From Strongyloides papillosus (Eukaryota; Nematoda; Chromadorea; Rhabditida; Strongyloididae), in the NCBI GenBank assembly GCA_005656395.1, contig SRSI01000004.1:1116001-1180000 (forward strand): a stretch of 64,000 bases of DNA, written 5' to 3'. Position numbers and translations under genes: made by a program. Under the pieces are notes generated by a model, which saw nothing but the letters and a program-made list of their open reading frames with translations, was not told where the DNA came from and searched no databases. This document shows positions 1 through 64,000 of the stretch, one piece after another (positions within the stretch are counted from its first letter, which is position 1; every line of letters begins with the position of its first letter).

Positions 1-2191
1 CCACGATCACGTTGATTTAGTTGTAATGCATGGTGTTGCATACCTAAATGTAATTCCTCAATTGGATCTTCTATTCCTAATTCAGGAGGGAAATGAATTC
101 TATCTTCATTATCATCATTAAACAATGTTCGATCCTCAGGTGCTAGAAGGTAATCTAATAAACCAAGATATTTTCCAATTGTCAGGCAAATTACTTTAGC
201 AATAGATTTCGTAAATGCTCTAGCATTGAAGTGATTTAAGATGTTTGGTAGCACATAATTAATAATAAATAATTCATGTGCATAATCTGTTACCAACTCA
301 ACATCTTTGTATAAATAAATTCTAAATGGTAAAATAGATGGAAGAATCTTTGAAATTATTGTCAATGGGAAAAATGTAACAAGTAAGACAAGTGTTGAAA
401 ATATAAAAATTGAAAGTACTGTTCTCCTAGCATGTTTTATTAGTGGTTGTTCAATCATCTCATGAATTGGATTAAAATCTGGATCATTCAAATTTCTTAT
501 AAACCATAAAACTTCAGGTCTAAGTAGATCTCTCAAATTCATAATAATTGAAGCAGAATAAAAAATAAAATTCATTCCAAATGTCCATCTTGTGATGACA
601 AAAGCCCAAGGCATATCTTGAAGAAAAGAAGCTTTATCACTTAATGTTGCTCCATTTGCTGCAAGCGAACTCATATCAAGCAAAATCCCAGAAAGTAATG
701 GGAAAACAACAATTTCAATAATTATTAACATTACTACTTTAACAAGAAGATATGCTATTCCTGACATTTTATAAATTTTATCATATCTTAAAAATCCAGA
801 CATAGCATGGACGACGAACATTCCAATCATACCCATTACATAACCGGCAGAAATTCCGGCAATAGCTTCAAAAGCCTTTAAATGATCAGGAATCCAATCC
901 ATTGGAAAAAATGACATACCAATTTTATATGGTAATGTAGCAAATACAACAGTTATAATAGCTGTTATGCCTAAGACCCATGCTATATGACCGAGGAATA
1001 AAAAACTTCCATCAAAACCAAGAAACCTCCGCCAGGTAAATTCATCCCCACGATCACCCCAATCCTCATTATTTTCTTCTTCTATTGCTTCACCACGGAA
1101 CCTCCTACCAATATCAGGTTCATTTAATTGATTAGGAATATTATCTTGTTCATTAAATAAATTTGGTCCGTTATCAACATTTTCATTATTATCTTGGAAA
1201 ATGTTTTCATTCACCAAATTATTATCATCATTTACCCAGTGAACTTCTTCCGCATGCATATTTATGTCTTGGTTTGTTAGATCTTCAATACTATCTCCAT
1301 GATGTAAATGTGGTAAATCATTATTACGTAAATCTTCCTCAATATTGTTGTCAGTTAAATTTTCCCTATTATTTTCATTAGTACCATTTTCAAAAAGCAT
1401 TCTTAATTCATGGACATCGTTATTATCATTTACATTGTCACCATGATTTTCATTTACGTTTGTATCATCACCCAACACATCATTAATTAAATGTAGTGGA
1501 TCAATTTCAACAACATCATGTTGCCTTTCTGGTAGATTAATAAAATCATGAGGAGCACTTTGCATTATTTGTTCTTTTATCCATAAAAAACTGAAAAAAC
1601 CTCCTAACATAATAAGCATTACTATCCACCCTAATGATACATCTTTGGCAATAGCTTTTATAAATTCATCATCTGTAATTTTTGGTAGCAAATAATGATA
1701 ATCAAGATTAAAAAAGAGGGAATATAATCTAAACGACATAAACGGCACCACTATTGTCCAACATATTGAGACAATAACATAGGTAAATGCCGTTTTAAAA
1801 GCCTTCTGGATAAATTTATTCATTCCTAGAAGTAAATTATAAGATTTGTATTAAAAGAAAAGAGATATACCTTTGAACATTACTGTTAACGGTAATGAGG
1901 ATGGCATATCTGCCTTATAAATTGGTTTGAAAGAAAATTTATGATTACATAATTCACATGCTTCTTTCTTACTGTGTTTCAACCATTCTGTTAGGCATTT
2001 CTGGTGGACATATTTTATAGTTCCTATACATTTACATGGGTAATATAATGGCTCATCACCGGATAGTCGACATACTCTACATATATCTAAAATATAAATA
2101 AAAGAATTTATTTTAAAAAAAATTTTTACAAACCTGTATCTTCGTTATCACTAATATCTCTTCCAGAATCTGTTACATCACGGAATATCAT
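1..2191 (-). CDS. marc-6: MARCH6/TEB4-like RING-CH E3 ubiquitin ligase, 5' part (runs off left edge)
   Basis: Partial minus-strand gene with three visible exons: 2191-2134, 2086-1871 and 1825 to the left edge; introns of 47 and 45 bp have GT..AG ends and keep the frame. The ATG at 2191 lies 20 codons before the first RING-CH cysteine. Exons 1-2 encode a C4HC3 RING variant (CRVC, CKC, HQKC, CELC), typical of MARCH proteins. Exon 3 has a hydrophobic pair, a long Asn/Asp/Glu-rich loop (about 1070-1530), then several membrane segments and a conserved TEB4-Doa10 stretch including NLNDPDFNPIHEM. The family works in the ER membrane, passing ubiquitin to misfolded or short-lived membrane proteins (ERAD) and to sterol enzymes. 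Fold and family are read from the sequence; substrates are family knowledge. The remaining membrane domains lie outside the window. The symbol follows worm usage and is tentative. Confidence 0.9.
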
Positions 2192-2767
2192 ATTTTGTAA
2201 TCTAAGTATTAAAAATATTCCTTAAGGATTTGATGCTTTAAAATCTAAATGTTACCGAATAATGTTTTACCAAACTAAAAAAAGTATTAAATATTATGTG
2301 TGAGTATTATAATTGATAGAACAATACTGTTGACGAAATAACTAGCCTTGTTTTAAATATATTGGAAAGTAGTCACTCCTGTTAATAATAAATATTCATG
2401 TGAAAATATGTTTGTGTCGCTTTGGTAACAAAAGTCTATAAATAAACTGGTAAAATGTAAATTTTAAATTTAGTTAATATAAAGTATTCTCTTATTTTTT
2501 GAGCTTTTATTATGATATAACTACTTTGTGACAAAATTTTCAATATCTATTTTAACAATGACAACATTAAACATGTGACTTTAAAGTGATTGATAATGTT
2601 TTTTACTATTTTAAAAAGTATATGTGATAATTTTTAAAGAATTATTTGGACCAAAAATAATAATTTACTTAATAAATATTCAAAAGATTTATTGTCATTG
2701 TTGTTTATTTTTAATTTGTAAAAGCATTATTAATTTGTAATTAAGAAATGAAATAAGAAATTATTTT
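2192..2767. other. Intergenic spacer
   Basis: AT-rich spacer between the MARCH6-like start and the stop of the debranching enzyme, both on the minus strand. It should hold the MARCH6-like promoter and the debranching-enzyme 3' UTR. No further gene or repeat is seen. Confidence 0.6.
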
Positions 2768-5700
2768 TTAAAGTTCTAATTTTTCGTCCATTTTTAAGAG
2801 TTGATTATACCTATGTACTACCTCTAAAAGACATCCAATAGACCAAGCTTGAGCTTCACATGATGGTGGACAGTGAGCACCATTTTCGTTAGTTAATTCT
2901 GGAAGTGAAGCCCATAAACTATTGTCAATATATTCTTCATAGATGTATAGTTGTTTTGTAATCTCTTTACATACATCAATCCAATCTTTTTTATGACCTT
3001 CTAATTTTCTTCTCCAACCAATTTCAAGTTTTGCTTTTAAATAACAACAAGCAACCCAAAGCCATTCTGGTCCCTGGTGATAATTCCATCCACAAGCTGT
3101 TTTTTTATCTTGACTATCCTGGTTGTTATAATTTCCACAGTATGCCCAGTCTTGAGGGTCTAATGTTTTTATGCCCAATCTACTCATTAAAACTTTTTCT
3201 GCCATTTTAAGAGAGCTCCAGGCTTTGTTTGTTTCTATAATATCTGGTGCATGACAAAGAGCAATGGTAAAGTTTGGTCGTAATTGAAAGTCTGTGTATC
3301 GAGCTGTAGAACCAAAACAATCTTTGATGATACCTCTTCTATGTGCCATCTCATCACTTTCATTTTCATGGACATAGAAAAAGTTTGGAAAATATGTTCT
3401 AATTTTTCCAGCCCATTCTTTAAATGTCCAACTCATGCCATTTTTGGTATTTGTTACACGATTTGTTGAATATAATCCTTTCTCATACAATTTTTCAAGA
3501 CTTTCTAAAACATAAACAGCCAATCCTTGTATTTCAACAGCAGCTCCATCTCTTGGTGTTGCTGGATATCCTTTGTTACCAGCTATTGTTGAACTTCCCA
3601 TTTTATCCATCCATGTCCCACAATTATATTGATTGCCTCCACAAATAAATCCAGTACCAGGATGGACAAATGCATGAACATTAAATCCTTCATTTTGCAT
3701 ATGTTCATCTATATCTCTTCCAGAATTTCTTTCTCTAAATTCTATTCCATTAAAATGTCTTGAAAGTGCTTCTAATATTACATCTTTTAATGGTTGTTCA
3801 TGACCATTGCTATCAAATTCAGCATCGTCGTTCTTATATACTCTAATAACTGGTCTTTCTAATATCTCTGGTCCACACGGAGCCATTTCAATATACTTCA
3901 TAATAGCTGCTAACCAAAACCATACAGCATCTCTACAATTATACCTTGCTCCTTTACCTGCTGCAAGAAGATTAGGAATAAGACCATGTCTTAATGTTCC
4001 TGCATAACTAATAATGATATTTCTTGCTTCAACAAATCTTCCTGATAATAATAAAATTCCAGGAAGTGCTATAAATGTATCACGTCCCCAATTTCTCCAT
4101 ATTCCTGTCGTAAAATGAGGTAAACCTGCTGCAAGAGATGATGGATATTGTTCAGTTGTAAATAATTTTTCACTTATAGGTGATAATTCAGCATTCTTAA
4201 CATAAGAAACAAATGAAGCTGATGATAGAAGTAGTCTTGTTACTAAATTACATGTTGGTAAATCTATATTTGCCCTTAATTTCTTTAAAAATCCTTTTCT
4301 AACTTCTTTATATAAGATATTAAAAACTCTTTCAAAGTATGCAGGTCTAACATTAGAAGGAATATTCTCAAGAACTTCTAAAACATCTTGGAAAACATCA
4401 CCTATTTTTTTTAATTCTTTTCCACGTTGTAATCTTTTATAACAATATTCTGCTAACCAATTACCATTTCTTATATTATGACATAATGGATGCCCTTGAT
4501 CATTATCTGAAGCAACACGTTTCAATAAATTACGAACTCCCTGTAAACCACAATATGGGAGAGATCCCCAATGGGGAATATTGTATGTATGATCGTTTGA
4601 ATCTTCACGTTCTTCTCCATCTACACGGAAAAGAAGTTTATTAAAATAATATAAATCTAATTCTCCAATTGCTTTTTTTATTTTTTCTAATCTTGGTGAG
4701 TGTTCATCATTTATAAAAGTTTCAATGTCTTTAATAGCAGACATACTTGATTCATCTTGTATAATTTGAAGAGCTACAACACTTCCTGATGGAAAATTTT
4801 TAAACTTAATAACATTTTCATGAACAATTTCTAGAGAATGAGATTCAGATGGTTTTAAGTCTTCTTTTATATCAACAATAAATTTTGAAACGCCATTTAT
4901 CTTATCTTCAGGAATTTTTCTATCTTCTGTCTCTGTATTTTCAATGGTTTTCATTTCAAAAATAATTTTATTTACTTTCCCACATACTACAATATCTTTT
5001 GCTTGGGGATTCCATTCAAATTGACCAAAACAATTATGTGTAATTATAATTATTACCTCATTAGTTGTGGGATTTCTTCTTGTAACAGCAACAACTGTGT
5101 CTGTTACTTGATCCGCAAATACTTCAGTATATCCTTCATATGCCATTTTTGAATGTAAATCATTTATTAATTTTCTTGCTTTAATTAATCCATAATTATC
5201 TTCCTGTACCTCTGACCAATTTTTATATAATCGTTTCTCTTTAACAACATCTATTGTAAATGTTACAAATTCGTCAAAACCTCTTGTTGAGCCAATAGCA
5301 CAGGCTGTTGTAGATACAAGACTGGCAGTTGGAAGATAACAGTACATACTTCCGAATTTATTAACTGGACTTGGATTATCATGTGTCTGGTCATATAAAA
5401 GAGCATGGGCAACAGAATTTAAAGCTTTACACTCTTGTCCCATAAAACTAGCCATTTGTTTCCCGCCATATCTATAAACCATTCTACCTTGTTCTTTATT
5501 TTGACAATTTTGTGCTTCTCTTATTAATGATGTTATTCCAAGTCTATTAACAAAAATATTATCAATTTCTTCACTACCTGTAAATAATTCAGCTACAACA
5601 TATAGATTAGGTTTTATTTTTCTAGCAGCATTTAAAAGATACTCTGCTACATGTATAGGTGTAGAATGGCAATTATCAATACGAAATCCACTAAAAATAC

Positions 5701-7245
5701 GAGCACAAGTTTCTGTGTATTCTTTCATATATTTCCATAAATATGGACAATGTCCTGGTTCCATACCATAATTAAGTTTTAAACTATCACCCCAACTTAT
5801 AAGTTGTCTTTTTAAATATACTTGTGAATGACTTTCGGCAAAATTTTTTAATGGATCATCACCCATAACCCAACCATTACATGCTCTACATTGTTGTCCT
5901 TTTATTTTATCAAATATTATTTCTTCATCCTCCTCAATAGTTGATGATCCAGTAGGGTAGGCAAAATAATTTGTTAAAAGGGGATGATCATCTGATACTT
6001 TACCTAATTTTGGTCCATCATCAGAGATTCTTTCATAGTTAATATGACCGATAATTGCATTAATAGCTTCCATCATCATATCATTTATTTTCAAAAACAT
6101 ATCATGATTTAATATTCTTAATTTTTCCATTAATCCATTTTGTCCTTTTTGTAAAGCTAATTTTATTCCTGAATCATAATTTATTGTACAACCAAATCTT
6201 TTATATTCTGGGTCTTGTATAATACTTATATCTTCATTATTTATACTATCAATTGATACTCCACCATAAACTTCCATTATTCCTGCTTCTCTTAAACATA
6301 TTTGTATAACAGATTCAATATCAACTTGGAAAAATTCCCATAATCTTAAATTAGGTATAATTGTATGTTGAAGTGCATGTCTGATAGCATTTAAATGTGA
6401 AGGACTGTCAATAATTGTTGGTATTCCTTTATCTTCCCATTTACCATCTCTTATTTCTTCAGAAAAATATAGTAATGCTCTATCAAGAAGATAAGCTGGT
6501 CTTAGATGTGGAGAATTTATACAATTAAATGTACATTCAGGATGCTCCTTCAACCACTTAGCATTTTTTGCTGCATGATTCCATACAACATCCTGAATAA
6601 CTAACATCCCCCATTTATCACGCATTTTATGAATTAATTTTTCAACATCATGCAAGTCTCCTTTGTATCTGCTATCTAATGTTAAGTGATTTGATATTGA
6701 ATAACAACTATCTGAAATTCCAAGTGTTTGAATTGGTGTAAGATGAATCATATTATACCCCAACTCTCTAGCGACTTTTAGTTTATCTTTCCATTCACTA
6801 AAATGACCAAGTAGTTTTGTTAAATATGTTTGGCACGATATAGCATCTAATGGAATTTTTTGGTCATCTTTAACAATTAATTCAGGTTCCACATGATAAT
6901 AACCTTTTCCATTAATATCATTGTCACTTTCATATTCATAATAGTAACTTCCTGCTACTTTACATTCAATGTCAAGAAACGAATCTTTACCAAATTTTCC
7001 AGATTTTAGTTGATTTTCAAATTCTTTTTCACCATTTCTATAGATAGTTATGTTAACATTATTTGTTACTAATGTTTCGCCTAATTGAAAACGAACAAAC
7101 CATCCTAAAAAAATTTATAGTTAGAGAATATGGTATTTTGCAAAAAAATACCTTTTTTTAATTGCAAAAAAATGTGTTTTCCATCGTAGTTTTTCTCCAA
7201 AACAACAATTCTTATTTCACGATGACCTTTATTTTTTAGTGTCAT
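2768..7245 (-). CDS. agl-1: Glycogen debranching enzyme (4-alpha-glucanotransferase / amylo-1,6-glucosidase)
   Basis: Complete two-exon gene: exon 1 7245-7152, a 47-bp intron, exon 2 7104-2768, giving 1476 residues, close to the usual 1470-1530. The start at 7245 was chosen because exon 1 splices in frame (phase 1) into a beta-rich N-terminal domain. The N-terminal half is a GH13-type glucanotransferase: GFRIDNCHSTP holds the nucleophile Asp, VVAELFTGSEE the acid/base Glu, DQTHDNPSP the third catalytic Asp. The C-terminal half is the GH133 glucosidase with the signature WRNWGRDTFIALPG and the later DWAYCGNYNN and GWNYHQGPEW stretches. The cytosolic enzyme moves maltotriosyl units and then hydrolyses the alpha-1,6 branch glucose, completing glycogen breakdown alongside phosphorylase. 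No frameshift or missing catalytic motif was seen. One intron in 4.4 kb is very few for an animal gene. The symbol is the worm name by homology. Confidence 0.96.
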
Positions 7246-7317
7246 TTTTCTATATAGTAATTAATCTTTATTTATCTTTTACTAAAATTATAAAATTAAT
7301 ATAGTTTAATAAATATT

Positions 7318-7490
7318 GAAAATAGTATTTATTCGTTTAACAATATTATAAATTCAAAAAGTTTTTAGATGATCAATAAATGTAGTAAATTTTGTATTAG
7401 GGGATAAAACATTAATTAAAGAAAATATTCAAGAAATTAAAAGTAGGTAAAATTTCTACAATAAAATTATCGGGATGTTCATTTCGTCCG

Positions 7491-7537
<47 letters not shown>

Positions 7538-8065
7538 AAAGCGCCACTGTTATTACCTGTAAAAAAGACGCTATATGTTTAAAAAGACGGCACTTTAAAC
7601 ATGATAAATACTAATTTTCATGTAAAAAAGTCGCAGAAAGATTAGAGATTCATGATTTTCATAAAATGCTTTCAATTGGATAGATAAGTGGCAGCACAAT
7701 TTTACTTGCAAATTGATAATATAAGATAATTAATATTAAAATATAAGTTAAATGAATTTCTTCAAGAATTTGCTTCAGTATGTTAATGAAAATAAAAAGG
7801 TTATAGGTTATGCACTAGAAAATGGTTAAATTAGTTATAATATTCTATATTAATTTATTTCTTGTTTTTTTTCAGATTTCGCTGAAAAATGTACATAGTA
7901 ATGCAATTTGTAATACATTCAAGAAATAATATTTGTTCGTTTAGCAATATTATAAAATCATAAGATTTTGAAATGATCAATAAAAGTAATATTATATTAG
8001 GGGGGTAAAATATTATTTAAAAAAATATCCAAGAAATTAAAAGTAGGTGAAATTTCTACAATCAA
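7318..8065. repeat. Pair of diverged ~150-bp direct repeats about 590 bp apart
   Basis: The segments near 7318-7468 and 7907-8065 share the order TTCGTTTA, CAATATTATAAA, GATCAATAAA, TATTAGGGG, AAGAAATTAAAAGTAGGT and AAATTTCTACAAT, with scattered substitutions. This looks like an old tandem duplication or the ends of a decayed element. No coding content. Confidence 0.65.
7493..7530. repeat. (TA)n microsatellite
   Basis: Uninterrupted alternating T and A for about 38 bases, read directly. Confidence 0.95.
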
Positions 8066-9750
8066 ATAATCTTCTTTTATTTCCTTATCCCCACAAATCG
8101 TCTTTTACTTATTAAAATTGTCCGCCCTCCTCAGACACTAGCAAGATACATATTATATATATACAAACATATCATCTTCAAGAACAAGGAAAATTTTAAA
8201 TACTAAGATAAGTAAATTTATTGTAAGAATATATTAGTTTAACAAAAGAACTCTTAAATTGTCAGCTTAATACTTAAATCACTATAATTTATTCATTTAT
8301 AAACAACTTGCAAAACAACGTTTTTTTCTAAAAACTTAGTAATACTTAATATGAGAATTAATTGCAATATTTTTTTAAATAATGTTAAAAGAAAATGTAA
8401 AATGAAAATACTTTAAATATTGTAAAATATATTTTTATTATAAAGAATAATGACCTGCCATAGTGTTATATTTGTCATGGTTTTTTCATATAAGAATTTA
8501 TAAAAATATCTTTTATATGGTTGTTGTTAAATATAACAATATCTATATATTTATACTTCTATAAACATTGACTGCCTAAAAATTTACAAGTGTAAAAACG
8601 ACATAACGATTTAATTAGAATACTTTTTCTATTTTGGTTGTTCAATAAATATATAAAATTAATGATTACTATGTGGTTACATATAACTTCCTTGGTAGAA
8701 TAGAATGGTAATGGTAGTTTTGATGAATAACTAATAGTGACAATATAAAATTATTAAACTCAAAGATAGTAGATAAATATAATCTTGATTATTTAAATAA
8801 CATTTGAAATTATATTCTTAATTAAATGTTAGTAAAGAATGTTGCAAAAACACCATTGAAAAGCTAATGTCATTGCTTTTTATCTACCTCTTATTATCTT
8901 GTTATGAAAATACTTACATTCGAACTTAAAAATAATAAGATAATTTTTTTAACACAAATGTACAATTTATTTTGTGTAAATAGTCAAAATTTAATAATAG
9001 GGTATTTTTTAATGACTTATTTGCTATTAAAAGTGATGTTTTTTGAATGTAAATAAATATTTTTTTTAAACTGCAAAAAGAATATTTCACCATAAATCTT
9101 AAATGATGACAAAAATATAACATAAAATTTGCGAGATCAGTTGTAATAGGAAAATAAATTTTAAAATAAACAATATAGATGTTGTCAACAAGACACCATA
9201 TATAAAAAATGTGTATAGTTGTGTTTAAATTTGTGGCTAACTGTGTTTAGATTTTTTGATACATGAACATTCTATATGCTGTATGTTGTACTTTTTATTT
9301 TAACAATTTTTAAACCATATTCTTAAACTTCCTTTTTTTATATTATAATGTCCTTTGTAAATGATAATATTATCTTATCATTCCTAAAATATTGTATTTG
9401 ATAGGTAATAATTATTGATATTGTAAATTCAAACTAATTATACAATATTTTTAAATTGATACATCACAATTTCCGTTGCAATTGAAGACTTTAGAGGTTA
9501 TAATTATTTAATAACACTTTGATACTCTTCTAAGTGATGAGATATATTGAATATTTACATATTTGTGTCCTTTTTATTAAAGGGCAAATGACAAAAATAT
9601 TTTTAACATTATCTTTTAGGCCATGGGTAAAGAGAGTTATAATGTTGTATATTTATAGAGTGGAAAATTTTTTATTTTATTATTTGTTACTTGCAAAGAA
9701 TAACAATATTTTCATTTTTCTACTAAGAGTATCTATAATTTTAGAACAAA

Positions 9751-12700
9751 ATGGAACATGCCCAGGATAGCAAATTTAGACCTAGAAGAGCTAGAAAACT
9801 TACAATTCAAGAACAACATGAAAATGACTATTACATGTAAGTATTAATAAAAAATAATGTATTTAAAATTAAAGTATATACTTTAAAAAATTCAATTTAC
9901 ATAAGGGAAAAAATTTGTCTTAAGTCTAAATTTGATTGGTAGTCGATAGTTTTTAAAAAAGTTTGGATATGTTTTTATAAAAATTTTAAAATATTGAAAT
10001 ATTATTTACACAATAGAATTGCAATAGTTAAAGAAATATTTACATAATATTTCTTATATTATCAAAATAATGAACTATGTTAAAAGTATTTGGAAGAAAA
10101 TTGTTACTAACTTAAAATTCTGTTAATTTTTATTTACTTAATATTACAATATTTATTACGTAAAAAAATATTTATAACAAAGATGCATATTTTTATAGCA
10201 AAATGATTTTATTAAATTCAAAATCAAATATATAAGAAAATTTCATAGTATTCTATTGCTTGTTCTTATTATTAATTATTTAAATGTCAATTATGTAAAC
10301 TATTAAGAAGGTCAAAAATTAATTGTTATCTTTTCTTTTTAATATGTAATACAATCTTAATAGATAATCACTATTTTAGCTACTTCAAATATTCTTAAAA
10401 TCTTTGTTATATAAAACATATGAATGACACAACTTCTTCATGTGTTTATAAATGATGGATAATTAAAAAGTATACTTAGAGGGATTTATAGAAAGCTTTT
10501 ATAGTATATATTTATATTTTTGATATTTTGATTACTAAAAATAACCAATTAGTAAAAAATTTATCAAAACATTTTGAATAATAAAAATTGAAAATTGAAT
10601 AAAGCTCCAAAATACTGTCAAAAACGTTTAATATTTTTGAATGACAGATTTATTTGAATGACTGACTTATAAAAAAATAATTTTAATATAATAGGAAATG
10701 GGGAAAATTATCATGACACTTTTATATATACTTATTTGAATCCTTTTATAAAACCTAATTATATTTGGTATTAATTGAATTTTTGTCAAAAAATGTAGTT
10801 ACAAATAAATTTTCATTTTATTTATTAAATTACCTCAAAGAAGATATAATTTAGTTATTTGGGTTAATTTTTATAAAAAAAGAATGTTTTAATAACTTAC
10901 TATTTTTAAAAGTATTAAGAAAAAGTAATTAAATATTTGTATAGACAATTTTTTGAATAACTCTTATTATTTCCATAGAAATTGAAACATTTACAATAGC
11001 TGAGATTACAAGGGAGTACAAATTTTTTTGATAACAATATATTATTTAATGTCATATCACTTAACCTTATAAACATACTATTTTTTTTATTCTTTTTGAA
11101 TCTTATATTTCCTCCTCTAAAATTTTATTCTGATAAATATTCGCTCAAACTTTATAATCTCGGCATTATTATTAGTTTTAAGATAACGTAATATGAAGTG
11201 AAGAGTATTCTTTTATCATATTGACAAAGCAATTTTTCTTACTTATTCTTATTTTTCTCAAAAATAATCTTACATTTTATAGTAGTTTTCATATATAATA
11301 TTATATTTTTTACACTTTTTGTCTTATTTATTAATCCATTAGTAGTTTATTTCCCAATAAAAGATATCTAAATAATTCCAAAATATATAAAATTTTTATA
11401 TTAAAATATCTAGAGTTTTAATTATTTTATAGTATTTACATATAAGTAAATTATTCAATATTGGAAAAAATGGCTTCTATTGACATAGATGAAAAGTTTG
11501 CTATAGAATTAGAGCAAACGGCATATAATCAGTAAGTAAAGTTGTATATCTTTTAGCTGATATGTTAAAAATAAATAAATAAATAAAAATTCAAGTATAA
11601 ACATTCATTTATATCAACAGATAAATTTTAATAAATCATATTTTAGACAGGAACAAAATGTATCAAGAGTAAATGCTGGAACACATTTAGAACATATGTG
11701 TCAATTGGACATTAGAGAAGCTCCACATCAAATTAGAAAAACTGGAATTATTTGCACAATTGGACCAGCTTGTCGATCAATTGAAATGCTTCAAACTATG
11801 ATTGCTAATGGAATGAATATTGCTAGATTAAATTTTTCCCATGGAAGTCATGAATACCATGCAGAAACTATCCATAATATCAGAGAAGCTGTTAATAGTT
11901 TTACTGATTCAAGAGTAATTGCAATTGCTCTAGATACAAAAGGTCCAGAAATAAGAACTGGTTTATTAAGTGGAGGTAGTACTGCTGAAGTTGAATTAGT
12001 TCAAGGAAATTTTATTCATTTAACAACAAACAAAAATTATGAAAATTCTGGAACAGCAACTGTTTTATATGTTGATTATATAAACATAAATAAGGTTGTT
12101 CATGTTGGTGGAAAAATTTTTATTGATGACGGTTTGATTTCATTAATTGTCCATGAAATTGTTGACGATGGCCTTATTTGTCTTATTGAAAATGGTGGTA
12201 TGTTAGGTTCAAGAAAAGGTGTTAATCTTCCTGGAGCAAGTGTTGATTTACCAGCTGTTAGTGACAAAGATATTGCTGACCTTAGATTTGGAGTAGAAAA
12301 TCGTGTTGATATTATTTTTGCTTCATTTATTAGAACAGCAGAGGGAATTCATACAATAAGAAAAGTTCTTGGAGAGGAAGGTAAAAGAATTAAAATTATT
12401 GCTAAGATTGAAAATGAAGAAGGTGTTATTAATGCTGATAGTATTATTGAAGCAGCTGATGGTATCATGGTTGCTCGTGGTGATCTTGGAATTGAAATAC
12501 CTGCTGAAAAAGTCTTCTTAGCACAAAAAATGCTTATTTCAAAATGTAATAGAGCAGGAAAACCTGTTATTTGTGCAACACAAATGCTTGAATCAATGGT
12601 ACACAAACCAAGACCAACAAGAGCTGAAGGCTCTGATGTTGCTAATGCTGTACTTGATGGAGCTGATTGTGTTATGCTTTCAGGTGAAACAGCTAAAGGT

Positions 12701-13195
12701 GATTATCCAGTACAAGCATTAAAAATTATGCATTATATATGTAAAGAAGCTGAAGCTGCTGTTTATCATTCAAAATTTTTTGAGGAATTACTTATTAATA
12801 CACCTAAACCAACCCCTATGACTCATACAATTGCAATTGCATCTGTTTCTGCTGCAGTTAGTTGCAAAGCTGCAGCTATTCTTATTTTAACTCATACAGG
12901 AACATCTGCACAATTATGTTCAAGATACAAACCACCAGTACCAATAATTGCTGTTTCACGCGATTTGAAAACTGTAGCAGACCTTCATTTATATAGAGGC
13001 GTATTTCCTCTATTTTATAATTTTCCTGATAGAGATCCAAGTTGGACAACTGATGTTGATAATCGTATTGAATTCGGAATAAGAATTGGAACTGATCGTG
13101 GATTTATAAAATCTGGAGATTTTATTATTCTTATTACTGGATGGACTAAAGGTACTGGCAATACCAATACATTAAGAATCATTACAGCTCCATAA
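9751..13195 (+). CDS. pyk: Pyruvate kinase, long isoform from distal first exon
   Basis: Exon 1a at 9751-9836 (28 codons plus 2 bases) ends at a strong GTAAGT donor and joins, after a 1.81 kb intron, the common exon 11647-13195, giving 544 residues. The junction is phase 2, identical to that of the proximal exon, so both isoforms read the same body. The exon 1a peptide is basic (FRPRRARKL), unlike the acidic proximal one. A TTTTAG sits just before the ATG (9741-9744), which could be a trans- or cis-splice acceptor. The body is the same pyruvate kinase described in the short-isoform entry. Exon 1a is supported by ORF plus donor only; transcript data would decide. Confidence 0.7.
9837..11469. 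other. Intron of the long pyruvate kinase isoform / proximal promoter region
   Basis: About 1.6 kb of very AT-rich DNA between the two first exons. No ORF or RNA gene recognised. Its right end must carry the proximal promoter if exon 1b is a real start. Confidence 0.5.
11470..13195 (+). CDS. pyk: Pyruvate kinase, short isoform from proximal first exon
   Basis: Exon 1b 11470-11531 (ATG to a GTAAGT donor), a 115-bp intron, then common exon 11647-13195: 536 residues, normal for an animal enzyme. It makes pyruvate and ATP from phosphoenolpyruvate and ADP in the last step of glycolysis, as a cytosolic tetramer. Visible family landmarks: TIGPACRS near the start, [22 protein letters not shown] at the A/B domain border, a full B domain, the active-site block [31 protein letters not shown], then [20 protein letters not shown] and [11 protein letters not shown], and a complete C-terminal allosteric domain. 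The metal/substrate Lys, Glu and Asp positions are intact. Two first exons suggest two promoters and tissue- or stage-specific N termini, as in several animal pyruvate kinase genes. Confidence 0.95.
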
Positions 13196-15393
13196 ACATT
13201 AACACAAAAATATATTTTTTTCGATTCTTTTTAGAATTCCAAAATAGATTTTTTTAATTCATTACTTTTTTATATTTTGATTATATTTACCTATAAGATG
13301 GAATAAATTGAAATTTGGACAATTATTTTATATTTTTAATTAGTTAAAAAATCTTGCAAGTCAATATGTGAAGTTAGAATGAATGACATATGCTTATCGC
13401 TTCTTTTAAAAACTACCTGACGACATCTTTTCTTTAGTGTTGATTTCTCAACTTTTCTTTCATTTTTTATTTAAAAAAATCTCTAATTCATTATAATTTT
13501 CTGGTTTTCAAAAGTTAAGACAGAAATTAACAACAACCTAAAGAATTTCAAAAAGGTTTAAGTTTAAAAAAGATGAAAGTAATTCAAAAAGTTAGTTGAA
13601 TATTTATTTTCAAGTAAAATTTTTAACATCTGATATTAAGTGGTTTATTAAAATGGATATATAATTTTGTTTATCTATGGTAAATATGAAAGATAACTAG
13701 CAATGATTACTTTTGTTAAAAATAAACTTTAAACACTACATTTTGGTTTTTCTCAGAAATAAAATTAGTTTGTTTTGTATCATTAGATATTTCAATTGAA
13801 ATTAACTTTAAAATTATCTGCTTAAATTTTCATGCACTTCATTGCATACAAATTTTTTTCAAGCAATGTTATCGTTATAATATTAAAATTAAATTTATGA
13901 TATTATAAATATTTGAATGTACATAAATAAAATGTACTAAATTTAATATTTAGATGTAACTGAACAATTTTACCTTTTTTTGCATAACTTTTATTTAATG
14001 TTAATATATTTTTATTTGTAAATATTTATTTGCCACATAATCACTAATATTATTGAATTATTTTAAATAATATTTTAAACATTTAATATATAAATTGATT
14101 ATTTCATTCAAATATTTGCTATATATTTTACATAATATGCTTTAAGTATTACATACATTTTTTCTAATGTTGTATATTAAATTGTGTTAAATATAACTTG
14201 AAATTGTACAATTTAATGAAGAAAGAAAGATGCTAAAATAATTTTCTCTACATACAACTGTTTTATTCTAACTCTTTATCTATATTTTCTTTATCCACAT
14301 GCTTATATGTTATATCATGAGTTAAAAACTGTTTCACGTTCAATATATGTCCTTATAGATATTGGCACTTTTGTTATATGAATGACAAATTTTTCTATTT
14401 ATTCTGTTTCAAAATTTATAAGACACCCAAAAACTATAAAAAAATACTTTGATAATGAATTATATTTTATATACTAAAAAATGTTTTATTATAATTTTTT
14501 ATTATCATCGTGACATTCGTTTTTTACTTCCATACAATAACAATAATGAATATGAACATATTTTCGATATTATCCCATTCAAAACAAATAGAATTATAAT
14601 ATATATCATAAGTTTTATGTAATATGTCACAAGAGTAATAACTCAAAGAAAACTTTATTACATTTGTACAATAAAATTGTTGTTCATATCAATTTACTAC
14701 TACTTTTAGTTTTTTTCTTCAAAATGTTTATAGTCACAAATAATATTCTTTAATTATATAAAAATTGTATTATATGTGTAACAGATTGTTAATACAAAAA
14801 TACTTTATATAACTATAAAATTATTTTTCAATCAGTCAATAAAAAATTATCCTTAACTAAAAGGTAGATCCTATTCACAGTAAACATATACTTAATCAAC
14901 ACATTAAAATGGGTCTTTGTTAAATTTATATAAATAACAGTAGAAACTTAGATTTTTTCAATTTACTTATTTTTATGATAATCTTGGTAATTTTATACAT
15001 ATTTTTTTTATATATAATGTGATCAACATATAAACATAATCATAATTTTTTATTTAAACTATTTCTTCTTAGTGATAATGAGTCACATCTACCTATTGTT
15101 ATGGTTATTATTTCATCCTATATCCTTTCCTACATAATTTCATTAAAGTTTTCATTTCATATAAAACAAGTAGGTGTTATAAAGCGTAATATATTTATAC
15201 TTATCCACGTGTAATATTTTGATATCTCATATGAAAAAATTTAGAATGATAAATATTATAATATCAAATAATTTTTTAACGAAAAAAATAATAGATATTT
15301 TATTATAGGAAATCATTCTTATTATATGTTTTAATTTAAAAAAAAAAATTTTGTTTTAAACTAATGAAAATATTAAAAAAATAAATTATAATT
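13196..15393. other. Intergenic spacer
   Basis: About 2.2 kb after the pyruvate kinase stop and before the next ATG. Strongly AT-rich, many homopolymer runs; no gene, tRNA or repeat family recognised. Confidence 0.55.
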
Positions 15394-16201
15394 ATGGCTC
15401 CTTTGCCAAAATTTTTAAAAACATTTCCCTTAGTTGACGTACATAAAATTGTAAAAAGAAAAATGAAAGATGATGAAGTAGATCAATTAACAACTACACC
15501 ATCTTCAAATTATAATTATGACATGAATGATAAAGCATACCTTCGTTTGACTTTATTTTTAATTGCTATTATACTTCTTGTAGTTTCCTGCATTGTATCA
15601 AAATTTTATATGTAAGTTTTTTCATTTAAATTGTCCTAATTTTTATTAATTGTTATAATATGCATTTTAATAAGTTTTATATAAATTGTATATATAGATT
15701 TTAAACATGGTTTATTTTATTGTTGACTGTTAAATGACTTCTTACATCATATATCAAAATTCATCATTAATGAAAAGATCATTCTTCACTTAATAAGGAT
15801 AGGGTGTAGAGAAAATTTAAGTTTATCAGTATAAATTATTTATCGGATTATTTATTTTGCAGAAGGTTATTAAAGAGAAGTATACACCTCTATACATATC
15901 GATACTTTGTGTATAGTAAAATATTTGATGTCAGAGTTTTATAACTGTGTTTTTAAAATTTTCACCTCCTCACATTTATAATTGCTCTTTTCTAAAAGTT
16001 TATGACTAATATTTATATAAATTTTTAAGGAAAAAACGTGGTCCATCTAGAATAAGAAGGTACGAAACTTTATCAGCCAAACAATTGGCTCCTGAATTAA
16101 TTCTTAATTCAGATGACGAAGATGATGAAGACGATGATTATCTTTTTGGATCAAATGATGATGTACGTCGTCAATTGATATCTACTGTCACATCAACATA
16201 A
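15394..16201 (+). CDS. Small single-pass membrane protein with acidic C-terminal tail (FAM174-like)
   Basis: Two exons, 15394-15611 and 16030-16201, joined in phase 2 (donor GTAAGT, acceptor TTTTTAAG), giving 129 residues. The N-terminal half is basic then Thr/Ser/Asn-rich without a clear signal peptide; one hydrophobic segment lies at about residues 48-69 (LFLIAIILLVVSCIV), followed at once by basic KFYMKKRGPSRIRR. The tail has a tyrosine (RRYETL), then DSDEDD-type acidic residues and DDDYLFGS. The order membrane segment, basic stop-transfer, R-Y, acidic run, aromatic-Leu-Phe resembles the FAM174 (DUF1180) proteins, small membrane proteins linked to Golgi function. That assignment is from memory of the family pattern; a profile search would settle it. 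No neighbours suggest a pathway. Confidence 0.6.
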
Positions 16202-19048
16202 TTGTTTTTCTTTTAATTTTTATGGTACCAAAAAATATTATTTTTTTTACTACTCATCAATATTGAACATAAATATTTAAACAGTATAGACAATTTTTAC
16301 TATTATATATTGAATGATTCTTGATATTATATAATATATATATGTATATCATTACAACACATCTATTCATTACACTATTATTTCTCCAATGTATCGTCAA
16401 AGAAATTACAAAAACTGTCTATCAAAATATATCATTTAAAAATATATTCTAATGAATAGCACATTCATTAACATACTACACATGTAAATACAAATTCAGT
16501 GTCATTTATGGCAAACAAGTAAAGCTGGGTCAATCATCTAAATAATAATACTTCTTTCCCTGTATATCTGAACATTCCGTTTTATGTTAGTAATATGAAA
16601 TGATGATAGAAAAATCAAGATTTGTTATCCCAATATAAAATCTATTAAAAAAATTTTTTATAAAATGATATATTATGAAAGAAAAAATCAATTTTTATTG
16701 ACAATTTTTTTATGGATAAAATATAGAAAATGTAAGAAGTGTTAAAAATATCATTATCATGCTTTTTGAATGGAAAAATTGTTACCTATCACTATATTAT
16801 ACATTATCATTTTGATGTATGTTATAAAAGTCTATCTCATTCTTCTTTACAACATTAACACATCAATGATGCTGAGAAATCGTGGCCTTATTTGATTTCT
16901 CATTCTCATTCTCTATGATCTTTATTAACAAATGAATATTTCAATATTTCTATTTATGCTATTATTTAAATTTAAAAAAATTATATATAGAATTTTCTAT
17001 TACCATCAAAGTATATGGACAAATTTTTATAAATTTTCAATCTCACAAAAGTTTAATTTATTTCCCCAACGATGTTACTATGATCTCTCTTTAATGTACT
17101 AAATTTTGAAGAAACCTTTTTTGGAAAAAAAAATGACAGAAATTTTCTATAATATTTTTACAACAACAAAATTGTAGACAAAAAAAAAGGCTTATTCAAA
17201 AATTATTATATCGGTTGGAGAAATTGTTAAACTATGGAGAAAATATATTTCAAAAATTATTTGGTATTTTCTAAGATCTTGATTGTTAAGATGCAACATT
17301 TTATCTTTCTCAGATCTTGTATCTCATTTATAAAATAATATATCATATTTGTGAAATAAAAGATCTTTACTTTTAATTGTAAAATAAAAGATTTTCAATA
17401 AAGAATAGCTAATGTATTTTGTTTAAAAAATAATATTAATTGATATTTTGTTTGGTATGGGAAATTAATTCTTTAACATTATTGAAATGCATTTTTTTCG
17501 GTATATTTATAAGATATATTGAAAATATAATTCTTTTTATTATTACATTTCATTATCAAAAAAATAAATAGTTACTTCACGATAAAAACAACATAATTTT
17601 TTGATAAATTGATATTATTTAGCATTCTAATATATATGAGTTAAAATTTTAAATAACATTAATTGATACTTTTTTTTAAAAAGATAACAATTGTTGTGTA
17701 ATTTTTTTGGTAAACATTAAAGAAATATTTATTATTTTATATTGCTGGCGAAAGAAATTTTTTTTTAGTTCGATCAAATATGTTATGTAAAGTTTTCTTT
17801 TCATGAATAAATTTTAAATTCATTTTCATAAAACAACGACTTAAATCTATACAATATAATATTTTTATGATACTGGCTTATTCAATTTATCAGAATATTA
17901 TTAAACAAGACTTTGATCACTTAATACTATCATTCACAGTGGTTTTTTTTCAATTATAGTGTATATCAACACAAAGTATATTTTTAAATTTTATATGATA
18001 ACATTTCATTATAAAAATTATTGATTTTTTAAAATCATACAATACATTAATTGTTTGATTTAACATAAGTCAAATTATTAAATATATATGATTAAAAAAG
18101 TTGTTATTAAATCAATATGTAATAATAGGAGTTTTTTATTTTTATAAAAATCATCATGAATATATTTTACTGATGTATGATAATTATATAAAACATCAAA
18201 TTTCACAATTATTTTATATTTAAGAATGTACCGAGAATTTTTTCCATTTATTATTCTTTGATTTGATTAAACATATAATACCACTTCATTGAATTTTTTA
18301 ATAAAAAACATAAAGGACCATATTTTAAATATATGATAGTTTTTATACTATTTTATTTAAAATAAATTTTTTGAGAAAGTCAAATGATTTCAAATATAAT
18401 ATAACATTTTCATATTGATAATGTACAAACATATTAGTCGAAATATGTGAAGAGGTACTTTTGAGACACCCTGTATATTTTCTTATAAGAATAAGTAATT
18501 TGAAGTGTCTCAAAAATTATATTTGTTTATTAATTAATTATTGCTATTTTTAATTTTTTAGATTAACAATGAATGACATAATGGATAAAAAAGACAAAAT
18601 ACATGCTATTTATAATAATTTTTTTTTTATTTATTTTAATATAATTAAGAAGAATATATTAAACAATAGCGGAATCAAAAAAATAAATTTTATTACTTTG
18701 ACACACTGTTTTACCAATATTTATATTTGGTACACGAAAATGAATGAACTAAATTTTGATTATTATATTATCAAATCATTTATTTTAAAGAATACTATTC
18801 TTCTAGGCATTTAGTTATTTAACACTCTCATTTGAAGTACATTTATCTGTCTACCCATATGCCAAATTTCAAAGTTGAACTCTGAAATCTTGGCTCTAGA
18901 AAATTTTAACGTTGTATTTATCATTGAGTATATACAAATTAAAGTAATAATTAAATCTTATAGACATAATAGTATAAATGAAATATTTTTCGATAAAATA
19001 ATACAATTTTGTTATTTATTAATAAATAACTGAATTAAAAAATAACTG
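16202..19048. other. Intergenic region, no gene recognised
   Basis: AT-rich DNA with short fortuitous frames. At about 18450-18475 there is a lone GAGACACCCTGTATA end resembling the outer end of the CAGGGTG elements at 22.1 and 63.7 kb, suggesting a decayed copy. Confidence 0.5.
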
Positions 19049-19650
19049 TTAATAAAGGTAACTTGAAGTGGATGAAGTGGTGTATCCTCCCTGTGTCCCA
19101 TTGAATATTGTATCATTGTTGAAGCAACTGCTTTCATCCATCGTTGAGATGGATATATCATTGCCTGTACTGTACTTCAGCTTGTATTGTGGAAACTGTG
19201 CTCTGAGATGGTCTAATGCTTTTTCTATATTATAAGGGTGAGACAGCGATTTTTTTTTCTGACATACCCGACATTCATAGCATCTTGAATTTATAATTTT
19301 CATGCAGCCGGTAGATAAATGATCCAGTCTTGCTTTACATAGTCAAGTTGTACCTGGTCCAAAAACTTTAGATGTTTTGCTTTGAAGTGTCGTATAGCGG
19401 TAGCTGACATAACGGCACCCATTATTACATCTCCACAAAGCCTATACTTCTAGTGACATAGTGAGATGGCTTTTATGAACGGAGAATCCTTTGGAGCAAT
19501 TGGTTTATTGGTCGTTGCGTTAAAAACACTATATGGATCATTTTGCTCTTCTTCATCCTCATTTTCAGGGAGGCTTCTATTCTTCGTTCTTTCCAGTCTC
19601 TTTAACTCTGCAACACTGCCTATAATGATAATAAAAGCATTAACATAAAC
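19049..19650 (-). pseudogene. Degraded zinc-finger-like reading frame
   Basis: Reading the minus strand from about 19620 down to 19049 gives an almost continuous frame with two stops (near 19457 and 19350). It encodes an acidic stretch (ENEDEEEQNDPYSVF), a possible zinc-finger segment (RLCGDVIMG then IRHFKAKHLK), a second Cys/His segment (CYECRVCQKK then ALDHLRAQF), and a Ser/Thr-rich end. A plausible splice acceptor (ATTATAG) lies at its upstream end, about 19621-19627. It could be a decayed transposase with a BED-like finger or a decayed host gene. I do not recognise the family. Confidence 0.35.
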
Positions 19651-19800
19651 TATATTTAAACTTACTTTTTTAAGAGCTTTTTCACTTTTATATTTCTGAT
19701 GTGATTGATTGGTATTAAGTCTTTATATACCTACGTTTGTAACCATTTTTTATTACTATTTTTACTCTGTTTAAATAAATTATATACTAACAACTAATTT

Positions 19801-21356
19801 TCTAACATGACGATCCCCGATATGTATACATCACTGTTACTGAAAGTTGAGAAGTTGGAAAAAGAGCTAAGTGAAAAGAAGGAAGGTGTACAACAGTTGT
19901 GGATTACAGAGCAAATTGAGGAAAACAAGATAAGGGAAATAACAAATAAGATGACAATGTTCGAAATATCGGAAAAATTTGATGACTTGTAAATGTTAAC
20001 TTTATACTATTGGATGAGCTGGGAAGTAGTACAATCTTAACTGAAATTGAAAAATCTGGAATAGTTTTGACAAAACTTTGCAATGAGAGCAGGAGAAAAT
20101 ATTTTCAGTTTTAAGTAGGGATGTACTAGCAAAGACTCCGCAGAAAAGTGTGAATGAAGAAGGAAAAGAAGATGGTCTAAAGAAATATCTACTAGAGCTG
20201 TTTACGTCAAAGAAAAATGATGAAATGAAGTTGGTTGAAGTTTTCTCAGATCAGTACAATCCTAGATCAGTTGGAAGTGCTTGAACTCAAGCAAGTATAA
20301 AGATACAGGAACTTACTGAGGTATTAAAAGACAAAGTAATTTTGGCGTCAATGTTAATATATCTGGAGAATGTATGTACTGACATTTTTGGTGAGCAAAC
20401 CAAAGTAAAGTTCAGGGAAAAATTAGTAAAGGAAGATTTCAAAACGATAAAACAAACAGAAGATTTCCTAAAAGCAGCAATGATAGTTCAACTAGATAAA
20501 GAAAATAAGGCAATATGTGAAGTAAACAGGTTGAAGGAATTTGATAATTCTAGGGTAAAGCAAGAAAGAATATGTTATTTTTGTAAAGACAAAGGTCATC
20601 TTGCAAGAGATTGTACGGTCAGAATGAAAACTAAGTGTTATAATTGTAATTCTATTGGTCATACAGCTAAGTTTTGTAAGAAAAAAGTTTATAAAATTGA
20701 TATTGTAGAAAACGGCGATGAAAATAAAGTTTTTAAAAATTATAAAACTTATAAGTTGTGTTTGTCTGTTGAGAAAAATTTGTAGAAAAAATTGAATTTG
20801 AGAAAGGAGAGGTTGAATTTATGATTGATTCAGGGTCAGATGTATCGATAGTGAATGATGTAACTTATGAAGCACATATAGATGAATTTAGTGAGTTAAG
20901 AAAACTAACATTTAGGCTATTAGGATATAAGGGATCAAAGGTAGAGATGAAAGGTGTAGCGAAATGTGAAAAGATAGGAATAGATATGATTGTTGTATTT
21001 GGTGATTTTGAAAATATTCTTGGGCGAAACTACATGAAAAAGAATAAATGGTTTTCAAATTATGATGTGAATCAAATACAGACAGAAGAAAGTATTATAA
21101 AGAATTATGAGAAAGAGTTGGTAAACAAGTATCCTAGACTCTTTAAAAATAATTTAAGATGTGTTGATCTAGAAGTAGAAATAAAGATAAAGAAAGGAAC
21201 CAAAGTTTTTCAAAACACCAAGAAAAATACCGTATGGTCTTGAAGAAGCAACAAAAATGAAATTGATAGAATGATAAGTAATGGCATTCTGAAGAAAATT
21301 GAAAATCCAAGATGGGGCTCTCCAATGTGTGTTGTATTAAAAGGTGTTGATGATAC
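19801..21356 (+). pseudogene. Decayed Ty3/gypsy-type retrotransposon, gag-protease-RT start (left half)
   Basis: Plus-strand fragments broken by stops: a coiled-coil-like start at 19807-19992; a gag end at 20342-20785 with two CCHC knuckles (CYFCKDKGHLARDC and CYNCNSIGHTAKFC); a protease start at 20821 with DSGSDVSIV; and the beginning of reverse transcriptase up to WGSPMCVVLKG near 21343. The frame then breaks off at 21357 where a DNA element has inserted. RT resumes at 26792 in a compatible frame. No 5' LTR could be recognised upstream of 19801. Several frameshifts and stops show it is dead. Confidence 0.8.
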
Positions 21357-22060
21357 GCACACAAAATCAAAACATGTCGCCATTTTCCGTGCAGTTTTAA
21401 GTAAACCAACATCAGCAGTTTGATATAAACAACATTTTGCATTTTAGTAGAAACTGCATAATGTCATTTATATTAAAAAATTTGATGTGTGGTTTAGGTA
21501 AAAATGAGGTAGGTTATTTTGCATATAATGTATCATGCATTCTTTACAAAACTACTATGATAAAATTGCACAATGCCATTTTATATAATTTTGTAGTAAT
21601 TATTAATTTTAATAAAAAAGTTTATTTATAACATAAATATTACAAGTTTTAAAGTTAAAAATTTTAATTGTCTTAAATAGTAATAAGAATTAAAAAATTT
21701 ATTAAAAATATTACACTTAAATCATAAGAAAATATTTTTATTATCAACCGGTACATTAAAAATTAATACAATTAAGTTATAAAAAAGTTTTTTATCAACC
21801 TGTTTATCATCCAATATCTATTTTTCCTGGTCCTCCTGTTCTTCTTTATCTATAATGAAAAATTATCAACCGATTTTGAGGAAACTTTTAACAATGAAAT
21901 AATATATATTATGAATAATCTTAGTATAACAAGAAATAGTGATCAAAAGAAGAATAGAAAAGTACTATAAAAAAATGAAAGGCATTATTTGAAAAGATTT
22001 ATATCTTAGAACAAGGTGCATTACATTTTTCAGGTATTTTAAACAGTTATTTTTAATATA

Positions 22061-23175
22061 CAGGGTGCCAAAAAGTAACATGAAATGTTTGAATAGAAAT
22101 AACTCTTTTCAATGCGAACGTATTTTAATAGTATTATATTTGTTTGAAAGCCTAACTTCTAACATAAAAAACGCTTTAAACAGATTTTAAAAATATTAGT
22201 TTAAAATGTAGTTATGACAATTTTTGTTACTTCCGTTCTTTTTCATGATTTTTAGGAATTTTATCTTTTCCAAACGACATAACTTTAGAAAACTTGCTAT
22301 TTTTATCAGACATTTATATGTATATGATAGCCTAACTTCTATTGTACGGAATAGTGTAAGATTCATTATCATATATTTATATTATTTGAAGATATGAATA
22401 ATTTTATAAGAAACATTTTCTAAACAATTTTCTAACTAATAAATATAGGTATAAAAAATATTTATATTTATGATAATAAAGAGCAACAAACATTTAATTG
22501 AATGAAATTTTGTTAATTAGCGATAGTAGCTGTATATTTACTCTTAGTTTGTTATAAAAATAGTAAAAAAATATAGGAAATTTTTTTACTATCGTTGTAG
22601 CGGTAGATCTTTAGTTCAGATGAAACAAAAATATAAAAGAAAGTAAAATTAACATTTTATTATAATCATACAATTATACAAACACCAATAACATCTTAAA
22701 AACCAAAGGGTACTAAGACTGACTAAAATAAGGATAGGTTAGGTATTTATATGGGGTTAAAAGTGGGTGGATGATTTTGGATAAGAATAGGTGGTGTCCA
22801 TTACGCTATGGAAAAATGAAAGATATTTTATGTTTCATAACTTTACATAAAATGGATATAAAATAATGATTCTTAAATCGTTTTGTGGAAAAAGAAGTTG
22901 AGCCATCAGATGCATATAAAATTATAAAAAATATTAATTTTTCAAAAGGTTACGTTATTTTAAAAAAGTTTAAAAATTCTAAAAATTATGAAAAAGAATG
23001 GAAGTCACAAAAATGGTCATAACTACATTTTAAAGCAATATTTTTAAAATATGTTTGAAGCGTTTTTTAAGTTAAAAGTTAGGCCTTCAAATGGATATGA
23101 TACTATAAAAACAAAATTACATTAAAGAGAATTATTTTCATTCAAACCTTTTATGTTACTTTTTGAACACCCTGA
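22061..23175. mobile_element. Foldback (MITE-like) element with CAGGGTG ends
   Basis: Starts CAGGGTGCCAAAAAGTAAC and ends with the near complement GTTACTTTTTGAACACCCTG; arms of about 300 bp are inverted copies. TA precedes the left end; the right flank is AA here, but the homologous end at 63699 is flanked by TA. CAGGGTG ends with TA fit a non-autonomous Tc1/mariner-type element (inference). No transposase frame. Confidence 0.75.
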
Positions 23176-23814
23176 ATATTTTTAAAGACAAAACGGATAG
23201 ATTTGAAGGATTGTCTTTTTAAGAATACTGGAATTGTGTTTTCAAAATATTATTTTGCCTATAATCTCTGAAAAGCCAGTCGAAGATTAATTATCTTCAG
23301 GAACAAGAACTAAAATAATAAATGAGGTGGATTGCAATTAAAAAAAGATAGTAAAATAAGTTTATTTAAAGATAGAGAAATCAATCAGGATTTCTCGTTT
23401 TCAAAGAAAGAAAAATGTAAATATTTATTGAAATTTTATTCTTATATATTGTTCATTTATGTTGCATTTCCCAAGCCTCCATTAGCTTGGTTAATGCAAC
23501 ATTTTTATTTTAACTTTCATACTTTGTTTTATTGATACCATTAGCATGTTTTAAATATCTTTACACAATAATGATATAAAAAAGAATATACTGTTCCTAT
23601 ATGTATCAACAACCCCTGGCGACGTTAATCTTTTCCATGAAGCAGTCATAACTTTAGAAACAAAAAGGGTTGTGGGTTACTTTTTAAAAAATCTCATGAG
23701 TCACTAGTACAACTCTTGATGTCTAGTTATAAGGATAGACTTGTTAAAGCTCTACAAAAATCAGTTGATCATGCAAAATCTTTTTTAATTTGTATTTTAT
23801 TTTTATATGCTGGT

Positions 23815-25381
23815 CACAGCTCGAGGTTTGTGTATATTGTCGGAAAACTGCACTTTTACTCTATAAATAATTTTCGCATCCTTTAATAAACCCCTTAATT
23901 TTAATATTTTCATTTGAAATTTTGTCAGTTGACTTGAATAGTGATGTAAATTGTTCACAAAATACGGTTTTGGTAAAATGCCATATATGGAAAGAATTTT
24001 TTTGGTTGTGAATATTTTTTGATGTCCTGTTGCTTTTGCTCTAGAAAAAAAATCTGAGGTTCTCCTACTTCCCATCTACACACCCAAAAATTTTTAAGCT
24101 GATATTATGTTAGGTTTTGGAGAAAATTAATAACTTCAATTTTTTAAAAGAAAATATGTCATAAAACATACTAAATACGGATTTTTTTGTACTATTTTAT
24201 ATGTAAAACATTGATTTAATTAATTTAAAAGTATTTACAATCATGCCTAATAAGTTTATAAAATATAAAAATTGAAAAATGTTTAATAAATACCAGTTTT
24301 TTTTTTCTACAAATGATAAATTATTTTACATTATATAAAAAAATGGCCAAAACTGATTATTTCTTCAAAATTTTAAAGTATATGATAAATAAAAAACTTA
24401 CTTTAAGTTCTTCGGTCATGTAATTTGTGTTTGGATTACCTATGTATTGCAATTAAACTAAGGCTTAAGCAATTTTGATGAACAATGATTAATTTTCATG
24501 TTTAAATTTTCGCAATAATGTTTTTCCTTACTTAGACCACATTTTTTACTTGATTTTTAAGAACATTAGGAAAGATGGATTGTAAGTTGTTCGTAAAAAT
24601 ACTTTTGTGCAGACATTCCATTATACAAAACATTATTTTGGGAATAATTTCTAACTATTTTTTATGGTTAAAAATTACTCCTAATTTTATAAATAGCGGA
24701 TTAAAATCTCATTTGTATAAATCGTTTATGTATTACTACGAACTCAAACAATAGGTTTATAGTAAAAATTAAGTATTTTTATAATTTTAAAGCATATTTA
24801 AAATGATATCTAATTGTTCAGGAATTATTTGTGATATTTTTTTGACATATGATATTTATTTATTTACAAAAATTAAAAGAAAAGAAACTTTTGTCTTTAT
24901 ATAGAAAAAATAATTTTTTTTAATTTTTATATTTTATAAACTTACTGACATGACTGCAGATACTATTAAGATAATTATAAGGGGTATAACATTACAAAAA
25001 ACATCTAGCACTACATATTTACTATAAATATGTGATGAAAATATGTAAAAAATAGGAATGCAATTTATTAAAATTAATTTTCTCCAAAACTTAACATAAT
25101 ATCAACTTAAAAATTTATGGGTGTGTAGATGGGAAGTAGGAGAACCTCATATTTTTTTTCTAGAACAAAAGCAACGGAACATCAAAAAATATTCACAGCC
25201 AAAAAATTTTTTTCCATATATGGCATTTTACCAAAACCGTATTTTATGAACAATTTACATCATTATTCAAGTCAACTAACAAAATTTCAAAGAAAAATAT
25301 TAAAATTAAGAGGTTTATTTATATTTTTAAATTAGAAATTTCTACGTAATAAAGTGCAGTTTTCCCCAACCTCGAGCTGTG
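23815..25381. mobile_element. 1567-bp foldback element with CACAGCTCGAGG ends and TGGT duplication
   Basis: Left end CACAGCTCGAGG at 23815, right end CCTCGAGCTGTG at 25381. The direct repeats TGGT flank it at 23811-23814 and 25382-25385. The related copy at about 62200 has a single TGGT with no insert, an empty site that confirms the boundaries. Arms are long: the peptide beginning MGSRRTS is encoded in inverted orientation in both (ending 24075 on minus, starting 25129 on plus). Four-bp duplication plus CAC ends recalls Chapaev/CMC-type transposons (inference). Confidence 0.8.
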
Positions 25382-26791
25382 TGGTAGATATAAAATAGTA
25401 CTATCAAGACCTGGTAAATTTGTAGAAAATTTTATGCCTACCTTAAAGAATTCAAGTCAATTTAATGAATATGAAATTAGTTTGCCTTCTTCAGGACAAG
25501 AAGCAGCAATGAAAAGTAGTTAAATCAAAAAGAAATACTGATGGTACTTTGAAAAACAATTATATGAAGCTATTGAAGGGATATAAAATTTTGTTATTAA
25601 TAAGAATTAATATTTACTTTAAGTTTAGAGGATCTTGCTCCGAGTTTGTTACAATTAAAAAATTTTTAATTATTATATAATTAATTTTTTAAAACATACT
25701 AATAAAAAAATGAATAAAGTATGATTATAAAAATCATTTGGAATTTTTGACACTCTTTTGCTTTTTAGAAAGAAAGGTTTTCACGTGGTTTTAAAATGCA
25801 TAGTGGTCGTTAATTCTTTTTAAAAATAATATTCATCCTTTAAATATTTATTTATATATTATCCTATTTTCTTTTTCAGACTAAAATTATGATGTCACCG
25901 GATCAAGAGGCTATTATTTTCAAATTGGACTAAAGACAGGCTGAGCTAATAAATGAAATTAAAAAAAAATTTTAAAGTTAAAAGCTAATCCAAGAACTGG
26001 TGTTGTAGAAGTATCATGTGAAAGTAGCCGTTACAGGATTCTAGGAGATAACTTTTTAAGTGCTACAATGAATCTTGACAGGATGACTAACAGGATGAAC
26101 GAAGCTTAAAAAAAAGTAAAAAATATGAAAGATAATACTGGATGAATTTATTATTTTTAACCAGATGATTATTTATTTAAAAAGTTTTTTACTGGTTGTT
26201 TATATTATTTTTTTCATGTATTTTTATCTTGTAATAAATAAAATTTTATTTATTATTTTTGTAAATGATTTTATTATTAATTTTATTTATAAAGTTTAAA
26301 TTTATAATTGAGTGAAAAATAATACGTTTTCCTAGAAAAGATAAAATTTTACGATTTATGTATAAAGTTTATTAGAACGACACTTCCTAGGAACAATACA
26401 ACACAAAAGCTTTTACAAAAAAATTAATTATAAAACTTATTTCCATCAAAATTGTTAATTTTCATCACAATCTCAATTCGTGTTAGAATATAGTATTTTT
26501 CTTTCTTAAACCAACATAGGGCATTCTTTTATAAACCACACCAGTAATTGTATATTAAACCGACGCATGATTTTTTTATAAAACCAACATGTGTAAAAAG
26601 ATATAAACCGCATAGTGTCAGTTTATGCAAAAATGCTTATGTAGTTTTATGAAAAATGCATACAGTTGTTTATATCAAACCGCTCTCTGCATTTTTATTA
26701 ATTATGGGAGGGTGATCAAACAAAATGCTCGTGCATTGTATACTGTTTTGATTGGTGGTCGGTCAAAAAGAAATGATTTGATTTTGTGTGC

Positions 26792-27780
26792 GGGTAAACA
26801 CAAAGTAAGAATTACAACAGATTACTCAACAGATGTGAATGATTCAATTGAAGATTATAGTAAAATTATTCCATCAACTGAAGACTTCTTAAGTAGAATA
26901 ATAGCCAATTATTTCTGTTTGCTTGATCTATCAGATGCTTTTAACAATGTGCCGATAAAGGAAGAATGTAGAGAATTAAGAACTATTGTCACGAAATGGA
27001 AATGCTTCAAATACAAACGTCTGCCTCAGGGACTTAAGATATCTCCACTATTTTTTCAAGAGTATATTTCTAAGAATATAAATGAAGATCAAAAAGAATC
27101 GATAATAACATGACAAGACGATATATTGCTGATGGGAAGGAATTAAAAAGAGATGTTTGATTTAGTCAATGAAGTTATGTATAAACTAGATAGAATGAAC
27201 TTGAGAATTAAGAAAGAGAAAATGAAATTGTTTAAAAGAAGTTTGATATTTCTTGGTTATCAAATAAATTCTACAGAGAGAAGGATATGTGAAGAAAGAC
27301 TGACTATTTTTAAGAATTTGAGGGAACCGAGAACGAAGAAAGAACTTGAAAGCATACGGAGACTTTTATCATATTATGGATCCTTTATGTCAACGTTATA
27401 CAAGTATAAAGATTCGTTTGATCAATGCAAAAAATTTGACAAGTTAAAATTATCAGAAAAAGAAAATTTTTAGAACATTAAGAATTTATAAACCACAGAA
27501 AATTCGGTATGTCATTATAGATTGGATCTTCCACTTATACTAGCAACAGATGCAAGTGAGCACTCAATGAGAGAGACACTATTTCATAAGTTCGAAGATG
27601 GCACAACTAAACCAATTTTATCAGCGGCAAAAGAATTCAATGAACATGAACTTAAATATGATATAGCAAATAAAGAGACATTAAGTGTGGTATATTTTGT
27701 GAAACGTTTTGAAAAATTTTTGAAAGCAAGAAAATTTGAACTTCATGTGGGCTCGAGAGCATTATATTGTATATATACTA
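26792..27780 (+). pseudogene. Decayed Ty3/gypsy-type retrotransposon, RT and RNase H (right half)
   Basis: Continuation of the element at 19801-21356. Frames show the RT palm (ITTDYSTDVND, CLLDLSDAFNNV, YKRLPQGLKISP), the catalytic box as an in-frame stop then QDDILL near 27112-27128, the thumb (SLIFLGYQINS, REPRTKKELESI) and the RNase H start (LILATDASEHSM, FELHVGSRALY). Stops at 27111, 27471 and around 27500 break it. It ends at 27781 where a CACAG-ended inverted-repeat element begins; no integrase follows. Confidence 0.8.
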
Positions 27781-28205
27781 CACAGCGATTCGATTGTGTG
27801 TTATATGTGATTATTTGCACTTTTACTCTAAAGCAAATTTTTTTTTAAATAAAAAGCTTTAATTTTCATATTTTTGCTTGAAAATTTGAGAGACACATAA
27901 AAATAATGCGTAGACTTTTATAATATTTTTATTTTTGAGAAAAAACTATATATAAAAAAAGTTTTTTTTTGTGAAATTCGCAAAACAATTGTTGCGAATT
28001 AGGTTGTAAGACCTATACCATTTAAAAGCTTGTCTTTTCTACTATCTATTTGTAAGTTTTAGGAAAAATCGGTGACAGCATCTTTGAGTTATTCCATTTT
28101 ATTATCATTTGATTATTTTCAAATATTAAACCTTATAACTTGCCAAATATGGTTTTTTAAAACCTCTTATACACATAAAAATGTTGTCTAATCATTTATT
28201 AAGTA

Positions 28206-29089
28206 TTAGGTTGTCGCAAAAGTTCTGTCGTATTTTTATGGTCATTTTTACTCATCAAAAAAATATAATTACAATTGATATAAAATTAAGCTATTATAAT
28301 AATTAGATAGTACTACTTCTTAACTTTATAACTCGCATAATTAGAATTTTCCACATTATCTATGCTAAATTTTCTTTTGCTAAACATGGATGTGGTCAGA
28401 AGTCATTTTTTAAACTGCATTTTCTAAGAGCTTCAACTAAGACGTATGACAACAGATGATTCTAAAAATTTATGTGGAGCATTAAAAGAAGATGTAGTAG
28501 ATGCGGTAACTATGGTAGGATCGTTTTCAAAGTTCCAAGACAAAGAAATGAATCTTGAAAATGAAGTATGCATTTGTATGGCTTCAGCTTCGAATGAAGA
28601 TTTTTTGAGATTCTATCATTTCTAAACTACTTATAATTACTTCTATTGTAAAATTCTATTAAAATTAAAAAAAAATTCTAAAAAAATTATGAAATTCGAA
28701 AAATGACAAAAATGTTGTTCTTCAAGATAACGACATGTGACATTGAAGACTCGAAAAATTCTGGATAAGAGAAGTTATGAATTACTCTCGCACACAACAT
28801 ATTCTTCAGATGTTTCTCTATCTAATCACTACCTGCTCTTATCTCTACATAACTTCTAGGACGGTAGATACTTCACTAAAGTTGATGAAACAAATGTTGG
28901 TTTTTTTAAAACTTTCTTCAAAAAGGATGGAAAATTCTTCACATTTGGAATCGATAAGGTGGCTAATAAATGGAGACTAGTTGTAGATTATATTCGATAA
29001 TATATTGTAAATTAAACATACTTCTTATTAAAATTACAATCATTTGAAAATTTCGTAAAAAATACGACAAAACTTTTGCGACAACTTAA
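28206..29089 (+). mobile_element. Internally deleted, decayed mariner element
   Basis: Terminal inverted repeats TTAGGTTGTCGCAAAAG at 28206 and CTTTTGCGACAACTTAA at 29089, flanked by TA on both sides, are typical of mariner. At 884 bp it is shorter than the usual 1.3 kb. The right part still shows the C-terminal region of a mariner transposase in mixed frames (DGRYFTKVDE, FFKKDGKFFTFGIDK, WRLVVDY at about 28860-28990). Multiple frameshifts; inactive. Confidence 0.85.
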
Positions 29090-29461
29090 TATTTTCAATT
29101 ATGCCAGATGCGTTTTTAAGACATAAAATTGTAAAATATTAACTAAATTGTAAAATTTATATTATTTTAAAGGTTTGCTTATTTTATAAAAATCGAAACA
29201 ATAAATTGTTAAGCTCAGATAAAATTTGCTCAGATTAACAATTTTGTTAATTATTTAATATAGATACCTTAACAATCGTATAAAACCAGTATTTTAAACT
29301 ATTGCTATAAGGAACAAACGAATAAAATGTGGTTTCGTAGTTAAGTAGGTTACAATACAAAAATAATTATTTTGTTTTTATCATATTTTAAACAATTAAT
29401 AAATTATTAACAAATAAAAAACACTTTTAATACTTATCTACTTTTTGAAAACTTACTTTAC

Positions 29462-29821
29462 AGCGTTAAGATGTCCTGAATAGAAAATAGAGTATAATAA
29501 AAATTCATCATAAATTTCGTTCATTTATTGTAATCAACTCAAAATAGTGTAATCAAATTTTATAACTGAGATATATAGTAATAATGATTTTGTAAAATTT
29601 TAGGAGAAATTTTAATTAATATATATTAATTGTAAAAGCCAACACTATAATTACCGGAAGAATTATTTAAAGAGTAAAAAGTAAGTAGAAAGTTTTGTTA
29701 TTAAAGGTAATTATATTCTAGTTAGCCAATTTTACTATTTTATATTGTAATTGGTGTTAGGTAAAAATAAAGGGGTTGATCGAAGTTCCTTGTATACAAT
29801 ATTTTTTATAAAAATTAATAC
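29462..29821 (+). repeat. 5' LTR of the 29.5 kb retrotransposon
   Basis: 360 bp beginning AGCGTTAAGATGTCC and ending AATAC; same length as the 3' copy. Starts with AG rather than TG. Preceded by TTTAC. Confidence 0.88.
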
Positions 29822-31443
29822 TGGTAACGTAAATTGTGTATATGAAGAACACCAGATCAAACACCCATCTAAAATCAGAAGAAACAGAGTCAGAGACCTT
29901 TCAGAGAATCATATTCAAAAGTTCCACTACTGTAAATCTTATAAATATGATGAACCAGGACGATCCTGAGGATGACTTAGACAATCGAAGTCAGAACAGT
30001 GAAGAAGGATTTGACAATGATCCCCCAATTGATGAAGGAAGAGAAACTCCAAAACTACAGGAGGCTCAAACTAATGTACAGGATCAGACTATTGCCAAAT
30101 TACTGTATCAGATGGAGATGGTGATGAAAGTCTAAATTGAGACGATAACATCAGTACAAAAAGTAGTGAAAACTCAGGCTGACAACATCCAGTTTCTCTG
30201 TGAAAAACTAGATAGAAAAGAAAGCCTAGAGAAGGAAAATGAGAATAGTCCTACCATTTCTCAATTACCTGCTAAGAAGAATTTAGAAAAAAATGCGCTA
30301 CAGGACAAATCAAAAACCATTATACACTATGTAAATCCAAATTTTTCAAACTTAAAGAAATTTGATGGGAAAATATCTTTTTCTAAACAGCGTAAGACAT
30401 TCTAAAGTTATTGCAGAATAAACAGAGTAGATGAAAATTTAATAAAGGACATCTTACTTATAAATGTAAACCAAAGGGTAGCACAACATATTCTGGAGCA
30501 AAACGAGAATATAGACTACCATCAACTGACCTCACTCTTATCGGAAAAATATGATGGTAAATGTGCTACCTTAGAAGCTGAAACTGAAATTGAGAAAATA
30601 AAAAGAATAAATCTAACTTTGGAGAACATTGACCAAGTTAGTAACAATATTGAAAACAATATACGAATCATCTATCATGATCAGAATGAAGATAGAATTA
30701 TGAAGGAGTGTAAAAATGTTATCAAGAACATTTCACCTAATAATATTAAACTTCTATTACGAAATGAAACCACGGATAATTGGAATTACTATGTAGCGAG
30801 TATTAAAGAGTGCATAGAACTCTCCAAAGAAAGTCAACGAGAGAGGAAAAGTATCCCCGGAAATGAAGGAAAAGAAAAGCAAATAATTTGCACTAAATGT
30901 AATTACAGAGGTCATACAGAAAAGGAATGTAGAAGTCGTACTAGATGGGATTCAACTACTAAGACTAGAGTCAACCTTCACATTGCTTCAAAGAGAAAAG
31001 AGGAGAAAAATCAAGTTACATCTCCTACAATATTACATAAAGAAATTTTAATAAATGACTCTATAGTAGTAAATGCTGCTCTAGATACAGGATCTGAAAT
31101 CTCAATTTTAGATGAAGAACTGGTGAAGACTTTAAAACTACAACTTTCTGATGACACGATAGCTTTAAAAACAATTGGTGATGGAGGAGTTGGAATATAT
31201 GTAAAAGATCCAATTACCATCAGAATGCATGATGAAGAATTCAAAATTAAAGATTTTGTCGTTTTGAAACTACCTGAAGAAATGAAGTGTAAGGCCCTCA
31301 TTGGACTCAACATTTTATCTCATAGCAATAATTTTATCAACTTAAAAGAGAAGAAGATAGTGACGATTGAGGAATTGATGAAACAGGATGAGGACAAATT
31401 AAAAGTACCAGTATATCAGAATTTTTACATTGAATTTAAGTAA
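29822..31443 (+). pseudogene. gag and protease region of the 29.5 kb retrotransposon
   Basis: Frame fragments 29836-30135, 30166-30405 and 30619-31443, separated by single stops (one at about 30133). The first part is acidic and coiled-coil-like; the last has one CCHC knuckle (CTKCNYRGHTEKEC) and a retropepsin start with ALDTGSEISILDEE near 31080 and the later CKALIGLNIL. The protease catalytic Asp-Thr-Gly is intact. A stop at 31441 separates this from the pol frame. Confidence 0.82.
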
Positions 31444-31545
31444 CAATTTAAAGCTAACCAGATAAGCAATTTATCTAGTAATGAAGAAACCGAAAAATAC
31501 TTTCAAGAAAAATATGACTTTTCAGAACAAACTTAAAATCCTTCA

Positions 31546-33600
31546 TTGATGTCTGGAGAACAAGATTATATACAAGAGAATTTACAGAAGAAATTTAGGT
31601 ACTATAAAGTACCAATCAATCTACTACCAATTGCTAATAAGATAATTCAAAAGTACCTTGATAACAAGATGATCCAAGTAGAGAAAAACCCTAAATTTGT
31701 TCACCCGATAATTTTAATAAGAAAACAAACTGTTCAAGATCCAAAGAAAGAATTGAAACCTGAAGAGATATACAGGCTTGTGTCAGATTTAAGACTCATA
31801 AATTCTCTTACTATAAAGCAATATGGACCAAGTATAAATACTGTCAACGAGTTTAAACGGATTCCTGGAGGAGGAAAAATTTTGTACAGTCTTATTGATC
31901 TTTCTAATGCGTACCAGCAAGTGTTGATACCAGAAAACATGAGATCCAAATATTCCTTCAGTGCGGATGGTATAAATATATACTCTTACAGAACATTACC
32001 TCAAGGAGCAACTAATTCAGCTCTACAATTTTCGTTAGTGATAGGAAATCTATTAATTCCATTTAAAGAGAAAGGATTGATCATTCAACACATTGACGGC
32101 TTTCTAGTCATAACGTCAGAAACTAAAGATACATCTGATAGTGAATTGATTCAAAAACATACCGAATTATTAGACCAAATATTCAAGATATTTACTTCCA
32201 ACAATTTATTATTTAATATACATAAATCCAAACTTTTCCGTACAGAACTGAGATATCTGGCATATACTTTAAATCAAAGTGGTTATACTCCATCATTACA
32301 AAGTGTAGCTAATTTGATAAGAAGAATCCCCATAACAAAAACTGAATTACAACGATTCCTGTTTGGAACGCAATATTTCAGACAAACCTTACCTTTTTTT
32401 GCACTATACACAGAAAGATTATTCAGTAAATTAAGTAAAAAGAAAAACAATTTCTTCATGGACAACACTGATGTTATACATTATAATAAGATAGTTGATG
32501 AATTATTATCTTCTCCAACAATAGGCTTCCCAAGACAAAATTGGAAGACCATATTGAAAACTAATGCTTCTGAGCAAGCTTTAGGAGCAACATTGATTCA
32601 ACAAAATTCCGACAACCAAGAGGAGAAAATAATAATAGGTATAATGAATGAGAGAATAAAGAAGGCCCTAAGAAAAAGACATAGCAGTTTTCTAGAAATG
32701 AAATGTATATGTGTTGCTCTAGACACATTTTCATACTTATTAAAAGGATCCACAGTTTACATACAAACGGATCATAAACCGATAAAGCAAATACAAGAAA
32801 ATAGCAAGAATGATAGATATGCCGAGATGATAAACTACTTAGCGGTATATCCAGCAACATTGATAATCGAGTACATTAAAGGATCGGAAAATCACTTTCT
32901 AGATTATTTATCAAGGCTTATCGACCACTCTCTAGAAACAGAAGATAAGAAGATATACAGTGGTGAAAATTCTCTCATATTTGCACCAGTTTATGAACAA
33001 AGACAAGAAAAAGAAATTTCGTTATACAATAAAAATCTTATATGCAACTATATACAAAATACAGATGATAATGGAGTTGACGATAAGGAAAATAAGAATG
33101 ATACTGAAAGTGATGAGATTGAAATTTCATCAACAAGAAACCGTGGGAAATCTAAAAGAACTACAAAGAGAAAACCTGGGAGACCCAAAGACTCTAAAAA
33201 GGAGCAAAAGTTAATTAAAGAAACTGAAGAAAAGTTAGAAGACATTGTCAATACACTTCATGAGTATTCGATAGAGGAGATAATCGAACACCAAAGAAAT
33301 TCAGAAGAAATTACTTCAAAATATATTGAAGAGAATAAGTTAACCTATTTAAACAATTGTTTGGGAAAAGTTGAGGAAGATAGATTTAAACCTCAAATAC
33401 CAGAATCTCTAGCACCAAAGATAGTAGAGATAGTACATCAACAAGGACATTATGGAATAACCAAAATGTTAAGACATTTACGTAGAAAATACTTCTCCAA
33501 ACATTTCAACAAATACGTAAAATTATATGCTGAAAAGTGTGAGGAATGTATTTTAAGAAATAGTTTTAAAAGAGATAAATATGAAAGAACATTAAATGTA
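31546..33600 (+). pseudogene. pol (RT, RNase H, start of integrase) of the 29.5 kb retrotransposon
   Basis: A long open frame to the foldback insertion at 33601. RT motifs: RLVSDLRLINSL, YSLIDLSNAYQQV, YRTLPQGATNSA, but the active-site box reads HIDG (near 32087-32101) instead of the usual YxDD, so the second catalytic Asp is missing. RNase H follows (LKTNASEQALGATLI has Asn where the first catalytic Asp is expected; TDHKPIKQI is intact). A basic linker with KRKPGRPKDSKK, an AT-hook-like motif, lies at about 33165-33200. The integrase zinc finger HHCC (HQQGHYGITKML, CEECIL) ends the frame. Very probably catalytically dead. Confidence 0.85.
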
Positions 33601-35247
33601 CACGCGATTTACTATCCCTGATTCAATAAACTTAAAGTAACAAATATGCTAAAGTTTTAATTTATTTAGTAAATCAGGCACCAAAAAGTAAAAAATAGTT
33701 TACCTTTAAAAAAATTAATATATTAATATTTTTAATAACTTTAAACAGTTAATTGACTTTAATTTCTGAATGAGTTAATAGTTTTAAATAATCGAAAAAT
33801 AAGGAAACTCAATAATATTAATTATATTTATACTTATGACTTTTTTAAATACTATGTTGTTTATCTATTAATATAATTCGTTTTTTGCAATTCTATACTA
33901 CCACTTTTTTATATTGTTATTATTACAATAGTTTTAATAGTTTTAGTAGTTCAATTTGATTAATTTGACTAAAATTTCATACAACGAATATTTGTAATAT
34001 TGTCATCTGTTTAGAAAATTTAATATATGTAAAATCTATAGAGTATGTATAGTAACAACATAAATGATTGAAGACTTTCCAAAATTAAAATATAAATATA
34101 TTGAAGCGTTAATTTATTAATTGATATGGAACGTAAGAATTTTAAATACAAATATATGAAGTCTTAAATTTCTAATGAATAAATATTTTTTAGTAAAAAT
34201 AAGTATTATTTTATAAGTTTAAATGGTATATCCATAACAAAAAATAAGAAAATTAAATTTTTCTATATCATAACTCTTTTTAAACTTAACTCATTTTCTT
34301 GTTAAAGAGTCAATAGATCTATTTTTTGACTTAGTGCTGAAAACGGATACCAAAACATTTTAGTTTCAATAGATCAAGTCATTTTCAAATAACACCTCTT
34401 TTTGAAATAATTTTTTTAGGTTTGTTTTCAAATAATATTTTGGAAGTTAACAAAATAAAGTAAATAATGGCTCATTTGAAAATCTTAACGCCAGAATAAG
34501 AAAGTAAATTAATATCACTAAGGTTAATTAATAATTACCCTAATTAAGAATCAAAGAGTGATGAATATTTTTATTAAAAAAAATCAAAGTAGAATATGTT
34601 AAAATGTTAAACAAAAGCATGAAGACGCAAAGCCTTCACTGGTTTAATAAAAATTATAAATAATCAAAATTTTTAAGATATTGTTGCTTTTAGCACTTTA
34701 TATATAAATTTTTACGTTCCATATTAATTAAATAAATTAACATTTCAACATATTCATATTTTTATTTTGCAGAATTTCAGTCATTTATGTTGTTAATATA
34801 CATACTCTATAGCATTTTACATATATTAAATTTTGTAAGCAGTTGACACTATTACAAACATTCGTTGTATGAAATTTTAGTCAAATTAATCAAATTAAAC
34901 AAAATGAGCGACTGAACTATTAATATAATGACAATATAAAAAAGTGGTAGTATATAATTACAAAAATAAAATTATATTAATAGATAAACAACATAGTATT
35001 TAAAAAAGTCATAAGTATAAATATAATTGATATTATTGAGTTTCTTTGTTTTTCGGTTATTTTAAAAATGTTAATTTTTTAGAAGTTAAAGTCAATTAAC
35101 TGTTTAAAGTAATTAAAAATATTAATCTATTAATTTTTTTAAAGATAAACTATTTTTTATTTTTTGATGCCTGATTTACTAAATAAATTAAAACTTTAGC
35201 ATATTTGTTACTTTAAGTTTATTGAATCAGGGATAGTAAATCGCGTG
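33601..35247. mobile_element. 1647-bp foldback element inside the integrase gene
   Basis: Inverted arms of about 535 bp (33601-34136 and about 34710-35247) begin CACGCGATTTACTATCCC and end GGGATAGTAAATCGCGTG. TA lies directly on both sides, and the reading frames left and right of it are in register once the insert and one TA are discounted. This fits a non-autonomous Tc1/mariner-type insertion. No coding capacity. Confidence 0.85.
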
Positions 35248-35249
35248 TA

Positions 35250-36041
35250 ATGTATCCAAATCAAATTTGGAGCTGTGACTTGACAGGAAAAATTAAATTT
35301 AAAGGAAAAGAGAGAACGGTATTAATTTGTGTAGATTCGTTCTCGAAATTTGTAATGTCAAAAGAAATAAATGAAGATCCAAGAGATGAGGATATCATTA
35401 AAGCAATAAGTGGATTTATTTACCTATATTCAAAGCCACTAATAATCATAATGGACAATGCAAAATACTTAAATAGTGCAGAAGCAGTTAAATTCTTCAA
35501 ATAATCACAAATTAAGATAGTAAATGTAGCTCCATACACGCATGGAAATCGTCTGGCAGAATTATATATCAAGTTAATAGAACAGACATTTAGCAAATTA
35601 AACCAAAAGACTTTCGCCAACTTAAAATTTGAGGAGTTATTGAGCATCTCAACTTATTATGTAAATAAAGCAATATAGTCCAATAACTTCAGTGCATTCG
35701 AAATTTTTATGTTTAAGGAGAGGGATATCAAGAACATAGAACAACTTAATCTCAACAACTACGACTATGATATCTCAAAATGCGTTACAGAAATCTTCAA
35801 TGACCAAGAGGAAGTTTACAATGCAGTATATACAAGTGATCTATACAGAAAATTATCTAGAAAAGATCAAGCATACAAAACAAATCGATTCAAGGTCGGA
35901 GACTACTTCATAATGAAAAAGCAAAATGCTGATAAATGGGACAAAACTAATGAAAAGTATAAAGTATTGGCAGTCGATATTCTTCATTGCTACTTTAAGA
36001 AAAATGACGTCAGCTCACGGAAACTATTTAAAGTTGACTAG
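35250..36041 (+). pseudogene. Integrase core and C-terminal part of the 29.5 kb retrotransposon
   Basis: Continues the integrase after the foldback insert: WSCDLTGKI holds the first catalytic Asp, IIMDNAKYL the second, RLAELYIK the Glu. Stops at 35502-35504 and about 35677 interrupt it; the C-terminal part (35709-36041) is open and ends 41 bp before the 3' LTR. Contains an NRFKVGDYFIMKK segment typical of integrase C termini. Confidence 0.8.
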
Positions 36042-36082
36042 ACTGATATCAGGAAAGTTCCTGAATCACAAAACACAGGTGG

Positions 36083-36442
36083 AGCATTAAGATGTCCTGA
36101 ATGGAAAATAGAGTATAATAAAAATTCATCATAAATTTCGTTCATTTATTGTAATAAACTCAAAATAGTGTAATCAAATTTTATAACTGAAATATATAGT
36201 AATAATAATTTTGTAAAATTTTAGGAGAAATTTTAATTAATATATATTAATTGTAAAAGCCAACACTATAATTACTGGAAGAATTATTTAAAGAGTAAAA
36301 AGTAAGTAGAAAGTTTTGTTATTAAAGGTAATTATATTCTAGTTGGCCAATTTTACTATTTTATATTGTAATTGGTGTTAGGTAAAAATAAAGAAGTTGA
36401 TCGAAGTTCCTTGTATCCAATATTTTTTATAAAAATTAATAC
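36083..36442 (+). repeat. 3' LTR of the 29.5 kb retrotransposon
   Basis: 360 bp from AGCATTAAGATGTCC to AATAC, followed by the TTTAC duplication. About ten differences from the 5' LTR. Confidence 0.88.
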
Positions 36443-37269
36443 TTTACCTTATTTAGTAAAAAATTAATATTTAGTAATTTTATGTTTAACAACCTGTTTA
36501 ATACAATCTTAATTACTTTAAAAATTATCGGGTCAAAGTTGTCTATAGAAAAAAATTCTAAAAATTAACATTTATTATAATAATATTGGAAAAATATGTT
36601 AAAAATAGAGGTAAATGATAATAAAAATTGAATAACTCAAAAACATTGTCACCGATTTTTCTTAAAACTTACAAATAGATAGAAGAAAGGACGAGCTTTC
36701 AAATGGTATAGGTCTTACTACCTAAATCGTAACAATTTTTTTACAGATTTCATAAAAAAAACTTTTTTTTTCTATATATGGCATTTTCCAAACATAAAAA
36801 TATCACGATAATCAGCGTTATATTTAGGAACATTTGTCAAAAATTCAGCAAAGAATACTGAATTAAAAGAATAATTTAACGTTTTAAACATGAAAATTTA
36901 CACATATTAAAGTGCGAATAATCACTTCATATCGCTGTGAATAATATAAAAATTATGGACTTATCTACTGGATAACGATGACAGTCTTAAAAAGTGATTA
37001 GTTCTCAAATAAGAAAATTACAATTTTTCAGCTTATTTATAGCGAAATTTGTCATCACATAAACATAATTTCACTATAGCAAAAAAGTTTTATTGCTAAT
37101 TATGTAAAAATAATGAAAACAGTTTTTATTTCATGATTTATTTTTTATTATCGCTTTTATTTTGCTATTTTTTTACATACGATGGTTTATCTCTTTTTAT
37201 TTATTGAATGACCCTCGTATATAATTACTTTGTAAGAAAGTTTTTTGAGTGTAGGTTAAATTTGTTGAA

Positions 37270-38250
37270 CAGGCTGAATTAATGAATTTTAGCATAGTTT
37301 ATTTTTTCTTTCCCGAAAAAATCTGATTCGTAGTGTTCAAAAGCCTTAAAATAATAACATTTGGTAGTTTTTTTTGATCGGTGATTATTGAAAATAGAAG
37401 AATTTGGTAGATGTTTTACTCTCTGCCTTCTATTAGTAACATTTTGCGAGTGGAGATCAAAAACAACCTCCGAAAACATTTTGTAATTGCAATTGTTCAA
37501 AAGGCAATTAAAAAATGATCCTGTGAATTAAGCAAGCGAATTACGGCATTTATTTGAGTTGTCAACAGTTCCTCATGTGAAAACGATGGTCTTATGACTT
37601 TTATCAATTTCCCTCATTCGAACAGACTATTTATAAATGCCGTCTCTTTCCAGCTCAAGTTAAAACTCTGAGTCTGGAATGAGCTGTAGCCATGGTGACT
37701 GATTCTCTAAACTTATACAATAGAGCAGTATTAAAAGAGTTAAAACATTCATTTGGAAACTGTATCGTCTTATAATCTTGCAAGGCCGGGTTTAGCGTTA
37801 ACGATAACAGTGAGTTAGATTTCTTGCAATCCTTCCCTATCTCATCGATTATCAAAAGTTTTTCCAATCAAGTCACAAAAGATGTGAATCCTTGATTTCA
37901 TACGCCCTTAAAGTAATCTTTGAAAGTGCTATCGTGGTTCCCTTTATTTTTTTAATATATTGATACCAGTAAAATCGAGATTTAATGAGTCTAGTAGTTC
38001 AATGATCTTATTTCTAGGTAACTGCTTCTTCTATAATTTGGGAGACTTTTCACTTTTTCTTACATCTAGTAAAAACTTCACAGTTTTCTTTAATCTGTCT
38101 TGAACTGTGTTTATACTCTTCACCATTATCTAAAGAAAAATTCTTTGGGTCATGTAGGCTCTCCTTTGGTAAAATAGTTTGTCTTAATGTCTGAGGTAAA
38201 AGATTTTAAAACGAATGTCCGAAAATTTTAGCAGATTCAAAAAAGAAGAA
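37270..38250 (-). pseudogene. Degraded gag-like debris
   Basis: Minus-strand frames with many stops. One part contains KCYYFKAFEHYESDF (about 37320-37365), a near-CCHC knuckle with Cys-to-Phe and Gly-to-Glu changes, following a basic stretch; another, 37655-37867, is helical and gag-like in composition. Probably the remains of a further LTR element. No LTRs found. Confidence 0.35.
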
Positions 38251-39214
38251 TTAGTTGATAGAAAAATAAATTCGTAAGAATATGAAATATATTATTTAGA
38301 ATAATACGGTTATTTAGAGAATAAAGTAAAAATAAGAATGAAGTAAAGTTTAAATAGAGTATTAAGAATGTAATTAAGCTAGTTAGATAATAGTAAATTG
38401 TAGCACGTTTGGAAGAATAATAACTTGAACTTTAGAATTACAATACTTTCGTCTTAAGTAGCAGCCTTAAAAAGAAAACATGATCTTATATTGTCATAGC
38501 CTAATAAATTTTCCCTTAGAATGATTTAATTCATAAATAGTCTCAGTGGCGATAATTTGCTTTTATTCTACTGGAAAACTGTAGAATAAAAAAAGTAAAG
38601 TTCCGAAATTAACATTGGTTTTATTCTTCCTTGTAATGTAGAAAAATAAGTTATTTGAATATTAGTCTATATTAACTTGGTAAAGAGAGTTCAGATTTTC
38701 ATTATGAAGAAGATTATAGTCTAGTCTTTGAAAATTGCTGCCTAGAATTATAATATAAATATCTATATGTGTTGGGTACGGTTCGTAACACTTTATTATC
38801 TACAAGTACTGACTTTCAGAGGGTGAAATTTTTTTATAAACATAATAAATCTAGAAAAAAAAATAAAAATAATTTTATTTAAAAATCAATAAAAAATAAA
38901 ACAATAATTCTTTAAATAAGTTGCTTTTAATATTTAAAAAGTAAATTTTTACAATAATCACAAATTTTTTACAAGATTTAGTACACTACAAATACATAAA
39001 AAATAATTATTATGTGTTAAATAGTTGCTATAATAGTTTTATTCATTTATTAAGAATATGAGAAAATGGTACTTAGGTTATACCCATTTTGTAACTATTT
39101 TTAAATAATATGTTTATAAATTGTACTCTCATTTGTTAAGTACTATCTTACTTTAGACATGATTTAGTTTCTTCATAAAAAAAACGATAGTAGAAAAAAG
39201 TATTGTTTATTTTA
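38251..39214. other. Non-coding spacer
   Basis: AT-rich, no gene or repeat structure recognised. Confidence 0.45.
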
Positions 39215-39967
39215 TTTTAAAACACGTTTTGTGAGTCAATCAGACATTAGAGGTACAACTGGAAAATTTTACACCCCATTTTTATTTCATTAATAGAAAG
39301 AGCAACTAAAATAATGTATGTTGGCAAATTCATTCGGCCTGAAACTTTGAGATACAGAAGCTACAGTGACTCAAAGTCGGAAAAATTGATTTTTATAAGT
39401 TCCCAGTAAATAAGTTTTTTCAAAAATAATTATTGCTTCTAGGAGTAATTCTTTATAAGAAAACGAATGAGAATACTTTCGGATACGTAAATTTCCGTCT
39501 TTATTGTCTTTTGAAATTTTTTTATAGTTTTTTCATTTTTTGAGTACGAAAATCAAAGAAGCGCATGTTCTCACTATGCTTATTCGATTTTTCATGTAAT
39601 TTTACATCTAGATTCAACAAATAATAAAAAATAAAAAGTGTAACACAATATGTTTTTGAGTATGAGTACAAAAATAAAAAAACGCATGTTTTCACTTTGT
39701 TCATTCGTTTTTTCATGAAAAATTACCCCTAGAAACAATATTTATTTTAAAAAAAATCTATTTACCGGAAACTTGTAAAAATAAATTTTTCCGACCCTGT
39801 ATTACTGCAGCTCCTGTATCTCAAAGTTTCAGACTGAAGAAATCTGCCAACATACATTATTTTAGTTGCTCTTTTTATTAATAAAAAAAAAATGGGGGGT
39901 TACAAATTTGTGCTGTATCAAATTTTTAAAAAATGTTCGACTGACTCAAAAAACGTGATTTAAATTA
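39215..39967. mobile_element. Foldback element (~750 bp)
   Basis: Left arm with AAACACGTTTTGTGAGTCAAT pairs with right arm ending GACTCAAAAAACGTGATTT; inner landmarks are also inverted (AATAATGTATGTTGGCA against TGCCAACATACATTATT, and AACTTTGAGATACAG against CTGTATCTCAAAGTTT). Central loop about 39480-39700. No coding capacity; superfamily unknown. Confidence 0.75.
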
Positions 39968-41469
39968 TTTTTGAGAATATAAGTTTACATCTAAGAAATA
40001 CTGATTTTATTTTAATATATTTTATTTTTCTCTGAACAGTATAAAAAAGTAATTAATATATATGTTAATATATTACAAGGGTAAAAAATATATTTTGTTA
40101 AACTATATATAATTTAATTGCATAAAACATTATTTTTTACTATAATATTTATGTTTGAAAAATAGCGATTATTTTAGAAATTTATTTACCATTAAGATTG
40201 ACTTATTATACATTTAAAGCATAATAAGAGCAAATTATATTATCAAATTAATATAAGTGTCATAAAAAATGTTTTAATTCTTTGATTAATTTACCAAAAG
40301 TACATGTGTTAAACATTGCTTTACATTATTAAATATAGATGTGGAGAAATTGTCGTAAACACACTTATTTGACGAGTTCTGCACAAAATAATTTTACTTA
40401 TAGAGAAGTAGGTATTGTGGCACTCGCCCAGGTGGCAAGTTATTTCTTCAATATTTTGCACCAAAAAAGCAAAACATTATTCCAAGGTAATAATTTTTAT
40501 TTATATTTTAAAAAAGGAAGTTAGATATTAAATTAATGAAAAGAGTGAAGTAATGATGAAATTGTATGGTCTCGAGAGGAATTAAGGTTTATATGAGGAG
40601 GAAAATAAGGATGATTTCTCATTCACCTACTCATCCATTTCTATGTTGATGTAATTATTAATTTTAATTAATTATTATATTTACGTTAATTTATTTTATG
40701 TTATATACCTCGTTTATTGCTTATTATTATTTATCTCTCCTTGTTTTTAGAGTACTGGGTTTTTAAATATACTTTTATTATGACTCGACATTGTATGCAA
40801 GAAACGAAAAATACAACGTTAGCATTTTTGACCCCCTAGATTTTAGAATTTGGCTCTGAAATTTTGCATGTAGGTAGATTCCAACATGCTCTATCATAAT
40901 TTAAAAAGAAAATTTCAAAAACGTTTCTCCAAAGTGGAGAAAAATGGAGCCAAAGTGCCAAAAAATCGCAATTTTCGCAATTAATGGCCGGGCCGCAAAT
41001 TAGAAATAAATTTAACACACACATACATACAAATTTGATATGTATGTGTGTCATTATAATGTATTAAATAAATCTGTTACAATATATATAAAAAAGTCGT
41101 AGTTTTTTGGTATCTCCAGAAGGTTTTTCGCGACAATAATATTAAGAACAAGTTTAACTTTAAAAAAAGTCCAAAATTTTTGAATTTAAAGGCTTCAGAC
41201 ATTAAATTTTACAATTTCTAACGTAAATTTTTAAAAATTTAAACCGTATAAGGGAAACTTTTGCAAATTATCTTCTTTTTTTCATTGTAAATCATAATTT
41301 TTACTGTTTTTTTTAAATATTAAATTTTGATTTAAGTAATTTTAAAATTATTAAATATCATGGTTAAAAAGATGTATCTGTAAACTGTTAATTTGACTAT
41401 TTACAATGAAAACATTTTTCATTATAAAGTTTGTAGATTATTAGTATGCTGTCACGTAAAATTATGAAA
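39968..41469. other. Non-coding repeat-like spacer
   Basis: No gene. At about 40810-41000 lies a GC-richer segment (TTTGGCTCTGAAATTTTGCA, GGAGAAAAATGGAGCCAAAG) partly similar to 18870-18905 (CTTGGCTCTAGAAAATTT), suggesting an unrecognised dispersed repeat. Confidence 0.4.
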
Positions 41470-42022
41470 ATAAATAACAGTACCAAAAATCTTAGTTTTT
41501 GGTAAAAATATACTTTTATTATGAATTCATTTTATGCGCACGTAAAAGTATGAAAATAAATATTGCGCACTAAAAAGTATGAAAATAAATTTTGCGCACT
41601 AAAAAGTATGAAAATAAATTTTTATTTTTATTTTATCAGTTTACCTGGCATAATAAAAGTATATCGCCGGCCCAGGCATTTAAACATTTACCGGAAACCA
41701 CAGAAAGATATCACTTCATATTAAATAATGAGAACATTTCTTATTGAAAATTTTCTAACAATTAAAATAACAAGTATGAAAATAATTTAAAAGAAATATT
41801 TGCTGCAACTGTAGTTCAATCACAAGCGATAAAGGATTCAAGTGCCTGGGACGGCGATATACTTTTATTATGCCAGGTAAACTGATAATATAAAAATCAA
41901 AATTTATTTTCATACTTTTGAGTGCGCAAAATTTATTTTCATACTTTTACGTGCGCATAAAATGAATTCATAATAAAAGTATATTTTTACCAAAAACTAA
42001 GATTTTTGGTACTGTTATTTAT
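41470..42022. mobile_element. Near-perfect palindromic MITE (553 bp)
   Basis: Ends ATAAATAACAGTACC and GGTACTGTTATTTAT. The arms continue inverted with TTAGTTTTTGGTAAAAATATA, ATTCATTTTATGCGCACG and CAGTTTACCTGGCATAATAA. The left arm carries an extra short tandem of GCGCACTAAAAAGTATGAAA. Loop about 41680-41845. No coding sequence. Confidence 0.85.
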
Positions 42023-43184
42023 ATTATATGTTTATATACTAACCCGTTCTAATAAATATAATAAATAATCGGTGTGCCTAATTTGTGTCCCCTTATATTC
42101 TCCAATTAGAGGAAATGGCAGTAAGACAATCACTCTATTTTTCATTCAAGGAAGTGATGGTAAATGAAATTAAAAGTACAATTGAAACCACTACTTTGTG
42201 AATTCTAAAAGAAATCTTTTGCAAAATTTATTTTGATGGTATTATAAGAATATTTGTGTTAATTACTATGAAATCGCGTTTAAATATTAATTTTATGGGA
42301 ACATATAAGTGCTGTAATTTTTTACATATAACTCAATTATCAATAGGAATTTTATTTAGTAATTAATTATTCTTGATTTAAACTATCAAGGTTTATTTAG
42401 TCTTTTGTTAATTTATTTAGTAAATGAACACAGTAAATTTTTACTGATGCTTAACATACACTTATTAAAGATATCATAACATTAAACGATAAAAGTAGGA
42501 CACTTATAATTAATTAATACATATTTGTTTATTTCATTATCAATTTTTTAATATTGATTCTATTTTTTCAATAAATCTTTATAATGGTGACATTATTAAT
42601 TCATATCTTTAGTAAAATAGACAGCAAGAAGATTGTAGTAAATAATAAATATAATTGTCTATCATCTTTTGTATAAACTTTAATTACCATTTCCTTAGGT
42701 TATTTACTGCACCTATAACGAATGTCTTTATTAAGATCAAATTTCAACAAGAGCCTAAATTAAGTAGTATTTTATTTAACATTACGACTATTTTATAAGC
42801 TATAAAAATTAATTAATATATTTGTAATTATTTAATAAAGTAAAGAAGACAAATTTATAGGAATGTTCGCGCAATTTTTTTGGTTGGAATAGTGTTTTGC
42901 CTTTTTGGTACAAAATATTGAAGAAAAGTCATGCCACTCTTACCGAGATACACCCGATTGGCAACCAATTCTTCTCAAATTTGAGACAGCACTCTTAAAT
43001 TTAAGAGTGTCATGGGAAAGTTGACAAAGATGTCTCAAATTTGAAAGCACTTCTAATAGGGAAAAAGAAAAAACATCATTTCAACAAGGCAAAAATTAAC
43101 TAATTAATAGTTTATCAAATAAGAGGAAAGGATATAAGTTATGATAATAACAAAAAAGTTGATAAACTATAAAAATTAAAAATC
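42023..43184. other. Non-coding spacer
   Basis: AT-rich. Around 42975-43020 are short inverted and direct copies of TCAAATTTGAGA / ACTCTTAAATTTAAGAGT. No gene. Confidence 0.4.
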
Positions 43185-43211
43185 GGGTACACGTTAACTA
43201 TTCAAAACGTT

Positions 43212-43350
43212 CTGTCAAAAAACGCGATTTAGAGAAATCACGGTTTTTTGACAAAAAATGCATTTTAGAAATTGCATAGTGTATTTCAACTATGCAGTAA
43301 ATAAAATGCAAACCTCAGTATTCTCGACTACCGAGAAACTGGGTTTTATT
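43212..43350. repeat. Three-hairpin conserved segment, copy A
   Basis: Hairpin 1: GTCAAAAAACGCGATTT with AAATCACGGTTTTTTGAC. Hairpin 2: outer stem TGCATTTTA / TAAAATGCA around inner stem TTGCATAGT / ACTATGCA. Hairpin 3: AACCTCAGT..TTCTCG with CGAGAAACTGGGTT. All three recur in copy B at about 47700-47845 with partly compensating changes. Confidence 0.75.
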
Positions 43351-43678
43351 TTATATATTTTATTACACGTTAAGATATATATAGGAGATAAATGTAAACG
43401 TGGGAGACGCAGCTCCAAGTATCTATGTATACAACAATTTAAAAATCTAACATAGTGAAATTAAGAGAATGAAATTAGGAGAGTTATAATGTGTTGGTTA
43501 AGATCCTTTTTTTTGAGAAGATAAATATAGTAGTGGGGGGTATAAGGTGATTAGAAATATTTGGTCGAAGATTGTTTGGCCCGTAAAATTGTAGTAGTGT
43601 AAAAGGTAAAATCCAAGTAATTTGAAAAGTTGATATGATATAATATAAAATAAAATGTACTGCACAATAAAATAAAAT

Positions 43679-45009
43679 TTATGTTTCCATATTAGTTGGT
43701 AATTGATGGGGTTGGGTGTTAGTTGTTGTGGGTTGGTGGTTGATGGTTGTGGGTTGGTGGTTGGTGGTTGTGGGTTGAGGATTAGTTTGTGAATCTTTGA
43801 GCTTTAAGTATTTTGCGATCATGAATTCGCTTTCTAAAGCGGTTTTAGTTGACAATTTTTCTAGGAAGTGGTGAGCTGCTGGTTTGAGATTGATGTGATT
43901 GTAAAATTCCATCCATTGCTGTTCAGATTTTGGGATCAATTCACCGAAATTACCAAGTACTAACGCGCAGAATCTAACTTGTTTAGATTCTCTTTTACCA
44001 ATTAATTTGCAAAAACTGTTGCGTCCTAAATGGTATTGTGGAGCTGTAATTGGGGTTATTAGTTCCTCTTCACCGTTTAGTACATATCTTTGTGTTTTGA
44101 CTATTATGCTTTCTTGTAATTTATCACAACTCGATATCACAAGATCGGCAACAACAATTTGGTTTTTGAGATATATTACAAGGTCTGGGCGGCTGTGATA
44201 TAGTTTTTCAGTAAAACTAAATGGTTATTCCACCATCATCTTAAAATCTTTAAATTGAAATGTATTTTTATGTTCTTTAAAGTGTAAGTATTTACCACTT
44301 TTCATTAATGATATTTGGTTTACTAACATATACAAAATTTGATCGTGCCTTCTTTTTTTGTTTTCGTTGTTGAAAGAACAATAATTTAGAATGTGTTGGG
44401 GGTAGTCATATTTTCCACAATTTTTACCATCATTATCTTTAAGGATACAGACACTGTTGGAGTTACTTGGGGAACATAGTAATGGGTGGATTGATTCTTG
44501 TAAAATAACAATTGATTTGAAGCGAGTTGGGGGTATTTCTATTTTATTTGACCATGGGTAAGTCATATTTTGTTCGACTGAAATTTTAGGGAATTTGCGA
44601 TTTTTGGTGTATTTTTTCTATCCAGTAGTTTTCATCTACTTTATCTGCTAGTTGACTCAATTTCTTTTTAGCATCTTTTTCAGATTCATATTCAACACCG
44701 TCAATGATTAAAGTGGATGATTTGAATTGGACATTGATATTATATTTGGCAATCAAATGTAGGAAGATGTCTTTATGTGTACTGAATTTACTTTTTAGGT
44801 CTTTAAAAAGGTCGTTATAATGAATATGGGCAAAGTTTTTTAAATTAATTTTATCGAGTTCAAGAGTTACATTTTTTAATCCTAAGCCATTTTTTGTTTT
44901 ACTTAAGTAAAGCCTAGCGTTTGTTAGAGCGGCTAATTTTAAGTTATTTTTATTTAAATGTTCTCTTGTTAGTAGGTCAAGTTTCTTGGCAAATTTGTCT
45001 CTTTTTTGG
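43679..45009 (-). pseudogene. C-terminal end of an R2-clade LINE: RT end, zinc knuckle, restriction-like endonuclease
   Basis: Minus-strand reading from 45009 down: RLYLSKTKNGLGLKNV, typical of the region after a non-LTR RT; stops near 44593 and 44225; a Cys/His knuckle CGKYDYPQHILNYC followed by KRRHDQIL; then RPDLVIYLKNQIVVADLV, which fits the PD..D core of the restriction-like endonuclease of R2/NeSL/CRE-type elements, with further Lys downstream. The tail is a Pro/Thr/Asn/His repeat (NHQPTTINHQPTT). The N-terminal zinc fingers and RT palm are missing. Such elements are usually site-specific. Broken by two stops. Confidence 0.7.
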
Positions 45010-45468
45010 TTTTATAAACCGACGACATTGGAAATGTATCAATCCTACACTTATTTCATTTCATTCACTTAAAATTTTTCTGTCACTTTAAAAAAAACAA
45101 AAGTACACATAATATATACATTTCCCTATAAAATGGCAAAAATTTTCTTCCTTTGTCTTTTTAAAAAAAAAATAAATTTTGTGTCTTTTCTTTTAAAAAT
45201 ATGAAGTTGTTTAAAGTAAAACTGTATAAGCAAAAAAAAATTGCATCAAAAATTTTTTACTTAAAATAATTTTCAATATTTTACTGTATCAGTAGAATTT
45301 TTTTAATAAATCATTCGTAGAATTTTCTATTATTTCATTATATGAGGGCTAAACTATGCGATGCTGGTCAAAAGGAGGCCACGGATCAAGACTTATCAAC
45401 AAATTGATAAAAATAATGTGATTTAGATATTTTTTATCATTATACTTGTTAATACTCAATATTTTTAA

Positions 45469-45821
45469 CCGTTTTCCGACCGGATAACGCATATATGCGT
45501 CATAAACAAAAATGTTACTGCGTAGTGGTAATTTATACTATAGATGAGGAACTTTGGAATAGTGTTTTCCATCCCTTAAAAAGTATTTGTATGGAAAAAG
45601 AGAAAAAATAAATTAACAAATAACAGTCAAATATCATAAATAAGAGTAAATTTAATAAAATTTTAGTAAAAAATTATATTTTTAACTTATTTATTTAATT
45701 TTTACTGAAGAAATATATTACCAACCATAGTTAACTTTTTATTCTATGTGAAAGTATCCTTTCTATTTTACACACAGAGGAGTGCGTAATATAAAGAGAA
45801 AAATCTCTGGTCGTGAAAGGG
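45469..45821. mobile_element. piggyBac-like MITE (353 bp) with TTAA duplications
   Basis: TTAA at 45465-45468 and 45822-45825. Ends CCGTTTTCCGACCGGA and the complement of CCCTTTCACGACCAGAG are related. TTAA targets with CCC(T)TTC ends fit piggyBac. No coding sequence. Inserted within copy A. Confidence 0.65.
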
Positions 45822-46235
45822 TTAACCTATTTTGCTAGGTACTTCTGCAAAAATTTGGAGTTTTATGTATCCTCGGGAATTGGCAAAAAACGCATTGTAC
45901 ATTTCACGTGTCACCACTACCACTGAGTCAATGTGGCTATGACGACGGATATGTCGTGACTGGTAACTATGTTAAGTCATTTATACAATCGATTGTAAAG
46001 GTCAAGATTTGTAATATTAGCTTATTGTACAATAAATTAGTTTTTAATTAACTTCACTTTTCAATATTTTAAGATTTTTGTATCAATTTGTTAAATTGTC
46101 AAATCTCTTAATATTACTATTACTTATTAGCAAGGAAAAAACTGCTTATTTCCTTTAAATCAAATGAAAATCATTTAACTTTAACTTATATGATTTCTAA
46201 TTTGTAGTGACTTATCAGTTTTCGTAACTTCTCAA

Positions 46236-47193
46236 GCCCCATTGGCGCACACTCAAACTGAAAGTGTTAGGTCGAGCTAACATTTCCGCAATACGCTGAC
46301 TTGAGTTAACATATTTTATAATATAATTTGTATAGTATGTACCAAGGTACTTTTTTTGATTTAGTTAAAATACTTTTCATGCTTTACAGGTTATCATAAT
46401 AAGTAATTTATACAATTTACTAACAATAATAATGTAAAGGAATTAAAATAATCGTCATAGCGAATAGTAGCAAAATTTTACCTGTATAACATATGATTTT
46501 TTAATGATATTATTTCAATATATACCTTACATTTTCCATAAAAATATTTAATAGATAAAAAAAAATTTTATGTAGAAAATAAATTAATAGTATGAAAAAG
46601 TCAGTTTATCTAACTTTAATTTTTAATTTTTTTGTATTAAAAATAAACTAATAATATAGGTATCAAATTTTGTTGACTTTAATTATAAAATTTCTTTATA
46701 CTAAAAGTAAATTGAAAATATAAAAAAATAAGTTTCGATGACTCTTATTTAAATTTTCGTTGTATTAAAAATAATTTAATAACATAAAAATTGAAATTTC
46801 AATTATTTTTATTCTAGCTGATACTTATTTCACAGAAACCAAGTTTCGCTAGCTTAATTGGTTAAATTAGTAAAATTTATTCGTTGACTTGTTGTCCCCA
46901 AGTTCTCTTCCTCCTCCTTGTAATTGTTAGTTGTCAAGTTCGTTCTTCTTCTTCTTTCTCGGTTTCGTGCTTAGTATTTGTAGATCTTGAGTTGTTATAT
47001 GTAGAATTATTTGAGTGTTAAGAAATGTTTTGTTTTTTCTAAAAAATTTAAATATGTTAGGTCGAATTTTTGAATATGTTAGGTCAACCTAACACTTTCC
47101 TTAAAAACAAATGTTTTTGACCAAAATTTTAGGTCGAGCTAACATTTTCGTTTTCAGTGTATAAGTTAAAATTGTTCTAGGCAATGCCAAGGT
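46236..47193 (+). pseudogene. tRNA-like remnant split by a MITE
   Basis: GCCCCAT at 46236 could pair all 7 bp with ATGGGGC near 47186-47192, just after a T-arm ACCAG-TTCGAGC-CTGGT. Between them lies a ~890-bp insert (about 46250-47140) whose ends are inverted: ACACTCAAACTGAAA... at left and ...TTTTCAGTGT at right, each followed inward by a GGTCGAGCTAACA-type block. Discounting the insert leaves about 72 nt, tRNA length, but the D arm and anticodon stem do not fold well, so it is at best a decayed tRNA gene. Confidence 0.35.
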
Positions 47194-47662
47194 CACCAGT
47201 TCGAGCCTGGTATGGGGCAAAAGACCATATTTTGTATTTAAGGTACTACAAAAAAGCAGTCCAATAATCATATTTTTTCATTTTTACAATCTCGCATAAG
47301 TGAAGAAATTAGGAAAAAACTAAAGAAGGACTAATTAATAACGTTATAAATTACTTTCAAGAAATTGGAAAATTTATTAACTTTTATTTTAAAATTAAAA
47401 TATAATTGAAATAATATTTTAAAGTATGTTTTGATTGGATTTATGTTCTGCTGTTATAAAAAAAATTATCAAATCTGTAATTTATATTTGTCTAATTTTC
47501 TAGAACTTAAATATTAATTATGAAAAAATAAAGTAAAAAATTTATTTTTTATTCTTCTTAGATTTTATTTGTAGGAAAAATATTTTGTTTGTTAATTAAT
47601 TAATAAGTTCACCTAAAAATTTCTGCATTATGATGCGCTTTAAGTCTCCCACGGCAAGGCCG
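47194..47662. other. Non-coding spacer
   Basis: AT-rich; ends in a perfect hairpin CCCACGGC-AA-GGCCGTGGG just before element copy B. No gene. Confidence 0.4.
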
Positions 47663-47671
47663 TGGGGATAT

Positions 47672-48847
47672 GGGTGCACGTGAATTCTTCAAAATTTTTC
47701 GTCAAAAAACGCGATTTAGACAAATCACGGTTTTTTGACAAAAAATGCATTTTAGAAATTGCACAGTGAAATAATGCATTTCTACTATGCAATTAATAAA
47801 ATGCAAACCTCAGTATTCCCGACTACCGAGAAACTGGGTTTTATATATTCATTTTATTACACGTATAAGAAGTTTTAAAAACAATAAAACGTGGAGGACG
47901 CAGCCTCAATGTAATAATTCATCACAAGTATAAAATTAAATAATTAAATTACCAATATTGGTAAAGATACAATGGCATAATGTTACAAGTATTAGTGGTA
48001 AAATATATGGTTGACAATAGTAAAGAGATTTGGATAAGATGAGATACAGGTTTTATAAACCGACGACATCCTGAAAGTACCAACCCTACATTTATTTCAT
48101 TTCATTCACTTAAAATTTTTCTGTCACTTCAAAAGAAACAAAAGTACATATAGTATATACATTTTTCCAAGTAATAGTAAATTTTCTCTCCCTTTAGTGT
48201 AAAAATATTTTTTTCTAAAATAATATAAGTAATTCTATTTTAATTGTATAAGTATATAATAATATATACATTTTTTAAAAATTAAAAAAAACAAGATATT
48301 ATTACTGTGTCAAAATAAAATAATCTCATAAAAATATTGTATATTATATAAAAATTTCTTATAAAAGGAGCTACGCGGTTGATTATTTTCATTAATCTTT
48401 TAAAAATAAATAAAGTTGGCATATTTTTTTGGAAAAATAAACATTTTTATAGTTAAAAACATTAGGAAAGAAAATTTTGTATTAAAAGAATTTTTTAACT
48501 AAAGTAATTTTTAATATTATTGTTTCAGTGGAATTTTAATAATAAACGTATAGTTTTTTTAAAACTTAATTATATTTTAATAACAAAATATTTATTTTAC
48601 TAATACACATACATTATTTTAATTATTAAATTATTTTATATATTAAAAAGTGTTTATTTTATAAATAAACTTATATTCTTTTAATTATTTAAATTTCTTT
48701 AATGAAAAGTGTTGATTTTATTACTAAATATATTTTTAACTACACATTTTTGGCATATTTTTTATTAGATACTCCTAACACGGAATTTGGAATCTTATGT
48801 ATCACGGTGAATTGGCAAAAAACGCATTGTAGAATTCACGTGTCACC
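47672..48847. mobile_element. Element copy B: 1.18 kb non-coding copy inserted at the tRNA-Cys 5' end
   Basis: Flanked by 9-bp direct repeats TGGGGATAT (47663-47671 and 48848-48856); the right copy is the first bases of the tRNA-Cys gene plus one. Ends GGGTGCACGTGAATTCT and AGAATTCACGTGTCACC are inverted over about 16 bp. The left ~200 bp has the three hairpins of copy A; from 48050 on it matches copy A from 45009. No open frame. Could be a MULE-like TIR element (9-bp duplication) or a deleted R2-type LINE. Confidence 0.65.
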
Positions 48848-48848
48848 T

Positions 48849-48920
48849 GGGGATATAGCTCAGTGGTAGAGCATGTGACTGCAGATCATATGGTCCCCGG
48901 TTCAATCCCGGGTGTCCCCT
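48849..48920 (+). tRNA. tRNA-Cys (GCA)
   Basis: 72 nt: acceptor stem GGGGATA / TGTCCCC, D arm GCTCAGTGGTAGAGC, anticodon stem TGTGA / TCATA with loop CTGCAGA (anticodon GCA), T arm with GTTCAATC, discriminator T as usual for Cys. Followed by a TTTTT pol III terminator at about 48931. Its first 8 bases plus the preceding T are duplicated upstream as the target site of element copy B, so the gene stays intact while its 5' flank is transposon sequence. Confidence 0.95.
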
Positions 48921-50357
48921 ACGTCTGCCGTTTTTCTAAGTAAACACATATTTGTTATATCAAACCATTTAATGTTTTTATTTTGTAATAATATTAAAAA
49001 AAATGCATTAGACCTTTTTATCCCATTTTCAAAGGTTAATTACAATGAAATCAAAAATAAAATAATACTACAAACATTGAAATATTTATACACTCAAAAA
49101 TAAAGGTACGTCTTTAATAGTTATAAATTGATAAATAATTATAGCAAATATACAATTAATTATGTTTTATGACTATATTCAATAAAATATCTTAAATATA
49201 AGCGCATTACCTAAATGAAATTTTTATTCAGCTTGAACTAGTTTACTGAAATTTTAACAGTAAAAAAATAGAAATTAACATGACTAGTTCAAAAATATAT
49301 CTTTTAGCTATTTGTAAAAATCGGTTAATTTTGTTAAATTTTATATTTGTATAATTACAGGTAAATATTACATTATATTTATATTCTTTAATTTTTAAAT
49401 AGTAAAGATTTAATGAAAATAAAAACAACTGTTTTTTTTTTAAAATATTTGCAAAAATAATTATTGACTATACATAAAATCTATTATTATAAAAAAAAAC
49501 CTAATTTCTATAATTTTATTTTTTTATCATTAATTATTTCCTTATTTAATTTTTACTACTACTTGCATTTTAAATATAATAATTGAATAGATATATATTT
49601 TTAACACAGTATCTTTTAATTACAATTATGTTTTATAATTTTACCGTAGAATAAACTATGTTCTTTTTTTAATATTTAGAAGCAAATCTTGCGTTACGTC
49701 ATTTATTCGCAATATTATTTTTAATTCAACTGTTATATGATAGTAATTGCAGATACATTGATTTTAAGTACTTTGTAAAGATTATTAAAAGAGTTTAAAT
49801 GTAACGATAGATTGTTACAAAACTTTTTAGAAAATAATCCAAAGTAGGTATTAAGATTGTACAAAGAGTAAAATTCCCATATGTCAGTTAGTCTAAGAAA
49901 GTTTCACTCTCCAGACGATAGGTTCTAATAATTGTTATTTTATATACTAATTGTTGTATTATTTGGTGGGATAACCTGAAATTTATTTTAATTAATAAAG
50001 TTTAATTTAAGTAATTAAATTATATTAAAAAAATGTTTAGTAATTTTAGAAATTATCAAAATCACTAATATAAAAAAGATATGTGCATAAGACAGAAACT
50101 TTTTATATAGTTTTAATTTATGTGATTTATAATTAATATTTTTTAAGCATTAATAATGAGTATATTATAAAGGTTAGAAGATATAAAGAGAATGAAACCT
50201 GACTAAAGAAACTATTGCCGAAGTGAAAAATATCTCATAAAAAGACTAATAAGTAGAGCAATATTTATCATAATTGTACTTGTTTTTTTAAATATTTTTG
50301 AGTAAACTGTGAAATTTTGGTAGTAGTGTTAATATTTGTAACAAAGAAATAAACATA
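48921..50357. other. Non-coding spacer
   Basis: AT-rich; short fortuitous frames only. No gene or repeat family recognised beyond the tRNA terminator. Confidence 0.45.
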
Positions 50358-51774
50358 CACACAAGTTAAAAATTTCGCAATTTAAGGTTGCAATTTAATG
50401 CTAATTGTCATACAATTCACCTAAAATTGTATAACAATTTAATGAATTTTGTATTACATTTTTACTAATTTTTGTATAGGTACAATTCTATTCAAATTGT
50501 ATTACAATTTAGGTAGAATTGTTATGCATTCCAGGTAGAATAGTTTTGCATTTTAGGAAGAATTAGTTATGCATTTTAAGAAGAATCGTTAGGCATTCTA
50601 GGTAGAATAGTTTTGCATTTTAGATAGAATTGTTTTGCATTTTAGGTAGAATTGTTTTACATTTTTGGTAGAATTGTATGACAATTGAGGAAGAATTGTA
50701 TGACATTTGAGGGTGAATTGTATGACATTTGAGGAAGAATTGTATAACAATTTAGGTAAAATTGTTATGCAAATTTTATAAAAAAAATTATCAAATATAT
50801 TTAATTAATTATATTCTTCTTGGGAAACAGAAAAATAATAAATAAAAAGATTAAGAATTAAATAAATATACTATAAACTAAGTGATGTACTAAATTAATC
50901 TAATAAACTTAATAAAAGTTTGGAATATTAAATGTAAAATCACAAAAATAATGTTAGTACTTAAAACATTGTTATATAGATATAGAAGGACTTTCATTTT
51001 CTAAACATTAATAATACATTTGTATCTCAATATAAATTTAGAAAATTTTATTAATGAAAACGCAAAACAAAAATAAAAATGATCAAGAATTTTACAAATA
51101 GATCAACATTATATGATTCAAAAAAGCGATTTACAGAAAATAAGATAAGTATGATGTTTGAAAATTATTTATTAAAAATTTTGTTACATAGTTCATACAA
51201 CATATATTAATTACTAATTAACTATTAAAATAAAATCTTTATTAAATTTATATTGAAGTACATGTATATTATAAATGTTTAGAAAATGAAAGTTCTTCCA
51301 TATTTAAATAACAATGTTTTTAAGTACTAACATTATTTTTGTGATTTTACATTTATTTCCAAACTTTTATTAAGTTTATTAGATTAATTTAGTACATCAC
51401 TTAGTTTATAGTATATTTATTTAATTCTTAATCTTTTTATTTATTATTTTTCTGTTTTTCAAAAAGAATATAATTAATTAAATATATTTGGTAATTTTTT
51501 TTTATAAAATTTGCATAACAATTTTACCTAAATTGTTATACAATTCTTCCTCAAATGTCATACAATTCACCCTCAAATGTCATACAATTCTTCCTCAATT
51601 GTCATACAATTCTACCTAAAATGTAAAACAATTCTACCTAAAATGCAAAACAATTCTATCTAAAATGCAAAACTATTCTATTCATTTTGTAAGATTTCCT
51701 TTTTTTGTAAATGTAATACAATTTTACATAAATTGTCATGTGCATCTTAAATTGCGGAATTTTTAATTTGTGTG
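50358..51774. mobile_element. 1.4 kb foldback element with 22-bp tandem repeats in both arms
   Basis: Ends CACACAAGTTAAAAATTTCGC and the complement of GCGGAATTTTTAATTTGTGTG, each flanked by TA. The arms, nearly 700 bp each, are inverted over their whole length except a ~100-bp centre near 51060-51160. Each arm contains a tandem array of a 22-bp unit of the type GGTAGAATTGTTTTGCATTT: about 12 units in the left arm, about 8 in the right. No coding sequence. TA flanks fit the Tc1/mariner group. Confidence 0.85.
50512..50776. repeat. Tandem array of a 22-bp unit (about 12 copies)
   Basis: Units read GGTAGAATTGTTATGCATTC, GGTAGAATAGTTTTGCATTT, GATAGAATTGTTTTGCATTT, GGAAGAATTGTATGACATTT and so on; all 22 bp except one of 23 bp. 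The right arm carries the complementary array at about 51520-51690. Confidence 0.9.
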
Positions 51775-52055
51775 TAGAGTTATGATTATTGTATTGTTTG
51801 TAATATCGTACATTTTTTTAAAAAAACGTTTCAACTATAATCTACAAGATGACGCAAAAAAAATCTAAAATAAATTTCTTATATTAACTCAGTTGATGCC
51901 AAGAAAATATTTAAAATAAAAAAATCTCTTGTATTGTTTAAATTGCTGAACTATTTTTAAACATTAGAAATTTCCAAGAATTCGAGAAAAAAAACTGCAA
52001 ATTATTCAAATTTAAACTTCTGTATACTTCCGTTTGCTAATGCAAAGAAAAAGTA

Positions 52056-52128
52056 AGCCCTCCAGGGGGCTCGAACCCCTGACCGTTAGATTAAAAGTCT
52101 AACGCTCTACCAACTGAGCTAGGAAGGC
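52056..52128 (-). tRNA. tRNA-Lys (UUU)
   Basis: Minus strand: acceptor GCCTTCC / GGAGGGC, D arm GCTCAGTTGGTAGAGC, anticodon stem TTAGA / TCTAA with loop CTTTTAA (anticodon TTT), T arm with GGTTCGAGCC. A TTTTT terminator follows within 10 bases on the minus strand. All stems pair, one G-T in the acceptor. It lies 200 bp from the 5' LTR of the intact retrotransposon. Confidence 0.95.
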
Positions 52129-52327
52129 CCGGAGGCGGGACCATCAAATGTATTCAATTAATTTACATTATTAAAATATATTTGTGGTAGTTTATGTTAG
52201 AAATTTTAATAGTTACGCATTGCTAACTTTTAATATTTGACAAATAGTATATAATACTTTTTTTTAATAAAATTTTAGTTAAAACTATATTTTTTTATAA
52301 TTTTAAAAAATTGTATGATGTAATATT

Positions 52328-52537
52328 TGTAATGGAAATTGATCGTCATGAAAATAATAAATAAAAGAATATCAATAATCAAGACCAAAGACAAAAGACT
52401 ATTTAAATAATTTATACATTTTTTATATATTCTCGAGTATTATAAAAGTAGAATGGAATAGATGATAACGGGGGCATTTCTCGGTTGTTAATAAACATTA
52501 TACATACTTGTGTGTACTATATTTATATTTCATAACA
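52328..52537 (+). repeat. 5' LTR of the intact retrotransposon
   Basis: 210 bp, TG..CA ends. Holds a TATA box TATAAAAG (52441-52448) and a poly(A) signal AATAAA (52490-52495), so transcription likely starts around 52470 and the R region ends downstream of the signal. Confidence 0.95.
52441..52448 (+). promoter_or_regulatory. TATA box in 5' LTR
   Basis: TATAAAAG in the LTR, about 40 bp before the AATAAA signal; position is normal for an LTR promoter. Confidence 0.6.
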
Positions 52538-55500
52538 TGGAGGTTCCACCTGCGAACATAAAATTTTTTCTATTCCTGCGTCCGCTAACTATTATTACTC
52601 GCGAGTTACAACGTTACTGCTACATCGTCTTAGCAGTAGTATCATATGGTTATATATTAACATTTCAATCATTGCAGACCTTTGACATGAAGACGATTTT
52701 TCGCCGTAAGAAACGCAATGATGCGGACTTATTATCTTTTGAGACTGCAGTCGAAAACTTGAAACCTAAATGGCGCAAGCACCAAGAGGACGCTCTGGAC
52801 AAAAGCGCTGAGGATCAACAGGAGGTATACCGACAAATGAAGCAGGAATTCGACGAATTACGCAGGAGACATGGAATAACAGCTGAGATTCAACCCCCCA
52901 TATTCCAATTCAAGATTAAAGATACCACTGAACAACAAAATAAGATTAACCAAGATTTGATGAAGAATATCAGAGCTGATGGACTTTTGGTACCATTCAA
53001 CGGTACGACTGTACATGACTTAGAAAAATGGATCACTCAAACCTTGACAATGCTAAAAACAATCGCTTTAACGGAAGAACGTATTCCCCTTACAATGAAA
53101 ATTGCCAAAAACTATCTGAATAAACTGATTCCTGATGGTTACCGATTTGACAATATCATGAAAAGAGCATGGACTGACAAAAATGATGATATCGAACAGA
53201 TTTTTAAGAAAATGATACACATCCTTCACTCTACTGGAATTGCTGAAAACGAAAAATGCAAATTATCAACACCCATACAAGGTCAAGATGAATCCGTTAT
53301 GACTTATAGCAAACGATTTGAAGAATATCATAAGCAACTTGAAGGAACAGATGAATTCAACAGACTTATTCATGCCGACACTATTAGTACGAGGCTGTAT
53401 GTTCTTTTATTGAAAGGATTGAACAATTCTATCAAGAAACATCTTCCAATACCAGGTCTACAAAAACTGATATATGAAGAAGTTATTGAAAAGCTGACAG
53501 AAGTAGAAAATACTGCCTTAATATTCGGAGATAATAACCATGTCAATGCTATTAACAATTCACGACAATTCAATAAGAAGTTTTTTAATAAAAATAACAG
53601 ACAATACAAACCCCGATACAATACGAATTCTTCTAATCACAAGGAAACTACATCCAATGGTAATACCTATGAAAAGAAAAACAAGACCAACTTTAATAAG
53701 AGAAAGCCTAATACCAATTATAAATCAAACAAATACACCAACTCTAGACGAAATTATATGAACAACATTGAATCTACCAATGCTAAACTTGATGAAGCAT
53801 GTAACCAATTGAGAGAATTAACGTTCGTTATTAAAAATGCCTTTACAATTTGTATTTTAATATTTTGTTTTTGTCTACCGCTGGCTGGAGCAACTAACAC
53901 CACATGTTTGACAGAACCTAAGAATTTTAAATTGTTATACAAGAACTTTAGAAACTTTGTCAAAGACGATGCCTTACCAATGCAAATATACAGAATACCT
54001 AACAACTGTATTTTAACAGATCCCAGTGTTTATGTGAAAATTCATTCCATATACATCAATGACAAAGACAGTTCGGAACTTCAACTACACAATACGGAAG
54101 CACTATGTGACACTACCAAAGTATTTGAAGATTTAAATGGTAACAAATATGGTGTTGTACCTATTGCAACCAATAGTTATAAAGTATCTGCTGTCAAAAG
54201 AGCAAGCCATTACTTAGAATACTTTAATAATTTTGAAAGCGTTGAAAAGTGTCCCGAAATCATTGAAATCTCAGATCATCCTTCAGTGAAGATAGAACCA
54301 ATAATTCCATCACAACCACCTGCAGCATCAATTAATCAAACAGTTCTTAGAAAACGACCCCCCATTGAGCACAAAGACGATGCTGTAGTCAAAATACGTA
54401 AGTCTACTGAAGATGAATTAGCGAGATGTGAAGATGAAAAGTCACAATTAAAGGAAGTTCTCAGCAAATTGGAACTTGAAAAGGAACAATGGTTACGGGA
54501 TAAGGCGTTATTGGAACGTACAATCCAAGAACAAAATGCAAAACATGAGAGTGTACGTTTCGATTTGCAGTCTCAGATAGATCAAAAAGATAAAGATATC
54601 AAGACATTGAATAACAGAATTATTGACTATCAGTCGTCTATTTCGGAGAAAAGTCAACAACTTCGAAATTTTCAACAACAACTTCAGTCGTTATCTTCTT
54701 CTGTGAAAGCAAACGATCCCAAAGATCTAATGGAAAAAGTGACCAATCTAGAAAATTTTATGAATAACTTCAAATGTCCAACAATTCCAACATTATCTTG
54801 TCCACCTTGTGACCTCAAGAATGTTAATGCCAATATCAATAATTTGAAACAACGAACACCAACAGACTTGGATAAACGGATATCTGGAATTGAATATAGC
54901 ATGTCGAAACTGGAGCACGCAATAAATTCTTATTCACCTAGTATTGATGTGCGGCCAGAAATAGATGGATTACACGCAGCTATCTCCGAGATCCCTACAT
55001 TAATGAAACAACTTAAAGAGGAACAAGTTGAAAACAAACATTCTAACTCTACAACATCGGTAACTTGTCATTGCGCTAATTCACCTGATTTGACGGAATG
55101 GCTAACAAATATACCGAAAAAGGGTATTGAGGACACAATGACAGGTATGCCTAGCAGCATTGTTGCGATTATTTCTATCATCCTGACGTTATTGACTAAG
55201 AATGGACTTCATCATCTTCGGAATAGGTTTAATTCCCATCCATCTACGACTAGGGAAGAAGCCCCATTATATATTGTCGACGATTCACCTAAATATCGTT
55301 CGATTCACGTACGAACGGATGAGGAAATGGAAATAAACGAAATATTACATGAAGCTAGTCCTATTATTACTTTGGATATTGGCACAACATGTCTGGATAC
55401 ACTAATAGACACTGGAGCTAACCTCAACGTAATACACTGGAATAGCTTTCAGCAAATAAGTGATAAATACAAAAGTGAAATAAGAACTACAACTCAGAGG

Positions 55501-58500
55501 GCACGTGCAGCAAATGGACAGGCTATGAAATTTGAGGGAGAAGTTGACGTCTATTTAACAATTGGAAATAGACATGTTGCAGTACCAACCCTCATAAGTA
55601 AAGAAATTAACCACGATTTCATTATTGGACGTCAAACACTAAAGGAAATGGGAGATAGCACACTTTTTAATTGGAAACGTGGAAGAATTGAATTTGGAGA
55701 TCAATTTTATGATATCAAAAATTCATCGAAGGTATATTCCAAAAAGAAAATAAGATTGCCTCCATATTCATCAAACATTATTCATTGTGGACTACAAACC
55801 AAAGATTTCCCCTATGAAAATGGATATTTTATCGTCAACGATGATTTCAGGAAAGACAATCTTCTACTCACATGTAATCAATTAGGAAATATTCATGAAA
55901 ATATGTATGCTGTATTAATAATTAATATGGGTAACAATCCTGTCACATTACCGAAGAATAAGCAAATAGGAAGAATTGCCGGTATTGTAGCTGAAACAGA
56001 TAACTCTGTTACTATAAAAGGAGAGGAACTAATACCTGATGGAGGAGATTGGGAAGAAAATTTACCACCATATCCTGTAAATAAGATCTTGTCAGATAAT
56101 GAATTACTTTCACTTATAAATTGGAAGGAGTGCAATTTATCAAAACGAAACATAGAGAAATTAAAGAAGATCGTTCTCAAATATAACCTAGCTTTTCATG
56201 AGTATGATGGCAAGATAGGAAGATATAAAGGCAAAGAAAAGTTAACTATCCGATTGAAGGACAACAATTCATTACCAAAGCCGATAAGAGCACAGCAATT
56301 ATCAAGAGAAAAAGAAGCTGAAATAGAACGACAAATCAAACAAATGATTGAAGAAGATATGATAGAACCATCACGAAGCCCCTATCTTTCAAGAGTTGTA
56401 TTAGTTAAGAAGAAAGATTCAAATTGGCGCTTTGTAGTGGATTTTCGGAGAATTAATTCATTAGTTGAAGCACAAAGTCATCACATACCAAAAATACAAA
56501 ATATTCTCAATGAAGCAGCCGGAAAACGATTTTATTCAACATTTGATTTGAAATCTGGATTTCACCAAATAGCTCTGGATGCATCATCTAGAAAATTAGC
56601 TTCTTTTGTTACTCACCAAGGTATTTTTAGTTATAAAGTAATGCCTATGGGTTTAACAGGAAGTCCGGATGCCTTTCAAAGAATAATGGAAACTGTTCTT
56701 TTCGGACTTGTGAATACTTTTGTATACATTGACGACATTTTAACAGCTTCAGATAATGAGGAAGAACACTTGGAGAATATCGAAGCAATTCTCAAACGTA
56801 TACAAGATAACGGTATGAAGATATCATTAAAGAAAAGTAGTTTTGGTCTATTACAAATAAACTACTTAGGTTATACTATTGATTTTCATGGAATTAAGCC
56901 AAATCAAGACAAAATATCAGCATTGGAAAAGAAACAAACTCCAAAAACAGCTAAAGAAGTTAAATCTTTTATGGGAGCTGCATCCTATTTCCGCAGACAT
57001 ATACCAAATTTTGCACGTATCGCTGAACCATTGTATCGCGTTACTAATGAATTTATTTGGACTGCAGCACAGGAAACTGCTTTTCAAAACATAAAGAAAG
57101 CATTAATAAATGCTGCTTGTCTTAAGAAACCAGATAGTCGTGGAAAATATGAAATTCAAACGGATGCATCTAATCAAGGAATTGGAGCTGTTTTAATTCA
57201 AGAAAATCGCCCTGTAGCATTTATATCAAGATCATTAACAAAAAGTGAAAAGAATTATCCGCCTATCAAACTTGAAGCAATTGCCCTAATATACGCACTA
57301 CGTACTTTTAGAAGTTACATTTATGGAAAACAGACACAAGTTTACACTGATCATAAGCCTTTATTGGCCCTGATAAAGAATAAGAATTTAAAAGGAATAT
57401 TGGAAAGATTTCAACTCGCAATAATGGAATACGATGTTAAAATTGACTACGTCAAAGGTCCTGATAATCACATGGCAGATTATCTTTCAAGAGAAACGTT
57501 TAACCTCATAGCAGCCCTAGATGCTGCATTTCCAGTAATGCAACAACCATATGATACACCCTATAACATCAAAAATTTTATTCATTACTACACGGCAGAG
57601 GATAACTTTAAGTACGACGGTAAACCTCTGGTCACCGTTCGGAACAAAAATCGTTTCTACGTTCCAGAAACATTGCGAGGAGAATTATTAACTAGGTATC
57701 ACAAACACCCACTGCTTGGAAGCCACTTTGGATATCAGAAATGTGCTGAATACTTTCAAAGAATTTTCTATTGGCCTGAAATGATAAAGGATATGAAATC
57801 AGTTTGGGAAAATTGTTCTGAATGTTTAGCAAATAAAGAGCAACCCAATAGAAAAATTGCTGTCGTAAAGAAGCATTTAGAAAGACCCAATGAAATATTC
57901 AAAACATTATCCATAGATTATGGTGTCATAGAAGAAGGAAAATATGTTCTCGCTGTGGTGGATGAATTTACCAAATTTGCACAAGTAGCTATCACAACTA
58001 ATCAAGGAGCTTTAACAACAACTACAGAATTAATGAAGATGTTTTGTAATTTTGGATTTCCACAAACAATCAGAAGCGACAATGGGCCCACCTTCAAATC
58101 AACGAAGTTTGTCGCCTTTCTCAAAGAGTTAGGAATTCAACATCTCACTTCATCTGCTCACCACCACAAAGGAAACAGCATTGCTGAACGATTTATAAGA
58201 ACAATCAGAGAACGATTGAGATTCTATGACGTCTCCAATAATACTATTTACATGTGTGCTTTCGCTCACAACAACATGAAACACACCACAACAAATATGA
58301 GTCCAATGTCACTTATATTGAACACAAAACCGCATCCTATTACTGGATCACCTATACATGCAAAGTTAAGTGGAATGTTGGATCTTTTCAAAACAACCAC
58401 GCCTCAAGAACAAGTAACTAATGCCAATCTTTTACAAGAAGGTGAGAAAGTATGGAAACGTATTATCAATACAAGAACAACTAAGCAAAAGAATACACCA

Positions 58501-58644
58501 CAATATGATGGACCATACATTGTTGTGAAACATATTTATGGTGATACTTACGTTATACGTAAGATCACGGGGAAAGGAAGAATGACGGGACAAGAATTAA
58601 AAGTAAATGCTGAGATGCTGAAGAAAGAAAGTAACTCCAACTAG
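52537..58644 (+). CDS. Gag–[envelope-like membrane/coiled-coil module]–Pol polyprotein
   Basis: 2035 codons from ATG 52537; ATG 52687 is an alternative start that drops a hydrophobic N terminus. Residues: gag capsid-like core ~149-325; Asn/Lys/Arg-rich basic stretch ~337-408 in place of CCHC knuckles; hydrophobic segment ~434-452 with signal-like end LPLAGA, then an NTT glycosylation motif; Cys-bearing domain; coiled coil ~619-723; CPTIPTLSCPPC ~747-758; CHC near 845; membrane segment ~871-889. Protease DTG at 958, RT YIDD 1397-1400, RNase H Asp 1543, integrase HHCC ~1722-1765, integrase D1794, D1848, E1884 (D-35-E), and a GPY-type C-terminal domain. All catalytic residues are intact. The module between gag and protease is unusual: env normally follows pol. 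Two membrane segments would leave gag and pol on the same side. That topology is inferred. Confidence 0.9.
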   Translation: MEVPPANIKFFLFLRPLTIITRELQRYCYIVLAVVSYGYILTFQSLQTFDMKTIFRRKKRNDADLLSFETAVENLKPKWRKHQEDALDKSAEDQQEVYRQMKQEFDELRRRHGITAEIQPPIFQFKIKDTTEQQNKINQDLMKNIRADGLLVPFNGTTVHDLEKWITQTLTMLKTIALTEERIPLTMKIAKNYLNKLIPDGYRFDNIMKRAWTDKNDDIEQIFKKMIHILHSTGIAENEKCKLSTPIQGQDESVMTYSKRFEEYHKQLEGTDEFNRLIHADTISTRLYVLLLKGLNNSIKKHLPIPGLQKLIYEEVIEKLTEVENTALIFGDNNHVNAINNSRQFNKKFFNKNNRQYKPRYNTNSSNHKETTSNGNTYEKKNKTNFNKRKPNTNYKSNKYTNSRRNYMNNIESTNAKLDEACNQLRELTFVIKNAFTICILIFCFCLPLAGATNTTCLTEPKNFKLLYKNFRNFVKDDALPMQIYRIPNNCILTDPSVYVKIHSIYINDKDSSELQLHNTEALCDTTKVFEDLNGNKYGVVPIATNSYKVSAVKRASHYLEYFNNFESVEKCPEIIEISDHPSVKIEPIIPSQPPAASINQTVLRKRPPIEHKDDAVVKIRKSTEDELARCEDEKSQLKEVLSKLELEKEQWLRDKALLERTIQEQNAKHESVRFDLQSQIDQKDKDIKTLNNRIIDYQSSISEKSQQLRNFQQQLQSLSSSVKANDPKDLMEKVTNLENFMNNFKCPTIPTLSCPPCDLKNVNANINNLKQRTPTDLDKRISGIEYSMSKLEHAINSYSPSIDVRPEIDGLHAAISEIPTLMKQLKEEQVENKHSNSTTSVTCHCANSPDLTEWLTNIPKKGIEDTMTGMPSSIVAIISIILTLLTKNGLHHLRNRFNSHPSTTREEAPLYIVDDSPKYRSIHVRTDEEMEINEILHEASPIITLDIGTTCLDTLIDTGANLNVIHWNSFQQISDKYKSEIRTTTQRARAANGQAMKFEGEVDVYLTIGNRHVAVPTLISKEINHDFIIGRQTLKEMGDSTLFNWKRGRIEFGDQFYDIKNSSKVYSKKKIRLPPYSSNIIHCGLQTKDFPYENGYFIVNDDFRKDNLLLTCNQLGNIHENMYAVLIINMGNNPVTLPKNKQIGRIAGIVAETDNSVTIKGEELIPDGGDWEENLPPYPVNKILSDNELLSLINWKECNLSKRNIEKLKKIVLKYNLAFHEYDGKIGRYKGKEKLTIRLKDNNSLPKPIRAQQLSREKEAEIERQIKQMIEEDMIEPSRSPYLSRVVLVKKKDSNWRFVVDFRRINSLVEAQSHHIPKIQNILNEAAGKRFYSTFDLKSGFHQIALDASSRKLASFVTHQGIFSYKVMPMGLTGSPDAFQRIMETVLFGLVNTFVYIDDILTASDNEEEHLENIEAILKRIQDNGMKISLKKSSFGLLQINYLGYTIDFHGIKPNQDKISALEKKQTPKTAKEVKSFMGAASYFRRHIPNFARIAEPLYRVTNEFIWTAAQETAFQNIKKALINAACLKKPDSRGKYEIQTDASNQGIGAVLIQENRPVAFISRSLTKSEKNYPPIKLEAIALIYALRTFRSYIYGKQTQVYTDHKPLLALIKNKNLKGILERFQLAIMEYDVKIDYVKGPDNHMADYLSRETFNLIAALDAAFPVMQQPYDTPYNIKNFIHYYTAEDNFKYDGKPLVTVRNKNRFYVPETLRGELLTRYHKHPLLGSHFGYQKCAEYFQRIFYWPEMIKDMKSVWENCSECLANKEQPNRKIAVVKKHLERPNEIFKTLSIDYGVIEEGKYVLAVVDEFTKFAQVAITTNQGALTTTTELMKMFCNFGFPQTIRSDNGPTFKSTKFVAFLKELGIQHLTSSAHHHKGNSIAERFIRTIRERLRFYDVSNNTIYMCAFAHNNMKHTTTNMSPMSLILNTKPHPITGSPIHAKLSGMLDLFKTTTPQEQVTNANLLQEGEKVWKRIINTRTTKQKNTPQYDGPYIVVKHIYGDTYVIRKITGKGRMTGQELKVNAEMLKKESNSN
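52538..52550 (+). promoter_or_regulatory. Primer-binding site
   Basis: TGGAGGTTCCACC directly after the LTR end; TGG matches the complement of a tRNA CCA end. The matching tRNA is not identified. The likely gag-pol ATG (52537-52539) overlaps its first bases. Confidence 0.75.
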
Positions 58645-58838
58645 AATCAAAACCCACCGTCAGAAAATATACAAACAAAACTTAAAAAATAATATAAAAA
58701 CAAACAAAAAAAAAAAAATATATATATATATAGATAACAAGAAAAATTTAGAGATAATTAAAAACACAATAGAAAACCCCAATGGAGTGCTATAATCAAC
58801 AAATTTAACAAAGAAGAAAGAAAACAATTAAAATTTTA

Positions 58839-59142
58839 TTATGCTTCTATTCCCTTTCTTCTATCAAAATCGCCATCTTCATATGCTGGGACAACAGGAT
58901 CAGTAGCACTAGAAATAAATAAAAGAAAATGATAAAGAAAACAGAAAAACAACTCACAAATTAAATCCAACTTGACGACCCTGTGCCGAATAAAAAGCAC
59001 CCATAACAACCCTTCTATTTTGGATATGTTGAGATGGACGAAAATGGCGGATGAGACGACCTATAATCATGATAAGTGATATGGTTGATACAATTGACAA
59101 TCCTACAGCCAAGAATAATGTTTTTTGATCGTAACACTCCAT
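58839..59142 (-). CDS. Antisense spliced ORF: 84-residue single-pass membrane protein inside the retrotransposon
   Basis: Minus strand, between the pol stop and the 3' LTR. Exon 1 59142-58958, intron 58957-58909 (49 bp, GTGAGT..TTTCTAG), exon 2 58908-58839; phase-2 join; 84 residues ending in TAA. The short N terminus is followed by a hydrophobic segment at about residues 8-29 (LFLAVGLSIVSTISLIMIIG), a basic stop-transfer (RLIRHFRPSQ), then a polar, acidic C terminus (PVVPAYEDGDFDRRKGIEA). No family recognised. The intron has ideal splice sites and the frame is maintained across it, which argues for a real gene rather than a chance frame. Opposite orientation means it needs its own promoter or antisense transcription from the 3' LTR. 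It might be an accessory membrane protein of the element or a captured host gene. Confidence 0.65.
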
Positions 59143-59571
59143 TAGAAAAAAAATTATTATTAACTAAAAATAGTGAAAACATTTATGGAAAAATTATATT
59201 ACACAAAATAGTTAGATAATGAAATGATAATAAGAATATTGAAAATAAACTTTAAATAAAAAAACCATCCTTATTAGAAAATGGCTAGATATCAAACAAG
59301 CCATGTTAAAATGCAGAGGTGTCTATAAAAAGTTTATAAAAGAAAAGAGATTAAAGAAAAAGAAATAGTCAATATAAGAAAAAGGATTAACAAGAAAGAA
59401 AGAAGCCAACTTACCAATAAAAGAAAAGATGATCAATAGAATGGAGGATCACGAAATAGGTAAACACTGACAAAATAATAATTACATACAAAGAAGTAAA
59501 ATTAAAAACCAATGCAAGAAAGAATCAATGAAAATTATAAAGTATGGAGATCCAGTGAACGAATCTCCATA

Positions 59572-59580
59572 GCGAGGGGA
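59572..59580 (+). promoter_or_regulatory. Polypurine tract
   Basis: GCGAGGGGA immediately before the 3' LTR; purine-rich and in the expected place for plus-strand priming. Confidence 0.7.
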
Positions 59581-59790
59581 TGTAATGGAAATTGATCGTC
59601 ATGAAAATAATAAATAAAAGAATATCAATAATCAAGACCAAAGACAAAAGACTATTTAAATAATTTATACATTTTTTATATATTCTCGAGTATTATAAAA
59701 GTAGAATGGAATAGATGATAACGGGGGCATTTCTCGGTTGTTAATAAACATTATACATACTTGTGTGTACTATATTTATATTTCATAACA
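59581..59790 (+). repeat. 3' LTR of the intact retrotransposon
   Basis: 210 bp, no difference from the 5' LTR seen by eye; followed by the TATT duplication. Confidence 0.95.
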
Positions 59791-59794
59791 TATT

Positions 59795-60961
59795 TTACCA
59801 TAAATCATTTGTTATAAAAAAAAGTCATAATTTTATACAAATAATTAGAATTTTAACATAACTTTTTTATCATAAAATTAGTTTACTAACACTTTCAACA
59901 TAATCAAAAAGAATATATTTAGTATTTTCAACACTTTATAAGCTTATTTAGCTTTTTTTTTTGATATTTTCAAATTGTAACAGATTAAAAGATTTTATTA
60001 AATATAGTTGAATTGTTGTATATTTAAAGTTAAATATGTCTTGATTGTTTGTCATAGTATAAAGCATCTCTCAAAAATTATTTTAAATTAGATGTTTTTA
60101 CGGTAGCAACGTCATTATTTTTAATGTTACTAATTTGCTAATCCCAAAACTTAGATTTAATTTTAATATTTTTAGGGGTTAAAATTATTTATTTTTGAGG
60201 TTGATAGAACCTGGTATTGTTAAGGGAATTTTGATAATTTTAAGGTAAAATTTTGTTATTATTGTTTTTATTGTAAAATTTAATAGGCGTTGTACCAGAT
60301 TAAATAAAATATTTAACTATGTATTGCTAAACTTATATGTCTTAAAACTTATGATGTAGTAAATTATTGGTCTTAAAAAATCATTTAAGTAGTAAATATA
60401 CTGGGACAATAATAATTTGTTATATCTTGGGAATCTTTTTGCCTCTATCAAAATTACCACCAGTTATTCGTCTGAATTTTGTTCGATAATTTGATAATAA
60501 AATTAATTAGTTGATATATAAAATATTAATAACACTCTTCATGACTTTTCGGGCCATTTATGGTCATTTTTAGCAGTAATTTTATCCTTCTCTGCCTTTC
60601 TTATTAAACAGAATTTATTATATTATAAATAATTCCTTTGATATAAATTGACTTTGACTTAAATAATATTTTTTTGTACATCTAATGATAAAAATAGACA
60701 TAAAAAATAACATCACAATAAATTTTAATAATCTTCAGTAATAATTTTGATTTTTTTTATACTATAGTTGACTTCAAATTGAAACAGGTTATTTGATTAA
60801 TTTTTTATATAAAATCTATGGAATTTTAAAAATATTACATTGAGATATCATTATTTAAAATAATGAATTGCAATTTATTGAAAGTAATTTATTATTATAA
60901 AATTTAATTATATTAATCGATCAATATTGAATGAAAAGTATTATTTAAAACTTCTCTTTAT
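59795..60961. other. Non-coding spacer
   Basis: AT-rich DNA after the retrotransposon; no gene or repeat recognised. Confidence 0.5.
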
Positions 60962-62683
60962 ACACACAAAACCAAATCATTTCTTTTTGACCGACCACCA
61001 TACAAAACAATATACAATACACGAGCATTTTGTTTGACCACCCTCCCATAATTAATAAAAATGCATAGAGCGGTTTGATATAAACAACTTTATACATTTT
61101 CATAAAACTACACAAGCATTTTTGCATAAACAGATACTGTGCGGTTTTTACCTTTTTACACATGTTGGTTTTATAAAAAAATCATGTGTCGGTTTAATAT
61201 ACAATTACTGGTGTGGTTTATAAAAAAAATGCCCTATGTTGGTTTATAGGAAAACGTATTATTTTTCACTCAATTATAAATTTAAACTTTATTAATAAAA
61301 TTAATAATAAAATCATTTACAATAATAATAAATAAAATTTTATTTATTACAAGATAAAAATACATAAAAAAAATATATAAACAACCAGTAAAAAACTTTT
61401 TAAATAATTAAACGACCGGTTAAAAATGAAAAATTCATCCAGTATTATCTTTCATATTTTTTAGTTTTTTTTCAGCTTCATTCATCCTGTCAAGATTCAT
61501 TGTAGCTCTTAAAAAGTTATCTCTAAGAATCCTGTAACGGCTACTTTCATGTGATACTTCTACAAAACCAGTTCTTGGATTAGCTTTTAACTTTAGAAAT
61601 ATTTATCTTTTGATTTCGTTAGTCAATTCAGTCTATCTTTAGTCCAATTTAGAAATAATAGACTCTTGATCGGGTGACATCATAATTTTAGTCTGAAAAA
61701 GAAAATAGGGAAATATATAAATAAATATTTAAAGGGTGAATATTATTTTTAAAATGAATTAACGACCACTATACATTTTAAAACTATGTAAAAACTTTTC
61801 TATTTAAAAAAAGAAAACATAAGAGTGTCAAAAATACAAATGATTTTTACAATCATACTTTATTTGTTTTTTATTACTATGTTTTAAAAAATTAATTATA
61901 TAATAATTAAAAAAATTTTTATTTGTAATAAACTCGGAGCAAGATCCTCTCAACTTAAAGTAAATATTAATTCTTATTAATAATAAAATTTTCTATCCCT
62001 TCAATAGTTTCATCTACTTGTTTTTCAAAGTACCATCAGTATTTCTTTTTGATTTAACTATTTTCCATTACTGCTTCTTGTCCTGAAGTAAGCAAACTAA
62101 TTTCATATTCATTAAATTGAGCTGAATTCTTTAAGGTAGGTATAAAATTTTCTAACAAATTTACCAGGTCTTGATACTGCTATTTTATACCTACCAGCAT
62201 ACAAAATTAAAATACAAATAAAAAAAGAGATTTTGCATGATCAACTGATTTTTGTAGAGTTTTAACAAGTCCATCCTTATAACTAGACTTCAAGAGTTGT
62301 ACTAGTGATTCGTGAAATTTTTTAAAAAGTAACCCACAACTATTTTTGTTTCTAAAATTATGACTGCTTCAAGGAAAAGATTAACGTCTCCAGAGGTTGT
62401 TGATACATAAGGAGACAGTATATTCTTTTTATATCATTATTGTTATCCATCTCATTTATTAATTTAGTTCTTGTTCCTGAAAATAATAATTCTTCGACTG
62501 GCCTTTCAAGGATTGTAGGTAAAATAAAGTAAATTTTATAAATGATGACTATACTAATCTTATAAACTTCTATTGGAATCTTAAGAAAGAATACAGTAAC
62601 AATAACGATATTAAATTCAACATCGTGGCCACCTACATTAATTAATAAAAACATTATTAAAAATAGCGACTTACGGTTTACAA

Positions 62684-63507
62684 CATATATACCATTTCCC
62701 GGTCAAATTCAACATTTTCTCAACCGAACTCAACATTTTCCTATTCAATTTCAACATTTTTCCATTCAAATTCAACATTTTCCTATTCAAATTCAACATT
62801 TTCCCATTCAAAAACAACATTTTTTTATTCAATTTCGACACTTCATAATCATCTTCTTAAAGATTAATATTAATTTTTTTAGTTATAAGGTATGTTTTTT
62901 AAAATATTATATATTAATATAAAATTATATAAAACTTTTAATAAATTTTTAATTTATAAAAAGCATACAATTTTAAAAATTAATAAATTTGATTTCATTT
63001 ATGGCAATAGGGAAGTTCAGCAGCACAATTTGTAATATTTTTTGTAATGTATCTAAAGTACCCATTACAATCAGTTGATGTAATATTATTTATCTCAGAC
63101 ATTATTACATCTGATAAAACTCCATTATCATTATTTCTTAATCTTGATCTAACGCAGTTTTTAATCTTAGAAAATGCATTTTCAATAGGATTAAGCATGT
63201 ATGAATATGGTGAAAAAAATTTAAAGTTAAAATTAAACATGCTTGTAATTCTTTCAATTTCATCGCGTTTACTTTTTCATTAAAGTAAAATTTACAAGAA
63301 AGAGTACTTAATTTTATAAAAATTACATTTTTTACCTTTAAAAAATTAAAAATAAAAGTAAATTGAAGCATTGTTGAATTTGAATAATAAAATGTTGAAA
63401 TTGAATAGGAAAATGTTGAATTTGAATGGAGAAATGTTGAAATTGAATAGGAAAATGTTGACTTTGGTTGGGAAAATGTTGAATTTGACCGGGAAATGGT
63501 ATATATG
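62684..63507 (-). mobile_element. Tc1/IS630-type element with terminal repeats made of 21-bp tandem units
   Basis: Ends CATATATACCATTTCCCGG and CCGGGAAATGGTATATATG are exact inverted copies. Inside each end is a run of 21-bp units of the type ATTCAAATTCAACATTTTCC: six or seven at the left (62701-62835), six at the right (63370-63490), inverted. The centre encodes a transposase fragment. The TA-rich junctions hide the exact TA duplication. About 820 bp, absent from copy 1 of the host element. Confidence 0.8.
62995..63240 (-). pseudogene. C-terminal fragment of a Tc1/IS630-type transposase
   Basis: Minus-strand frame with SPYSYMLNPIENAFSKIK, matching the PYSPxLNPIE motif that carries the last catalytic acid of Tc1/mariner/IS630 DDE transposases, followed by a basic helix (CVRSRLR). 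Earlier catalytic Asp residues and the DNA-binding domain are missing. Too short to be active. Confidence 0.75.
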
Positions 63508-63698
63508 ATGATTATTACAATAAATGAATGAATGGTGAAATAATAAAAAACTCTTATTTATATATAAAAAAACTTATCTAAACTTCAATCTTTAAAATTT
63601 TACCTTCTCTTTTTTACTATAATATTTTGGAAACTCAATTCCAGTATTCTTAAAAAGATAATCATTCAACTCTATGTCGTTTTGTCTTTAATAATATA

Positions 63699-64000
63699 CA
63701 GGGTGTTCAAAATGTAACATGAAAGGTTTAAATAAAAATAATTCTCTTTAATGTAATTTTATTTTTATAGTATCATATCCATTTGAAGACTTAACTTCTA
63801 ACTTAAAAAACGCTTCAAACAGATTTTAAAAATATTAGTTTAAAATGTAGTTATGACCATTTTCGTGACTTCCGTTCTTTTTCATAATATTTAGGATTTT
63901 TAAACTTTTTTAAAATGACGTAACCTTTTGAAAAATTAATATTTTTTAAAATTTTATATGCATCTTATGGCTCAACTTCTTTTCCACAAAATGATTTATG
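63699..64000. mobile_element. Second CAGGGTG foldback element, one arm (runs past right edge)
   Basis: CAGGGTGTTCAAAATGTAACATGAAA at 63699, flanked by TA, closely follows the arm of the element at 22061-23175 (AAAAAACGCTTCAAACAG, GTAGTTATGACCATTTT, ACTTCCGTTCTTTTTCAT). The rest is beyond the window. Confidence 0.8.

What the first reader, a model, noticed from the sequence alone, without database searches (positions are those of the whole stretch)
53821..55215. Envelope-like membrane/coiled-coil module in frame between gag and protease of an intact LTR retrotransposon
Seen: in one unbroken frame, about 460 codons between the gag basic region and the protease DTG encode a hydrophobic segment ending LPLAGA, an NTT motif, Cys-containing domain, ~100-residue coiled coil, CPTIPTLSCPPC and CHC clusters, and a second membrane segment. 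Known: in gypsy-type elements env follows pol and is made from a spliced RNA; retropepsin normally follows gag directly. Inference: the element has an envelope or surface protein moved, or independently gained, inside the polyprotein, with both membrane passes leaving gag and pol cytosolic. I know of no described element with this order.
Basis: partly seen in the sequence, partly recalled or inferred. Interest (0 to 1): 0.88.

Follow-up and report, generated by a model that had tools for sequence, protein, structure and literature searches.

The report
Envelope-like module inside retrotransposon polyprotein
A family of roundworm jumping genes carries a membrane protein that looks like a virus surface protein in the middle of its single long protein, between the shell part and the cutting enzyme, a place where such a part is not normally found.

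Summary
One unbroken frame (52510-58644) in a Ty3/gypsy element with identical LTRs carries, between gag and protease, a signal-peptide-like segment, a cysteine-bearing domain, a coiled coil and a second, weaker hydrophobic segment. It is not a freak of one element. Of 40 RT loci sampled from this genome, chosen for long frames, 33 carry such a module in the same slot (one has lost its first hydrophobic segment), 6 have the protease 85-122 residues after a CCHC knuckle, and 1 is unclear. Two full-length database relatives share it. It evolves as protein (dN/dS 0.11-0.13). A post hoc motif, [VIMF][NH]x[IV], flanks it on both presumed cytosolic sides (14 of 14 and 12 of 14 rows), as protease sites would. 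I infer a membrane-anchored surface protein cut out of Gag-X-Pol by signal peptidase and the element's own protease. That it is an envelope is not shown: no known fold or family matched, and the second membrane pass is marginal. A sister lineage has a seemingly unrelated, more envelope-like glycoprotein in the same slot. The element also has a conserved antisense gene, apparently spliced, for a small membrane protein.

The parts
52328..52537 (+). 5' LTR (TGTAATGG...AACA)
   Evidence: 211-nt direct repeat 100% identical to 59581-59791, last base shared by chance
59581..59790 (+). 3' LTR; followed by duplicated tatt at 59791-59794 (left copy 52324-52327)
   Evidence: duplication read by eye
52510..58644 (+). 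Single open frame gag-module-PR-RT-RNaseH-IN; listed start GTG lies in the LTR, likely start ATG 52687 (inference)
   Evidence: domains
53542..53553 (+). VNAI: protease-site-like motif before the basic region of gag
   Evidence: function inferred
53758..53769 (+). MNNI: protease-site-like motif 22 residues before the first hydrophobic segment
   Evidence: a motif of this kind in 14 of 14 rows; function inferred
53824..53892 (+). TM1, internal signal-peptide-like segment FVIKNAFTICILIFCFCLPLAGA
   Evidence: estimated insertion energy -1.06; copy L036 Kyte-Doolittle 2.29
53893..54348 (+). Predicted lumenal domain; three cysteine columns invariant in the 12 aligned rows
   Evidence: not modelled
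54349..54357 (+). Basic patch RKR between domain and coil, with a similar patch in the J family
54373..54759 (+). Coiled coil
   Evidence: helices 185-295 and 300-316, block pLDDT 73-91 over residues 191-290 and lower beyond; heptad contrast 0.80, 0 of 300 shuffles reach it
54775..54810 (+). CPTIPTLSCPPC cluster
   Evidence: same in L036 and P0004
55066..55074 (+). CHC cluster
   Evidence: same in L036
55147..55197 (+). TM2, weaker hydrophobic segment MPSSIVAIISIILTLLT
   Evidence: estimated insertion energy +1.33; copy L036 Kyte-Doolittle 1.89
55333..55344 (+). INEI: protease-site-like motif 24 residues before the protease DTGA
   Evidence: function inferred
55351..55653 (+). Retropepsin (DTGA at 55408)
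   Evidence: PF00077 24.1 bits and PF13975 28.2 bits
56404..56880 (+). Reverse transcriptase core
   Evidence: PF00078
57058..57432 (+). RNase H
   Evidence: PF17919/PF17917
57661..58164 (+). Integrase zinc-binding and core
   Evidence: PF17921, PF00665
58839..59142 (-). Antisense two-exon gene for an 84-aa single-TM protein: exon 1 59142-58958, intron 58957-58909 (49 nt, GTGAGT...CTAG), exon 2 58908-58839; splicing inferred from sequence
   Evidence: same structure in the C27 copy; dS 0.572, dN 0.076, ratio 0.132

Best explanation
The segment is a membrane-anchored surface-protein module built into the Gag-Pol polyprotein of a Strongyloides Ty3/gypsy lineage. Shown: one frame, presence across the sampled lineage, selection on the protein, two conserved hydrophobic segments around a cysteine domain and coiled coil, and a shared motif on both outer flanks. 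Inferred: as the ribosome leaves gag, TM1 acts as an internal signal peptide, and host signal peptidase cuts after it. The cysteine domain and coil enter the ER lumen, and TM2 stops transfer so that protease and the rest of Pol are made in the cytosol. The element's protease then cuts at the flanking [VI]NxI-type sites, leaving Gag and Pol free and a type I membrane protein with a short basic tail. The likely use is as an envelope or surface protein for particles, or for cell-to-cell passage; this last step is the least certain.
For: Open frame and domain order. 33 of 40 sampled RT loci carry a module in this slot, one without TM1; the TM2 string was found in 33 of 33 and TM1 in 32 of 33; 6 of 40 lack the module. 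On a PR-RT tree 34 module-bearing rows and 6 module-less rows split at 99/97. dN/dS about 0.1. TM1 ends in small residues of the signal-peptidase kind (for example AGA, ASA, SAT, AKA) in the families printed, the I type excepted, by eye. Over 14 related rows TM1 has estimated insertion energy -1.64 to +1.01 and TM2 +1.18 to +2.68; elsewhere the best segment is above +3 in 10 of the 14. Two sequon columns are kept in the J family while the middle residue varies: 5 of 6 and 6 of 6 rows. Flanking motif in 14 of 14 and 12 of 14 rows, never reached in 2000 shuffles; in the window it also sits near the gag basic region, in the PR-RT linker and between RNase H and integrase. The I-type sister lineage has a sequon-bearing glycoprotein-like domain in the same slot.
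Against: TM2 is marginal in all 14 rows related to the window; in the window and L041 a segment elsewhere scores better than TM2. Both S. papillosus gene models that cover this part (P0004, P0006) lack the TM1 stretch. Sequons are not conserved between the window and L036, nor in the C/E and D/F families, and one sequon column is also conserved in PR-RT, where it should be cytosolic. Net charge beside TM1 gives no clear sign of orientation. No known fold or family was found, and by eye no furin site or fusion peptide. The flank motif was noticed before it was counted, so the shuffles overstate it; one of the 12 downstream hits lies at -54, not at -24 to -33, and the I and B types lack a matching pair. 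The 40 loci were chosen for long open frames. No RNA or protein data were available.
Confidence: 0.55

Rival explanations
1. The module is a membrane tether for Gag-Pol, a substitute for matrix: it drags the polyprotein to the ER or plasma membrane so that particles assemble or bud there, with no role in entry.
For: TM1 and TM2 would serve this equally well; no fusion-protein resemblance was found; the window's gag shows no significant Pfam match, matrix or other.
Against: An ectodomain of 421-574 residues with conserved cysteines and a long coil is more than a tether needs; protease-site-like motifs on both sides suggest it is released.
Confidence: 0.25
2. The module is a cytosolic, coiled-coil gag extension whose hydrophobic stretches pack inside the protein, comparable to the long coiled coil in Cer1 GAG.
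For: The coil is the only part AlphaFold2 models well; TM2 is weak; sequons are mostly not conserved; Cer1 GAG has a predicted long coiled coil before its capsid-like domain (PMC10309623, passages).
Against: TM1 looks like a signal peptide with a small-residue end in the families printed, the I type excepted; it lies after the basic region, not before capsid; six module-less elements in the same genome have no such extension.
Confidence: 0.15
3. The module, or its TM1 part, is a retained intron or an optional exon, so the main Gag-Pol product lacks it.
Against: dN/dS about 0.11-0.13 across the module at dS about 0.67-0.89; the same gene models keep the later part of the module, and two full-length relatives keep it whole.
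Confidence: 0.05

Closest known systems
Drosophila gypsy / errantivirus Env and other captured envelopes in LTR elements
   Same: Ty3/gypsy element with a membrane protein that has a signal peptide, cysteines, coil and C-terminal hydrophobic segment (features of such envelopes recalled)
   Different: There env follows pol and is made from spliced RNA (introduction of PMC10309623 on retroviruses, passages; recalled for gypsy). Here it is inside the polyprotein before protease, with no sequence similarity found
C. elegans Cer1 (gag-pol, CERV after pol)
   Same: Nematode Ty3/gypsy element with one long polyprotein
   Different: Cer1's extra protein is CERV, nuclear and needed for genomic RNA export, with its C-terminal half encoded after pol; no membrane module between gag and protease is described in the passages seen (PMC10309623, PMC3315495)
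Hepatitis C virus core-E1 junction (mechanism only)
   Same: Capsid protein followed in one polyprotein by the signal peptide of an envelope protein and cut by signal peptidase (start of the abstract of PMC5402940 in a listing)
   Different: Unrelated virus; here two flanking sites for a retropepsin are also inferred
Chuvirus-derived glycoproteins captured by mosquito Pao elements (Anakin)
   Same: Glycoproteins captured by LTR elements, with solo copies (PMC7642597, passages); one I-type relative of this report has a weak match to Monjiviricetes_fusion
   Different: BEL/Pao, not gypsy; the passages seen give no gag-glycoprotein-protease order; the window's own module shows no such similarity
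sORF2 of the Drosophila MDG1 group (FAST-like)
   Same: The element's antisense protein has a short N-terminus, one TM and a basic stretch, like sORF2 (PMC11952523, sections 7 and 8)
   Different: sORF2 lies upstream of gag, in transcripts without splicing; the one here is antisense, apparently spliced, and in the 3' region

Membership tests
Ty3/gypsy LTR retrotransposon | PR-RT-RNase H-integrase order | tested here: met
   Pfam matches in that order
Ty3/gypsy LTR retrotransposon | Paired LTRs and short target duplication | tested here: met
   Identical 210-nt LTRs, tatt on both sides
Retrovirus-type Env (class I) | Gene after pol, spliced message | tested here: not met
   The module lies between gag and PR in the pol frame; splicing itself not tested
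Retrovirus-type Env (class I) | Signal peptide and lumenal exposure | tested here: inconclusive
   TM1 is signal-like; conserved sequons only in the J family
Retrovirus-type Env (class I) | Furin site followed by a hydrophobic fusion peptide before the coil | tested here: not met
   Basic patch present in A and J but followed by polar sequence, by eye
Retrovirus-type Env (class I) | C-terminal transmembrane anchor | tested here: inconclusive
   TM2 conserved but estimated +1.18 to +2.68 kcal/mol in 14 rows
Retrovirus-type Env (class I) | Sequence or fold match to a fusion protein | tested here: inconclusive
   Pfam and PDB profile searches give coil or protease matches above all, none significant for the ectodomain; single coil-region matches to a spike and a hemagglutinin chain at E 0.16 and 0.21 among many coils; AlphaFold2 models too weak for a fold search
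Retrovirus-type Env (class I) | Membrane fusion or entry activity | not testable with these tools
   Needs an experiment
Monjiviricetes-type fusion glycoprotein (for the I-type relatives only) | Match above Pfam's curated cut-off | tested here: not met
   1 of 4 members of A5 (L068) matched, 17.2 bits against 27, E 0.0013; best in genome 22.4 bits; the in-slot module L037 had no match
FAST-like sORF2 (antisense protein) | Short ectodomain, one TM, basic patch after it | tested here: met
   Sequence; estimated TM energy -2.23
FAST-like sORF2 (antisense protein) | N-terminal glycine myristoylation motif (4 of 6 sORF2 proteins) | tested here: not met
   It starts MECYDQ; motif from PMC11952523
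FAST-like sORF2 (antisense protein) | Amphipathic motifs in ectodomain and tail | not tested
   -
Cer1 | CERV coding region after pol on the sense strand | tested here: not met
   Longest sense ORF listed between 58644 and the 3' LTR is 47 aa

The most novel reading that the evidence does not exclude
A lineage of enveloped Ty3/gypsy retroviruses makes Gag, Env and Pol as one membrane-threaded polyprotein. Host signal peptidase and the element's own protease divide it, with unrelated surface proteins swapped in and out of the same gag-protease slot. A spliced antisense gene adds a second, FAST-like membrane protein.
Probability: 0.35. Interest if true: 0.88.

Novelty: new variant of a known kind. 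Interest (0 to 1): 0.74.

Why it matters
Retroviruses are thought to have arisen from LTR elements that gained env after pol. A lineage that keeps a membrane protein inside Gag-Pol would show another route to a surface protein, with no separate message, and with a fixed ratio of all parts. It would also pose a clear cell-biological problem: a retroelement polyprotein that must cross the ER membrane twice and still deliver Pol to the cytosol. The same slot holding two further kinds of module, which the comparisons here could not relate to the window's, suggests that the position itself is useful. The antisense gene suggests that an intron can survive retrotransposition when it lies on the other strand.

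Tried and rejected
Homology of the window's module to known proteins: Pfam gave only matches below cut-off, largely of coil type, and a PDB profile search matched mainly coils and retroviral proteases (60 of 95 rows shown). Profile comparison of the ectodomains: J to C/E is strong (92%), J to D/F weak (31%), and A links to C only through TM1 and the first cysteine (60%) and, by eye, the TM2 motif. The A, J, C/E and D/F ectodomains showed no relation to the I, B or C22 sequences, though I had suspected a shared cysteine pattern by eye; rejected.

AlphaFold2 with five sequences: mean pLDDT 47.2 for the module and 35.0 for the ectodomain. I ran no fold search, because such models give meaningless matches. 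A viral-contig scan with A1 found no relative.

Contamination of contig C76 as the source of the I-type module: GC 0.361 is in the range of the other elements tested, and two copies with 99% identity lie on other contigs; rejected.

The antisense TM ORFs near the K and J elements (L057, L061) could not be placed inside those elements: no LTR was found in the stretches held, and L057 and L060 align only up to base 1529 of L057, short of its antisense ORF. I leave them as unproven.

Protein searches reached few species. The third search used a 210-residue region of one J element, and the second scored only the 7991 candidates sharing most words, so absence elsewhere is not shown. The novelty claim rests on paper searches and 111 of an open-access library only.

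Full report
What was checked. The frame 52510-58644 is open for 2044 codons, between LTRs that are identical over 210 nt (a 211-nt repeat whose last base is shared by chance), with tatt on either side. Pfam places retropepsin, RT, RNase H, integrase zinc finger and integrase core in Ty3/gypsy order after the segment. The genome has 58.2 Mb in 79 contigs. The closest database proteins come from Strongyloides papillosus and S. venezuelensis, so the host is a Strongyloides by inference. Two full-length relatives (P0007, P0008) came up with a J-type query; the listing cut off their species.

It is a lineage trait. By type, 33 of 40 have a module between gag and protease (A 1, B 4, C 8, D 6, E 4, F 2, I 1, J 7). 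The TM2 string is present in 33 of 33; TM1 is present in 32 of 33, missing in L014. I printed the stretch for 13 of them. Six (L044, L045, L047-L050) have a CCHC knuckle 85-122 residues before the protease motif and no such module. L051, which overlaps L031, is a mosaic whose open frame is only 250 residues long; I left it out of both counts. A PR-to-RT tree of 40 rows, after identical rows and L051 were dropped and the window and three database rows added, puts 34 module-bearing rows on one side and 6 module-less rows on the other (99/97, midpoint root). Long branches are present and the B and I placements are unsure. The window's A family is sister to the J family (85/84).

Are the modules related? 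In an alignment of 12 rows (the window and 11 elements of types A, C, D, E, F and J), three module cysteines are invariant. Profile comparison links C with E, C with J, and D with F, and A with C more weakly (60%); on ectodomains alone J-C/E is 92% and J-D/F 31%, and A links to none. The B (proline-rich, CCHC knuckles kept) and I modules could not be related to the window's by these means. So I claim one family for C, E and J, with A joined by its TM2 motif and pol tree, and D/F as a probable member. B and I count as separate occupants of the slot.

Coding and selection. Between the window and the C27 copy, dN/dS is 0.104 in gag, 0.108 in TM1 plus ectodomain, 0.121 in the coil, 0.130 in TM2 plus linker and 0.065 in PR-RT. 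The C27 copy too has identical LTRs over 202 nt, so two lineages that parted long ago both moved recently with the module intact. Close pairs within other families have few changes and module ratios from 0.10 to 0.65 (one undefined); distant pairs are mostly saturated, 0.24 to 0.41 where a ratio could be had. These add little. An intron is unlikely, but both S. papillosus gene models that cover this part (P0004, P0006) leave out the TM1 stretch.

Topology. TM1 ends in small residues of the kind signal peptidase cuts after, in the families printed except I (by eye). With the biological insertion scale (coefficients recalled, not from a call), TM1 scores -1.64 to +1.01 and TM2 +1.18 to +2.68 kcal/mol over the 14 related rows; I-type TM2 is -4.08 and B-type -0.17. 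In two rows a segment elsewhere scored better than TM2: the window (0.11, at residue 34, upstream of the likely start) and L041 (1.49, near the start of the open frame). Charges beside TM1 give no clear orientation. Sequons: the J family keeps two columns in the ectodomain (5 of 6 and 6 of 6 rows) with a varying middle residue, while C/E and D/F keep none there. One column is also kept in PR-RT (6 of 6), where the middle residue is glycine in 5 of 6, and one in C/E gag over two rows. The window's own sequons are absent in L036. The evidence for lumenal exposure is therefore fair in J and weak elsewhere.

Flanking motif. I noticed a [VI]NxI-like motif at both ends and then counted [VIMF][NH]x[IV]: 14 of 14 rows in the 60 residues before TM1 (22-34 residues before it, with two extra hits closer in L016), and 12 of 14 between TM2 and the protease DTGA, 11 of them with a hit 24-33 residues before it. 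P0008 and L016 lack it there and L023 has it only at -54. Shuffling the flanks 2000 times never reached these numbers (means 1.19 and 3.11), but the motif was chosen after the fact. Density per 100 residues is 2.02 and 1.23 in the flanks, against 0.17 in gag, 0.23 in the module and 0.61 in PR-RT. In the window it also occurs before the gag basic region (VNAI), in the PR-RT linker (VNKI) and between RNase H and integrase (FNLI), as well as at one place in the module and two in RT. The B-type flanks have none, and the I type has it only on the gag side. I read these as protease sites; no cleavage data exist here.

Mechanism. A host signal peptidase cut after TM1 and retropepsin cuts at the two flanks would turn one product into Gag, a type I membrane protein and Pol. 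Hepatitis C virus is a known parallel: its core protein ends in the E1 signal peptide (abstract start in a listing). Whether the released protein serves entry, budding or another purpose is open. No fold or family match was found. Following the basic patch there is polar sequence, not a fusion peptide.

The same slot in a sister lineage. The I-type element on C76 (L037) has in that slot a 322-residue ectodomain with 5 sequons and a strong C-terminal TM. Its module has 29 matches in the genome. One divergent copy (L065, 41%) sits in a gag-module-protease frame. I looked at three others (L066, L067, L068; frames of 519, 521 and 395 residues); L066 and L067 have their own signal-like start, many sequons and a C-terminal TM, and L068 has a C-terminal TM. 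In the 6 kb upstream of L066 the longest stop-to-stop frame is 315 residues, not identified further, and no direct repeats of 40 nt or more lie within the 4 kb around it, so it looks stand-alone. L068 has a sub-threshold match to Monjiviricetes_fusion (17.2 bits, cut-off 27), as has an ORF on C22 (22.4 bits). The C22 ORF was not relatable to I by profile. This supports, weakly, that envelope-type proteins enter this slot. It does not show that the window's module is one.

Antisense gene. [quoted passage not shown] The C27 copy has the same exon structure, a 49-nt intron and a 12-nt in-frame insertion; dN/dS is 0.132. Four places in the genome, the window included, match exon 1. It resembles the FAST-like sORF2 of Drosophila MDG1 elements in layout (PMC11952523, sections 7 and 8 read), but lies on the other strand and appears spliced. 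An antisense intron would not be removed from the genomic RNA (inference).

Novelty. Eight answered searches of an open-access library listed no paper that, by title and abstract start, describes an envelope-like part between gag and protease. I saw listings for most, passages for PMC10309623, PMC3315495, PMC5408684 and PMC7642597, and the abstract, two sections and passages of PMC11952523. Subscription papers and preprints outside the library were not searched. I rate it a new variant of a known kind: a gypsy element with a membrane module in a place that I found unrecorded.

Noticed in passing
window 58839-59142 (-): Antisense two-exon gene for an 84-aa single-TM protein with a basic stretch, under purifying selection (dN/dS 0.132), conserved in the C27 copy.
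   Followed up: yes
L037:870-2252 (-), L065:388-3147: A different, sequon-bearing glycoprotein-like module in the gag-protease slot of I-type gypsy elements, homologous to apparently stand-alone membrane-protein frames L066, L067, L068.
   Followed up: partly
L012:1570-3699: B-type elements keep CCHC knuckles and have a proline-rich module in the same slot; their protease motif reads DDGS rather than DTGA.
   Followed up: no
L057 sense 695-1435; L060 529-1311: Two K-type (J family) elements have a related acidic sense ORF of about 240 residues after pol, with NPIIIDDD near its start.
   Followed up: no
L057 antisense 91-324; L061 sense-nt 2355-2624 (antisense): Short antisense ORFs with one TM and a basic stretch near two J-family elements; not shown to lie inside them.
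   Followed up: partly
L059 antisense 627-1838: A 404-residue frame (stop to stop) antisense in the 3' region of a D-type element, possibly a host gene or an accessory gene.
   Followed up: no
G000 C37, near 446881-456947: Three RT hits at an even 4792-bp spacing, same score: a tandem array of one element.
   Followed up: no
window 50472-51681 and 62681-63510: 22-nt tandem repeats and long inverted repeats near the element, arms up to 210 nt.
   Followed up: no
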